Both the position numbers and the translations under genes were made by a program. From Adineta ricciae (taxonomy: Eukaryota > Rotifera > Eurotatoria > Adinetida > Adinetidae), in assembly GCA_905250025.1 (NCBI GenBank), contig CAJNOJ010000128.1:219934-283933 (forward strand): a DNA stretch of 64,000 nt, read 5' to 3'. Positions 1 to 64,000 of this stretch are shown here, piece after piece. The notes below the pieces were generated by a model. That model did not search any database, was not told where the DNA came from, and worked only from the letters and a program-made list of their open reading frames with translations. The stretch's first letter is position 1. Every line of letters starts with the position of its first letter.

Positions 1-2370
1 TGAAAGTATCGATAGTAAATCTATAATTAAAACTCAAGAAATTCTCAAACGCGGTGATGCTGGCGGTGTTTATGTACCAAGAAGAATTGGCAATAAAGAT
101 CCGAATTTGCATTATGGAATCGTGATTGATTGTGGAAGTAGCGGCTCGAGACTTTATATCTACGTTTGGCCAGAACATTCTGGAAGAGAAAATGAATTGT
201 TACAGATAAAACAGTTACTCGACAGTAATGGTAGACCAGTTGTGAAGAAAATCGAGCCAGGTTTTTAACTTAAGTTTTTATCTATTAACAAAAGTGAAGT
301 AATTGTTGTTTCGTTAGGTCTTTCATCCATGGCCGATACGCCAGAGAATGCGACGGAATATCTCAAAGCATTACTCGGTGAGTTGCTTTGTTGTCGAAAT
401 TGATGATTTATTCATGAGTTTATTCAGATTTTGCTGTAACAACTGTACCACCCGATAAACATCGTGACACTCCATGTATGTGTATATTGAGTTGATGATT
501 TGATGACTTTGATATTCTTTGCGATCTAGTGTATATCCTTGCTACAGCTGGTCTTCGATTTTTAAGCAAAGAGTAAGTCTAATTAATGAAGACGTTCTGA
601 TAATTAGGCGAATTTTGCCGTTTTCAGACGACAGCAAAAATTACTCGAAGATCTCTCCCATGATATTGATCGAGATTATTCTTTTCAACTCGAAAAGACT
701 CATATTCAAGTTATTCCAGGCAAATTAGAAGGAATCTACAGTTGGATAGCTATTAATTATGTTCTCGGACGCTTTCAAAATAATAATACCGCTGAATCAA
801 GTAAGGAATTCAGCTCGTTGATTATCATTTTTCACTTACTGAATATTTAGTATCAGTCAGCGACGGGAAATCGATATCTGTATCGACAAAACGACCGTCC
901 ACTGTCGGTATTCTTGATATGGGTGGTGCATCAGCACAAATAGCTTGTAAGAAAACACTCCAATATGATAATCATCTATTGTTTTTCTTGTTCTATTCTA
1001 GTCGAAGTCTCACCTGATGTAAGTTTTGATGAATGACTTGCGAAAAGCATCCTATCCATTTTGTTTATAGACACCGATAGAAGGTGAAGAAGTAGCGGAA
1101 TTTTCTTTAGGTTACGACGAACATCAAGAAATGTTTAAATATAAAATCTATGTCACCACGTATCTCGGTTACGGAGCAAATAAAGCGTTTGATAAGTACA
1201 TCGATCGTATTATATCCTTATCTCTCAAGTAAATCAGTTCGATTTGATCAAGACGCATTACTGTTAAGTATTTTGACTATTTCAGATCTTCAACATCGAC
1301 ATCATCACACGTTCTAATCGATAATGCTGATTGTCTACCTCGAGGTTATTCAGCGAATTATACACGCGATAATAAAACGATAACAATGATTGGTGAAGGA
1401 GATTTTACCAATTGTGCGAAACATTTAGTCACATTATTGAATTTAAACGCAACATGTAAACGAAAACCATGTTCACTGAATGGCATCTATCAACCGACTA
1501 TCAATTATGATTCACAAGATTTCTATGGGTTTTCTGAGTTTTGGTACACAATGGAAGGTTTGAATAAGAAATGAAATGAAACATGTTAAATGAGAGTTTG
1601 AATTGTTTCTTGAAGATATTTTGAAGATGGGTGGCCCATACGGTCGACTGTCATTTTTGAATGCATCAATCGTAAGTGATGACAAATAGCTGCAAACTTG
1701 AAATAATGTTTCATTTTTTTCTCAGAATTATTGTAATTCAAACTGGAGTGATATTCGACAATGGTATAATAATAAACAATTTCCTAAAGCTGATCTAAAT
1801 CGTTTATTGTAAGAGAGTTAGTTTTGATTGTCATCATTTAAATCTTCCATTTAGATTACAATGCTTTAAATCTGCTTGGTTGTATGCATTTCTTCATGAT
1901 GGTCTCAGATTTCCGGTTAACTACCAACGTTTACGTTCAGCTTCATTGGTAAATAACAACGACGTTCAATGGACATTAGGAGCAATTCTTTATAAAACAC
2001 GTTTTCTTCCATTGAGGTTTGTTGCGAAACCGATTGAATTAGTTTTGAGAATATATCGTGTTTCTACTCTAGAGCAATCAATCAAGTTAAACGAACAATA
2101 CATTATCGACAATCACACACAGATTCGACTGCTATGATCATCTTGATGTGTGCCATGCTATTCTTATGTATAATGATCTTCTATCGACAAATGATCCGTG
2201 CTAAGATTAGATCTGTTCTCTTCCGACGAACTGGTCTTCATTCGTCATCATCAAGTAGTAATTTCAATCAACGTTATTCATTACTGACATCAATTGTTAT
2301 CGATGACTCGTCGTATAACAACGGAAAAACATCAGCGTCGTCATATAATGGACGTCTGAGAGGCATTTGA
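1..2370 (+). CDS. ENTPD4: Ectonucleoside triphosphate diphosphohydrolase, ENTPD4/7 type (5' truncated by window)
   Basis: GDA1/CD39-family enzyme that hydrolyses nucleoside di/triphosphates (UDP, GDP and others) in the lumen of Golgi, lysosome or autophagic vacuole. The frame is open from base 2, so the N-terminal membrane anchor lies outside the window. Apyrase conserved regions follow in order: DCGSSGSR (about 113-160), ILATAGLR (about 530), EGIYSWIAINY (about 730) and ILDMGGASAQI (about 910). The C-terminal part carries TLGAILYKTRFLPLR, typical of ENTPD4/7. An intron at about 2022-2071 then restores the frame into a hydrophobic segment (about 2134-2190) that forms the second membrane anchor, with a short basic, serine-rich tail. 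At least eight introns of about 50-60 nt are needed. The two-anchor topology is what separates ENTPD4/7 from soluble ENTPD5/6. Identity is confident; choice between ENTPD4 and ENTPD7 is not possible. Confidence 0.9.
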
Positions 2371-3229
2371 AGAAGGTATCATGATGCTGTCTTACTGATG
2401 TTTTCTACCAATGTGTTTTTTTTTCGTTTCTATGTATTTCTTATCTGGGGGCATGTTATGCGATTGTTAGGACAAAATAAAATATTTTCTTTTCTTTATT
2501 ACTTCATTAGAGTATAGATGTAGTCTAAAAATGTTCGACTCATTTGTCCTGAATCAACAGGAAATTTTTAAGAGTTGACAAGATGAAAACGATCATTAAA
2601 GTCTTTTTTTGTCAAATCAACAACAAAAATATCGAATTATGTACATATTTTCTTTTCATTCGATCGAAAAGAAATGTTCTCTTAGCGAATCTGTTCGTTT
2701 CGAACAACACAACAAATTCTCTTAGATGTAAATATGTACTCAGATCAAATCTCGTTGACAATGTTAACGAAAAGAGATCTCTTTTCGAGTAAAATAAACA
2801 CAGATCGAAGCTTCTTTTTCTTGTTGACTTATAAGCGACAAAGAACCTTCTTTTTTTTAATAATCAAAAGAAACCACTGATTTTCTTGGATGAATATCGA
2901 ATTATGTTTCTTTCAAGGTTAGCTGCTTCTATAATTAATTTCATTCTCATGTTTAAGGAGACTATTAGTTTTATACGACATGCGAAAGAATGTTCGAGAC
3001 ATATAAATCCTCTGTTTACACTCTTGTCTTTCCACAAGAAATTCTGCTGTTCGTACACAATTTGCAAACATCAGATCATCAATCTTTAAAGTATGAATTC
3101 AAATAAGAAAAGACAAAAAACGAAATCGAAACATAGTACAAGCAAAAAAATGAAGATGAAAATCTTTTTTTTTTGTCTAGTTCAAAGAAGAAAACACGAG
3201 CGTACAAGAAGAGAGATGATCAACTCGTT
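2371..3229. other. Convergent intergenic region between ENTPD4/7 and ODF3 genes
   Basis: AT-rich region holding the 3' ends of two convergent genes. A canonical poly(A) signal AATAAA sits at 2476-2481, about 105 nt after the ENTPD stop. Short open frames on both strands (about 2583-3275) have no recognisable domain and look like chance. Confidence 0.6.
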
Positions 3230-4170
3230 TCATTCTTTGACTTCAACAATCAATGGTGCTTCGTACATAGAATGACGAATGCCGAATGAATAGCCAGGTG
3301 CTTGTTGTTTATGAAGCCAAACTTTTTCGGGCGAATATTTGCCTGGTCCTGGTTTCTGTGTCGAATCACCGGGCATTTCATTTCGTGCAATCATGCTATA
3401 ATGTGGTGGTTCTTGTTTATATATACCCGGCTTAGTTACATTGTAAGCACCTGAAGGAAAAAAAGAGATTGTGAGAAGTTCTTTTCTTCGAAAAAAAGAA
3501 AACTAATGTTTACCAGGACCAGGTGTTCGCTGCAAGTCTTCATCGAAACCGCCTCGTTTACTTCGTCCAGTCATGGAATAGACAGGTGCTTGCTTCTTGG
3601 CACTTTGTACGGTTTTACCAAGCATTCCTGGTAAACCATAAGCATTTGGTGCTGAAAACAAAGACGAAAAACTCGATGTATATTCATCGGGAAGAAAAAC
3701 GGTAATCTTACCGGGTGTATTATCAAGTCCATATGCCTTATGACGAGTACCAAAAGAATAGGCAGGTGGTGATTGAAAGACAGTCTTCATTGGTCCCTTA
3801 TCTTCAGGTTTATAGGCACCGGGTCCTATAGAAGAAGATAGTATTGCTTTGCTAACGGATTGAATCGCGTTTGCTTACCAGGACAACGATCGCCTTTCAG
3901 ATCACCACGTCGAGAGTAGAGAGAATATTGTGGCGTACCATCCTTACCAGTCCGAGATATTCTTGGATTGGGGAAGTAACATGGCCCAGGCGAAGACTCA
4001 TCTTTATACTTTCCATGTCTGAGACCAAAAGAATACGCTGGTTGTTTGTTGTGAACTGATCGTGGATCATGAAAGTTATTTCCGACTAAGCCTGGCAAGA
4101 GATAGACCGGACCCGGCGTTGAATGCATGGCCGAAATCGGACCGCGTGGTTTAGTCTCTGTCCACACCAT
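3230..4170 (-). CDS. CIMAP1A: Outer dense fiber protein 3 / ciliary microtubule-associated protein (SHIPPO repeats)
   Basis: Sperm-tail/ciliary microtubule-associated protein made of SHIPPO (STPGP) repeats. From the start at 4170 it reads MVWTETKPRGPISAMHSTPG, closely following the ODF3 N-terminus (PRGPIxA..SPGP). Repeat motifs STPGP, SSPGP, CPGK, TPGPG and GPGK are spaced about 30-40 residues apart, each followed by a YSF/YSM/YSL tripeptide (PAYSFG, PQYSLY, PVYSMTGRSKRGGF). The C-terminus ends ...YSFGIRHSMYEAPLIVEV, matching the ODF3 C-terminal motif. At least four short introns (near 3450-3515, 3650-3712, 3770-3825 and 3840-3878) join the frame. A longer in-frame start at 4206 exists, but an acceptor-like TCTAG lies just before the chosen ATG, so I prefer 4170. 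Family confident. Confidence 0.9.
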
Positions 4171-5301
4171 TGTTCTGACTGAATCTAGAAGAAACGTTCG
4201 ATTCACAAAAATTGTCTCGATATCAATAGAAACTCAATCAATTTAAAATCCATACGAATGAAACTGTTTTTACACACGTACATTCTCTTCAACATGAATG
4301 ATTTATATATAAACTCGACTTTACTTCTGTTTCGTTTGTTGCCAACGGATATCGACAACAGACAGTAAGCGCCTTGACGTCCGTGACAACAATCGATTAA
4401 TGGAAAAACTTTCTGACTCTCAATTTTCTTTTACTACTTCTCTTCTCTTCACATCAGATGTCGAATGCAGAGAGAGAGAGATGAGGGAAGGAGGGGGAAA
4501 AGAAGAACAAATTTTCAAAATCAATCAATAAAACATACGCATGCATCAGTAGCGCTCTATTGCTTCGTATTTTTATGGTTTCCTTAGTGTTGACAAAGTC
4601 TTTCTTCCCAAAAGCCAATGGATTAATTGTGTGGTCTATTGCTACTTCATGTTTATTTGACAATGTAAAAAAAACGAGAGAGAGAGAGAGAGAGGGAAAG
4701 AGATGGAGGAGAAAAAGTCTCCTTCTTTTACGGTTGTTATTGTTGTTATGGTTGTCAATTTTTTAACTTGATTTCTTCTTCTGACTATTTTTCTTTTTAT
4801 ACGTACGAAACAACTGCAATAGTTGTGTCATGATCGACGTCAAGAAAGTCAAATGACTACAAATGTAAATAGAAATATTTTTTATTATGAAAATGTAAAT
4901 TTTTTTTCTCTCAGCTTAAAGTGCTCGTCAGAATTTTCTCGTCAGAAATCGGTCCGTTTCACCTCACTGATGTGTTTCTAAAAAAAAACGAGAACATGTA
5001 GAAAACTATCTAATGAATGTTCTTAACGAATCCTCGACGAAATAAGAAAAATTATTGAATTTGCTATTTTAATAATGAAGGACATAACCTTGCTGAGAAG
5101 ATTGTGATACTATTTATCCTGGAATGACCTTCAGTTTAAAAGACTTTTTTCACTGTATTCACTTGCGACTATTGTTTGATTATATTTTCTCCATGAGATT
5201 TCTAAGTATATATTCAAATAAGAGGCTTATCTTTCAATAGGTTAGAAACGAAAAAGATTTATTAAAGTCAATGCATAAAAAAGTCGAAATTTGATTGTTT
5301 T
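4171..5301. other. Intergenic region with GA microsatellite
   Basis: Contains the 5' flank of ODF3 (an isolated half X-box GTTGCC at 4338-4343) and the 3' flank of ODAD2. A GA-dinucleotide run lies at about 4677-4695. No supported coding exon. Confidence 0.55.
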
Positions 5302-8011
5302 TCAACCGTTTCGTGATTTCTCATTTGCCAAAGCTAAGCGACGAATGTATGAAATGCAAATCGCGGCATTTTCTTGGAGAACTTCGTCTTTCGAACCGAC
5401 CATTTCCATTAATAACTAAAATGAAAGGAACAGACTTGCACTACTCCAGACCCCTCATGTTCACAAACGTACTCGTACAACGCCAGCCTCGTGCATTGTA
5501 ACACAATTCATGGGATTCTTCGATAGCTGATGTAATGCTTTCGCGGTTGATCGATGAACGTTCGGATCGGATGATTTCAAATATTTGACCAGCGGCGCAA
5601 CGGCTTCGTTGTCACCAAAAGTTTGACGATTATTTCCCCATTTACAACATTCGGCTATGGCTTCGGCCAAGTAACGACGAAGAATATCTTCATTCTGTGA
5701 GACAAACAAATCTTTCATATGAATCTAATGTCAAACTACGGAGTCTTCGTACTCGTGTCACCAAATTCGATAGAAGTTTAACAACGCCATGATCGGTAAT
5801 AACGGCGAGATTCTCTTCATCTCTCGCGATTTCAGCAATGGCCGCACAAACACTGGCGAGTACTTCGACATCCTTTGATTTCAACAGCGATACGATCAGT
5901 TCAAGACCACCGACGAAACTTCGAACCATTTCACCAGAATCTTTGATATTTTTAACACATGGAGATATCGCCCATGATGCTGCCGCTTGTACCCGAGGAT
6001 TGGGATTTTTCAACAACGACCATAACAAACGAACACCGTCCAATCGATCAATCATTCTAAATGTCAATACGATAGTGCTACTTACAACAACCGAGAGCTC
6101 TCTTCTTACGCAATGCTTTCAGGCTCTTCACTACACTGTCGTAGTGCATGACATGTATTGACCAGTAAACCTTGATTTGTTCCAGTTAATAAATTGACTA
6201 AGAAGGAAATTCCATTTGCTTTTCGAATTAAAGTTCGATTGTCGGCTTCCTTAGCACATTCAGCTATAGCGCCAACGACGTTCACTAATACTTCTTCGGG
6301 TTGATTGTTCAGCATTTGTACGAGGGTATCCAAGGTGCGAAATTGTTGAAATTGAGCAATATTCTAATCGACCAGTAGGAAAACAATTACGTTTAAGATG
6401 ATAGAGAAAAATTTCACCTCGCGAGAAATTGCACATTTCCAAATCGCACCTGTTGCTGCTGCTAGCAATGCTTTATTATCTGTTTGTTGTAGAAGATCAT
6501 GTAAGGGGCGAAGTCCCATATGTTTGCGTACTAAAGCACGTATTTCTTTATCTTCGGCACACTAGAGATCAATCGTATAGCAATGAGTAGAACAATTTTC
6601 TACTTTACCTTGAAAATCGCACTGGCACAATGTTTCTGCAGTTCAGCATTGTTACTCTGTAAATTTTTCACTAGATCTGGAATCATTCCTCGTATGGCTG
6701 TTCGATACACAGGCTAGACAAAAAGTGCAACCATTTTCTCATCTTTTCTTATGAACAGAATCGAGAGTATAAACTTTACATCAACAGCACATTCTTCAAT
6801 AATACCGCCGACGGGTATGAGCATTGTTTCATTGGAACTTTTGAGTAATTTTGCCAAAAGAGGAATCACACCGGCACGTTCCATTGCTTGTTTGTTCCGA
6901 TCAGATCGACTTAAACTCCAAAGTGCTAATGCACCCGCACGAGCGACTTCGACATTCTTGGCAATGTCATTTTGCGAATAATGCGTCATTGATCCGTACG
7001 CATTCGGAGAAGCAGTTTCTAGGAGACCAACCTAGATTTAGATTTGAAAACTAATGATGCTCATCAGAATGACAATTCTTACTAAACGCTTGATTCCACC
7101 GTTCTGTCGAACGACTTTCCGAGCGCGTTTGAACTTAGCCACATGAGCTAAAATACGTTCAATTCGCGTGTAATCTTATTCAATGCGAATCTTACCAATA
7201 TTTTCAGCAGCAAGACATTTCAATTCTTTTTCTGGTTCGTCGAGTAATGCAATCATCGTTTGCAATCCACCAAGATCTGCGATATTTCTCCGAATCGTCG
7301 GATTTTTCGAAATCTCTTTTAGAATATGTAATGAACCGATCTAAAACATAAGAAAATCTTCTATTACAATCTTTCGAAACATCTTATGGATGGACCTACT
7401 TTGCAGTCCAAATTGTCGGTTTCCAGTAAATTCGCAAGCACTTCCAATCCACCGGCATCTCGTATAGCTAGTTGACATATATCCATTGACAAATTGAAAT
7501 CTCGAATCGATGACAACGCAATGACGGTTGCCGTTGGATTTCCGCCTTTTAGATATTTGACTAATCGTTGAATTTGCCAATATTCCGATGGTAAATCAGT
7601 TTGATCTTGTCGTGTACGATCTAGTAACTGATCATCTTGTTCATCATCATCTTCACTCGATTCGCCAAATTCAGAATTTCCATATACATCACGTCGACTG
7701 CGATCGGTGTGATAAGTGCCAACACGAGTGTGGACTCGTCGTTCAGAAATACCACCGCGTGATAAAGTAGTGTTCTCTTTTCGTAATTTACTTCGACTAA
7801 TTTTATGAGAGAGAAATAAAACCAAGGTTATTTATTGAAAAACAAGAGAGAAAATCATCGTACTCTGTAACTAATGTATCCCAATCGCGTGAGGATAGCA
7901 AGAGTTTCGATCGGCTTTTATTCGCATTGGAATTATCTATTAAAAACATCTTAGGTTACAAACAAAAACACTAGAAAATCAATTGTTACCTGCGGCTGCT
8001 ATCGATGACAT
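5302..8011 (-). CDS. ODAD2: Outer dynein arm docking complex subunit 2 (ARMC4), armadillo repeats
   Basis: Axonemal armadillo-repeat protein that helps dock outer dynein arms on doublet microtubules. From the N-terminus: a short unique segment (MSSIAAA... start at 8011), an acidic/polar linker, then the diagnostic [19 protein letters not shown] and [18 protein letters not shown] (about 7400-7610), followed by tandem armadillo repeats to the end. Later motifs include [66 protein letters not shown] and [16 protein letters not shown]. The last exon gives [17 protein letters not shown] before the stop at 5302. Roughly eleven short introns. Compared with vertebrate ARMC4 (over 1000 residues) it lacks about 400 N-terminal residues before the armadillo array. 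The gene is divergent from CCDC92, with an X-box-like site between them. Confidence 0.93.
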
Positions 8012-8926
8012 TGTTTCTTTTTTTCTTTCTGTTGATTTTGCAATCTAAATTGCTTGTTGTTACTCGTCTGAAGAGAATCTGACACCATCAATTCGTCCTT
8101 GCTTGTAGTGTCACTAGGCAACTTGACTTCTCTGACTTCAAACAATGAAATTGATATTTTTTCCTATAATTCCAACGGGAAAAATGTTCAAGTGGTTTAC
8201 TAATTCTTTCATTTCCGCATCTACTCGAAAATTGATGTGTTTTGCGAGGTAACTCTTAGCAGTAATGCACTTTAATTCATTTCCGCTGTTGCTAAGCAAC
8301 GGAGAGCAAGTATAGATGTAAAAGAATAGTGTAACTACTTCAAACAGACAACACACACGATTCATATCGATGTATGTTCATTGAATCATAGTTATCTTCT
8401 GATAAAAAAAAACGAACGAGATCAAAAAAGGCGATCTTTTCGCTTCTTCATAAAGAAAAACATTGCATTTGAATAAACAGTGAATGGTTTCTCATTTGAT
8501 CTGTTAAAAGTATCAAGTGATGAATTTACTACTTGATAGTTTCACCTTGCTAAGTAATCGATCGATTTCATGGGCGCATACAAGGTCAACAAGTCCGTCG
8601 ATGCCATCATGAATCACATCAAAGACTTTTTTCTCAATCGTTAAAGATCAGTAAACGACTGAACAGTTGTAAATCGAAATGCTTTGATCAGATTTCATCG
8701 ATTCAAAACGAACTTTCCGATTGGATTGCGAATAATGTTTAAGATAGCTGAATTCTCTCTCGAATATAATACGTGATGTAACGCACATTTATTAGATGTA
8801 TGTAACATTCTGTCGAACATTTGGCAGATTCTGTTTTTTTATCATTAGTTTGCTTTTCTATGTGTTTTGTTGTTGATTTATTGTTCGAGTTTAGACATAG
8901 TTGCCTCTTTCGCACAGATTTCATCG
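8012..8926. promoter_or_regulatory. Divergent intergenic region between ODAD2 and CCDC92
   Basis: A 915-bp gap between two divergently transcribed cilium-related genes. It contains an X-box-like palindrome at 8288-8300 and a further half-site GGCAAC near 8117-8122. An acceptor-like CACAG lies about 10 nt upstream of the CCDC92 ATG, so a 5'-UTR intron is possible. Confidence 0.5.
8288..8300. promoter_or_regulatory. RFX X-box-like palindrome
   Basis: GTTGCTAAGCAAC is a near-perfect inverted repeat fitting the RFX X-box form GTNRCY-N-RGYAAC. RFX factors are the conserved activators of ciliary genes in animals. It lies 277 bp upstream of the ODAD2 start and 627 bp upstream of CCDC92. Binding itself is inferred. 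Confidence 0.55.
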
Positions 8927-9833
8927 ATGTCTGACATTACATATCCATCAATGGATACGAATAATCTCGCACAATGTCTTCTACGTGCAGAGAAATCGAT
9001 CGAATTTCTTCAGAATCAACATTCAGCAACATTAGCAGATCTCCATCAAGAATTGAATAAATGGCAACGAAAGTACAACGGTAAAGTTTTAATCAAAGGA
9101 ATTTCGCCAACAGTCTTCTCTTCTCTCACATTCAGATCTTACGTTTCAATTCACTCTGAATAACACAGAGATTAATTCACATAACGAAAGTGAGTTCGAA
9201 CTGTTTTCAAGTGTCTTCGACGTACCAATTTGTTATCTTTTAGACAAAGCGCGTTCTGCTATTGAACAATTAGAGAATGAGTTGTTACGAAGTCGAAATC
9301 GCGTCAAAACTCTACATCGAGTTGTAGAAGAAAAAGAGAAACTTATTAATGATTACAGAAATCGTTTGCAAATGCTTGAAAAAAAGCAAGCATTAGAATC
9401 GTATAAGCAACGTTCAGCATCAAGCACACGAATAAGTCATCATTCCGCTCGCGATAAACAAGAACATATATGCCATTGTATACGTCTCGGTCAGCTGATT
9501 TTACCGAATAAACCCAAAGCATTTAAAAACATCGATGAACAACGAAATGTTGTCAGTCCCACGCGTTCATCATCGGTTACTAATCGAACGAATTCGAACC
9601 ATGAGAGAACAAAAACTTTATATATTGGTCAACGTTCATCCCTGTTACAGCCAATAGATAGACAAACATTGCCAAAACAACAACGGTATTCGTTTGCTAC
9701 CCCGAATGGAAATACCGCAACGACTAAAATCGTCGCGTCGCGATCAACAATGAAATTCTCTACTATTCTTCCACCTATTACAAATAAGAAAGTGCCACTC
9801 AAAGCAACATTATCTTGTGAAGGCGAAGCCTAA
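8927..9833 (+). CDS. CCDC92: CCDC92-family coiled-coil protein
   Basis: Small coiled-coil protein of the CCDC92/CCDC74 family, whose vertebrate members are found at centrioles and the ciliary base. The N-terminal domain reads NLAQCLLRAEKSIEFLQ with QHSATLADLHQEL, closely following the family pattern (..A.K...FLQ.EHA.TL..LH.E...L). After an intron (9081-9135) DLTFQFTL continues the family pattern. A third exon gives the basic coiled coil (RSRNRVKTLHRVVEEKEKL), then a low-complexity Ser/Thr/Arg-rich region, and a C-terminal FSTILPPIT that resembles the VIPPI motif of CCDC92. Two introns, about 55 nt each. The frame is open upstream to 8867, but the ATG at 8927 gives the family-like N-terminus. 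Confidence 0.72.
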
Positions 9834-10200
9834 ATATTGTATGTTTTGATTATTCTTTTTTTGTCTTGCATATATAAAGTATGAAATTTAACACGTGATT
9901 GAGGGTGATACTAAAGACGATTGACCTAATCTCGGTTACAAATCATCATTATGACATCTTCACTCACGGTCAACCCATTTCCTTGCTCTTCATCTCTTGT
10001 ATTCGTACTTGTTCCCATATGAATGTGTTCTTTGTTTAGAAGATTCCTACCATCCTTTTTCCTTTGGCATTCTTCAAGCTCTGTTTTTTTTTATATCAAA
10101 GTAAACGCGATGAAACCACAGAGAACGAACATAGAAGAAAAGTGAGAATATGTTCTGCCGCACAATAGAACCAAACTCAAGCAATGCCATATTACATACT
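9834..10200. other. Convergent intergenic spacer
   Basis: 367 bp between the 3' ends of CCDC92 and the next gene. No coding signal seen. Confidence 0.5.
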
Positions 10201-11925
10201 TTATTTTTTGGACGATGACTGTGTCTCAAAAACGCACAGTAATAAATCAGGATTGTCCTTCCAAGAACCTAGAACAGAAACATCTCCTCGTACACGTATT
10301 GTTTTCTTTACAATATAATTCCTATATTCATTCGAGTCAAGTTCAGTCGTGCTATCACCATTACGAATCTTGACTTGAAGCGCGCCGGGTACTTTCATAT
10401 GTATACGCACATCTTTATCGCGTGGTAATGAGCGTTGCAATGGTTCAATAAGAATACATTGATGATCTTCGAACGCTTGATGCACCATAGGAATTTCAAT
10501 CAATTGAGTTCCATTCGATTCTGGTACACGTATACTTATTGCTGCACGATGTGTTGTTTCCTTTGCCGTTTTTGCATAAATAGTCAATTCATATGGACGA
10601 TCTTTTTTCGGTGGTGCTACATAACAATTGTATAAAGTATGGTCCATAATATCACGTTGACACAATGTATGCAATCGTCGAGAACATTCCTCCCCATCGA
10701 CAAGTAATTTTGCATATAAATGAGCAGGTTCAGGTGTTCGTATTGAAATTGTGAATAAATATTGGTCGGATGGTTTAGATTTCAGTGATAATGATGATTG
10801 CCTAAGAGTATGTGAAGGTGGATTGGATCTCATATTTGGTAAACTATGTATTGTATTACTAGCAACAACTTCATTATTGCTTTGTGTGTGATGAGATACG
10901 ATGTCAGTAATAGATTCATCAGATGTTGTTCTCTGCTGATTGAGTACATCAACAATTGTTCTTTTAATCAGATCAACTGACGCGGGTTGTTGATGTTCAA
11001 TAATTTGGGTGAGAGCTTGTTTTTGTTCATTGAATAATCGATGTAGTATTGCATCATCAGTGTGTTTTTTAACTTTGATATCCTCTTCAAGTTTTTGGAA
11101 ATGAGCAGTTTGCGCTTCTTTAATCGAATTGATTTCTGTCAAGGTTGATTGTAAAGAGTCTTCTTTTTTCGCTGTGATTGTCTGTATTTCCTGTTCAATT
11201 GCTCGTAATAGATTAAGCTGAAGTTCTTGGTGAGATTGTGATGTTTGTTGTTGAGATTCTAATGTGTCAATTAATGTTTGTTTCAACATATGAATCGATG
11301 AAATTGTTGTACCAACGAATTGCTCGTAAGCTTTTGTTAAAACTTTATTGTGCTCTTCGAGTAAACGGAGAGTGTCTGCTTTGTGTTCTTCGTTGATTGT
11401 TTGAATGACATTTCGCCTGTCCTCCTTAATGGATTTGATTAATACTTTATTTTTTACATTGATTTGTTTCCGAAATGACGCAAGAAGCATTTGCCGCTCA
11501 CTTCTCAATGCTTTATTGAATGTCTCTCTCATTATTTCAGGGTTTATTTCAGCCGATTTCGGTGATTCAGTTCGTGCACGTGAAGATGGAGCTTTACCTT
11601 TCTTTGATTCATTAAAATTAGTTGTTCCTTCATCAACTGTTGTTGTTGTTTTTCTGTAATGAGCTGTTACTGGACGATGTCGATGAAATTTAGTTTGTTC
11701 AGTTGTTCTAGCTAATCGTTTAACTAATAGAGGTCTTCCTGATGCATCATGCGTCGGCTCATGTTGACCATTGTCACAATTGAATATATAATACGTATTT
11801 TTATATGTTGGACGATCTTTTCGGACACCCAGAACATGGTAGGTCGACGAGCCAATTTGGAACGTATGAGTAATGTCGAAAAAGCTGTTGTCTTGTGTCA
11901 TAATATTACAATGATTTCCTTGCAT
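10201..11925 (-). CDS. Intronless 574-aa coiled-coil protein with C-terminal Ig-like (KY/hillarin-like) modules
   Basis: A single uninterrupted frame of 574 residues, unusual here because nearly every neighbour is cut by many introns. Layout: residues about 1-75 form a small globular N-terminal segment (FDITHTFQIGSSTYHVLGV, then YYIFNCDNG). About 75-140 are basic and disordered. About 140-330 form a long coiled coil rich in Gln, Glu and Lys. About 390-570 form two beta-rich modules: one with PYELTIYAKTA, the other with HQCILIEPLQRSLPR, IHMKVPGALQVKI and VSVLGSWKD. These resemble the Ig-like modules following the transglutaminase-like domain in KY/hillarin proteins, but no transglutaminase core is present. 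Function unknown; a cytoskeletal or scaffold role is only a guess. The architecture assignment is inference from memory of the family. Confidence 0.75.
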   Translation of the reverse strand: MQGNHCNIMTQDNSFFDITHTFQIGSSTYHVLGVRKDRPTYKNTYYIFNCDNGQHEPTHDASGRPLLVKRLARTTEQTKFHRHRPVTAHYRKTTTTVDEGTTNFNESKKGKAPSSRARTESPKSAEINPEIMRETFNKALRSERQMLLASFRKQINVKNKVLIKSIKEDRRNVIQTINEEHKADTLRLLEEHNKVLTKAYEQFVGTTISSIHMLKQTLIDTLESQQQTSQSHQELQLNLLRAIEQEIQTITAKKEDSLQSTLTEINSIKEAQTAHFQKLEEDIKVKKHTDDAILHRLFNEQKQALTQIIEHQQPASVDLIKRTIVDVLNQQRTTSDESITDIVSHHTQSNNEVVASNTIHSLPNMRSNPPSHTLRQSSLSLKSKPSDQYLFTISIRTPEPAHLYAKLLVDGEECSRRLHTLCQRDIMDHTLYNCYVAPPKKDRPYELTIYAKTAKETTHRAAISIRVPESNGTQLIEIPMVHQAFEDHQCILIEPLQRSLPRDKDVRIHMKVPGALQVKIRNGDSTTELDSNEYRNYIVKKTIRVRGDVSVLGSWKDNPDLLLCVFETQSSSKK

Positions 11926-13248
11926 GTTTGCCGATATGAATCAAATATTCTCTACTCAGAAAATCTGTTATCAATCTTGTTTGATACTCTTATCTAAAAG
12001 GAAAAAATTTGTTCTCTTTTTCTGGTCAAATCTTCATGTAGAACGAAGATAGAAGTAGTCAAATGTCATTTCCTAGTAACAGCAAAAACAAACTTCATTC
12101 CTGACGAGTCGTTGGAGAAGAAATGACACGGTATCGTTAAGAACCAGTTTTTTTCCTCTATTTCTCTATTAAGCAAATGAGAACTTCAAAGAAAGACGAT
12201 GTTTCGGATCTTATTACATACTTCGACATTTTCTACTCAAATTTATCAACAAGTAAATCTTCATATGAATATACAGAGTGCGAATTTCAACTTCGGATTG
12301 AGAAGACGTCATGCGACTTACATGTTCTTGCTTTTTATCGAATATACGAAGTCACATCATAGATATTTATTAAAAAGAAAATCACATTCTCTTTCAGATA
12401 CCTTCGTTAACAACCTGAGATGTTAACCGAACCAAACGAACAGTCAGTACATATCGTGTTTGAGAAAACTAAGAAAACGAAAGTATCAAAGAAACCTTGT
12501 TAAATCGAATCGGCTGAGAAAAGATCGTTGTCATCCGTTTACACTGCGGAAAATAGATGAATGTAAGTCATGCAGATACACGAGAATAGAAAAAGAAAGT
12601 CATTACTATCTAGAAATAAAAAGGAATGAAGAAGGTTTGTTACTATGTAAAAAAATGCTTGTAAGTAAACGGAAGAAGGGCCGAGACACATCATTTTTAT
12701 CAACTAAGTTACAACATAACATCTGCCTTCTCAACATTGTCAAACATTTCTAAGCAACCAAGAATATTCACCAATGAAAGAAATTGTTCCATCAGAAAAC
12801 GATAATTGTCGATGAATTGTCCTTGTCAAATATAACCTAATCATACTCATATTTAGTCAACTATCTAAACGAAAACATATATTTCAATATTTACTTCTCA
12901 TCCAGCAGCTAACATTTCTTTCTTTCAAACACGATCAACAAAACTCTCATATCTGACGTATCTCTCGTCATTGTTTATTGTTATTGTACATTACATCAAT
13001 GGATGATGAGATGGCAATGATCTAATCTAGATTTCTTACGAACATTCCTGTAAATTATGATCATTTGATATGCTGTGTAAATGCATCTTGCAAAAAAACA
13101 TTTCATCGTTCTCAATCACGAATACTTGACTATGACATTTGCTTATCAAAGCGATGTGATACATCATGTTCGACATTTACTCATAGCAAAGTTATAATTT
13201 CGTTCGAAAAAAAAGACGATGTGTTTTTGTTTTATAAAACAAAGTCAA
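11926..13248. other. Intergenic region without supported gene
   Basis: Several short plus-strand open frames, including a lysine/arginine-rich one at 12460-12753. None has a domain, homologous motif or convincing splice structure. I regard the region as non-coding, with flanking UTRs. Confidence 0.45.
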
Positions 13249-13876
13249 TCAAGCACGATTACGTTCATGTAGATCGATGAGAATAACTATAGCAAGATAG
13301 CCGAATTGTTTTTCTTGATCATTAATCGTCACATGATAAGTTGAATTTGATTTAGAAAACGAATCGATGACTTGAAATAATGTTTCGGGGCATTGCAATG
13401 CTGGATATTGAGAATTACTCGGTTCTATCGTGTCGATAATTGCTAGTCGACGATCTTTTAAATCACTACTTCTAACTTTATATAATTTTCGTCCGATGAT
13501 AATTGTGTAAAGATAGTTGTTGTAACTGCATAGTTCGTAGGTTAATTCACCGAAAAGAACTTTCTCGTCAGTGTTGGCATCGTTCGTGTATATCAAGTAA
13601 TGTTTTGAGTTGGACGGATCGGATTCCACAGAACAGGATTCCGGTGAGAAGCGTTTCGATAGAGGTTTTGTTATTTTGATTCTAATAGGAAGATAAACAG
13701 CAAGGTATCGTTAGTTATACAACACGTAGAAGTGAGAAGAAAAATGCGAATTACTTGAATTGATCTTTATTTTCTTTTGAGGGCGATGCTTTGACCGTGC
13801 AGACAGTTTTGGCATTGCAGATAACTTCGAATTTCTCTTTGTTGAGTGAAAATTGTCGGGAGATTGTGTATTTCAT
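13249..13876 (-). CDS. Small tubby-C/LURP-one-like protein (tentative)
   Basis: Two exons: ATG at 13876 (MKYTISRQFSLNKEKFEV), an intron at about 13685-13756, and a second exon running to the stop at 13249; total about 185 residues. The start YTISRQFSLNKEKFEVIC, an internal RKLYKVRSSDLKDRRLAIID and the hydrophobic C-terminal helix LAIVILIDLHERN fit the general layout of the LURP-one/phospholipid-scramblase (tubby C-terminal-like) superfamily, a 12-strand barrel around a C-terminal hydrophobic helix. The similarity is at the level of pattern only. Alternative: a lineage-specific orphan. Confidence 0.6.
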
Positions 13877-14698
13877 TTATTAATAATTGAGCAAACACTC
13901 GAGAAGAAAAAGTTTGTCTTGATGACTGGTTTTTATTGTTTTCTGATTAGTATCGTCAAACTTGTAAAAAAATGTGTGTTTCTTTCGTCCTGTTGAGTGT
14001 CTTGTGCTTACGAAATATTTTTGTTATGATCATGAATGATGAGAACGACACAGAAGAGGAGGAGAGAGACTCGTGTTGTTCTGCGCTAACGTTAACAAGC
14101 GGCAAATATTACTGATAGAAATAACGTTCTTTTTTCATTCGCCATTTGTAGATCTCATCTTCCTCAATGATAAATATTTTTCCTCCGTTTCTTTTTCTCT
14201 TTTCTTTATCAATAGTTAAGGAAAACGTTGACCTAGCGAAAACGCACGGTGCACCAATTCGATCGCAGCGATTCTGCGTCAACAAATTGACAAATAAATG
14301 TAATCGACTATATACAAATTAGTATTCGAATAATAAAGTAGCAAATGTTGACACGCCTACTAGTGCTTTTCGTAGTCGCTATTATCAATACCAAAAACGA
14401 CATTGGCCAAAGAATAATACATTATAAATTTCGCTTTTCTATAATGAGCTGTATGTACTAATCGAAATCAAATGACGTTATTTATTCAACGTCCTCACAA
14501 GGTTACCTAAATTCGGTGTTTGTATTTATTTTGAATTGCAATTGAAAGAATAGATGAACTGCGGAAAATGATTTTCGAGAAAATCGAACAGTAGAATACA
14601 GAGAAAAACGATTGTTCATATTCTGATGATCTAAATTTGTTTACAAGTAAATTCCATCACCATCTTCGATGCTAACTTGCTCGTTACAAAGAGAAGTT
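13877..14698. other. Intergenic region without supported gene
   Basis: AT-rich spacer between two minus-strand genes. No open frame or RNA gene that I can support. Confidence 0.45.
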
Positions 14699-17327
14699 TT
14701 ACTTTTTCTATAAGAAATTATTCAAAAGACTTGAAGAGAAGATTTTTGTCAACTTACCTGCATGTTTGACATCATATTACTGGCGAATGATGACAACTTT
14801 CCAGCTGCTTTTGAGACGCCATCTTTGAAATCTGCTGTCATTGTTGTTAGATCGACTCCCTGATAACCCGACGAACTCAGCTTTCGACTAGGATTACCGA
14901 AGTATTCTTCACTGGAAATACTCGTATTTCCTTGAAAGCGTGTGCTAACGTTGGACCGATCATTCTACGAAAAAATCTTTTCCTTGTTGGCAAAAACGAA
15001 CATTGTTTGTGAAAGCAAAACAAAATAAGTTTATTATTTAAATTTGGAAGTTAAAAGCTCGATCGGCGCGCTAGAAGTTTTGTTTAGATGAGCACATGCA
15101 CATTATTTTTGTTGAAGAAAAAACATGAATTAGCAAGAGTAGAAAATAAGAGAATGTCTGTTTTCCAGTTGTCGTTAGATGGATGCACATGCAGCAAAAT
15201 AAGATGAGTATGATATGTAGATTTTATCCATATGTAATGGTTACATACGTACATCCGAATCTCTGTTAAAGAATTGATCGCTTGATATGGCTTTAGCGTT
15301 AGAAAAACGTTTCTGAGTATCGCCTGCAGATGATGCATTGTAAGATGTTGATGATTTAGAAGATGATCTAGAGCAAAGTGAATTGAAACTATCTGGTTTC
15401 GTGAGCATGCTGTCAACTTACCCGTAAGCATCACTGTTAGCCGTCGAACTGTTATAATTTGACCCTGAAGATTTGTTACTTCCACTTGATCCGTAATCTT
15501 TGTTCGTTGATTTTTTATCAATAACTTCCCAATCAGCACTGAATGAATCCATAGGTTTCGCAGATGATTTTGGTTTGAAGAAATCATCATCTAATCTAGA
15601 TGGGAAGAGAACAATTATGGATAGAAATGTGCGAATTCAAATAGCAATTATGGTTAACTCAGAACGAAATTCGTCTTTTATCGTATGAAACACCTTTTCC
15701 CTACTGTCGAATGAATAGCAATATTAATTTTAGTACATGCATATCTCGTATTAGTAATTGAAGTACTTTGATGGATTCTCATCATCATCTCCCGATAATT
15801 GTCTATCATTACTAAATATCATCTGAAATATTAAATTGAACATTTGCGCTTGTTCGACTCACTTCGATCGACTGCTAAAGCCAGCTGGTTCAAAATCATC
15901 GAAAAAATCGCGATTTCTTGGTGCTAATGACACATTTCTGGTTGTTGTGACACCTTCTTGTTGAATCGTTTGCATATCTGTCATCGCACTATGGCTAACG
16001 CCACTACAACATCAATTTTTGAAAATATTCGTTAAATATTAATTTTCAACTACCTTCGAGCGCCAAAACCCATCCCAAGACGTTCCATTTGTTCGGCTTT
16101 CTTTGGATTTGATTGTTTTAGTTTCGCTTCTTCTATTTCACGTTGTTTATTCATATCTTGATATGCAAATTTCAGATTCGCCCTAATAATAATCGAATTG
16201 ACAACGATCTTTGTTCGAATGATATTCATCTTACATTTGTTTTTCCATTTGTTTTTCGTGTTCTTCACGATTTTTTATCTCTAGTTGAGCACGTTCTTCC
16301 CGATATTTTTCTTGTTCTTGAACGTTACGTTCAATTTCTTTGAAATCAGTCGAAACCTTTTGTGCGCCAAAGCCCTTCTGAAAACAAATACATTCTGGAA
16401 ATATAGATTTCATCATTTATTTATCGGTTCAAATCACCTTTTTAGTTGTTGGTGCACGACGTTGACCAATAGTGGACTTTTTGGGATCAAAAACCTTTGC
16501 CGATTCATCGTTATTAAATGCGTTAGGATCAACTGAAGGTCCTTCAGCTTGTTGTTCAGCTTAACAGAAGACAAGAACTGAACAATGAGAGATCAATGAA
16601 TAAATAACGTACTTTTATCAAGATTTTGATCATTTGAACGTAAAGATGTACTAACATTCTCCTCCCAACCTGATCTAGTCGATGTTTGAGAATGTTCATG
16701 GAAGAAATCTTCGTCTTTCCTTTCACTGGTTGATTGACGACGTTCATTTTTGTTTCCATCATCAAGAAAAAGCTTGAAAAAGATTTGTCAAATGAAATCA
16801 TTTGCGATATGTAACAACGAAATACTTTAGTTCCATATTGTTTCATCGCTTTTGTTGCTAATTGATGAAGTTTCTCACGGTAAAGTTGTGCTGCACGACT
16901 ATTGTATTTCTGTTGAATATCTTTTGTTTGACATCCATGTTGTTGAAAGAATGCTTCCTAAACGAAATATATGTTTCAATCAATTATCAACACTAGCATA
17001 TGGTTTAGTTACAGCATTTGCATTGCCACCGACTTGCATAGCCCTAAAGAATTGAATAATAAAGAATGGTGTTCAGTCCAATGAAACATACCGAAGTTGA
17101 AGCCAAGCCCAACTTGTATCAAGATTGATCGAACGAATGAAGGATAAATGCACACCAAGCCCACGATGTCTTGCTGAACAATCGATACAAAGAAATACAC
17201 CGTATGTGATGGATGCCCATGTCGGATTCTTTGCTTCGCAATCAAAACAAACTTTATTTGCTGAGATCGTTTTCAATCGTTTAAAGATAGCGTCAATATC
17301 TGATTTTGTTGGCTCTTCCATTTCCAT
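14699..17327 (-). CDS. ARFGAP2: ADP-ribosylation factor GTPase-activating protein, ARFGAP2/3 type
   Basis: GTPase-activating protein for Arf1, acting with coatomer on COPI vesicles at the Golgi. Starts [18 protein letters not shown] at 17327. The ArfGAP zinc finger is clear: CFDC, 16 residues, CIDC, followed by [16 protein letters not shown] carrying the arginine finger, and TSWAWLQLR. The middle is charged and polar, with a predicted helical ALKLKEK-type region ([11 protein letters not shown]). The C-terminus has the ArfGAP2/3-specific ISSEEYFG and then [20 protein letters not shown], before a very short last exon (stop at 14699-14701). About ten introns of about 50-65 nt. The exact exon set in 15240-16000 was not fully resolved. 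Confidence 0.9.
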
Positions 17328-18670
17328 AGGTTATTATCAGATGAGTTTATCTACAGTTGAGAGAAATCTTTTAACCTTGATCACCCTTAACTATGCGTAG
17401 TTTTTTGACAATAAAAGCAAATAAATCAGTTTGCTCACTACTGAGTAATGTGAGTAACAACGATCGATTGATACTATTCGCTCACTATTCTTTTAATCAA
17501 ATCTCTCGATGGATGTCGCTTATGTTTGCTCCGTATACGAGTCACAATGAGTAGTTGAATAATTTCATCGACCTTTTCGTTTCTGTTTAATCTCATGTAT
17601 TTGAGTGAGGTGAACACAAGTGATGAAACGATCCTATCGTCAGACCTAATGATTCCACCAGTTCATACAGAGTAAGATAGATACGCAATAACACAATTCG
17701 TTTTGACTACGAGAATTGGATAATGAACTTGATTCTATTGCAAGACCAATCCTTTCCACGAATCTACCCTAGTGCGAACCAGGATGGACAATCAGCCTAC
17801 AAATGAGATAGGATCATATCTCGAAGTATATTTTCTACGAATTTTCTCATCAAATTTTTCGTGAAAAGCAAGACACTTATTGTTCAATGCTTCAAATGGG
17901 TTGTTCTAAATAACTCTGGCAATCAGCAAAAAAGAAATTTGCCTTTGGCTACTTAATTCTCTATTTATTTTAATCAGTGAATATTAAGAGTGATTATCGA
18001 GTTCGCGAGATAGTTTTCGACGCAAAAATTCAATGATCATAACAAAATGTTCCACATTTATGAACCTGTCTTACATAAAATACAAATTATCTTTGTTTTG
18101 TACCATGAGATGTACTAGTCTGAACCTAGCATTGACTTTCTTAACTATTTCAATGAAAATAAGGAAAAGAAAGCATTTTCATCTTTCTTCTTTAGGATCT
18201 GAACTATTATAGAGATCAAACGCTTCATTGTTGTCGGAAACTGGCCTAGTTTTCCAAAACCTATTCAGTCAAAATGCCCGTGGTTCATATCGTAAATATG
18301 GTATGTTTCACTTACTGAATAAATGAACATCGTACTGCGACATCTAGTTGACCATGTTATTTGTTATCAAATTACCCTGTTCGGAACAAGTACAGAACAA
18401 ACGTAAACGAAAGGAAGTAAGGAAAAAGAAACGTTCTCTTCTCAGAGCTGAACAACGTCAACAATCTGTGGCTGGGTGAGACACACATCTCTGAGTCATG
18501 TTCTTTACTGATTGCGCAATTTTCTGATAAGTTGCTTTTGCATCTGACTCATGTTGTACGTTATATAAACTGTAGTCTTTTGGCATTTTTTCACACTTTC
18601 GACTAAAAATAGAAGGGAATTTGACACATTTTCGTATCTTTCACTTTTATCTTAATAAAACTCGAAAATA
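17328..18670. promoter_or_regulatory. Divergent intergenic region between ARFGAP2/3 and NUP98
   Basis: 1.3 kb spacer. A 43-codon basic open frame starting near 18353 (KRKRKEVRKKKRSLLRAEQR) is the only coding-like hint; it has no family match and is not called. The NUP98 promoter presumably lies at the right end. Confidence 0.45.
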
Positions 18671-21453
18671 ATGTTCTCATTTCATCCGACAACCACAGCT
18701 GCTACTACATCCGCTTCAATGTTTACATTTTCTCGTCCGATTACATCACAAGCATCAAATATACCACTGTTTCAATTTGGTGGTAGTGGCGCACAGGGTG
18801 GTGCGACTGTCTCACCATTTGCCCCTCTTCCAGCAACGAATCAACCTGCTAACAACGCAAATTCAAGTATGGAAAACGTAGAGGATCTCATTGCTTAACT
18901 ATAAGATTTCTTTTCTATTTCAGATGCTACTGGCTTGTTCCAGTTCGTAAGCGGTCAATGCGCACCGGCAGCACAAGTACCAAATTATTTTTTCACAAAT
19001 CAAACAGGCACAACAATTAAATTCATTCCAGTAGCTTCACAAGGTAAACTTCATACCATACATTTTTTAAATAATCCATTTCGATTTTTTAGAGACTGAA
19101 TATGTGCGTAAAACTAAGAAAATTGTAACTTCGGATGTAAAATATCAGTGCATATGTAATATAAAAGAGTATTCGAGTAAATCGATGGATGAGCTTCGAT
19201 TAGAAGATTATCAATCAAATCGAAAGCTCCCCTCAGGTAATGCCTTGTTTTTCCCGTCTGAAAAATCATCCATTAATACTAAAGTCTCTTATTCTTTTAG
19301 CGTCGACCTCGGTTGCCTCAAATACATTGATCTTCAATGTCAATCCTCCAATTACAACCGCAGCGAAACCATTTAGTACTGCGACTACGACCAATAATAT
19401 TTTCAATCCATCGGTGTCAACTGTAGCGAACCCTTTCAGTGTTGCGACTCCGACCAGTAATATTTTCAATCCATCGGTGTCAACTGTAGCGAACCCTTTC
19501 AGTACTGCGACTACGACCAGTAATATTTTCAATCCATCGGTGTCAACTGCAGCGAGCCCTTTCAGTACTGCGACTACGACCAGTAATATTTTCAATCCAT
19601 CGGTGTCAACTGTAGCGAACCCTTTCAGTGTTGCGACTACGACCAGTAATATTTTCAATCCATCGGTGTCAACTGTAGCGAACCCTTTCAGTACTGCGAC
19701 TACGACCAGTAATATTTTCAATCCATCGGTGTCAACTGCAGCGAGCCCTTTCAGTACTGCGACTACGACCAGTAATATTTTCAATCCATCGGTGTCAACT
19801 GTAGCGAACCCTTTCAGAACTGCGACTACGACCAGTAATATTTTCAATCCAGCAATGTCAACTACACCAATAACGACATTTCCGTGGTTAAAAAATGCTA
19901 GTTTAACACCAACTGCTCCAAATCTTAACCCATTCGGCATACAACCCGTAACTACAGGAGCTCCAATGGCAACGGCATCATCAACGCATCCATTTACTAC
20001 TACGCCAGCTACAACATCCAGTGTTTTCACAGTTCCGTCAATATTTCCTGGTTTTCGTACACCTACCATATCGACGGTCAGTACGATCCCTTCAACTAAT
20101 ATCTCTCAGTCGTATACTGCACCGTTTCAATTCTCGCAAAGTTCATCGATTCTTAATCAACCATCAGTAATTCAATCAATATCTGTAACACAAACTCCGG
20201 CAATTGTGCCATCATCAATATCTTCAACGGCGGCATCAGAAACAGCTGCAATGAGTCAGCAACAGTTTCTTACCAAACTACTTCTCGATCCATACGGTAA
20301 TCGTGGACGAAAAGAGTTTATCAATGCGGAATCAACCTCCTCGCCTAAGACATCCATTGTTGATTCAACTTTACATACAACGGTGTCGGCATCGACACCG
20401 ATACCAGTTGTTCTTCCGGTCCATTCGAATTTCCAAAGAACGACTGCTCCACATTCATCAATTAACTTAGATTTCAAACTAAAACCTACTTCGTCAGTTT
20501 CAACATCACATGAAGATACGCAGTCACTCAATCAACAATCTAAATCGACGACAGAACCAAGTAAAAGTACACTGTCGGGGGGTTTTACTGACGAAGAAGA
20601 GGTTGTTTTACTTACTCGTACGAAACTATCCAAATTACATTTGTTAAATAGTACAATGAATCAGCCAAATACACTTCATTCACTGTATCCCCGACGAAGT
20701 TTAGCTGAATTGGAATCATTAACAAAATTATCGCGACTATCACCTCCAATTTCGACACCTTCCGAACAGACTGTTTTGCCAAAATCAGTCTCTCCAAACT
20801 TGGAACCTCAACCGAATATTGACCTGTCATCGTTCCGTTTACCAATCTTAACTCGTTTGAATTATTATATGAAACCGGATCTAGCCGAATTAGAAACACT
20901 ATTTAATGATAAAGGTCAATGTTTGGTCAAACAATTCACTGTTGGAAACGACAAGTATGGTTCAGTGACATTTTATGGACAAATTAACGTTGCTGGACTT
21001 AATCTTGATGAAATAAGTAAGTTAATCTTTGCGAAAAACAATTTTACACCAACATATATCTTCTATTCATTCTCATTCTAGTTCAAATCAATCACCAAGA
21101 AGTTATTGTTTATCCCGATGATATAAGAAAACCAGCCGTCGGTGAAGAATTGAATCGTTCTGCTCGTATTACATTATTTGACGTCTATCCAATCGATCGA
21201 GCAACACGATCAAAAATAAGCGATATTGAACGAATCAGAGCGATGAATTACAGTGATCATTTACGTGAAACCACCGGAAAGTTCGATGGAGAATTCATCA
21301 ACTACGATCCCATCGATGGATCGTGGACATTCATGGTATGAAAACTTCAATATTGCAGTGAAAGTTAATCTATACATGTTCTTCATTTCTTTATAGGTAA
21401 AACATTTTACTCGTTACGGTATCGATGAGAACGAAAAGTATACGAACCTCTAA
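18671..21453 (+). CDS. NUP98: Nucleoporin NUP98, FG-poor with NIFN repeats, no Nup96 half
   Basis: Peripheral nucleoporin; Nup98 normally forms the permeability barrier and binds the mRNA-export factor Rae1. Six exons (18671-18866, 18924-19043, 19093-19236, 19301-21016, 21082-21335, 21397-21453) give 828 residues. The Rae1-binding GLEBS motif is well kept: TTIKF, then KYQCICNIKEYSSKSMDEL and RLEDYQSNRK. The C-terminal autoproteolytic domain is also clear (RLPILTRLNYYMKPDLAEL, GSVTFYGQINV, VGEELNRSARITLFDVYPID, FINYDPIDGSWTF, VKHFTRYG). The middle repeat region lacks GLFG: it has a tandem array with one NPF/SPF/KPF-type and one NIFN motif per 21-residue unit, plus a Ser/Thr/Pro-rich stretch. 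Only two FG dipeptides are obvious (QFGG, PFGIQ). The cleavage-site Ser of HFS is Thr. The frame ends 14 residues after that point (counting the Thr), so Nup96 is not fused here. Confidence 0.93.
19360..19863 (+). repeat. 63-bp coding tandem repeat (8 copies) in NUP98
   Basis: Eight head-to-tail 63-bp units, starting at 19360, 19423, 19486, 19549, 19612, 19675, 19738 and 19801. Each encodes 21 residues with an NPF/SPF/KPF motif and NIFN. Units 2-4 and 5-7 form a 189-bp higher-order duplication that I find identical apart from one base (CCGACC versus ACGACC). The first and last units are more diverged, as expected for an array expanding from its middle. Confidence 0.95.
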
Positions 21454-23431
21454 TTCTTTTAAGTTAGAAGCCGATAGGACGAATGACATCTCGTACTTAA
21501 AATATTGCTTTACTTTTTCTTGAATAAATTTCTTTGCAAAGACACGGTTTTTCAGAATTAGACAAGAGAGTAGTATACCCTGTAGAAGATTAGCTGTGAG
21601 TAGATCATACGTATAGATGATTTCAGAAGTAGATTTCATTTATCAGTTTCGAGTCAATCGCTTCTCTTTTTATTGACTAATCCATAGTCATATATCGTTC
21701 GAATCGTTGTTACTGAGCTTAGTGACAGATTAATTAATCATATTTATTCAGCAATAGAACTATTTTTAATTGTCATTGAAAACGACATGTCTATTGTATT
21801 GTAGAATATCAATGTGTAAATGAGGACAGAAAATGTGATATAAATCGAATGATTTGAACAAAAATGGTAAGTAATTATTTGTCATATTCAATCTATTTTA
21901 GCAACGACTTGCAAATCCCAAGTGATTATTTGGGTGTTAGAACTTCATTTACATATTTATTGACGACTGATCAAATAACAATAATACGTCAGATGTTTTT
22001 GTCGATGAACTTCAACAGATAAAGTTGATGTTAACCGATTCTTTAATCTGTTCGATTGCAATTCGAATCGACGAATGAACAATATCAGGTAAGTGAATTC
22101 ATCTCACGATTAACTGAGTTCACTGATCCGTAAGTAATTTTCTGACTTGTACAACATATGTTTCTCTATTACCAATTCTGTTTCATTAACTATTTCTTAT
22201 AGATAATAGCTCGGAGATATTTTCATTGTCGAATTCATTTCGAACAACCTCATTTGAGTTGTTGTTTTTGTTGTCCGATATGATGGAAATGATTGCTGGA
22301 CAATCACGGAGATGTTTATGATAGGAATCAGTTTTTCATACTGAATCGTTCATGTTAATGAACTCGGTACTTATGCCATTGGCCATAGCAGAAAAAGTTT
22401 CGTAATTTAGTTCCTTCAATCTTTTGTTTCATCGAATCAATTCATTGTCAAGTGTCTCTTTACGTTTTTTGCAAGAAATCAATGCCACATTGTTTCTATG
22501 GCGTATGCGAAAACAGATTTTTCATCATCGATTCTTTTTCAGTCAGTGAACGCGGTGAAAAGTTCATGTTCGTAAGTACAAACTCTCAGCTTCTACAATG
22601 TTCGATGTTGTCTTCTGTATGATATTAATAAATGACTCGATTTGAAATGTTCATCAAAAACAATCTATGCTCTTCTCTTTATTCCACTCGATGACTGAAA
22701 GAGATCTTTGTCTGAAAAAATTCTAATTAAGAACAAAGGAAAAAAGAAGTCAACATATGTCGTTCTTTCTCGTGCTATTCATAAGTACGGATTGACTGGT
22801 GATGGTCGATGATATTGATTCTTAACTGACATGTTCGTACTGATTGTCAGTTGATGATTTCTTTGTTCAAATTCTGATGACTTGTCATTGACAAATAATC
22901 CATGGACAGGCGACCAACCTTCTCATCGTGGCGCGAAGAAAGGCAAAAAAAAACTGTCATTACTTTAGTTTTTTTCCTCTCTTCTCTTCTTCCCTATTGA
23001 TCTTAAAGGAACTATCGAAGATTGCTATTAATTCTCTTCCTTTATCGAAGAGAGAAAAATGCATTAGTCGATCCCGTTCTGCTTTTTCTTTCCTTTTCTG
23101 TTTCTCTGACTCCCGACTATCTACTTTTAGATAATGATAGAAGAAGCCATACTATGATTCCAATCGACAAACGAGTGTGCACACTAGTACAACTAATAGA
23201 ATACATAACGATAGAAGAGCGCCAATGATGACGATGATGATTGATCGATATTATAGAGAAGCAATGTTGTTTTTTGCTTCTGCTACTACTAGTTTGCGTC
23301 ATTGACCTGCATGTGCGACGACAGATCTATGTATCGCCATTAGCCAAACTCGAATTCATTCGAGATGAACTAAGTAAGTCGAAGATTGATGAAATGCATG
23401 GTTTGCTCATGAATGTTTTCTTAGAAATCGA
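21454..23431. other. Intergenic region between NUP98 and RAPGEF1
   Basis: About 2 kb, AT-rich. I looked for a separate Nup96 frame and found none. Short open frames near 22928-23380 could include a 5' exon or 5'UTR of RAPGEF1, but nothing shows this. Confidence 0.45.
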
Positions 23432-26400
23432 ATGGCTTTCTCTCGACATTCACTTCGACGTGTTCTTGGTGATATGGTTCATCGTCAGAATCCAAAAGCT
23501 GATTCTCTCAATACCACTCCTCCTGAACATGACAAAAATCTGCATAAATCACAAAAGAAAATCGATCGAAATTCAATTATCAGCAATGGTTCTTTATCGG
23601 TAAGAATGATGTTCTTTTTTGCTTGTTCGTGTAAATAAACAATGATTATCTGTTAGTTACCTCAGACAAGTTATGAACGATTACATAAAAACGAACAAGA
23701 AGTATGCAAATCATTGAATTATCTTGATCAAGTCTTGACACATAACAAACTGGAGATTCTTCCGAGCATCGTTACATCGCTAATTGAGAACATTTTCGAC
23801 ATTGAAAGTGTATTGAAAGGTATATTTGAACATGAATCTGCAACATTCAGGTAAATTAACATTGAAGCATTACCATCAGTTGAACGTATTTCAATGAATT
23901 TAGAGCACATCTACTCAATGACGTCTATTCTCTCCTCGCAGATCTAATCGACTGGTCTGATCGATTCCTTCTGGCCAAATCAATAAATCCCGATGAAAAA
24001 TACAAAAAACTAACTCGTGATCTTATCCAAGCGATCAAAGTAGGCGGAAACGAACTAAATCACGATCCTCTTCTCTTCTTCCTGTAGAATTGCATTTTAT
24101 TTGCTAATGATGCATCTTCAATTCAAAGCGCAGAGACACGTTCTGGTTCGATACAAAGTTTTCACTCATCGAACAGGTACATTTCGTTTTCTCTATCGAT
24201 TATTTCATCGAATTCTTCGTATGTTTAGTTATAATGATGAATCCGCACCTGTCCTTCCTCCAAAACGCGACAAACCTTCGATCAATTCTTCCACAACCAT
24301 TGTCTCCAATCGAATACGACCTAACGGTAGTACAAATTCCGTTCCGAGAAAGATCCACCCAGATAAAGATAACGATCAATGTATACAACTTATTGTCGAT
24401 GATATCAATCAGATCGTCGAGAAATACACACGTGAATTAGATGATGCGATACGTACGAAAACTACGGCTCGTTCCCCTTCAGCTGAACAACTATTCGATC
24501 AGAATTGTTCGATAACAATGACAGCACCTTGCCATCAACATCCTCAAAATGCTGATACATTATACGAAACTCAAGTTTCGAAAATCATCAAAAGCACAGT
24601 AACGAAAACGACAGTTAAAAATGGCCATGAGATAATTGATCAAAAACAATCATGTCAGCTTTATAACGAAACCGATTGTTCGATTCAGTCGCCCAATGGA
24701 ACTTTCCAAACGCAAAAATTTACATTCATCAATCGAGAAAAGATCAACAACGAAGACGAACAGCAGAAATCATTCGTCACATCTCAAAATCGACAGTTAA
24801 ATCTCGCCAAAGCCGAAGACGGCAGTAATGAACCACCACCGTTACCGCCCAAACGAAAGACAGGTTATTACTTCCTCTCTAACATCGGAAACGGACGTAG
24901 AAAATTGCTTTTTCTTTCAACTAGTTGAGTTCTACTTGATTGGATTAAAACTCGGAAACAGTTCTTCACCATTTTCTTTTTCCTGTTCCGTTTTTTAGCT
25001 CGAGCGTACATGTCCCTATTTGATCGGTATGATCAACATGTCGCGGAAAATTTCCTTCGTGATACGTGTTCCGTACCAACACCTCAACGACGGTTTGAAG
25101 ACTTATTCGAACAAATGCAAGAACACTTCCAACAGATGCAAATCTTTCCCAATTTGGATGAATCGCTGAGAATAAAACTGAAAAACACCGACAAATCCAG
25201 TGACTCCGTAAGTTATAGATGGACCCGATATTCTCGTCAATAAATTGCCATTCATTTAGCTGAAAGACATGGACGAATCATTTACATGTAAAAATCCATT
25301 GAAAATTGACTATCACAGTGATCTTTTCCTGGAAAATATTTCCCATTTACTTGTCTTTAATCTGGTAAGTGTGATGGGTTTCGTTTGCATAACTCCGTAG
25401 GCATATCTTACTCTAGAACGAAAATCCGTCATTACGCGGTGGTTCTATCGATGCGTTGATCATCCGAGCAACATCTCCCGATAAAAAAGGTTCGATTTTA
25501 CTTACTGAAATCGTCGATTGTGTGATGTTGATGATGTATTCTGTAGATTTCGTTTATCAAGAAGCGTTTCTAACTACCTATCGTACATTTGTCTCTCCGA
25601 GTGATTTAGTTGAAAAATTAATTCAACGTTATACGTTCTTTTCCCAATTTGAAACGAAGAAGAAGATATCGCGATATGCGTTTTCACTTCTCATTCGAGT
25701 CATCGATGAAATCGAGTAACATACACCATGTTTATTTTTCCGAGAATTCACTCACAATTTCATGTATTTAGTAACGAACTAACGGAAGATTTAATGGAAT
25801 CTCTTTCGAATTTTGTTACGAATCTAATTCGTCAAGGTGAACTTCAACTAGGGAAACTTCTACGACGGAAATCTCTCGAACGTTTTACAAAATTCCCGCC
25901 ATCATCGGAACAAACTCCGCAAGATATTCTCATTATACAAAACTCAATTTCTTCCAAACGAGCGACGTTACTTGATTTTCACGCCAGTGATATTAGTGAA
26001 CAATTAACTCTACTGGATTCAGAATTATTTCTCAAAATCCAACTATCTGAAATCTTATACATGTCAATTGAAAAAGGAGAAGAATATTCACCGAATTTAG
26101 CCGCTTTCACCGAACATTTCAACAATATCTCCTATTGGTGAGATGTTCGAATGGTTGGAATCCATAGATCTTTCATTCATTTCTTGCAGGGTCCGATCAC
26201 GAATCCTCGAACAAAACTCGCAGAAACAACGTGAAATTCATTTTGAAAAGTTCTTGAAAATATTAAAAGTAAGAATACGATACTTTCAATGAAGCGAGAG
26301 ATTGACTTAACCTAGCTAATATATAGCCAGACAGTAGACTGGATTTGTTATGGCTCGACTACTCTCTTGCGTTACTACATAAATAAATCAGGTTTCGCTT

Positions 26401-27085
26401 ATGAGAGTATTAGACATTGCCTTGAAGAACACGTTGTAATCGTAAGACATGTCGTCTGTTTAGCATTTACGGCGATTAAATAACTTCAATTCATATTTGG
26501 CCATACTCTCCGCTTTGGATTGTGGCCCGTTAAAACGATTGCATTGGTCGAAGAGTATTATTGACGTAAGAAACTTCTTCTCTCAATATTTCATTTTTAC
26601 ATTCGTTCATGTAGTCAATATCAGAACACGCCGGACTTATTGACAGCACTGGATCATTTAAAAACTACCGCGAAGCATTGAATGCATCGGTTGGACAACC
26701 GTGTATACCTTACATGTAAGTCAATCGACTAGATGTTATAGTTTTCAGTACGCAGTTTTCTAGTGGATTGATTCTGTCGGATTTAACCTTTGTTCATATT
26801 GGTAATACGGATTATTTGCCGGATGGTCGAACAGTTAATTTTTGGAAACGGTGGCAACAATTTACTATTTTACATAAACTTCGTTACTGTCGAAAATGGT
26901 AATTGTTCATGAAAAGTTCTGCCGATGAAAATCTCGTTGTTATCTGTTTTAGGGAACATAAATTCATTCGTAACGATCGTATATTGTATTTTTTTAATAA
27001 CTTCGATGATTATATGAATGAAGATGCACAATGGATTCAATCAGAGAAAATCAAGCCCCGACAAAAATCTAATCCATATGCTTAG
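23432..27085 (+). CDS. RAPGEF1: Rap guanine nucleotide exchange factor 1 (C3G)
   Basis: Exchange factor that activates Rap1 downstream of Crk adaptors at cell adhesions. The N-terminal helical region reads ..LNYLDQVLTHNKLEIL.. and LLADLIDWSDRFLLAK, matching the C3G N-terminal domain (LANLIRWSDQ). Two Crk SH3-binding proline motifs follow: APVLPPKRDKP (about 24247) and EPPPLPPKRKTG (about 24831). The REM/RasGEF-N domain has YQEAFLTTYRTFVSPSDLVE (about 25556). The CDC25 catalytic domain has DFHASDISEQLTLLD, FTEHFNNISYWVRS, NNFNSYLAILSALD, PCIPYIGLILSDLTFVHIGN and VNFWKRWQQF, and the protein ends soon after FFNNFDDYMNEDAQW. About thirteen introns, most near 50-60 nt; one (26271-26463) is about 193 nt. 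The first ATG is chosen as the first in-frame codon before the conserved region; an upstream exon cannot be excluded. Confidence 0.92.
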
Positions 27086-27346
27086 GAATCGAGTTGAGAT
27101 GGTTTTGTCTATCTGTCAGATATTTTCTCTTCGTTACAGTGACAACAAAACTAAACACGAAACATCGTCGTTGATCTATTTGTGTCTATCATAGCTTTTC
27201 AGTCCCTTCCGAATTCAATCTTTTAAAACAGACTATTCTGTGTATCATTGTTGTTTTCTTTTTTGTTGGATTTTACATATTTTATTGAACTTAGAAACGA
27301 ATAATAAAATGAGGTGTTTTCTTCTATTGATCAGATTGAAGTTCGA

Positions 27347-28283
27347 ATGAAAGCAACGAAATTAACAAACGTGTGTTTGTATAGATTATTGTCACTATCA
27401 ACTTGCAGATTCGATGTACGTTCCGCAATATTGGCGCGTGATCTTACTAAAAGTTTTGTTTCTGTTATTGTTTAGAAAAAAACGGCGGCATCGAAGGATT
27501 TACTTGCAGAGTATGAAAAGAAACGGGATTTTAAGAAAACAAATGAACCTAAACCAACAGAAGCTCAGCCTGAAATGAATCAACATCGATTTGTTGTACA
27601 GGAGCATCACGCCTCGATGTTACATTTTGATTTTCGACTTGAATTAAACGGTGTTATGAAAAGGTACATTTGAAATTTCTGCTTCACGAACAATAACTTT
27701 CATACATGTCTTTTGCAGCTGGTAGGTCGATAGAACGATGGAAGATTATTATTAAACTATGATTTACACAGGTCAGTGCCGAAAGGACCAAGTTTAAATC
27801 CTCGAGATAAACGTCTAGCAATTATGGTTGAAGATCATCCAATTGAGTATATGAATTTTCAAGGAACTATTCCAAACGGAGAATATGGCGCAGGTTTGTT
27901 AAAACTCAACATAATCCGTAATGCAAAATTTCCTTCTGATAGGCGAAGTACGAACGTGGGATATTGGAACATATGAGTCGTTGGATGACAATGATGATAT
28001 GAATGCGGGTATTGATAAAGGCAAATTAACCTTTCGACTTCATGGCAAGAAATTGAAAGGCGAATTTCACATGGTTCGTTCGCGATTCGGCAAAACTCAA
28101 CGAGATAATCAATGGTTGTTGATGAAAACGAACGATCAATTTGCTGATGAACATTTTGTACTCGATCGTATCCTTGATTATGGTTCACGACGAGATCTGC
28201 AAACAGCAAAGATTACTACTGGAAGTGAAAAATGTCCACAAGCTACATCCGCATTGCCCAAGCGAACGAAAAGAAAGTCATAA
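27347..28283 (+). CDS. Stand-alone LigD-type DNA 3'-phosphoesterase, intron-containing
   Basis: 225-residue protein made almost only of the 3'-phosphoesterase (PE) domain known from bacterial LigD non-homologous end-joining ligases, which trims 3'-phosphate and 3'-ribonucleotide ends. Exons: 27347-27370, 27476-27663, 27719-27721, 27772-27893, 27943-28283. The metal-binding/catalytic signature is intact: [20 protein letters not shown] supplies the His-His-Asp-Arg set, [12 protein letters not shown] the next His and Tyr, and [17 protein letters not shown] and [16 protein letters not shown] the rest of the core. The short basic C-terminus (PKRTKRKS) looks like a nuclear localisation signal. No ligase or primase domain is present. 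Origin by horizontal transfer, then intron gain, is inferred; fungal PE proteins are another possible source. Confidence 0.9.
27719..27721 (+). other. Putative 3-nt microexon (CTG) in the PE gene
   Basis: The flanking exons end ..ATG AAA AG and begin G TCA GTG CCG. A CTG triplet flanked by TTTTGCAG and GTAGGT would complete AGC and TGG, giving the conserved KSW-VPKGPS of PE domains. Skipping it gives KRSVPKG, lacking the Trp. Inferred from splice signals and family conservation. Confidence 0.6.
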
Positions 28284-28988
28284 ATAGTTGTATAGGCGTC
28301 ATATTAAGCAATCATAGGTTTGTTGCACGTAATAAACGACTTATACTACTCTCGATCATTTTCCTTTCGAGTCTAATTTGATTATCCGAAAGGTTGTGAA
28401 AGTATGTTCATTGTTAGTGTATATTTGGCAATAAGGATACGCAAAGAAATACTCAAAAGCAAGCACGACAATTGAGAAATAACCAAAGAAACGAGATGAA
28501 TGAGAGAAAGAAGTGTCAAACAGTACGAGAAATGAAGAAATGAACAGTTAACAGATCAATGGACGAAAAAAGAGAATGAGAGCAAATGAAACATGATTTT
28601 TCTACTAGACGTATGTAATGAAAGAAACATTTTGTACAAACGAGAGAAGAAAAAAAACCGAAAACAAGAATAATTCATATTCAATCAAACAGATTTATAC
28701 ATCATGTCAATTCCAATTGGTAAAAATAATGCGTGAACAACAACAAATAACAACAATCATACAATGTATTGCTGGCTCATCGATGTAAGATTGCACAACG
28801 AAGCGCATGCGCAAGAGTATATGTATATATGAAAAGAAAACAAAAGAAAAAAAATACTGTCGTATCCTATCTTAATATTCATTTCTAGTTGCACATTATG
28901 ATCATGTTTACAGAAAGAAAAATACAGGTAAATACTAAAAAAAAACGAAAGAAACACAAGTTGTAAGATTGGTCATGTATGTATAGAT

Positions 28989-29019
<31 letters not shown>

Positions 29020-29096
29020 ACAAGAGAAAGGTTTGGGAGAAGGCACCGATAAGTAAATCATAGTGTGCAGAAAAGAAATATTCACAAGAAATCGAT
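28284..29096. other. Convergent intergenic region with GA microsatellite
   Basis: 3' flanks of the PE gene (+) and the bHLH gene (-). Contains a GA dinucleotide repeat at 28989-29014. No coding signal. Confidence 0.55.
28989..29014. repeat. (GA)13 microsatellite
   Basis: Perfect dinucleotide run of 26 nt, within about 85-110 bp of the stop codon of the bHLH gene and therefore probably in its 3'UTR. Confidence 0.9.
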
Positions 29097-32000
29097 TTAT
29101 TGCTGCCAATATGATGGTGGGATCGATGGATGCATTTGTTCCATGAAATTTGCTCCATCAATCGACGAAGATTCTGTTGGCATTAAGATTTGAGCTTGAG
29201 AAGTCATTAGGTTCATATTTCCATTATGATCTTCAGATTTTTCTTCTTCACGACGACGTAAACATGCAGCTTTTGGATTCAGGTTTCGTTCTAAAACACA
29301 AGAGTTCTCATTTCAAACAACGAACCTATCCTGATCACTTCCTCTTACCTCGAACTTGTTGTTCAAGTGTTGTGATCAAATTAACTGCTTGTTGAAGTAC
29401 ACCCAGTTTAGTAACTGGTTTATCATTTCGCATATGAATGGCACACATACGGCCGAGTTCTTTAAATGCATCGTTGATGTCTCGAACACGTAATCTAAAA
29501 TCATATTGATGAAGATTTTCCCTCGAAACAGAAATCGGTTCATACGTACCGTTCGCGAGCGTTATTTGCTGCGCGTCGATCTTTCTCCCGACGTTCGCGT
29601 TCTTCAGGTGTTTCATTTGGATCAATACTCTCTTCCGACGGTGGTCCACCACGCATGTACGATAAATTTAAATGACTATTTGGACTTAATGTCAATGAAC
29701 TTCAATAGACAAGAGAAACAATCAAATCGATGAGCATAAAACTTCATTTGTCCTTACTTTCGTAATTTTGTTGACGAGGACGATATTGGTCCTGCATGTG
29801 TTCCACTCGCACCACCAACAGCAATTGTCAATGGTGCCGCATTCTCTTCTGATATATCATGTCGAAGATTGAAGTCGTTTAGTTTACCTGTAGTTATTTG
29901 AGTCGCACCATTGGTTGCTGGCGGTTTATTCTCAACGTTAACTTTAACTTTGTCAAGACATTCAAGCTTCAAATCTGGATTCATCGATGTATGGTTGGCA
30001 TCATTCGATGATGTCGATGAAGATGAAGATGCTGGATTGCCATCTGAAATTGTATCTATGAGAGCACAAGCATGTATCGATGAAAACAAACTTACAATTT
30101 AAGTATGGATCATGATGTCGACTTCGGGCAGAGATATCCGATGTCGTCGTTGTTGTCGTTGGTGGATGACTGAGGAAATTTGAATATGGTCCAGTGGAAT
30201 GTGGATGATGATAGCCAGGATAATAGTGATGAAAATCATTTGCTCGAAACGTATCATCTACATCTAATCTTGGCGGCTAGAAATAATAAACATTGAAAGT
30301 TTTGTTTTTCTTGAGGAAAATCCAAATCAAACGAATAATCAAAAGAAGTCTACATCCCATTATTCCCGAAATCATATTCGTGTGTCTATAGACAAACCTC
30401 ATTTAAATTAAGTAAACAATATGAGTCGTCAGATAGATCGATTAAAGATGTCTGAGAGTTAGAAGGAAATGAAATATTCGAAATCGACCTCCAATCATCG
30501 ATACTTACAAGTGGATGATACGTCTGTGCTGCATTGATCCATGGTTGACTAGATCCTATAAACAACAAAAAAAGTCTATAAATATTCAGTAGCTCTTTTG
30601 AGTGAGAAGATTTCTATTCTTTTTCTTCTCGATTAACATACCATTTACTGGTGGTGATGCGACAGGTGTTGATGCTGATGTTGAATAGGGATGTTCATTG
30701 GGATAAATCTAAATAAACAATCAAGTGTCAAGTCTCTTCTTCTAGTGAAGAAGTTTTCTCTAATAGCATACAGATTGCAACGCTTTGCCGAGTGTTTCTC
30801 CAGTTTGTACTGTTTGTTCATTGCCATTACTCGTGTACGGCGTTGGTACTTGTGGTCGAAAACTTGCCATTGATGGTAAACATGTGCCATTGGCATCAGT
30901 AAATGTACCGTGTTCACTAGGAAGATAAGTTCCTGGTGGTCCTATCCATGGATGAGCATTCTGACCATCTAATCAAAGATAACTTCCTCTACATCTGATC
31001 AATCGATCGAGCTGCTACTCACCGACGAAATAATTGCTTTCATTTCCATAGACTGACTTTCCTGTTGGATATCGTGCCGAATTTTCTGGATTGTAATCCT
31101 CTCCTGTATAAACCTAATATAAAGAAAAAGAACGATTGTATAAGAGATCGATAACAAATGTCTTTAGCATATTATCATCTAACTTGTTTTGATTGATCTC
31201 ATGTGTAAATACTTTCCAATAAATCACCGAAGTACTCTGATGATTATAGATTCCATATAAACTAAATCAATTCGAGCGCGTTTTCTTTTCTCTCATTCTC
31301 GATTCTGATCTTTCTTTTTTTCTAAGAGAAACATCGAAGAATAACACATTTGTCAGTAATAAATCTCGTTCTATAAATATACGTATCTCGATAGAATGAA
31401 GTTTTGATGATGACTTCATGAAAGAGAAAACATGCCGTATACGTTTGCTCATCACTAAAATCAACAGTCTCAGATTGACGACGTATCAATTTGAAGAAGA
31501 AGGAAAAAAATTCGATCACCCACTGATTTCTATGTTGGCTAATCAAGAGAGAAAGGTTCGTTTGTTTGTGCTCACTCGGCACGAGATCAAAGGACGTGCG
31601 ATCGCAATCCATGCTGACATTCACATCGGCTCGATTGAGCAAATGAGAATGTGTTGATTAGCATTATCTTTTCTTCTCGATTCGATCAATTGCCAATATA
31701 GACACATCCCTACACCCTCGAAAAAGAAAACGCCGAGAAATCCTTTCGTTTCTTTCTTCATGTCAAGGTATAAATTATAATCCCAAAGATCTTTTCGCTT
31801 TCTTCAAATCAAACAGAACAATACCTGATAGGATGGTCGTGAGTAGTAAAACATCTATTGAAAATCAAATGAATTTATCACAGTTGGTCGATGACGTCAA
31901 AATGAGAAAGATGTTTAATTGACTTCTGATTATTGTGTCAAATAAACTCGATGTATAACATAACTTGAGAAGGCCAAGAGAAAAAAAGCCAAGAAAGTTG

Positions 32001-34346
32001 ATCGATGTAGAAGACCTTTCACTGGAACAACGAGATATCCTTATCTTACGATGTGTTAACTAGAGGCGGGATACGAACAGGAAAGAGAGCAAGAAATGAG
32101 ACGTATATAAAAAAAATCATCATCATTCTCTCTCTCTCTTCTCCTCGTCTCTCTTTCCCTTCATCGTTGCCTTTTTTTTGTTTGCATCGGAAGATAGAGA
32201 GAATGAGAGAGAGAGAAAGAAGGTGAAATAATAAATATAAAGACAAAAGCTTATATCTCAAACAGGCATCGCGCTCGTCCGGGCGAATGAATAAATCCAG
32301 TAACTGAAGATAAACAACTGTATTCGAAGGAATATAATTAGAAAGAACGAACTTCCATCCTTAGATTAATTTTGCTTATTCCTTAAGCTACATATCTCAT
32401 TAGACTTTTTTTAATATATATGCATGTTTATATCGTCAAACAATTACACAAGCTTGTTTCTTCTTTTGTATATACATACGCACACACACACACATAAAGT
32501 CGATTAACGCATCTTATTTTCTTTCTTTTTTTTACTCATTTATCATTGTCGGAAACGAGCAATAGTAACAATCGAATATCTATTATCATATCTCACGACA
32601 AGCGAGAGAGCGTTCGCCTTTATTATATTGTTTGTCCTTTTTTTTTTACATTCACCGCTAAATGCATATATTATGTTTACAGAGAGTAAAAGCTCGCAGC
32701 GCAGCTGGAAAGCTCGTTCGTGTGCCATCGAATGTAGATAAACATGACTATTAATTTTATCACATAGAAGAGTTCGGTCAGACAATACATATAATCATAT
32801 GTATAGAAGAAAGAATCCGCTCGATGCAGTGAATTTTTCTCATTCCGTTCGAAATTCATTTCATTCTTCCAGCTGGTGCCTGAAATGACTGATGTGATGT
32901 CACAAGTGAACCGTGAGTTTCTTTTTCTTTCGATTTGAAAAAAAAACGAAGAAAAAGAAATGACTTTCTCCTATCTATCTCTTTCTCTCTTCATCGAGTA
33001 AATTAACAAAGTTGTCTACTGACAAAAAAAAGATGTCGTTATGTCAGAAACAACGACAGCAAATAATTATATCAATTACTCACACGTCAACATTCAATGT
33101 CGCAAATAAAGATAAAGATATGTCTACGTTTCTATATACAAAAGAAAAAAAATTAGAAGAAAATTTTTTTACCAAATACGGTTCATAATGAAGCAAGGTC
33201 ATTGCTAGTATTGTCTTCAGCGATGCCCGACGAATACGTACAAATGTGAATGTGTTCGATGATCAATACGGCACTCGTGTGACTCGCGTTCTCTTCTTTT
33301 TCTCCTCTTTCCCTCTCGATTGGCGTGCGCGTTCAATTTGGACGAGTGAATTTTTTTAAAATGAGAATGGAAAAGAATGAACGATGGACATGTATGAATG
33401 TGTTCGCTTGATCTTAACCAGATCGCTCGCATGTATAAGGAAAGCAATAAATATCTAATTCATTCCTCACTAATTTCACCGAACGTTTAAATAATCAGAC
33501 AAAGTGACAAGAGAATGTTTCATGACAAAAACTTACATTCGTCGGTCGGCGAACTTTTTCATTAAGTTTATCTAAAAATAAACCAAAATCAATGATAATT
33601 AAGCAAAGAAACAAAGAAAAGTCCTCTACCGGAATATGTCAAATCATTTGTTGATGTTCTTGTTGTCTAAAATAAGAGAAAATGTATTAATCATCATTGG
33701 CTAGACAATGAAAAATAGCCTACCGAATTCGATGCTGGAAAGTCACTCGAACGATCTAAGTAAAATCAATATACATTAAAAACTCGTTCGTTACTACTTT
33801 GTTCGAAATATACTTAATGGTTCGGATGTGATAAATGGATGGAGAATATCACGATTGCTGTAATTACCGTCGTAGATCTACAAAGGAAAATAAGATTTCA
33901 CCGATTCGTCAGGTTTTTTTCATTACCGGCTCGTCGTAAGTTGCTGATGGTGTCCAAAATTCTGAAAATTTCATTCCAAATATCATTCCTACTGTGAACA
34001 AGCGATTGAAAGACTCACCTTTGTTAGCATTAGCTGGATAAATACCTTCGGCATTGGTCGAAGCGGGAGGAATTTGAGATCCATTTGGAAAATGAATTGT
34101 TGAGGGTAACATCTGTACAAACGAAGGAAGAACTGTATTATTTACATATTTAAATCAAATGAGATGATATACCGATGAAGGTAATGCAGAAGATGATGAA
34201 GGATGGGCAACGTTGTTAGGAAAATGACTTCGGTGTTTCACCTACACATTAGAAATCTTTGTCTTTTTTCCTTTTGAATGAAAAAGGAAACTTACAGCAT
34301 TGAGATCGAGAAGATCACTAAGTTCTTTATTATTGTGTAAATTCAT
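29097..34346 (-). CDS. da: Class I bHLH transcription factor (E-protein; daughterless/TCF4/TCF12 type)
   Basis: E-box-binding partner of tissue-specific bHLH factors in neurogenesis and mesoderm differentiation. The N-terminus carries the AD1 (LDFS-type) element [11 protein letters not shown] right after MNLHNN at 34346. Later exons give [10 protein letters not shown] (31818-31849) and [12 protein letters not shown] (about 33541-33575), matching the E-protein QYYxYSS and KVRKVP segments. The AD2 region reads [20 protein letters not shown] (about 30650-30715). The bHLH is unmistakable: [18 protein letters not shown], then [16 protein letters not shown] and [20 protein letters not shown], and finally [18 protein letters not shown]. 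About 15 small exons; one intron (31850-about 33537) is about 1.7 kb, the longest in the window. Start chosen by match to AD1; an upstream exon is possible. Confidence 0.93.
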
Positions 34347-35006
34347 TTTCTTCGTCGTTTTCTTGCCGTTAGTTAATATCAAATTCTCGATATTCTGTTG
34401 ATCATTGATTGAAACAAACAATAAACAAGCGAGCAGACAGAGACAATACTCATTCGAGAGAAATGACGAACAAGACAAAGGAGCTGATAGAGGGCGCCAG
34501 GAATCGAGTCAATATCGATGATAACGATCGATATACGATGAGATTTCTGCCAGATATTCGTATTCACATGATTTACATTTAGATAAATGTTTTTATGTCT
34601 TTCAAAGCACAATGACAATGATGATGGAAGTGCGACACTTTATATTAATAATAATAATAATAATCTATTTCCGTTGCCTGTTCATTAGAATCGATGAATC
34701 TTTATTAGATGAAAAAAGTAGAGCTTTTTTTATTGATGAGCTCATGAGAGTGCTTCTAGAAGGTTTGCCCGTGCAGATTGGTTCGGATATTTTTCGTCTT
34801 GAATAAATACGAAGGTTGTGCACAAAAACTAACAGTGATTTTTTCCTTCGACGTCTCCTGTAAGTAAATGGAAAAGAACGACGAGACGGCGTTCGCCTCC
34901 TCTTCTCCTTTCTTTTACTCCGAAAAAAAACAAGAGTAGAAGAAAGAAACAGAACATAGAGCGCGGTCACATTTTTTCTTGTTGAACTACTATTCATTTA
35001 CATTGA
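34347..35006. promoter_or_regulatory. Divergent intergenic region between bHLH gene and EF-hand gene
   Basis: 660 bp between divergent starts. It contains an AAT trinucleotide run at about 34647-34664 and purine/pyrimidine-rich patches. No other gene supported. Confidence 0.5.
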
Positions 35007-35523
35007 ATGATGTCGCTTACTGAGGAACGTATCAATGAAATGAAAGAAATCTTCTCAATGGTTGACGACGATGGTGATGGTTCCATCACTCGACCCCAAC
35101 TTGGAATGTGCCTACGAGCAATGCAATATTCGATCAGCAACCAGGAAATCAATTCTTTAATGAAAAAGTTCGATTCAGACAAAACTGATCGTATAAACTT
35201 CCCTCAATTACTCCAAATCATAGCGGCTACTCATCAACCAAGTTTAAACCAACAGACGCAGTCGATTCTGTCAGCATTGAAACTCTTCGATACAAACAAC
35301 GATGGTAAGGAGAAAAATACTCTCGATTGATTTATTTCGACTTTTGTTTTTAAATGTCTACATAGAAACAATATCCGAAAATGATTTTCGTTTTCTAATG
35401 CAACAAACAGGTGAACCATTATCAAAGGATTCGGTTGACGACATGATTAAATCAACTGATGCACGAACATCGAATGGTCGGATACAATATCGTAAACTTG
35501 TTTCGACGATCATTCATTTATGA
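35007..35523 (+). CDS. Calmodulin-like EF-hand protein with atypical loops
   Basis: About 155-residue, four-EF-hand protein of calmodulin/centrin size. Exon 1 (MMSLTEERINEMKEIFSMVD) and exon 2 are joined by an intron at about 35305-35365. Loop 1 DDDGDGSITRPQ keeps the Asp ligands but has Gln at position 12 instead of Glu. Loop 2 DSDKTDRINFPQ also ends in Gln. Loop 3 (DTNNDETISEND) has Asp at 12. Loop 4 is degenerate. Calcium binding is thus probably weak or restricted to loops 1 and 3; this is inference. Partner unknown. The stop codon region overlaps the convergent coiled-coil gene by 6 nt. A second ATG (35010) is equally good. Confidence 0.85.
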
Positions 35524-37657
35524 AATTTCATTGGATATGGGAAGAATTTTATTTGCATTACCGCCGCTTTGCAAATATTCAATTTGTAAATTGATGATAT
35601 GATAACGTAATTGCGCGATAGTTTTTTCATATTCTTTTAATTTTGTTTTCAATTTTGAATTATTCTCGTGTAAATCGTTATTGTACAGTTTCCATTCATC
35701 TAAAAGAATCCGATAGCGTTGATCGTAAGTTAACTTGACTTGTTCAAGTTGCTTTTGATGCTCATCGATCAATATGATTTGTTGTTGGTTCTGTTTGGCG
35801 ATCTAAAACGATTTGCTGAGGAAAGTAAACGATTGAAGTGGAATTTGGACATTACTTGATCGTAGAGACGATGAATTTCATCGTTGTATTTGCGCTTTGC
35901 TTCATCGAAATGTTGAAGATTTAATGTAGTTTTGCCGTGTTTGGCGAGATATTGACTGCATTTATCATTAGCACGTGTTAATTCTTCAATTTTCTGTTCG
36001 TATGTACGTCGTTCATCGTTGTTTAACTAGACAAAAGCTTTGATTTCTCTGGAAAGGCGAACAAAACGCTCACTTGCTGCTGCTGTTGTTGTTGTTGAAC
36101 TACTTTGAATTTTTCTTCATATTCCGCGATAATTTCATTCTAAATCAAACAACTTTCAATACCGTCTCTATCTTTCGAAGGAATTCATTTACTCTTTCGT
36201 TGTTAAACTCTTCTTGCTTAGCAAGAATCAAACCACGTACGACTTGTTTGTTTTTCTCTAAAACTTGCTCGTATTGATGGACATATTCATCTTCAATCTG
36301 TTGAATCTTTTTCCGATACTCATTTTCCTTTTCAACTAACGACTTCTTCACTTGTTCTTTGAATGAAACGACTTTCAGCTGGAAACTATCGATCATTTGT
36401 TGTTTCAATTCTGGTAGTTCATTCTTAAGTTTCATTAGTTCAGCTAAATATTGATCGCGTTCAACGGTAACCTGATTCAGTTGATCATTTGGAACAGTTT
36501 TTGTTAATAAAGACAAACGATCATTCATATCGTGTTGAAGATTGTCATAATCGAATTTCAAACTGTTAAATTCCATTTGTTTAGTGTTGAGCTTCAATTT
36601 GTAATCATCCAGTTCACCTTGCAATTGTTTTATTTTCCTATCGTCATCGGGAAAATCCTTGAAACGAGATGAATGAAATGACAAGTTCGAAAATGAGTAA
36701 GAGAATTACGGTCTGAAGTTGAAGAGAGATCATAGAAGGTCGTTTGGATAGATCTGCAATCGATTTTTCATATTGAAGTTTTTCAGCTGAGTGAATTTGT
36801 TCACGTTCATCGAATTGAATTTGTAATCGCTTCAATTGATCAGTTAATTGAATGTTGACTCTGTTTAACTCATCGATTTGTTTTTGAACTTCATTGTTTG
36901 GTTCCTGAGAAAGAAATTTGTCTCACTTCGTCAACAAAGTTGGTTGATCTTACCGTTTGAGTAACATTGTTTAGCATTGATGGTTTTTTACTCGTTATTG
37001 AGAGTCGTTCGTTCTCGACCTGTATTCGATCCAGATTTTCTTGAAGATTTCGTTCATTTGAACGAAGTTCATCGATTTGCTGATCGGCGTGACATTTTTC
37101 ATCGTAGATCGTTTCGTACATTTGTTTCAGTGTTAACATTTCGATCTGCTGTTCACTGGTTTTCATCGTTAATTGTTCAATTTTTGTTTCATATTCCAGA
37201 CGAAGAGAGAAAAGATTCTGTTCGTATTTTTCATTCAATTCGTTGATTTTGCTCTCGAAATCGGACGTCGTTTTCCGATAGATTTCTTCATTGGTCATAT
37301 AAGTCGCCAGACGTTGACGAAGACTTTCATTCTCTTGTTGACAGAGATGATGATCGTCTGCTCTTGGACTAAGAATAACGTACAATCTTGATATAGAACA
37401 GAAGAAAACGGATGGTATTACTTTTCATTTGGTACAAGTTCTTCTTCTTCTTCGTCATCATCGTCGAAAACATGATCATCATTTTCTGTATTCGATAAAG
37501 AATGACTATCGAATGCATTGACTAGCATTTGTTGAATCTCCTCTTGATTCTCAAACTCTTCTTCACATGTGGATAGATCATGCTGATGGTCATTTATGAC
37601 ATTGGCAATATCAGGATTCAGTATTAAACTGACACCTGAATTACTGATGCTGTCCAT
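35518..37657 (-). CDS. Long coiled-coil protein, possibly CEP152/asterless-like
   Basis: Starts MDSISNSGVSLILNPDIANV at 37657. An acidic N-terminal segment (EEEFENQEEIQQMLVNAFDS, then DDDDEEEEE) is followed by almost continuous coiled coil to the stop at 35518. Exons are joined by five or six introns of about 50-60 nt. The acidic N-terminal pattern, with aromatic and Glu residues before a QQ-L/M-L motif, resembles the PLK4-binding N-terminus of CEP152/asterless, and the gene is divergent from the ciliary gene DNAI3. Coiled coils are easily confused, and the protein (about 600 residues) is much shorter than vertebrate CEP152, so the name is only a suggestion. It is certainly a real gene, given the spliced, continuous heptad-rich frame. 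Confidence 0.75.
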
Positions 37658-37875
37658 GATAGGAATTCAACTGAATTTTGACGACACTTATCTACGTTCA
37701 TTTATACGTTCTTTTTCAAACAAAGACAAAAATGTTTTATCAGTGAAGTCGAACGACATCTGTGTTTTCATTGATTAACCGTCGTCATAGTACTCGATGG
37801 TTATAATGGCGAAAAGACTTCAGTGTACATCGAATAAATTTTATTCATCGTCTCTGTTCACTTCAAATTAATCAA
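37658..37875. promoter_or_regulatory. Compact bidirectional promoter (coiled-coil gene / DNAI3)
   Basis: Only 218 bp separate two divergent start codons, so both promoters and both 5'UTRs must share this stretch. I see no perfect X-box; GTCGTCATAGTAC near 37778-37794 is at best a weak match. Confidence 0.6.
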
Positions 37876-40800
37876 ATGAGCACACCGCGACCGCCACCAC
37901 GACCAGCTGCGCCTAGGCCAGTCGCACCTAGACCTGCTGCTAATCAACCGACTGGGCCGCGGCGTCCTGGTGCTCCGTCGCAAACAGGTTCACCAGCTTT
38001 ACGACCGAATCTTCCAGGTTCAACATCAGCTTCTCGACCACGTGATAACAGACTTAATACATCAGCGAATAAACCCGTTGTTGCAAGTCCAGTACCAGGT
38101 AGAATTCTTCTCTAGATTCTGATGAAATTGACACGTTTTTGTTTTATAGTCGTCAAATCAGCAACTGTACGAGAAGTGTCGGAGAATGCTCAATGTAGGA
38201 TTTGAATGAAGAACGCACGCGCGAGAGAGAGAGAGAGAAATAATGTTTGCGATTGTAGATTTACCATCCAATATTCATTCAATTTTCATTTCATCTGCGA
38301 CGCAACAAGCATTACAAATCTGCGTCGATGAAGATGTTACTCAAGATAACAACTGGAAACTGGTTGATAAAGAAGTTCTCCTGAAAGATATTGAAACTCT
38401 TGGACAAGGTTCAAACTTTTATGAATTTCAACAACAAATACAAGTAAACGCTTTTTATAATCATCCATGTCATCTCATACATATCTTACCTATAGGATTA
38501 TCCAGATAATGAAATCGCTTTGGTCTACGATTATGATTACTTTTACTCACAAAACTTCTGTATGAAGAAAAACGACTTCTATCCTTTGTTATTCTTTTCG
38601 TTTTAGTAATCTGCCTCGATCCTTTGCTAAAAAGTTACATTGAGAATGTGAGTTATACAACATAAAATTCATCGACAATTGCATCGTTCGTATTTTTAGT
38701 CTCCAGCAACATTACCCGTACAAGAGGACGATAATACCGAACAGTATGTTCCACCTGAACCGAAGATTTGGGTTTCCCTTGGAAGTGAAATAGAAATTGA
38801 AAATGAACGTTTAATCGTCAATCGAGCATTGGTAGGAAACCATGTTCTCTGGCAGCATCACTTTGTTCATGTGCGTGTGTTTTGATATAGAAACGTTTCA
38901 AAATCAAAGTTCCACTACGTCCAACGGCAACAGCAACGCCAAGTGAAAAGTTTAAAGATGTCGATCCAGATATCGAACGGAAGAAAAATTTTGTTAGCAT
39001 CGATCAATATGAAGACAAACAATTTGATATGAAAAAAATGGAACTTGACTCTGCCGTTCAGGTAGGACGACTTTGGTTTCCATGTATGGACTTTACGTCG
39101 TATGATGATCAATTTGAAATGAGTAGGCAGCTGCTGAATACCGAGAAAATGCAGCTCAAACGATTTGGCGATATCCAAAGAACCAATGGACACAATACGA
39201 ACCACGAACATTGAACGAAGAAGAACAAAAGAAAGCTATGAGTGATAATCACTTGATTGAGATGGTTATGAACTCTCAAGATTTGTATGCGACTATGGAT
39301 GTGAATCTCATTTTTAGTATTGTATTCATGTAGTTTCAAAGAAGCTCTTCAGCAAAACGTCATTCACAATCCATTCTATCTTGATTGGAGTGAACTTGGT
39401 GGTGATCTTGAAGGCTTAGGTGGACCAGGCGATTCACATCTCAAAGTATAGTTTCCATTCGTTGAAAAATAAGAATTTTTATTTTTCATTATCTTGCCTA
39501 ACTTTAGGAGTATCAATCGTTTTCATCTATCAAACAATCACGAGGTATGATCGTGACATGTGTTCAATGGCATCCAACAATACGAGGTTACTTAGAAGAT
39601 CTTTGGTTTAGATCAACTAGGCTTCATTTCTAGGAATAATTGCTGTTTCACTTGCTGCGGGACAAGGATTTGATGAACGAGTTGAACTTATCAGTAAAAC
39701 CACATCATCGCCATCGCTCATTTTCATTTGGTCATTTATTGATCCAATTCAACCGAAAGTAAATTTGAGATATCATCGTGATTCTCTTTCATCAAAACTT
39801 GAAATTTAGTTATATCTCGAAGCACCAGATGACATTCAATGCTTTCAGTTTTCACCCACCGATCCACATGTAATAGCTGGCGGTTGTGTCAACGGGCAAG
39901 TTGTTATGTGGGATATCAAAGAATATGAAGATCGTATACGGAATCCACGCGCCGATCATCGTGATAAAGACTTATTTATTGTAAGAATATGCTGCTCGAT
40001 ATGTTTCACACATAATCTGCATCTATATTTGTCTTTAGCCTGGCTTTGAAGATGAAAGTTTTTTTCAAACACCTTACCTTCGTTATTGCGCTGTATCAAG
40101 CATTGAACATGGACATTCGGAACCCATCACGGACCTTCAGTGGATCCCGGATCATTTTCAAGTCTGAATAGTTTTTCATTTGAAAAGTCTAGAATCATTT
40201 TACTTCTAGATTACCACACAAGGCTTACCGACGGAAAATCTTTCGGGAAATTGTTCTCAAATAATGACGTGCTCTTTCGATAGGTATGTCACATGTATTC
40301 GTCAGATTAATTGCAAAATAGAACTCGATTGTTTAGTCAAGTTCTTCTCTGGGAAACACGTCCACCACGAGGTGGTCCTAAACCATTATCAAAAAAAGAA
40401 CGAGAAATTCTCAATCCAATGGGCGTTCCCTTGACATTTAAACATTTAGATCTTATCTGGCGACCGTTTCTTCGAGTAATTTTGAAGTTATTTGCAATAC
40501 GCCTGTGTGCAACATTTGTGTCTATATGTTTTTAGTTACAATTACAAAGTCCTGAAGCTGGCCAAGTTGATTTTGCTCCACGAAAGTTTTCCATTCGTGA
40601 GAGTCAAGGTGATCGTGACGCTCGTATGTACTGACAACATTTTCAATACTTCCTTCGACAGATTCTTTTTCCTTCTAGTAAATAAAGAAGATTATACATT
40701 TGAGAAGAAAAAGGAGCCAACTGGCGGTCAGTTTGTCAATCCAGTCGATGATGGAAATAAAACGATATCACAAGGGAAAGCGAAAATTCTCCAAAGTATC

Positions 40801-42589
40801 GACACATTCTTCTACGTTGGTACTGAGGTAAGTTTGTCAGTATGGTTTTCGAAGTTTTATTTCATGATGAAGAAATACAAAGAAAACAATTCATCTTAAA
40901 CGAAGTAGTCCAGGACGACGATTATGAAAAAATCGCCGATTCCGGTAGTAGAGATCGTCGTCGTGATAAGATGGTCCATAACTTGAAGTACGAGCATTTT
41001 CCAGTAGTAACTGTACTTGTTTCATCAGATATGGATCCTCAGCCTCGTCGATATCATCAATATCATTCGGATGCATTGAAGTATCCAGTCGATACGCATT
41101 GGTTGAAATAAAACAAGAGATTGATAATAGAAATATTACAGCGATTGATTTGAACAACATGACGTCTAGTGAAAAAGTTCCCAACTAAGTAGAAAAGATT
41201 TCAGATCCCAAGCGTTATATATTCTCTCTCTCTGTTCACTTAATTTCCTGTAAATAGACAAGGCAGGATGCAATTTGTCGTTTTTACTTCTTTGTAATTC
41301 ATCAAGGACAGATCTTGACTTTTAAAGAAATGAAATTATGATTTCTCATCTCTTTTTAATGACTAGGATGGTCAATTAGTTTATCAAGATTGGATACCAC
41401 AAAAAGAGAATGATTCCGCGAAATTCACTAGTAAGCGACGAAGTGTTTCCTCTAAAGTATAGCTAAGATAACGTTCTTGCTTGTAGCACCGAAAGCAGCT
41501 TGGTCGGCTATTGTTCTCGACGGTCCTGTCGTTGCGTTGAAACGCTCGCCGTTTTTCAAAGATGTGTTAATTATCGCAGGCGGTTGGATGTTTCAAATCT
41601 GGCGAGAAAAAGTTCATGTAAGTAGAAATTCTCCTTCCTGAAAAATACAATACTTCACTGAATTCGCATATTGGCAGTCAAGGAACAAAGGCAATTTTCT
41701 AATAGATTTCTTTTCAATTGCAAGTGAAAGCTGATTCCGATGAAATCATAAACGGAAACAGTTCGTGTACAGGTCAATGAGGTTATCTCTGAACTTCCCG
41801 TCAACAAAATCATGTTAGATATGACACATGTTCGGTTGATAACTACGCAAATTGTTTATGACAAAAACGAGTTTTCAATTGAGCCTTCTTCTTTATAGTC
41901 TGGTTCACTTTTGCATACATCACCGATGAAAGAGAAGATCACTGATGTCGAATGGTCTCCAACCCGACCAGGTGTTTTTTATGTGGCCAAACAAAACGGA
42001 AGCATTGACGTATGGGATGTTATCGATCGAACACATGCTCCATCCATATCTCAGTCCATTTCGAATACTGCTATAACGTATCTCAGTATAAAAACAATAT
42101 CTTGTAAAGAAAAGAAATTATTTCTCTGAACACAATCATAGAATATCGTTCTGTTTTTCTCTGTAGCCAAACAACAGCTTCTTGCAGCAGGAGATAGCAA
42201 CGGCACACTTCATATACTTGAAGTTCCCCAATCATTGAGACAACCGATCAATCAAGAACTACAAGGTAAATAATCAGATGATTCGGATAGACGAATAACG
42301 GTTGTTAATGATGATCCTTATAGTCGTAACCAATTACTTCACACGTGAAACTGAACGTCGGTCATTTGTTAAACATCGTTGGAATCTACGTGAAGAGGAG
42401 AAACGTGAAAAGGATCGGTTAGCAGCGATGAAAATTGGTATTGCTCCAAGCCATATACCTACTCAAGAAGAAATTGATATTCGAATGAAGAATGAGTACA
42501 ATGAATTCATTCAATTCGAATTCGGTGTTCTGCGTGAAATGGGTCTACGTGATGAGAATGAAGCTCCTGTTATCATACCAGCAAATTAA
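37876..42589 (+). CDS. DNAI3: Dynein axonemal intermediate chain 3 (WDR63)
   Basis: WD-repeat intermediate chain of the two-headed inner dynein arm (I1/f). It begins with a proline/arginine-rich extension (MSTPRPPPRPAAPRP...) of about 75 residues not usual for WDR63. Then come the WDR63 signatures: VDEDVTQD, KIWVSLGSEIEIE, YPKNQWTQYEPR, LFKEALQQN, DSHLKEYQSFSS, VTCVQWHPTIRGIIAVS, LYLEAPDDIQCFQFSP, HVIAGGCVNGQVVMWDI, YCAVSSIEHGHSEPITDLQW, LTFKHLDLIWRPF, FFYVGTE/DGQLVYQDW and SPTRPGVFYVAKQNGSIDVW. The coiled C-terminal tail matches WDR63 (NHYFERE-like, then REEEKREKDR). About 18 introns; a 540-nt intron (about 40829-41367) holds an antisense gene. Confidence 0.94.
40891..41160 (-). CDS. Small secreted peptide precursor nested in a DNAI3 intron
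   Basis: 89-residue intronless frame on the opposite strand, wholly inside the roughly 540-nt DNAI3 intron. It starts MLFKSIAVIFLLSISCFIS, a textbook signal peptide with likely cleavage after STNA. The mature part is acidic (MHPNDIDDIDEAEDP), then Tyr/Asp-rich (YGPSYHDDDLYYRN). It ends with two dibasic Arg-Arg sites around FFHN and PGLLRLR, like prohormone convertase sites. This suggests a neuropeptide or secreted-peptide precursor. No Gly for C-terminal amidation is visible, and I do not recognise a family. An in-frame ATG at 41184 would put extra residues before the signal peptide and is less likely. Confidence 0.6.
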   Translation of the reverse strand: MLFKSIAVIFLLSISCFISTNAYRLDTSMHPNDIDDIDEAEDPYLMKQVQLLLENARTSSYGPSYHDDDLYYRNRRFFHNRRPGLLRLR

Positions 42590-42698
42590 CACACGTATAA
42601 TCTTCGTTTTATATAAATAATCATAACAGACATACGCCCACACACTTTTTTTACATTAAAAAATAAATCTGACAGTAAAAATAATTGACATTGTATAT

Positions 42699-44189
42699 TC
42701 AATTACTCTTTGATTTGTTTAATTCATTAATATCTAAAACTTTCTCTCCATCGGATTCCCAAGGTTTCATTCCGTGTCCCGGCCATCGTAGCACAAGTAA
42801 ATCTGTTGATGATGCGAATTCTTCAGGAGCGTTCTCATCCGGTAATGGAGTTAAAACAAAATATTCCACTGAACCCTGATCATCGGTGAACAGTTCCGTA
42901 GATAATTCTTGCACTTTTTCATATTTGTCCTTTGTTTTATTGTCATTTTCATGAAAAAATTCGTCTAGCGATGGATACAATGATGTGTACGATGGATTCG
43001 CTTCCATTGCTTCTTGAACAACTTTTTCGATATGCTTTTCTTCTACTGGATCAAGTACCAGTGTCATGAGACCACGTATCAATTGACTTTCTGGTGATAT
43101 ATTACTCATTAATTGTGGTATTGTTGTCATTTTCTTAATGTTCGATGCTTTGATTTTCTCGTAGACTTCGAGAATTTTGGATAGAGCAATACCAGAAACA
43201 CCACCGAGAAGTTTGCCGCCGACACTTCCAACAACACCACCGACTGTGGCACCAAGGATAGGAACTGGGATCAATATTGTGCCAACTACTGTTCCAGCTG
43301 TTCCTCCGGCTATCTAAAAAGTTGAAAACAGATGAGATTTTATCAAAATTTATGCTCGTACTGTTCCCGATGCTGATGTGATTCGTCGCACGACATATTT
43401 TTTCAACGCCACATCGCTTAAACTTCCTTTTTTTCGTTCATTTCTCTTTTTTCTTATATCAATAAATGCTGCAATCGATTCGACCGTGGTCAAGATCATT
43501 CCAGATCCAATCGCACTAAGAAACTGTCCAAATGTTCGTACACCGACCATTGCAATATCTTTAACAATCAAAGCGGTCGGATCGACAATTAGTAATGTCG
43601 CTGATTTTTCTTTAACCAAGCTGCGAAATTTGATAATCTGTTCCGAGTAATGTTCACCTGTCCGACACCATCGTGCCCAATGTTCACAATTATTTCCGAT
43701 CAACGAATAACCACGTTTACCAAGCTGAGAAAACGCTCGTTGTAACGTTTCTTCATTTGAGAAACACGAAATATTATCGTAATGATGTAAATAGACATCT
43801 TCACTTGTACTCTTCAAGTTTACCGACCATTCGCTTTCAATAATTGCTGCTATGTAGACCGAACCTTTCATTAATGCAGTACGAGCATGTTCTAATGTAT
43901 TGAAATAATGTATTACACGAAGATAATTAGTTCGTGCTTCACAAACGATACCATGATGAGCGTAGTAGAAGTCAGTTTTATAGAAACTCACGTGATCACC
44001 TGGTTTCAATTGGTTCAAATCGGTAATTTTCTCTTTACGAGTCTTTTGAAAGCGTTTCTCATGATGAGTCAATACTCGAACTACGTCTAGAATGACAAAT
44101 CGATATTCGATGCATATTTGACATTCAACAAACGAAACTTGCCGGTGATTTGTTCTTTCAAATGAGGAACTAGTCGATGTCGATCGATC
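42699..44189 (-). CDS. LRAT-domain protein with glycine-rich membrane-associated C-terminus
   Basis: NlpC/P60-type papain-like fold protein of the lecithin:retinol acyltransferase (LRAT/HRASLS) group; members are acyltransferases or phospholipases acting on membranes. The N-terminal domain has LKPGDHVSFYKTDFYYAHHG (His of the triad in HHGIV) and GNNCEHWARWCRTG (nucleophile Cys). After the domain come two hydrophobic segments: VKDIAMVGVRTFGQFLSAIG and a Gly/Val/Ala-rich stretch (GGTAGTVVGTILIPVPILG), joined by an intron at about 43316-43366. The C-terminal part is acidic. The first exon is not resolved: the open frame extends to about 44210 without an ATG, and an acceptor-like TTGTTGCAG ends at about 44193, so a short upstream exon with the start codon is expected. 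The 3' end lies 109 bp from the convergent DNAI3 stop. Confidence 0.82.
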
Positions 44190-44214
44190 ATATCTGCAAC
44201 AAATAAACAAGTAG

Positions 44215-44531
44215 CAATCGATTGTTTTTCCGTTGATTCTCAGCAGAAAGAAAACAAACGAGTTTTACATAGTCGAGGGTACAGCGAACAACAGAACAGA
44301 AAAGAAAGAAAAAGCTCCATCCTGTTGGTCGGAAGTCGATGCGCTAGTATTTATCCCTTTTTGATTCTTCGTCATCGTGAAGGATAAAGAAGATAGCAAT
44401 GATTAATCTTCAGCTGCTGCAACTTTCCACTGAAAAAATATCAATACATCAAGATTGCTATCGATTATTATTAACGGATAGAGGAGAAAATTTACAAAAA
44501 AAAACAAGACATACACTTTGCAGAAGATCGC
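44215..44531. other. Spacer between LRAT gene and CCDC191-like gene
   Basis: About 320 bp; probably contains the missing first exon and promoter of the LRAT-domain gene and the 3'UTR of the CCDC191-like gene. Confidence 0.4.
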
Positions 44532-47500
44532 TTAAGTTTTAGTATTACTGCTGGTAACGGTAGTTAATGATGAAGATGAAGATTCTGTTCCCCGAAAGTC
44601 TGGTACCAAATCTTTAACTTTAAGACGCATGTCTGCTAGCCGTTTTTCCCGTTCACGTTCTTTTTTTCCTTCAACAGGATATTGTCGCCAAATGATAAGA
44701 GCATTTTTCAACAGTCTCTTCACATTATGCTCTCTTGCTAGATCGTCTAAACGCCAAAGACGAAGAATTTCTGTTTGAGTATAATCTTGCCAGATTTTAA
44801 ACGTGTTGATCACTAAACGATTCATGTAGTGTCTTTCGGCACGTTCTTCGGCGATTTCTGTTTGTTGCTTGTATCGCTGCCATGAAGTAAAATATCGGCG
44901 ATAGAGTAAATGTTTATAAAAGTCTTCAGCTCGCGCTGTTTTGATATCGATATCGTGTCGAATGGTTTCATGCCAAACATTGAACGTACGTTGGATAAGA
45001 ACATGATTATGGTGTTCTTCAGCAGCTTGAATGTGTTCATGACGAATAGCTATCAGTTTTTTCAAAGGGTTGATACCGAAATATCGCATTCGATAGAGCC
45101 TAGAGATTGGATCAATGATGTAAATGCAGCTTTTTGAAAATTCATCTTATCTTACCGGCAATGTGCATCGGCTTTTTCAGATAAAACGCGTAAACGCTCT
45201 TCGAATTGTTTTCGTTCGACTTCACGTTCTTTTTCTAAACGTCGCTTTTCGCGTGCTTCTTCTGCTTTCAAGCGTTTTTCTTCTTCTTCTTGACGAACTT
45301 TCTCCTCCATCATTTCTATACAGAAAATACAGATCGCATTCGAAAATCAACATCGAGATTCTCATACGTTGTATTTTCGCTAATTTTTCTTCTTCAATCG
45401 CTCGTCGTTTCGTTTCACGTTCAGTTTTCATTTCGTAGCGTTTGCGTGCCCGTTCTTCCATATTCCACAATATCATTTCGCCTCTAGTCGACGGCCGATC
45501 AGTAACCACCGTTTGATTACTATGAAAACGAATTCAGTCAAACGAAATATTCCTCTTCGTTCTCGCTGAATTTACTCTAATCGACTTGTATTCAATTGTT
45601 TTTGTAATTCACCACGATTATGTGCTTGAATAAGAGCAGTGGCATGACGTCGGTCGGTAACTAACTGTTTCCGTTGTTTTTCTTCCATTTCGGTCTAAAA
45701 CAATACTATTAATTATATTCATTCCAGAAAGATTAAACATTCACTTGTTGTGCTTTGAGTACTTCGAGATTTGACAGCTGATTGTGCAGAACCTGTTGAT
45801 CTTGCTGATATTTAAGTTCTTCTATCATTCTTTGTTGGTCTAAGGAGATATCTGATTCGAATGTAAACATATAAAAGGATGAAACGGACCTTTAAGTAAA
45901 CGATTCTGCTCTTTCAGCATTTTCATTTGCGCATTATAACGATTTTCAAAGGTGTTCATTACACGTGTTGCTGATTTGTGTTCCGCCATTTCCGAGCGAA
46001 TACGTCTTTCACGTTGCTTCTTTTTACTTAAATCCTCGTCACTACTTGATAATTGATCGAAATCAAGATGCATACGACGTGTATCTGTTGGCAATACCAA
46101 TTCCAGATTTGTCCTACAACAAGATATTGATCGTATCGATTTGGTTCATGAAGTTCGATAATATTACTTTTGCTCAGATTCTTCGTGTTCATTTCTCGGT
46201 GATGAGATTTGAAAGAAATCATCCAGTTTAATATCCGAATGTGCTCGTGTTGTTAACGATGATTTGTCACCGACCGGTACTGCTGAGCGTGATCGTGACG
46301 TTATAGACGACGGACGTGATGCTATCGACACTCGTCGTGTTTTTAATTGTTGACGTGTGGTTGAATTCGTCGTTGCAGGTTGTGATGGAAATGGCGGATG
46401 TTCTTGCTGTTGTTGTTCATTTCCCCAAAGTTTTCCAGTTGAGGCAGCATCCAGAAACGAATCGATCTTTCGTTTGGTTGCCTCTTGTTCATGTTTTAAA
46501 TTTTTAGCTATACGCTCATTACGAATAAAGATTTGCCAGGTAATCATTGATCTAGATAAACAGAAGGCGATATCACTTGGTGATGTCATCTGGTATTACT
46601 TTCGTAATAGTGTTCGTTCATAATGTAAACTTGCTTGTTGCATTTTCATTGAAAAGACTTTCATTTCAGTCATATGCACTTCAGTTTCTTCTTCGAGTTT
46701 TTTCGTTCGTACTGTGCTTCGCCAATAATTAAACGATCTAAACATGCAGATTTCCGTAGAAGAAACTGTACGTAAAGGTGAGACATACTGGAACAACAAT
46801 TTCCAATCAGCTAGCGCTGCTGCCCGACCCATTTGTAAGCGTCGCTCCGAGACCACGTGCAACCATGCCGAAAAATGTTTTTGTAGAATCTAAATTGAGA
46901 ATTCGTCTGTTATTTGTATGGAAAGTCTGCAACGAGCGCATACTGTTAGAGATTTCATTCGAATGAAATCATCAACAAGTGTTTGTAGTCGTTTTTCCCT
47001 TAGTTCATTTTGTTCTTTGAGAGCGATCTCTTTTAGTTTGTGTAACTCTTCTTCTTTACGAGTTCGTTCTTGTTCTGCTTTTGTTCGTTCATATCTCGCT
47101 TGTTCATACTCTCGTTGACTGTAATGAAAACATTTAATATAGAAGAATTGTATCGTTTCCTTCCTACTGTTTTCGTTGGTCGTCTTCTTGTAAACGTTTT
47201 TCGTTCATTTCTCGTCGAATTTCTACAACATGTCGTTCGATCATTTCTTCCTCTTGCTTTGCTTTCAAAGCTCGTTCACGTTCTTCCTGTAGAAAGAACT
47301 CAAGATTCATTGGTGTACGAAGAAATAATCATTTACTTTCAGAACAACGAGACGAGCTTGTGCTTCAGCTTCTTTCTTCGCTTGTGCTTGTTTTCGTTTT
47401 GCTTCGCGTTCTCGCTGCATTTTCTCATGATTTTCCTTTACCTAGAGAAAACAACGATACTTGATACGAACGAACATAACATTTTCGAGACCTGTCGATG

Positions 47501-48255
47501 TCGTTCTTCAATTTTTGTTTGAATATCAACTGTCGTTGGTTTTGTTTGTTCAATTGCATTCAATTGCTGGCGAGTTAGTACTTCTTTGCTTCGTAAATCT
47601 GAATGACTTCATGATGAAACTGTCGACTCAAATGAATCAGAATGTTTACCGTGAAGAATATCTTTGACTAGTTCACTTTCATCATGAGTTTCATAATAAA
47701 GACTTGGATCTTTGTATGTCAGCAGATCTTTTGGTTCACGCAGGAATTCGAGTTGTTGATCGTCGTCATCGAAACTGAGATTACACGCTTGTTTGACAGA
47801 TCGAACGTTCGTTTCAGCTATATGTTCATCTTCGCTATCATCGAGACCGGCTTCTAGACGAAGCTTTTCATTAAGCCATTCATCAAGAATTTCTCGTGCT
47901 TCTGAAAAATCACCCGAAAACAAAGAAACCGTTAAAAATGACCAGACTACTTTGGTCTACCTGTATAGGTATTATCAGTTGCTTTAGCGTAGACAGTTGC
48001 TTGATTGACAAGTACCTTTCCTGTTTGTCGGCCAGATGAACGGGGGAAAACACTTTCCACAGCAGTGGATGATGCACGTTCTACTTGCCGTAACCAAGTG
48101 GTAATATCATCTAAAATCAGTTTAGGACATTGAGTTATTGAAATTCTTCAACTTTTCTCGTTACCATTTTTTGTTGGTTTCGACGGTTTATCGAGCGCTG
48201 ATTGACGTTTCTCCCATCGATACAAAGTCTTATGCGATGGTGCAGCCTCATTCAT
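44532..48255 (-). CDS. CCDC191: CCDC191-like coiled-coil protein with Sfi1-type tryptophan repeats
   Basis: Starts MNEAAPSHKTLYRWEKRQSA at 48255. The N-terminal third has EAREILDEWLNEKLRLEAG followed by an acidic DDSED, the layout I associate with CCDC191 (KIAA1407). A long, highly charged Glu/Lys/Arg coiled coil occupies the middle (about 45150-47560). The C-terminus has repeated Trp-centred helices about 35-40 residues apart: FNVWHETIRHD, YFTSWQRYKQQ, FKIWQDYTQTE and LIIWRQYPVEG. These resemble Sfi1/centrin-binding repeats. About 15 short introns. The stop is at 44532. A role at basal bodies or cilia is inferred from repeat type and company. Name is moderately secure; the family feature itself is clear. 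Confidence 0.75.
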
Positions 48256-48797
48256 AGTTTATTCTGACCCAAATCTGATATCTGTCACACGAATAAATGC
48301 CCAAAAATATGACAAGGATTGAATAGATGAAAAGACGATAACAATTGGCAGGTATTTCATCGATATTTTCATTTCATACACCATCAATGACTCGGCTACT
48401 ATGACCACACTCTTTTTTGCAACAAACATAAGATGTCGCTATCGTTTGATGAGATGTCATTATGTATGAACATTTAATCCGTTGAACTCTGACACTTGCG
48501 GGCTAAATCCAGAATTTAATACTGTGAAATGCGAATTATGTACCTAAGCTGATGCAATGTACTTTCTTTGAAAATGCCATCTCATTTGCTGTTGTCACTG
48601 CCGTCGGTGACAAAAAAGGATATTTTCGTACTTTATTGAATTAGCCCAACAGAACATCAGCTTCTCTATACAGTATATTACACCCATGTCTACGTCTCCT
48701 CATGAAAGAAACAATACTGAAGTAAAGTCATAGCTACAGTTACTTTTCAGAAAATGAAGATAGGTTATGAGAAAATAACGGCGCTTTCAGCATCTGG
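48256..48797. other. Spacer between CCDC191-like gene and GPCR gene
   Basis: 542 bp. It contains the CCDC191-like promoter and the GPCR 3' end, and an inverted repeat (TTGTCAC at 48592-48598, GTGACAA at 48607-48613; 8-nt loop). No further coding sequence. Confidence 0.5.
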
Positions 48798-49844
48798 TTA
48801 GAGATTAATACGACTGATTGGCACGGTTGGATTATTGTGTACCCGACTTCTTGTCATCGTAGTGGGTTGTATTCGACATCTGGTGTATCGGCTGATAAAT
48901 ATACGAAACTCGTCTCGGAACGCTTTCGAAACGAGAAGATTCGTATAGAAGCTTGTTGATGCTGCGATATATAAGAGAAATTGATAAGCTAGATAACTGA
49001 AAAAGTTTTGCCAAGCAACTTGGTCCGAACTTTTCGTTGCTTTTAACGTTATTGCCGCATAAATATAATAAATTGGTGATGGTACTGCTGATATACAGTA
49101 AATAGTAACATCGACAACTAACATTCGTAATAATTGATAATCATATTGCTTAAGACGCACACCAAGATTTGAATTCGTTGTTAATTGACTGGTATTTACA
49201 TTACCAACTGATGGTTGAACTCGTTGGCGCATTTGTTGAATGTTTTTCGCAGCAAGTATACTGAAAGTAACCATCATACTCGGTGGAATGATGGCGGCGA
49301 TGATTATAGCATACGCAGCAAAGAAGTAAGGATACAAGCCCGACATAACGCATCGATTATTTTGAATCGTGTTAAATATAATTAAATGAACTGGTAAGAT
49401 AAACCAGATAATGATAATAAAACAGATGACATAGAGAGCTATTCGTGGTCTCCCGAAAGCACGAGTATTGACATTCGGTGATGAAATTGCATAGCGGTCT
49501 ACACATGCCATTCCGGTGCAGCAACGCGCCATGGTGAATATAGCAGAGATAAGATACTGACGAATTTTACAATATGGTTCACTGTATGTTAATGGATCTG
49601 TATGCGAAAGTGAATAGAGTGTTGTTGATAACGCAAAACAAAGAACCACTGTATGAAGAATATAAGCAGTGATCATATACATGCAGCAACTGCTCGTACG
49701 GAATGTTTTTTGTAAGAGTATGCACGCATTGAGAATATTCCCACCGCTGCCGAAAACGAGAAAAATCGGCATGAAAATTGTAGACATTCGAAATTGTACG
49801 GCGGAGAGAAGTACACTTAATGATTGTGTGGTAGTGTTTGACAT
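48798..49844 (-). CDS. Rhodopsin-family G protein-coupled receptor, intronless
   Basis: 348-residue, seven-transmembrane receptor on a single exon. N-terminal NTTTQ gives a potential N-glycosylation site. TM1 (FLVFGSGGNILNACIL) has the conserved Gly-Asn. TM3 ends in DRY (ACVDRYA). Cys in EPYCKIRQYL and NRCVMSG can form the usual TM3-ECL2 disulfide. TM4 keeps Trp (IIIIWFILP). Helix 7 ends FYTNLLVSKAFRDEF in place of the canonical NPxxY. Ligand is unknown; layout resembles the peptide-type receptors that are expanded in rotifers, which is an inference. It differs from the multi-exon neighbours in having no introns. Confidence 0.88.
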   Translation of the reverse strand: MSNTTTQSLSVLLSAVQFRMSTIFMPIFLVFGSGGNILNACILLQKTFRTSSCCMYMITAYILHTVVLCFALSTTLYSLSHTDPLTYSEPYCKIRQYLISAIFTMARCCTGMACVDRYAISSPNVNTRAFGRPRIALYVICFIIIIWFILPVHLIIFNTIQNNRCVMSGLYPYFFAAYAIIIAAIIPPSMMVTFSILAAKNIQQMRQRVQPSVGNVNTSQLTTNSNLGVRLKQYDYQLLRMLVVDVTIYCISAVPSPIYYIYAAITLKATKSSDQVAWQNFFSYLAYQFLLYIAASTSFYTNLLVSKAFRDEFRIFISRYTRCRIQPTTMTRSRVHNNPTVPISRINL

Positions 49845-50641
49845 TTCTTAATCAGAAAATTTTGCAAATGGTAATATGCGACAAGAGAACGAGAGAGATA
49901 TCATCACGGAAATGAAGCTAGCCGTGCCTTCAAGTAGCAGGTGATGTTTGACAAATAAGATTTAAAGAAACTACTAGTTCTTTTACTCATCATCATAGAA
50001 TGTGCATCAAAGTAAATCTGTTGAATAAATAGAACGTTCTTTCACATATTCTCCTACATTAAATATTCAAAATCTAAGTAATGTCAAGAATACATATTCT
50101 ATAGAAAAAAATCTTTCCTTCTAAATATAGTAGCAAACTGGCATATATGACTCTTGATTGTTCTTAAAAATCTCATCATTATCATCTTTGTCAAACTTTT
50201 TTTATGATTAAATTGCTCATTCAATTATTAATGAGTTCAATGAATGTCCTGGAACACAAAGAAGACATCAGTTCAAACATAATTTTTCGTTTTCTCTCCA
50301 TCTCGTCAACGCCGCATTTGTACAATGCACGTCATCTATTGATATATCAATGAACCAATAAAATCCAACTGAATCAGATATCACACATCTGATCTGAAAG
50401 AAGAAGCATGTCTTTATTTATTTTTATTTGATTTCTTGATTAAAAACGAATATTTTGCTAGGAGATATGATTACTATCACATGTTTGCATTTCGTTCGAG
50501 ACAATATTTTTTCATAGATAAACCTAACATCTTCTCCTGTAAGTTTTCTCACGTTCCTTTCTATACTATCTGCATTTCGTTCTTGTATATTTTAGTTCTT
50601 TAACAATAAACAGTTATGAACCTACTTTTGTAGCCAATCCG
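49845..50641. promoter_or_regulatory. Divergent intergenic region between GPCR and SENP genes
   Basis: About 800 bp AT-rich DNA with no coding or RNA signal that I can support. Confidence 0.45.
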
Positions 50642-52897
50642 ATGGCGAAAAAAACAAAACTACCTACAGAACGTACTGATTTCTATAGAATTTCTTCTAT
50701 CATATATTGTTTTGGTTATTTCTAGTCATATGTCTAAGTGACGACGACGATGATGAAGATAATAATAACCATGTGAATAGCAAATCTCGTACGACTCCTC
50801 TTAAACAAAAAGAAAGCGTAACGATTGTTAATAATTCTTCCAATGATGCATTGAATTGGGCTATTCATGAGAAAGATATTATTTATGTTTCTCCATTACC
50901 AATGAAATATTCAGACGTTTATAAAAAACCATTTGAAATCCGTTGTTCAAGTGTTTATTTCGGTCTCGTTCAGTTCAATGTTGAGTCTGAAGTTATCATG
51001 ATGAAAGAAACAGAATTCGAAATGAAATTAACGGGTATGAAAATCATGATCATCAACATTCCATCGTTGAATTTCTTCTCTAGGTGGTTTCATGGATAAT
51101 TTGAATATCAAATTAGCATACACGGATGTGATCAAGTTTTATTTTTCCTTCGAATCTCGTATTCCAGTTGCCTTTATTCATGTTCGCAATGAATTCGCCA
51201 TACTCTTCGATCAAAAAATTCCGACATCAGATGAACACGGACGAGGATTTAATCCGGCCTCTAAAGGTTGATCAAATCAATGTCATCGTCATATTTTTAT
51301 TTTGCTTATGCTTCTAGATGAAAAACGACGCCATATCATTTTTTGTCTAAAACCATTAACATCCGATTTGCAGAGAATTCATTTACCTACAATTTATCAT
51401 TTTCTCAAGACAAAATCTCCAAAAACGGTAAATCCGATCTTTCGTTTGTTTTTGTTACATAAAGTTTATGTGATATTGCTCATAATAGGACATCTACTGC
51501 ATCAGTGGTACACGAGCTGACGAATTGTATAACCTCACGCGCTTCTCAAAAGCCTCAGCACCAACGCCGAAGAAAACACCATTTGTACTCAATACAAACG
51601 ATTTGTATGTCATTTTCTTTTCCATCCATGATTGATGAGACACAAATAGACAGTTATTCGAGTGAAGTCAGTCAACCGTGATAATGATCGATTGTTCATG
51701 AGAACAGCAAAGATCTTTATTTTTCGTTTAGGACTGCCAAAACAGTTGGATTAAACAATAATACTATTCGATTTGATCTTTCATCTGATGATTTGCATTG
51801 TTTGAATGAGGGTGAATTTCTCAATGACAATATTATCGACTTTTATCTACAGTAGGATTTCTCTATGGCGATAAATTGAGAATATGAGTCTTGATTTTAT
51901 TTTAGGTATATCTATTATGAAAAGTTATCGGACGAAGATCGTCAACGCACTTACTTATTCAATTCATTCTTTTATAAACGATTGACACAGAAAGACAAAC
52001 GTGACAATCCAGACATCTCGTAAGTTCATTATTGATTATCATTCCGAAGAGAAGTTCTATTTTGTTTTTTGTTTTGAAAATTCCTAGAGTAGCTGAACAA
52101 CGGTATAATCGTGTAAAACGATGGCTTCGTGATGTTGATTTATTCGCTAAAAGTTATATTATCGTACCAATCAATCAAAACGCACATTGGTATATTGTTC
52201 TTATCCAAAATCTCAACAACGTTCCGACTGAAGGTGATCTAATCAGTGACGATGAAGACGACAGTCATGGTTAGAAGTTTATTCTTACGGAATATATTGA
52301 AACTCTTTTCCGTCTTTAGAGGATCTATCCAAGTCGAAGAAACGACGACGTTCATCCAGAATAATTCACCATACTGGTAGTACCAATGGACTTCGAAGTT
52401 CGTCACCCGCGAGTAAACAATACTTAACTGACGAGTTCGAAGATGCCGATGAAGTCGCATCGGACAATGATGTTCCCTTACAGCTCAATATTGAATCACT
52501 CGTCGGTCCGAAAAACAATTCCCTCTCTCCTGCAATCATCATCTTCGATTCATTACGCACGGACTCGAAAACTCGTGTCGCACCGACATTACGTGAATTT
52601 CTTCAGCTTGAATATGATCATAAGAAAACTCTACCTAGTGGATCATTAGCTCGTAAATTATTCAATGTGGACACAATACCAACGATTGAAGCTGGTGTAC
52701 CTCAACAACGCAACTATTCCGATTGTGGTTTGTACGTCTTACAATATATCGAAAGTTTTTTTACGCATCTCTCTTCGACGGTAAATGTTCAATCGACAAC
52801 GTTCACAAATTGGTGTGAAAAGAATCTTAAAGGTTCGATGAAACGTAAAGAAATTTTGAATGTTATTAATCAACATGTGATTACCAAAGATGAATAG
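50642..52897 (+). CDS. SENP6: SENP6/7-type SUMO protease (Ulp1 family)
   Basis: Cysteine protease that removes SUMO, especially chains, in the nucleus. First exon is short (50642-50672, [10 protein letters not shown]); exon 2 starts at 50726 and gives [11 protein letters not shown], a classic SUMO-interacting motif (hydrophobic core plus acidic run). A PH-like/N-terminal region follows ([13 protein letters not shown]). The catalytic domain has [17 protein letters not shown], the His in [11 protein letters not shown], the Asp in IIFDSL, and Gln plus Cys in [19 protein letters not shown] charged insert (about 52225-52500) splits the catalytic domain, as in SENP6/7 but not SENP1-3. The C-terminus ends with the [10 protein letters not shown] helix. 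About eight introns. The assignment to SENP6/7 rests on the insert and the separate N-terminal region. Confidence 0.9.
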
Positions 52898-53782
52898 AAA
52901 CAAGGAATTCATTACTCGAATTATCCGTATTCGATTTCGTTTGTTCTTATTCTTGTTATCATGATGTTTAACATCAAATGTTACTTCTCTTTTCCTTGTT
53001 TCTCATGAAATTATACAAATTTTTTTCGTTAGAAAATGACTTCAACAAATACTTTGTGAATAGACCTTTTTAAAGTTACGATAATAAATAACAAAAGAGC
53101 CAATGCATCTAACCTACGCCATCAAATTCTATTTGCCGATATCAAAACAATGCAATAAATTCTCTTGTACAATTGTACAGTGTATGATGTAATATTGTCT
53201 TTTCATATAAATCCATATCGAAATTTCAATCAAAATAGGACATTTTTTTTCTCTTTATACACTATTGAGTTTAGTGAGTGTTTCTTTGTGCACATGTACT
53301 CATGCTATTACAAATATATTATTAGCTCAAATATGCGTTCGAAAAACGATGCATCAACTTGAATGTTCAACGTTTGATTACGTCTGTGTGCAACAAGTTA
53401 AAGAGAAGAGAAAAGAGCTCTGTACGACCTCTAAACAATACGCGGATGTCGAAGTATGATCGTTGAAAAAAAATTATGTATAACACAAAGAATTGACGAG
53501 AAGAGAGGTAATAGTGGCAGTATAGGAAGGAAGAACTAGGTGAAGTAATGACAAACGAAAGCGCTATACATTACTGAAGGTAGGAAACTGAACGAAGGAA
53601 TAGAAGTTGTATCACATAAGAAAAAGGTCATGGTCTTCCGAAGAAGAAAAAAAAAGTTGTAATGTATAGAAAGAGGAAAGAACAGAGCACACTATTATCG
53701 ACATATACAGTGACGGCAAGAAGAAGAAGAAAAAAACGTAAGAAGAAAGGGAGAAAAAAGTTTAATATCAACATTCAATAGA
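52898..53782. other. Intergenic region without supported gene
   Basis: The right half (about 53500-53760) is strongly purine-rich (GAAGAAG/AAAGG runs). Likely contains the SENP 3'UTR and the promoter of the Shisa-like gene. No gene supported. Confidence 0.45.
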
Positions 53783-55062
53783 ATGACTATCAGCTTCAAT
53801 GTTCAACTGATACTTCTCTTACAAATAATCGTCTGTTCTACTTTTAGTAAGTATTACTTGACTTATCAGCAGAATGTCATTTATCTTCGGTCGTCAATAA
53901 CTTTCAGTCCATGCTGCCCGTCATCATCGCCAAATCATTGATGGTACAAATCGTGTTGCAAATGTTCCCGCGTCACCGCCGTCGCAGAACTCTCAAGGAC
54001 CTGTACAATTTAATAACATTCCGTACAATCCGCCGAGTAATCCGAACACTGTCGTAACAAACCAACAAATCATGCCTCAAACGCAGCAGCAGCAAACCGA
54101 AGTGATTCGTGGCCGTGGATTCTATAGTAGTCCCGGATTTCAACCTCCGACATTCACAGGTGCCAAACCAGCAGGATGGTTTGGGACTAGTTACGTCAAT
54201 TGGGTATCAAATCAAAATGGCGAATTGGATAAGAATAAACTAGCGGCAGAAAAAAATGCGGCACCTAACAAGTAATTTCATATTCGATACTTTTGATTTT
54301 CTGTATTCATTCTTGAAAGTAGAGCTGTAGCTAATACTGCTCAAACACGGCACGATGGTGGACCACAATTTCTCGCTAAGATAGCCAGACAATATGCTAG
54401 TAAAGGTGAAAAGGCTTTCAATTTTGCTCCCAATGAAAGTAAGACTATTTGATTTATTATACATGAGATCCTAATTACTTAAATAGACCGCGAAGGCCGT
54501 GGTTCAGTTTGTTACAATCATGACAATTTCGATGGATATGTATACGGCCGATTCCCATGTCCATTGCCAGCGAGTACGGGCATGAATCAACTTGATCAAT
54601 TCTGTTGTGGTTTGGCCAATTATCAATATTGTTGTAATGCTCAGTTCGTATTCATTGACATGTCTAATTATCCTTGAAGATAAGAAATGACTTTGTTGTC
54701 ATTGTAGAGAATTTAGTCAATACCAACGTGGGGCGTTCAGTGATAATCACTATATGAATGATCAACGTTTTCCACGTCGATCTGTTTATTCGTCATCAAC
54801 GAAACGAATACTTGCTGTGATTATACCTATTGCCAGTTTTGTTGTTCTCACAGGTATCGTTATTCTCGTCGTTTTGTATTATAAGAAGTTTCGAAAAGAA
54901 CAAACTCGAACAAGAAAACCGTCTGGAGCCATTCGATTAGAAGATAACTATTCAAGTAAGAAATCCTTCAAAGTATAGATATCAACTGATTTTGACTTGC
55001 TTCTAGTTGTTCCACAAGATCCACCGGTGGACAAAGTGAGCTATGTTTCAGATGAACAATAA
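53783..55062 (+). CDS. Shisa-like type I membrane protein
   Basis: Single-pass membrane protein with a Shisa-type cysteine pattern; vertebrate Shisa proteins act on Wnt/FGF receptor maturation or glutamate receptors. Signal peptide MTISFNVQLILLLQIIVCST. The ectodomain is Pro/Gln/Asn-rich, then SVCYNHDNFDGY, RFPCPLPAS and FCCGLANYQYCC, the characteristic double-Cys motifs. The transmembrane helix is IPIASFVVLTGIVILVVLYY. The short cytoplasmic tail is basic and ends DPPVDKVSYVSDEQ. Five introns of about 50-60 nt. The long linker before the cysteines is not typical of Shisa and is low in complexity. Which Shisa subtype it belongs to cannot be told. Confidence 0.83.
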
Positions 55063-55433
55063 AAGATCTCTTTCTATATGTTTACTTCTCTACAATTGAC
55101 TTTGTATATTCTCTCTCTCTCTCTGAGTTTTCGTTAGCTAGTCTTTATACGTTTACTACTCTTGAACAGTGTTCGTTTCTCGTTTTTTAATATATAGTTC
55201 TATTTGGTCTTTTTTTTTGTAAGATGAACCTATTCTAACTAACTATAATAAAGATAACATCCTATTGAATAGATTAAACCAATGAAGATGACGTGTTCGC
55301 ACACCAATAACAAAAGTACAGATACAATTACAATTGTAAGAATCTTACTGGTGCAACTTTTATTAATTAATGTGTTCTACTTCGTTACTAATGAAAAAGA
55401 TACAATAAGACGTAAATTATCCAAAGAAAACGT
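55063..55433. other. Convergent spacer between Shisa-like gene and PRODH copy 1
   Basis: 371 bp. It contains the 3' flanks of two convergent genes and a short CT run near 55111-55124. Nothing coding seen. Confidence 0.5.
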
Positions 55434-57214
55434 TCAATTTCTCTCTCTCAATGCTTTATAATGCAATTGACGATCTTTTTCGGCTTTAGCAAATATTGCT
55501 CGATTCTCTTGTGCTCGACGTGTTAAATACGGTAGAAGACGGTCAATGGGTCCATATGGTGCCAGTTTATAAGCATCATAGCCAACAGCAGCTATGTACA
55601 AATGAAAATATCAATCAGATTGATTTTTATGGGCAAAACAGATCATACCGAGTGGAAATGTAAGATAATCACACATGCCGAAGAGCGTGGCAAATGCAAC
55701 GAGACCATCATTACGTTTCACATTCATTTCATCCATGCTAAAAGATATCAAATAGATTGATTTGGTGTTATAGAGTACACAAAAGTGGCAGAATATACGT
55801 TCGAAGAGCAAATTTCACTGTATCTTCATTGTGACTGGCAACGAAAACATGAAATTGATTAGGATGAGTTTTTGCGTTGTCAAGAACTTCTTTAAACACT
55901 TGATGATAGCACTGTGTTGTTGCAGCAAAATTTGGATGAATTGGATCGTTTGTATTCAGTTGTACTGCTCGTTTTCGTTCCTAAAAGTCAAGGTACGCAC
56001 GTTCCTTTCGTATATTGATAGGTTAAAAGATAGGGAAAAGGTTAAATATAGAATAAACAATATACGTACCTGATCCATATAAGCACCTCGAACGAGTTTG
56101 AATCCAATCGAAAAACCCTTCGCTTTCGCTCGTGCTAAATCATTTCGGATTGTTTCAAGTGTTATCTGAAGTAAAAAGAACATACACATGTCTAAATCGA
56201 TTAAGGTGAAACTTTTACTTTTCGATAACATTGATAGGTATTGTAGACAATTATACGGTCTCGATTGTATAATTCTTGTAGTTCCAAGACTAACTTATGA
56301 ATAGCTGTCTGAAAATAGGATTGTTCGGCATCGATAAATACTCTTCCTTGATGCTGTTTTACTTCCTAGATAGAGATTCTTTGAGAATATTTCAGACGAA
56401 TGAAGAATGCTTTACCTGCACAATACGATTTATTCGTTGTATGAGATGTTCTGTTTCGATCAATTCATGTTTGCTTATCTATCGTGAACAAAATCTTTTT
56501 AGGTACAAGATCAAATATCTTCCTTACAAGCGAGGACTTCGATGCCAGTTCGAATAGAGACTGTTGATCAGAGGGATTTTGTTCAACAACTTGATTTAAT
56601 TTCTCAAGGACATCTGGTGAAATGAATGCGGTAAATTTAATCGCAGTAATGGCTGCTGGACCTGATAATTCCGATGCTGTTTGCACATTTTTCAAAGATT
56701 TTAACAAGTTCTCGTCGTAAATATTATGGTTCGATTGAACCGTGGTCACTCTAAAATGTAATGATCAAATCAAAGTTCGAGATTACTTTGTTGAAAATTC
56801 CTACTGATGATCAGTTGCCACATCCGATTCCATAGAATAATCGAGAATTAATCTAACACCATGCTGACTTAATCTTTCCACAATCGGTTTTAATTCGGAC
56901 TTATCCGTTCCGGCAACAAAATGCCCATAGAGAGTTGAACGCATAATCGATTCGAACACATATTGGCCGAGAATTGTACGCGAGACATTCAACAACTGAG
57001 TAAGACGATTAACAAGCGATGTATACGAGCAGAGTTTGAAGACCGCCCAACCGCGATATAGTTCATATTTCGACTTGTATCCATACGCTGTCGTAATGGA
57101 ATCAAATCGAACTTCATCGTTGGTTCTGGATGGATTCAACACCGATGAACGCATACATTGTTGGATAAAGACAACTGGAAAGGATTGCTTTCGTCTAATC
57201 AGTTTCGATAGCAT
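55434..57214 (-). CDS. PRODH: Proline dehydrogenase, mitochondrial (copy 1)
   Basis: Flavoenzyme of mitochondrial proline catabolism that oxidises proline to pyrroline-5-carboxylate. The N-terminal MLSKLIRRKQSFPVVF at 57214 is a plausible mitochondrial presequence. Core motifs: LSQHGVRLILDYSMES, ITAIKFTAFISPDVLEKLNQ, VFIDAEQSYFQTAI, YNTYQCYRK, GFSIGFKLVRGAYMDQ, ASHNED, FGMCDY, and the FAD-binding C-terminus PYGPIDRLLPYLTRRAQEN. All needed introns, including a 49-nt one that I resolved near 56480-56528, keep the frame. No stop or frameshift is evident. It sits head-to-tail with a diverged second copy at 57686-59575. Regulation not visible. Confidence 0.92.
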
Positions 57215-57685
57215 GTTCGCACTAGCAATTTCGTTCTTTTCTTCCGTTCTTTATAACTAAACAAAAACTCGAATTATCTTATCAACGACCAGCTTAATCC
57301 TTGTTTGGCGTTTTGTTTTTTCGTTAAAGTTAAGCTTTTTAAAATAGTGAAAACAGATGTTTGTTCTATCACAAAACCATCATCAAAAATATTTTAGAGT
57401 ATGATAAGCTTGGAAACAAATAATTACTCTATCAATACAGGAAAAGTACCCTGCACACTGTTCTCGCTGGCATCTGATTGATTTGAAATATACGCCATTC
57501 CTCAACTTTGAGACAACATTCGAAGTAGTTTACATACCACGTCTGCCAACAAAGGGTTAATACAAGACGCATGATTCTAGTGTGGAAGGATTTATGACGT
57601 TTATTTTATTGAAATGTGTCAAGAAGTTACAGAGTACATTTACACGATTTGTATAGGTGAGATGATGCAAAAAGGACTGAAATGG
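57215..57685. promoter_or_regulatory. Spacer between tandem PRODH copies
   Basis: 471 bp containing the promoter of copy 1 and the 3' flank of copy 2. No coding sequence seen. Confidence 0.5.
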
Positions 57686-59575
57686 TTAATTAGTCGATTT
57701 GAAGATTCGATCTTTGAATGCTTGAAAGTGAAAACGACGATCTTTATCCGCTTTTTGAAAGATCGCACGATTCTCCTGAGCACGTCGAAATAAGTAGGGT
57801 TGCAAAGCTTCAATTGGCCCATAAGGTAAATATTTGTATGTCTGATACCCCGAATTTGCTAGAGCAAATGCAACATAATCGCTCATGCCATACAGTGATG
57901 CAAACGAAACAATTGACGAACCGCGACGAATATCAAAATCTTTCATTCTAAATTAGTCATGTCAATAAAGAACGAAAATAGCAATCTTTGACCTACTTTG
58001 CGATAGCATAACGAATGGTGTCTTCGTTGTGTGAAGCAATCATGACTCGAACTTGATTTGGCAAACGTTTAACCGTACTTTTCATGACTTCGTCGAAGCA
58101 CGCATGATAAATCTGTGTTGTTGTCTCAAAATTCGCATTTATCGGATCGTCATAACTGTTTTCTCGGGCTAAACGACGCTCTTGCTCCATATAAGCGCCG
58201 CGAACAAGTTTGGCCGCAAAGATATAATTATACTTTTCCGCGAGAGCAAGATCACGTTTTAAACACATCAGTGTTTCCTAGAGAAATAAAACTTCATTCG
58301 TGAATGTCTCTTACTCGTTATTAAACTTACTTTTAAATAACACTGATAAGTTCCGTAGATAAAAGGAATATTGTTCTTATTGTAATATCGTTGCAGCTCA
58401 GTAGCGAGATAGTTGATCGCGTTTTGAAAGTATGTTTGTTCGGCATCGACCATAATGGAAATTTTGTACTGTACACATGCCTAAATGAACAATCATTATT
58501 CAGAGTATTTTCTCATGAGAATAGTTCGTTCGTTACTTGGGCGATTTTGTTCAGTCGTAATAGAAGTTGATAGATTTCTTTCAGTTCATCCGTTGTGAAT
58601 CTAAGATTCGGGAAAATTTCCTTCTAAAAGGCAAGTTTTGTTCGATTTTTACGTACAAAAATCTATCTTTAGATACTCGATCTGTTGTATTCTGCAATTG
58701 AAGAGACTGTTGCAAACGTGTGACTGTTTTTCCACCGGTTTCATCCTGATTAATGATTTCAAATAACGCCGGTAGCACTTCTCGATTGTTTATTGATTTC
58801 AGCGCTGTATTCAACTTTTTTAATACACTCGGCCGAATCAACGCAGTAACTTTAATTGCAATCAAGTTGTTCACACCGCATATATCATGCGAAGTCTTAA
58901 TACATTCAATAAACTTCACAGTGTTATCATCGTGCATACGTTGAACGTGATCCGACCTAAATGAACGATGTTGTTCAAAGAACGAGTGCTTTCAGAATAC
59001 ATACGATGCTGTGGAATTGGTATCATCACTTTCTACACTGTAATCTAAGATTGGATGAACATGATATTTTTGTAATCTATTTATCACCGGAATAATTTCT
59101 TGTGGACTTTCGCCACCAACAAAATGGCCGAAGGCAGTTAATTTCAAAACCTTGTGAAAAAACTTCTCGCCTAAAATTCGACGACCCCAGTATGCAATCT
59201 GAATACGAGTAAATTTCAGATTAACTACTTTCGGAAAAAGATACTTACCTTGTTTTGATTATTAACAAGGAAATTAATTGAGAATAAACGATAGACAAGA
59301 TAACCGCGAAGGAGCTCGATGGTATATCGATAGCGATACGCGATTTGATACTGATTAAACTTTGTATCAAGAAACGGGTAATCTGGACGCGTTTCTTGCT
59401 TTTGATTTCCGTTTGGATTTGGAACGGAAGTAGTAGATGCATGAGAAATCGCCGTTGGGAAGAATTGAATTCTTCGGCATAGACAGATTGTCGACTTCGT
59501 CGGACAGAAATGTTTAATCTTAACGAGCAAATGAAAATCAGCTTTGCGTTTTCCGTTTCGAAAATTATAACCCAT
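57686..59575 (-). CDS. PRODH: Proline dehydrogenase, mitochondrial (copy 2)
   Basis: Second proline dehydrogenase, same strand. Start MGYNFRNGKRKADFHLLVKI at 59575 gives a basic N-terminus compatible with import. Motifs: FGHFVGGESPQEIIPVINRL-type region, VNNLIAIKVTALIRPSVLKK, MVDAEQTYFQNAINYLATEL, FIYGTYQCYLK, AAKLVRGAYMEQERRLA, VMIASHNEDTIRYAIAK, SFASLYGMSDYVAF, and YGPIEALQPYLFRRAQENR. A small intron at about 58624-58676 breaks the sequence just after QNTTDR. The gene appears intact. It differs from copy 1 by clear divergence of the linker (NQDETGGKTVTRLQQ versus NPSDQQSLFELASKS), so the duplication is not recent. Both copies keep the catalytic and FAD-binding residues. Confidence 0.92.
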
Positions 59576-60376
59576 TGCCTTACTTTCAACATTGGATTTG
59601 TGTTCTGTTTGTTATGCAAGGAATGTGAATAACAGAAAAGGTTTTGAAGTGCTTGATGAAGCGATACAAAAAGACCGGGTGACTAATTCTCCCTCCAAGA
59701 GACTTTTTTCCCTTCGAAGCGTGGGTTGCGACGGTGAAGAATAGGAAAAATCGGTTATTCCGTCTTTCACAAATGGATGAAAAAACATGTTTTTCTCCTA
59801 TGACGTTGCCAATCTGACGGAACGGGAGAAAGAAAAACATGCGGAAGTTATTACATTATCTATGTTCTCGATGAATAATGTTTTTGTGTTTTCAGTGAGA
59901 TGAAAATCAATCAATTTGTATAACAAAAAGCCACTCGCCATCGGAATTCGATTTCTAATCATGGAAGTAGGGCACAATCAATCGATTGATAGGGATGCGT
60001 GGTGTAGCAATAATCTCGCGTCTTTTGATGAGAGGAAAGCGGCAACCATGATGCTTTTACATCTATTTTTATCAGCACGTGAAGAAAGTCTATTTCTGAT
60101 GGCATTGATGTCATCTCCCACAAATGAATATGCTTTATGTATTCATCATATTTAAGGAGATCTCTTGTGAGAAAAAGTTGATCATGATGACATTTGTACC
60201 ACGAAGGAATTCCGATTGTATTCGCGCAAAAAGAAATAACTTCAAATAAACATACTTGAGCTAGATTTTTCACTGTATTCTTTGTGAAATAATTGAAAAT
60301 GGCGCGTATCTGACGAATATGTACATCTGATTTACAAGAGAAAAACAGCTCAATTGTATCCGAACGAATAACAAAT
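59576..60376. promoter_or_regulatory. Divergent intergenic region between PRODH copy 2 and the proline-rich gene
   Basis: About 800 bp. Short open frames here (about 59586-60444) carry no family motif. I treat it as promoter and UTR sequence. Confidence 0.45.
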
Positions 60377-62252
60377 ATGTCCAATCGAAATTTCTGTGCT
60401 CCATTTCGATCGAATAATCCGATGGAGAACCCAAATCGTTGCAAATTACCTGCTATTAATAACGGACTAACAACACTAACGAATGCGAATTCATGGATGT
60501 GTAAACCACCATTGACAAATTCGTTCGTTCCACGAAAGAATAATGATAACTATCCCAATCGACCGAATTCATCTTTACAAATCAACTATGGATCAGCTCT
60601 GTGCAATACTCGAACATCTGCGTATGAAAATAGTAAAATCGTTTGTCCGACACGTGATATTGCTCCGTCGCAAAGATTTTCCTCGTCGCCATTAAATTCA
60701 AGAGCGTGTAGCGATGTACAACAAGTACCAACGGGAAAAGATTGCTCGGCTAAACAACTCAATGATAGTACCAAGATGATTGGTATTAGACAAGATATCG
60801 ATAAGACTATGCAAATGAATCGTTCATCACGACCAATGACATCAGGTTCCAATAATTTAAATTATTCTTCTGAGACAAATGGCAATGTACCGAACCGACA
60901 GAAAATGGTCGTACGTGATCGTCAGTTAGCAAATGAAATTCTTCAAAAAGCAGGTATTACATCAACTTTAACGTCAAATGATTGCCTTGAAGTCATCACG
61001 GATTCGCCTGTAACTATGAACGAACCTGTGAATTGTGATCCAAATCCGTTGTGTATGAAGAAGCCAGCAGATTGTCAAGTAAATTTCATCTACTGACTGA
61101 AAAACGCACAAGCATTAGCATGTATCATTCCGTTTCTTTGAGGAATGCTATGAGCAATCGATTGTTGTTCGTCATTTACAACCGTAATTATTTCTTCTAT
61201 GATTTTCGCTTCTTGCATTCTGTTTTAACTATCTAGACCACGACCTCCCATGCCACCACCAATCATCATTCGGTTTGAATGAAGTTGTTTCCGATTAAAA
61301 TCGATATATTTTGATTCTATCTAGTGAGCGTTGTGCTCCTCAACCGCCGCCACAATCACCGATTGTTATCCGACAAATACCTCCTCGACCGTGCACACCA
61401 CCAGCACTGATTATTCGTGAATGTCCACCACCCATGCTTGAAATGCAAGAACCGACTATTATCGAACGGGAGATTCCACCCCCACCGCTACCACCTCGAC
61501 AGGTTATCGTCGAACGATTACCAACACCACCAGCGAAACCACGTCCGATCATCTTTGAAAAATGGCTTCCGTACGAGGAACCCGAAGATCGGCCATGTAT
61601 CGTGGAAAAAGCTGTCACCAATGACACACCTCCACCGAAGAATGTCATCATTCAATACGAAGCACTGGAACCAAAAATTCAACTGCAATGTATCAATGAA
61701 GGTATATCGTACGTTGATCCCAAACAGTTTGTCACCCAGAAACCAAATGGAAATGCCGAAGTTTGTTATGTTGACCAACTGAACAACTTAGTCGGTACAT
61801 GATGTTTTCCTCATCAATATTCTAGTTTTCCTCACTATAGCCTGATCACATCAAATGTCAACTAAGTCCTCAGACACTTGCTGCAATTGGCATTCAAAAT
61901 GCTAATAACAAACAGAACACAAACGACAGATCATTTATCGCCCGTTCCAATCCTCCTTCTGTCTACCAACAAACTGGTCAACCTTCATGTAATCCATACA
62001 TGTATCGGCAACAGCAGTCAAACAATCATAGTCTCTCAGCATCCATTGCTGGTTTATCTCAATGTTACAATACAAATCCACCGTTCCGACCAATTACTCA
62101 AGGTTTCACAAATTTCAATCGAGCCCAATACAATCCAGTATATTAACATACTTTCCGCTGCATGTATAAAATCGATTTTTCTATTTTAGTGGGCAACAAC
62201 ATACCAAGTATCATATACGAATAAAGCTCGAGGATTATGTCGTGCACGTTAA
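60377..62252 (+). CDS. Proline-rich low-complexity protein with IIER/VIER-type repeats
   Basis: Start MSNRNFCAPFRSNNPMENPN. The first exon (60377 to about 61090) is Asn/Ser-rich with scattered Cys. Then comes a proline-rich region (about 61240-61600) of repeats such as IVIRQIPPRPCTPPALIIRE, IIEREIPPPPLPPRQVIVER and PRPIIFEKWLPY. The C-terminal part is Gln/Asn/Tyr-rich and ends KARGLCRAR. The repeated basic-hydrophobic IIER/VIER units next to polyproline recall structural, cytoskeletal repeat proteins such as alveolins, but that is pattern only. The junction from exon 1 to the PRPPMPPPIIIR mini-exon (about 61240-61275) is not resolved in frame. Function unknown. Confidence 0.65.
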
Positions 62253-64000
62253 CCGATCCATTCTCGTATCCGTGTTGATATCTCCCCGAGACATTCAATC
62301 TCAGTACAGCCGAGCGTATTTGTTTGCTTCGATTCTTAAAATAGCACTAATAAAAGTTAAAAAACGACTTTGAAGCATTGTATTTGATGAATACAATCAT
62401 ATTTACGCTCGTGTCATTGACTAGCGACATCTGAACGTACACTAATGCATTTAAAGCATCATTCTAGAATGATAAAGACATGAAAATTTTGTTTCAATAT
62501 TGATATTTCTACTAAACATTTCAAAGAATTCGAGTTCGAATAAAAAGCAGGGATATTTTCATCCGATTTTCACACCAAATGAGAGTCTATCTATTGTCTA
62601 ATAGACATTGATAATGGTAGCATTTATTGTGTTATTGATGTTTCTTTCAGACACATTATTACTCTTTTGATTATTCTATTTTTTTTGACAATATACTATT
62701 ATTATAAAAAAACAAATTTTACAATTAATTTTCAACTTTTTCTATCGACCAATTATTGACAATCAGTCGCGAATACCAGTATCAAAATAATCTTCTTAAA
62801 CATCAACACGGGCTTCAACACAGAAGGAAGCTCAAATAGATACATTTTAGGTAAGTGATTTTCATTTCATTTCAACGAATAAATCTCATTCAGATCAGTT
62901 AATTACAATAAGACTAAACAAATACCTCAGAAACGTTCGAGTTTAAGAGACTACATCCGATGACAACATGTTAGTTTCGCAAGAAAACTAAATAGAACTC
63001 GAAAATAGAAACTACTGTTAGTGAATATTTCTCGAAGTGTTTGAAGAAACGATGTTGATCTTGTCAAAACATAAGTCTATTGGTATCAACGACGAGATCA
63101 ATCATGTCTATATACATATCTCATTATAGATTGAACAAGAAGTTTTCTTTTCTGATCATCATGATTTTATTAGATTCCATTTTCCGTTCTCTCTTGACTT
63201 GATGACATGCCGGGATTAGACAAACGAGGCGTATTTCTTTGGTAAATATTTTAAAATATAATGAATTGATTTCGTTTGTTTGATATATGTATACACATTT
63301 ATCTATCTTTGATACGAAAATAATTTGTAAAAATGATGTTTGAACGACATCACATCTGTCATTATCCCACACAAATCTCTGCTTGCTTGTTTCTCTTATC
63401 AACGAGCGACATATATATATATATATTCTTAACTTTCTTAGTCTTGTTCTTCTTCGTTTTTCTTCTTCTTATTCTTGTTCTTCCTTCTTGTACACTCGTT
63501 AATTCATCTTTGAAATGAGGAGGGAACTGTGTGTCAAACTCGTCACTCGCGGCATCATCGGTGCTGGTTATATGCCTCCCTTCGCTTAGAAAAAAAAAAA
63601 GAAGAAAACCGACTAAGTAACAACAAAAGAAAAGATGACTGAGAGTGAAGAGTAGTAGAGTGCTAGATAGAAAGGAAGAAAAGAGATAAAGACGCAAGAA
63701 GATTATTTTGTTCACCTTCAAAAGTTCGAAGAAAACTTTTGTTTTCTTCCTCTCTTTCTTTCACATCACTCTGGTTCAATCAAAATATAAAAAAGAAATT
63801 GCGATGGAGTATATCTTTGATCTTGCTTCTTTTTCCATTAGAATGATGATAGAACACTGCAGTCGAGTTTCGTCTGCTATATATCAACAATCGCACTTCA
63901 ATCTTTCATTAGACAATGATGATATTTTGCTATTGACATGAGAAAACAATAACGATGATGGACATTGGTCTCGTTTTGTCTATTCACATCATTTGTTAGT
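62253..64000. other. AT-rich intergenic tail of the window
   Basis: About 1.75 kb, including an AT run at about 63411-63424 and AG-rich stretches near 63590-63720. No supported gene. Confidence 0.45.

Follow-up and report, generated by a model that had tools for sequence, protein, structure and literature searches.

Gene anatomy of the Nup98 paralog

The window analysed here is a stretch of 64,000 nucleotides from the bdelloid rotifer Adineta ricciae (C128:219934-283933, in a genome of 130.5 Mb and 1033 contigs). Its GC content is 34-38% in 4-kb steps, and the available part of PMC5916493 gives 35.6% for the species. The window contains a gene for an FG-depleted Nup98 paralog, hereafter C128, whose ATG is at 18671 and whose stop codon ends at 21453. 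The spliced model is open throughout, and all five introns are GT-AG and 49-65 bp long. The features of the locus are as follows.

15911..17252, minus strand: neighbouring gene, ArfGAP-like by ORF reading, syntenic with the C210 locus
18671..21453, plus strand: FG-depleted Nup98 paralog, 6 exons, 828 aa, without Nup96
18671-18866, 18924-19043, 19093-19236, 19301-21016, 21082-21335, 21397-21453, plus strand: the six exons
18671..18866, plus strand: exon 1, disordered N-terminus, starting MF like several relatives
19007..19226, plus strand: GLEBS (Gle2/Rae1-binding motif), aa 94-150, exons 2-3, split by the intron 19044-19092
19363..19866, plus strand: NIFN array of eight 63-bp/21-aa units, from Tandem Repeats Finder (TRF) and in-frame reading
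19867..20844, plus strand: remaining disordered FG-poor region and conserved linker (QQFLTKLLLDPY, FKLKP, SLYP)
20845..21408, plus strand: autoproteolytic domain (APD), aa 669-814, exons 4-6, to the predicted scissile KHF/T
21409..21453, plus strand: 14-aa tail TRYGIDENEKYTNL and stop; the normal copy runs on into Nup96 here

An A. ricciae protein deposited from another assembly, P0001, equals the C128 translation minus 63 aa within the array, and database matches were obtained with it. The APD (PF04096, E=3.2e-41) and the GLEBS motif (PF21240, E=3.8e-8) were both matched over the Pfam cut-offs. In a PDB sequence search, P0001 matched Nup98 chains of known structure: 2q5x for the APD (E=1.2e-39), and 7vpg (4.9e-11) and 3mmy (2.3e-10) over the GLEBS stretch. 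The conservation of these two domains, which an earlier note had read from the letters, is thus confirmed. The C128 APD contains the sequence KHF/TRYG, whose H-F-T-R-Y-G is shared without change by all 13 aligned proteins, and the frame stops 14 codons past HF. Nup96 (PF12110) was not found at C128, the sole matching locus in the genome being C210.

The 674 aa before the APD contain 2 FG, 0 GLFG, 8 NIFN and six NPF. One FG, at aa 36, lies upstream of GLEBS and the other, at aa 365, is part of an NPFG, leaving a single FG between GLEBS and the APD, in agreement with the earlier description of this stretch as almost free of FG. The possibility, also raised there, that GLFG repeats lie in an unannotated exon was ruled out: six-frame ORFs across 17300-23300 hold at most 2 FG each, and the introns are just 49-65 bp long.

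Nup98 copies in A. ricciae and other bdelloids

As an alternative, the earlier note had suggested that the gene is a specialised paralog and that a normal copy exists beside it, and a search of the genome for other Nup98 genes bore this out. PF04096 was matched at at least six loci (C1, C6, C41, C65, C128 and C210), which rules out C128 as the animal's only Nup98. Nup96 was matched at at least one locus, and among the six APD loci only at C210. C210 is a normal Nup98-Nup96 gene, FG-rich, with GLEBS, an APD and 37 FG in a disordered domain of 520 aa, and a reading of C128 as the Nup98 of this animal is not supported. Nor is a settled replacement of a GLFG domain supported; even the normal deposited A. 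ricciae protein P0031, of the C210 type, has 0 GLFG, with 9 SIFG and other xFG motifs.

C41 carries the homologous copy of C128, with DNA 89-93% alike across three long blocks; the deposited protein P0002 is identical to it, and both copies have full open frames with GT-AG introns. Synonymous divergence between them (dS 0.145) resembles the mean given for A. ricciae homologs (0.135-0.14) and is far from that for ohnologs (1.27) in the available part of PMC5916493. C6 and C65 form a second homologous pair (DNA 94-95%), FG-bearing and without Nup96. C1 and C210 (whose contig ends at 184274) were each found once; a second copy of each may have been lost or collapsed, or may be missing from the assembly. 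The neighbouring gene at 15911..17252 has a 71% DNA match to positions 3-1340 of L013, the C210 locus; its ORF peptides matched L013 in 3 of 3 cases, and none matched L012 (C1) or L016 (C6). Because the neighbour of C128 aligns with that of C210, C128/C41 and C210 are taken as ohnologs.

We note that the sister genes at L016 (C6), L017 (C65) and L012 (C1, reverse strand) stop directly after the scissile HF (VEHF stop), as do the deposited proteins P0035, P0044, P0046, P0047, P0049, P0052, P0054 and P0057. With a stop at this point, the proteins of C6, C65 and C1 would be made with the mature C-terminus already in place and need no self-cleavage. In five deposited C6- or C1-type models (P0034, P0051, P0056, P0058 and P0059) the last, HF-stop exon is skipped and the protein continues into a next-door protein (PF01603, from precomputed Pfam matches) from a common splice point, TWTF then K/Q; either an annotation error made several times over or a genuine isoform would account for this read-through.

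The disordered domains of C128 and C210 were compared without GLEBS. That of C128 is 422 aa long (272 aa in C41). Its Phe density is 8.7 per 100 aa versus 11.2 in C210, one Phe per 11.4 residues, and its charged residues make up 1.7% versus 0.4% (D/E plus K/R, 1 + 6 in 422 aa and 0 + 2 in 520 aa, respectively). The two domains also differ in Gly (2.4% versus 10.0%), in Phe followed by Gly (2 of 37 versus 37 of 58) and in Val plus Ile (11.6% versus 4.4%). According to the available text of PMC9918544, a typical Nup98 FG domain has about one FG per 12 residues with GLFG prevalent, is about 500-700 residues long, is strongly depleted in charge, above all negative charge, and has Val and Ile selected against. 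C128 shares the charge depletion but differs in FG and GLFG frequency, in length and in Val plus Ile content.

In an APD tree of 60 rows, C128 falls in a 19-row clade of lone Nup98 proteins (support 100/98) from A. ricciae, A. vaga, A. steineri and five Rotaria names; the clade nests inside the bdelloid Nup98-96 group. The 60 rows include 54 different sequences, and 7 of 67 were omitted, namely 6 short APD matches and P0033, which had no match. A 48-row tree, from which most of the distant rows were left out, recovered the same 19 rows (75/97). In the 60-row tree, A. ricciae C210 falls outside the other normal copies and the C128 family together (95/90), which is a poor fit to a simple ohnolog history; a single clade of the 7 normal copies was not rejected (p-AU 0.319). 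Among the matches listed, no member of the lone-Nup98 family came from Didymodactylos or another bdelloid genus, and in the open-licence literature we found no paper on Nup98 in bdelloids or on Nup98 paralogs in rotifers.

Within the lone-Nup98 family, the number of FG before the APD ranges from 0 (A. vaga P0003, whose model begins at the GLEBS edge, so that its N-terminal count is incomplete) to 20 (R. sordida P0009), with 2-5 in A. ricciae, A. steineri, R. socialis and R. magnacalcarata. FG loss thus went to different degrees in different branches. GLEBS is retained in A. ricciae and A. vaga and was not found in any of the 8 aligned A. steineri and Rotaria rows, so that Rae1 binding would not be a family-wide role. 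Two Rotaria members of the C128 family, P0009 and P0014, are without GLEBS and carry PFG in short tandem repeats at a spacing of mostly 8-10 aa.

The NIFN array and selective constraint

The repeat search with TRF reported a single array of 63-bp period at 19355-19863, with 8.1 copies, 93% matches and a score of 885. Read in frame, it forms eight tandem units of 21 aa, each with one [NSK]PF and one NIFN, just as the earlier note had described. Units 2-4 and 5-7 are a 189-bp duplicate with one base different. C41 has a single unit, ASPFSIAATTGTIFNPVVSTA, which reads TIFN, and A. vaga likewise has a single unit, ANPFNIPTTSNNIFNRTV, whereas P0001 has five, which may be true variation or an assembly collapse. 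A query with the array against the whole A. ricciae genome gave 5 matches at E<=1, all of them in C128 or at the lone C41 unit, although weakly similar repeats could escape such a search, and a genome-wide NIFN system of the kind that Tetrahymena has in Nup98 and Nup214 was rejected on this result. An array of its own, built from 23-aa NPFN...FN units in tandem, is present in A. steineri, with four units in register in P0005, so FN arrays recur. The three deposited A. steineri proteins P0004, P0005 and P0006 differ in unit number.

The NIFN array is therefore young and local. With a single unit in both C41 and A. vaga, the unit itself is probably older than the split of A. ricciae from A. vaga, whereas the expansion to eight is recent and seen in one of two homologous copies.

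We further compared C128 with C41 region by region by dN/dS (NG86). The whole gene gave 0.47. The APD is constrained (0.09, 160 codons, Fisher 1.3e-7), followed by GLEBS (0.34, 64 codons, p=0.08, weak), the linker at 473-668 (0.37, p=0.003) and the N-terminus (0.60, p=0.23), and the disordered region at 154-472 gave 1.09 (167 aligned codons, p=0.88). In the control pair C6/C65, which is of like age (dS 0.137), the corresponding values were 0.17 for the FG domain, 0.12 for GLEBS, 0.06 for the linker and 0.02 for the APD. The two pairs differ in their disordered domains (p=4.2e-6) and do not differ in their APDs (p=0.38). With the APD constrained and the disordered domain at 1.09 versus 0.17, it is the anchor for which the gene is maintained, and the repeat domain has escaped the constraint that an FG-bearing sister shows. 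These values, together with unit numbers of 8, 5, 1 and 1 in C128, P0001, C41 and A. vaga, speak against the view that NIFN is a settled replacement for GLFG.

One residue stands out from this relaxed background. Of the 25 Phe sites compared between C128 and C41, 22 are conserved, where neutral simulation expects a fraction of 0.67-0.71 (P=0.008, 0.018, 0.009 and 0.023 in four settings, for one of ten letters and uncorrected). None of the other nine letters exceeded expectation in the C128/C41 simulation, and Ala fell below it. When the nine other letters were pooled, all 8 family pairs showed Phe to be the better conserved (p<0.05 in 6 pairs; the pairs overlap), as did 4 of 4 control pairs from other Nup98 families. 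A fair reading of these comparisons is that selection for Phe is weak, with none detectable for Gly or the NIFN context. The kept Phe sites, the Phe density and the low charge tell against pure drift.

Interpretation and relation to known systems

Taken together, C128 looks like an evolving spare part and not the main Nup98 of A. ricciae: its docking domains are kept, its FG are mostly lost, and its array is young and present in one homologous copy. We favour, at a probability of about 0.6, the reading that C128 encodes an FG-depleted Nup98 which is anchored and binds Rae1, and that neutral drift largely accounts for its NIFN array. The gene anatomy, the paralogy, the youth of the array and the contrast in constraint are observed; the history and function proposed around them are conditional. 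The C128 lineage would be an ohnolog of the bdelloid Nup98-Nup96 gene that lost Nup96, retained GLEBS and the APD, and whose FG domain may have decayed through changes of FG to FN, FS or FT. By analogy with known Nup98 biology, the precursor would cleave itself after KHF, the APD would dock on the pore scaffold at the place of normal Nup98, and GLEBS would hold Rae1/Gle2. Acting in this way, the protein would supply additional anchored sites for Rae1 but little FG cohesion; its tail would be flexible and weakly cohesive and may dilute cohesion. The array would be a young minisatellite, amplified in one homologous copy from one pre-existing NPF...IFN unit, and its exact motif and copy number would be largely neutral, under a weak need for a flexible, low-charge, Phe-bearing chain.

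A different reading makes the motif itself the active element: Phe motifs without Gly would form or join a selective phase and shift receptor preference, with NIFN convergent on the Tetrahymena MicNup98 repeats. Phe is indeed retained in C128 while Gly is lost and charge is still low, and NPF...FN units are common to Adineta species and amplified in A. ricciae and A. steineri. In the available text of PMC9918544, changing GLFG to GLFS in vitro leaves a phase that is still selective, with receptor preference modestly shifted, which makes a working phase of this type possible, and Tetrahymena NIFN repeats influence nucleus-specific import according to the available part of PMC5450191. However, the disordered domain has a dN/dS of 1.09, homologous copies differ by 8 versus 1 units with TIFN in C41, the domain of 422 aa (272 in C41) is below the typical 500-700 aa, Val plus Ile stand at 11.6% versus 4.4% in C210 even though PMC9918544, as far as its text is available, has them selected against, and NIFN is absent from the main text of that paper. 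We regard this reading as possible but unlikely. Its fuller version, in which Adineta evolved a near-FG-free Nup98 by keeping Phe spacing and charge depletion, shedding Gly (FG to FN or FS), amplifying NPF...FN separately and forming or tuning a selective phase with altered receptor preference as an animal parallel to MicNup98, is slightly more doubtful still.

The other explanations seem to us much less probable. Misassembly of the eight-unit length is improbable. The five units of the other A. ricciae assembly are short by exactly 63 aa, one 189-bp higher-order repeat, as a misassembly could give, but the units are distinguished by point changes. At least five NIFN units are present in both assemblies, so that the array is real and its length alone is unsure. 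A decaying pseudogene without a product is very improbable, and we rejected it: the relaxed disordered domain and the unequal lengths of the homologous copies would suit decay, yet both C128 and C41 are open-framed with GT-AG introns, their APD gives a dN/dS of 0.09 (Fisher 1.3e-7), and the family persists in Adineta and Rotaria. NPF motifs can bind EH-domain proteins, and tandem NPF as the active part, in a role away from the pore, would be compatible with the six NPF upstream of the APD in C128. In the C41 protein (P0002), however, NPF does not occur ahead of the APD, and the first position of the unit varies among N, S and K; we consider this reading the least credible of all.

Across homologous copies and orthologs the family forms a natural series, with 8, 5, 4, 1 or no NPF...FN units and 0-20 FG before the APD, in which one nucleoporin retains its anchor domain while the FG code decays. 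GLFS can replace GLFG in vitro (PMC9918544, available text), and in the rotifer family Phe is kept and Gly lost; the family could thus serve as material for testing the need for Gly in FG in vivo. It also carries a caution: when a striking repeat is seen in a single assembled copy, it may be a minisatellite that is young and nearly neutral.

The nearest precedent by motif is Tetrahymena, which, in the available parts of PMC5450191 and PMC4432229, has GLFG in two of its four Nup98 paralogs and NIFN in the other two. The earlier note had cited MicNup98 as its NIFN precedent, which PMC5450191 supports to the extent that its text is available. T. thermophila MicNup98A/B resemble C128 in that NIFN-type repeats stand where FG would be expected, while other paralogs of that organism bear FG. 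The Mic paralogs are, however, nucleus-specific and have been tested, whereas C128 resembles them in motif and belongs to another lineage. The C128 array is also unfixed, with 8 units in C128, 5 in P0001 and 1, a TIFN, in C41. Rotifers are not known to have nuclear dimorphism. As the earlier note proposed, an animal Nup98 does carry NIFN units: C128 nests among bdelloid Nup98s in the 60-row tree, which contained no ciliate row. On this placement a ciliate or foreign origin was rejected, and NIFN would have arisen separately from that of Tetrahymena. The engineered phases in which GLFG was changed to GLFS (PMC9918544, available text) share Gly-less Phe motifs and low charge with C128; they are designed, based on GLFG52x12 and not natural, and NIFN does not occur in that text.

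The canonical metazoan and bdelloid Nup98-Nup96 gene, represented by C210, has homologous GLEBS, linker and APD and a common neighbouring gene; C128 differs in the absence of Nup96, in 2 FG versus 37 and in Gly of 2.4% versus 10.0%. Yeast Nup100, Nup116 and Nup145N offer a further likeness, with several Nup98 paralogs of which only one is a fusion and only one has GLEBS (PMC4283134, available part). Nup100 and Nup116 are FG-rich in the same source (43 and 47, which we take as FG counts), whereas C128 is FG-depleted.
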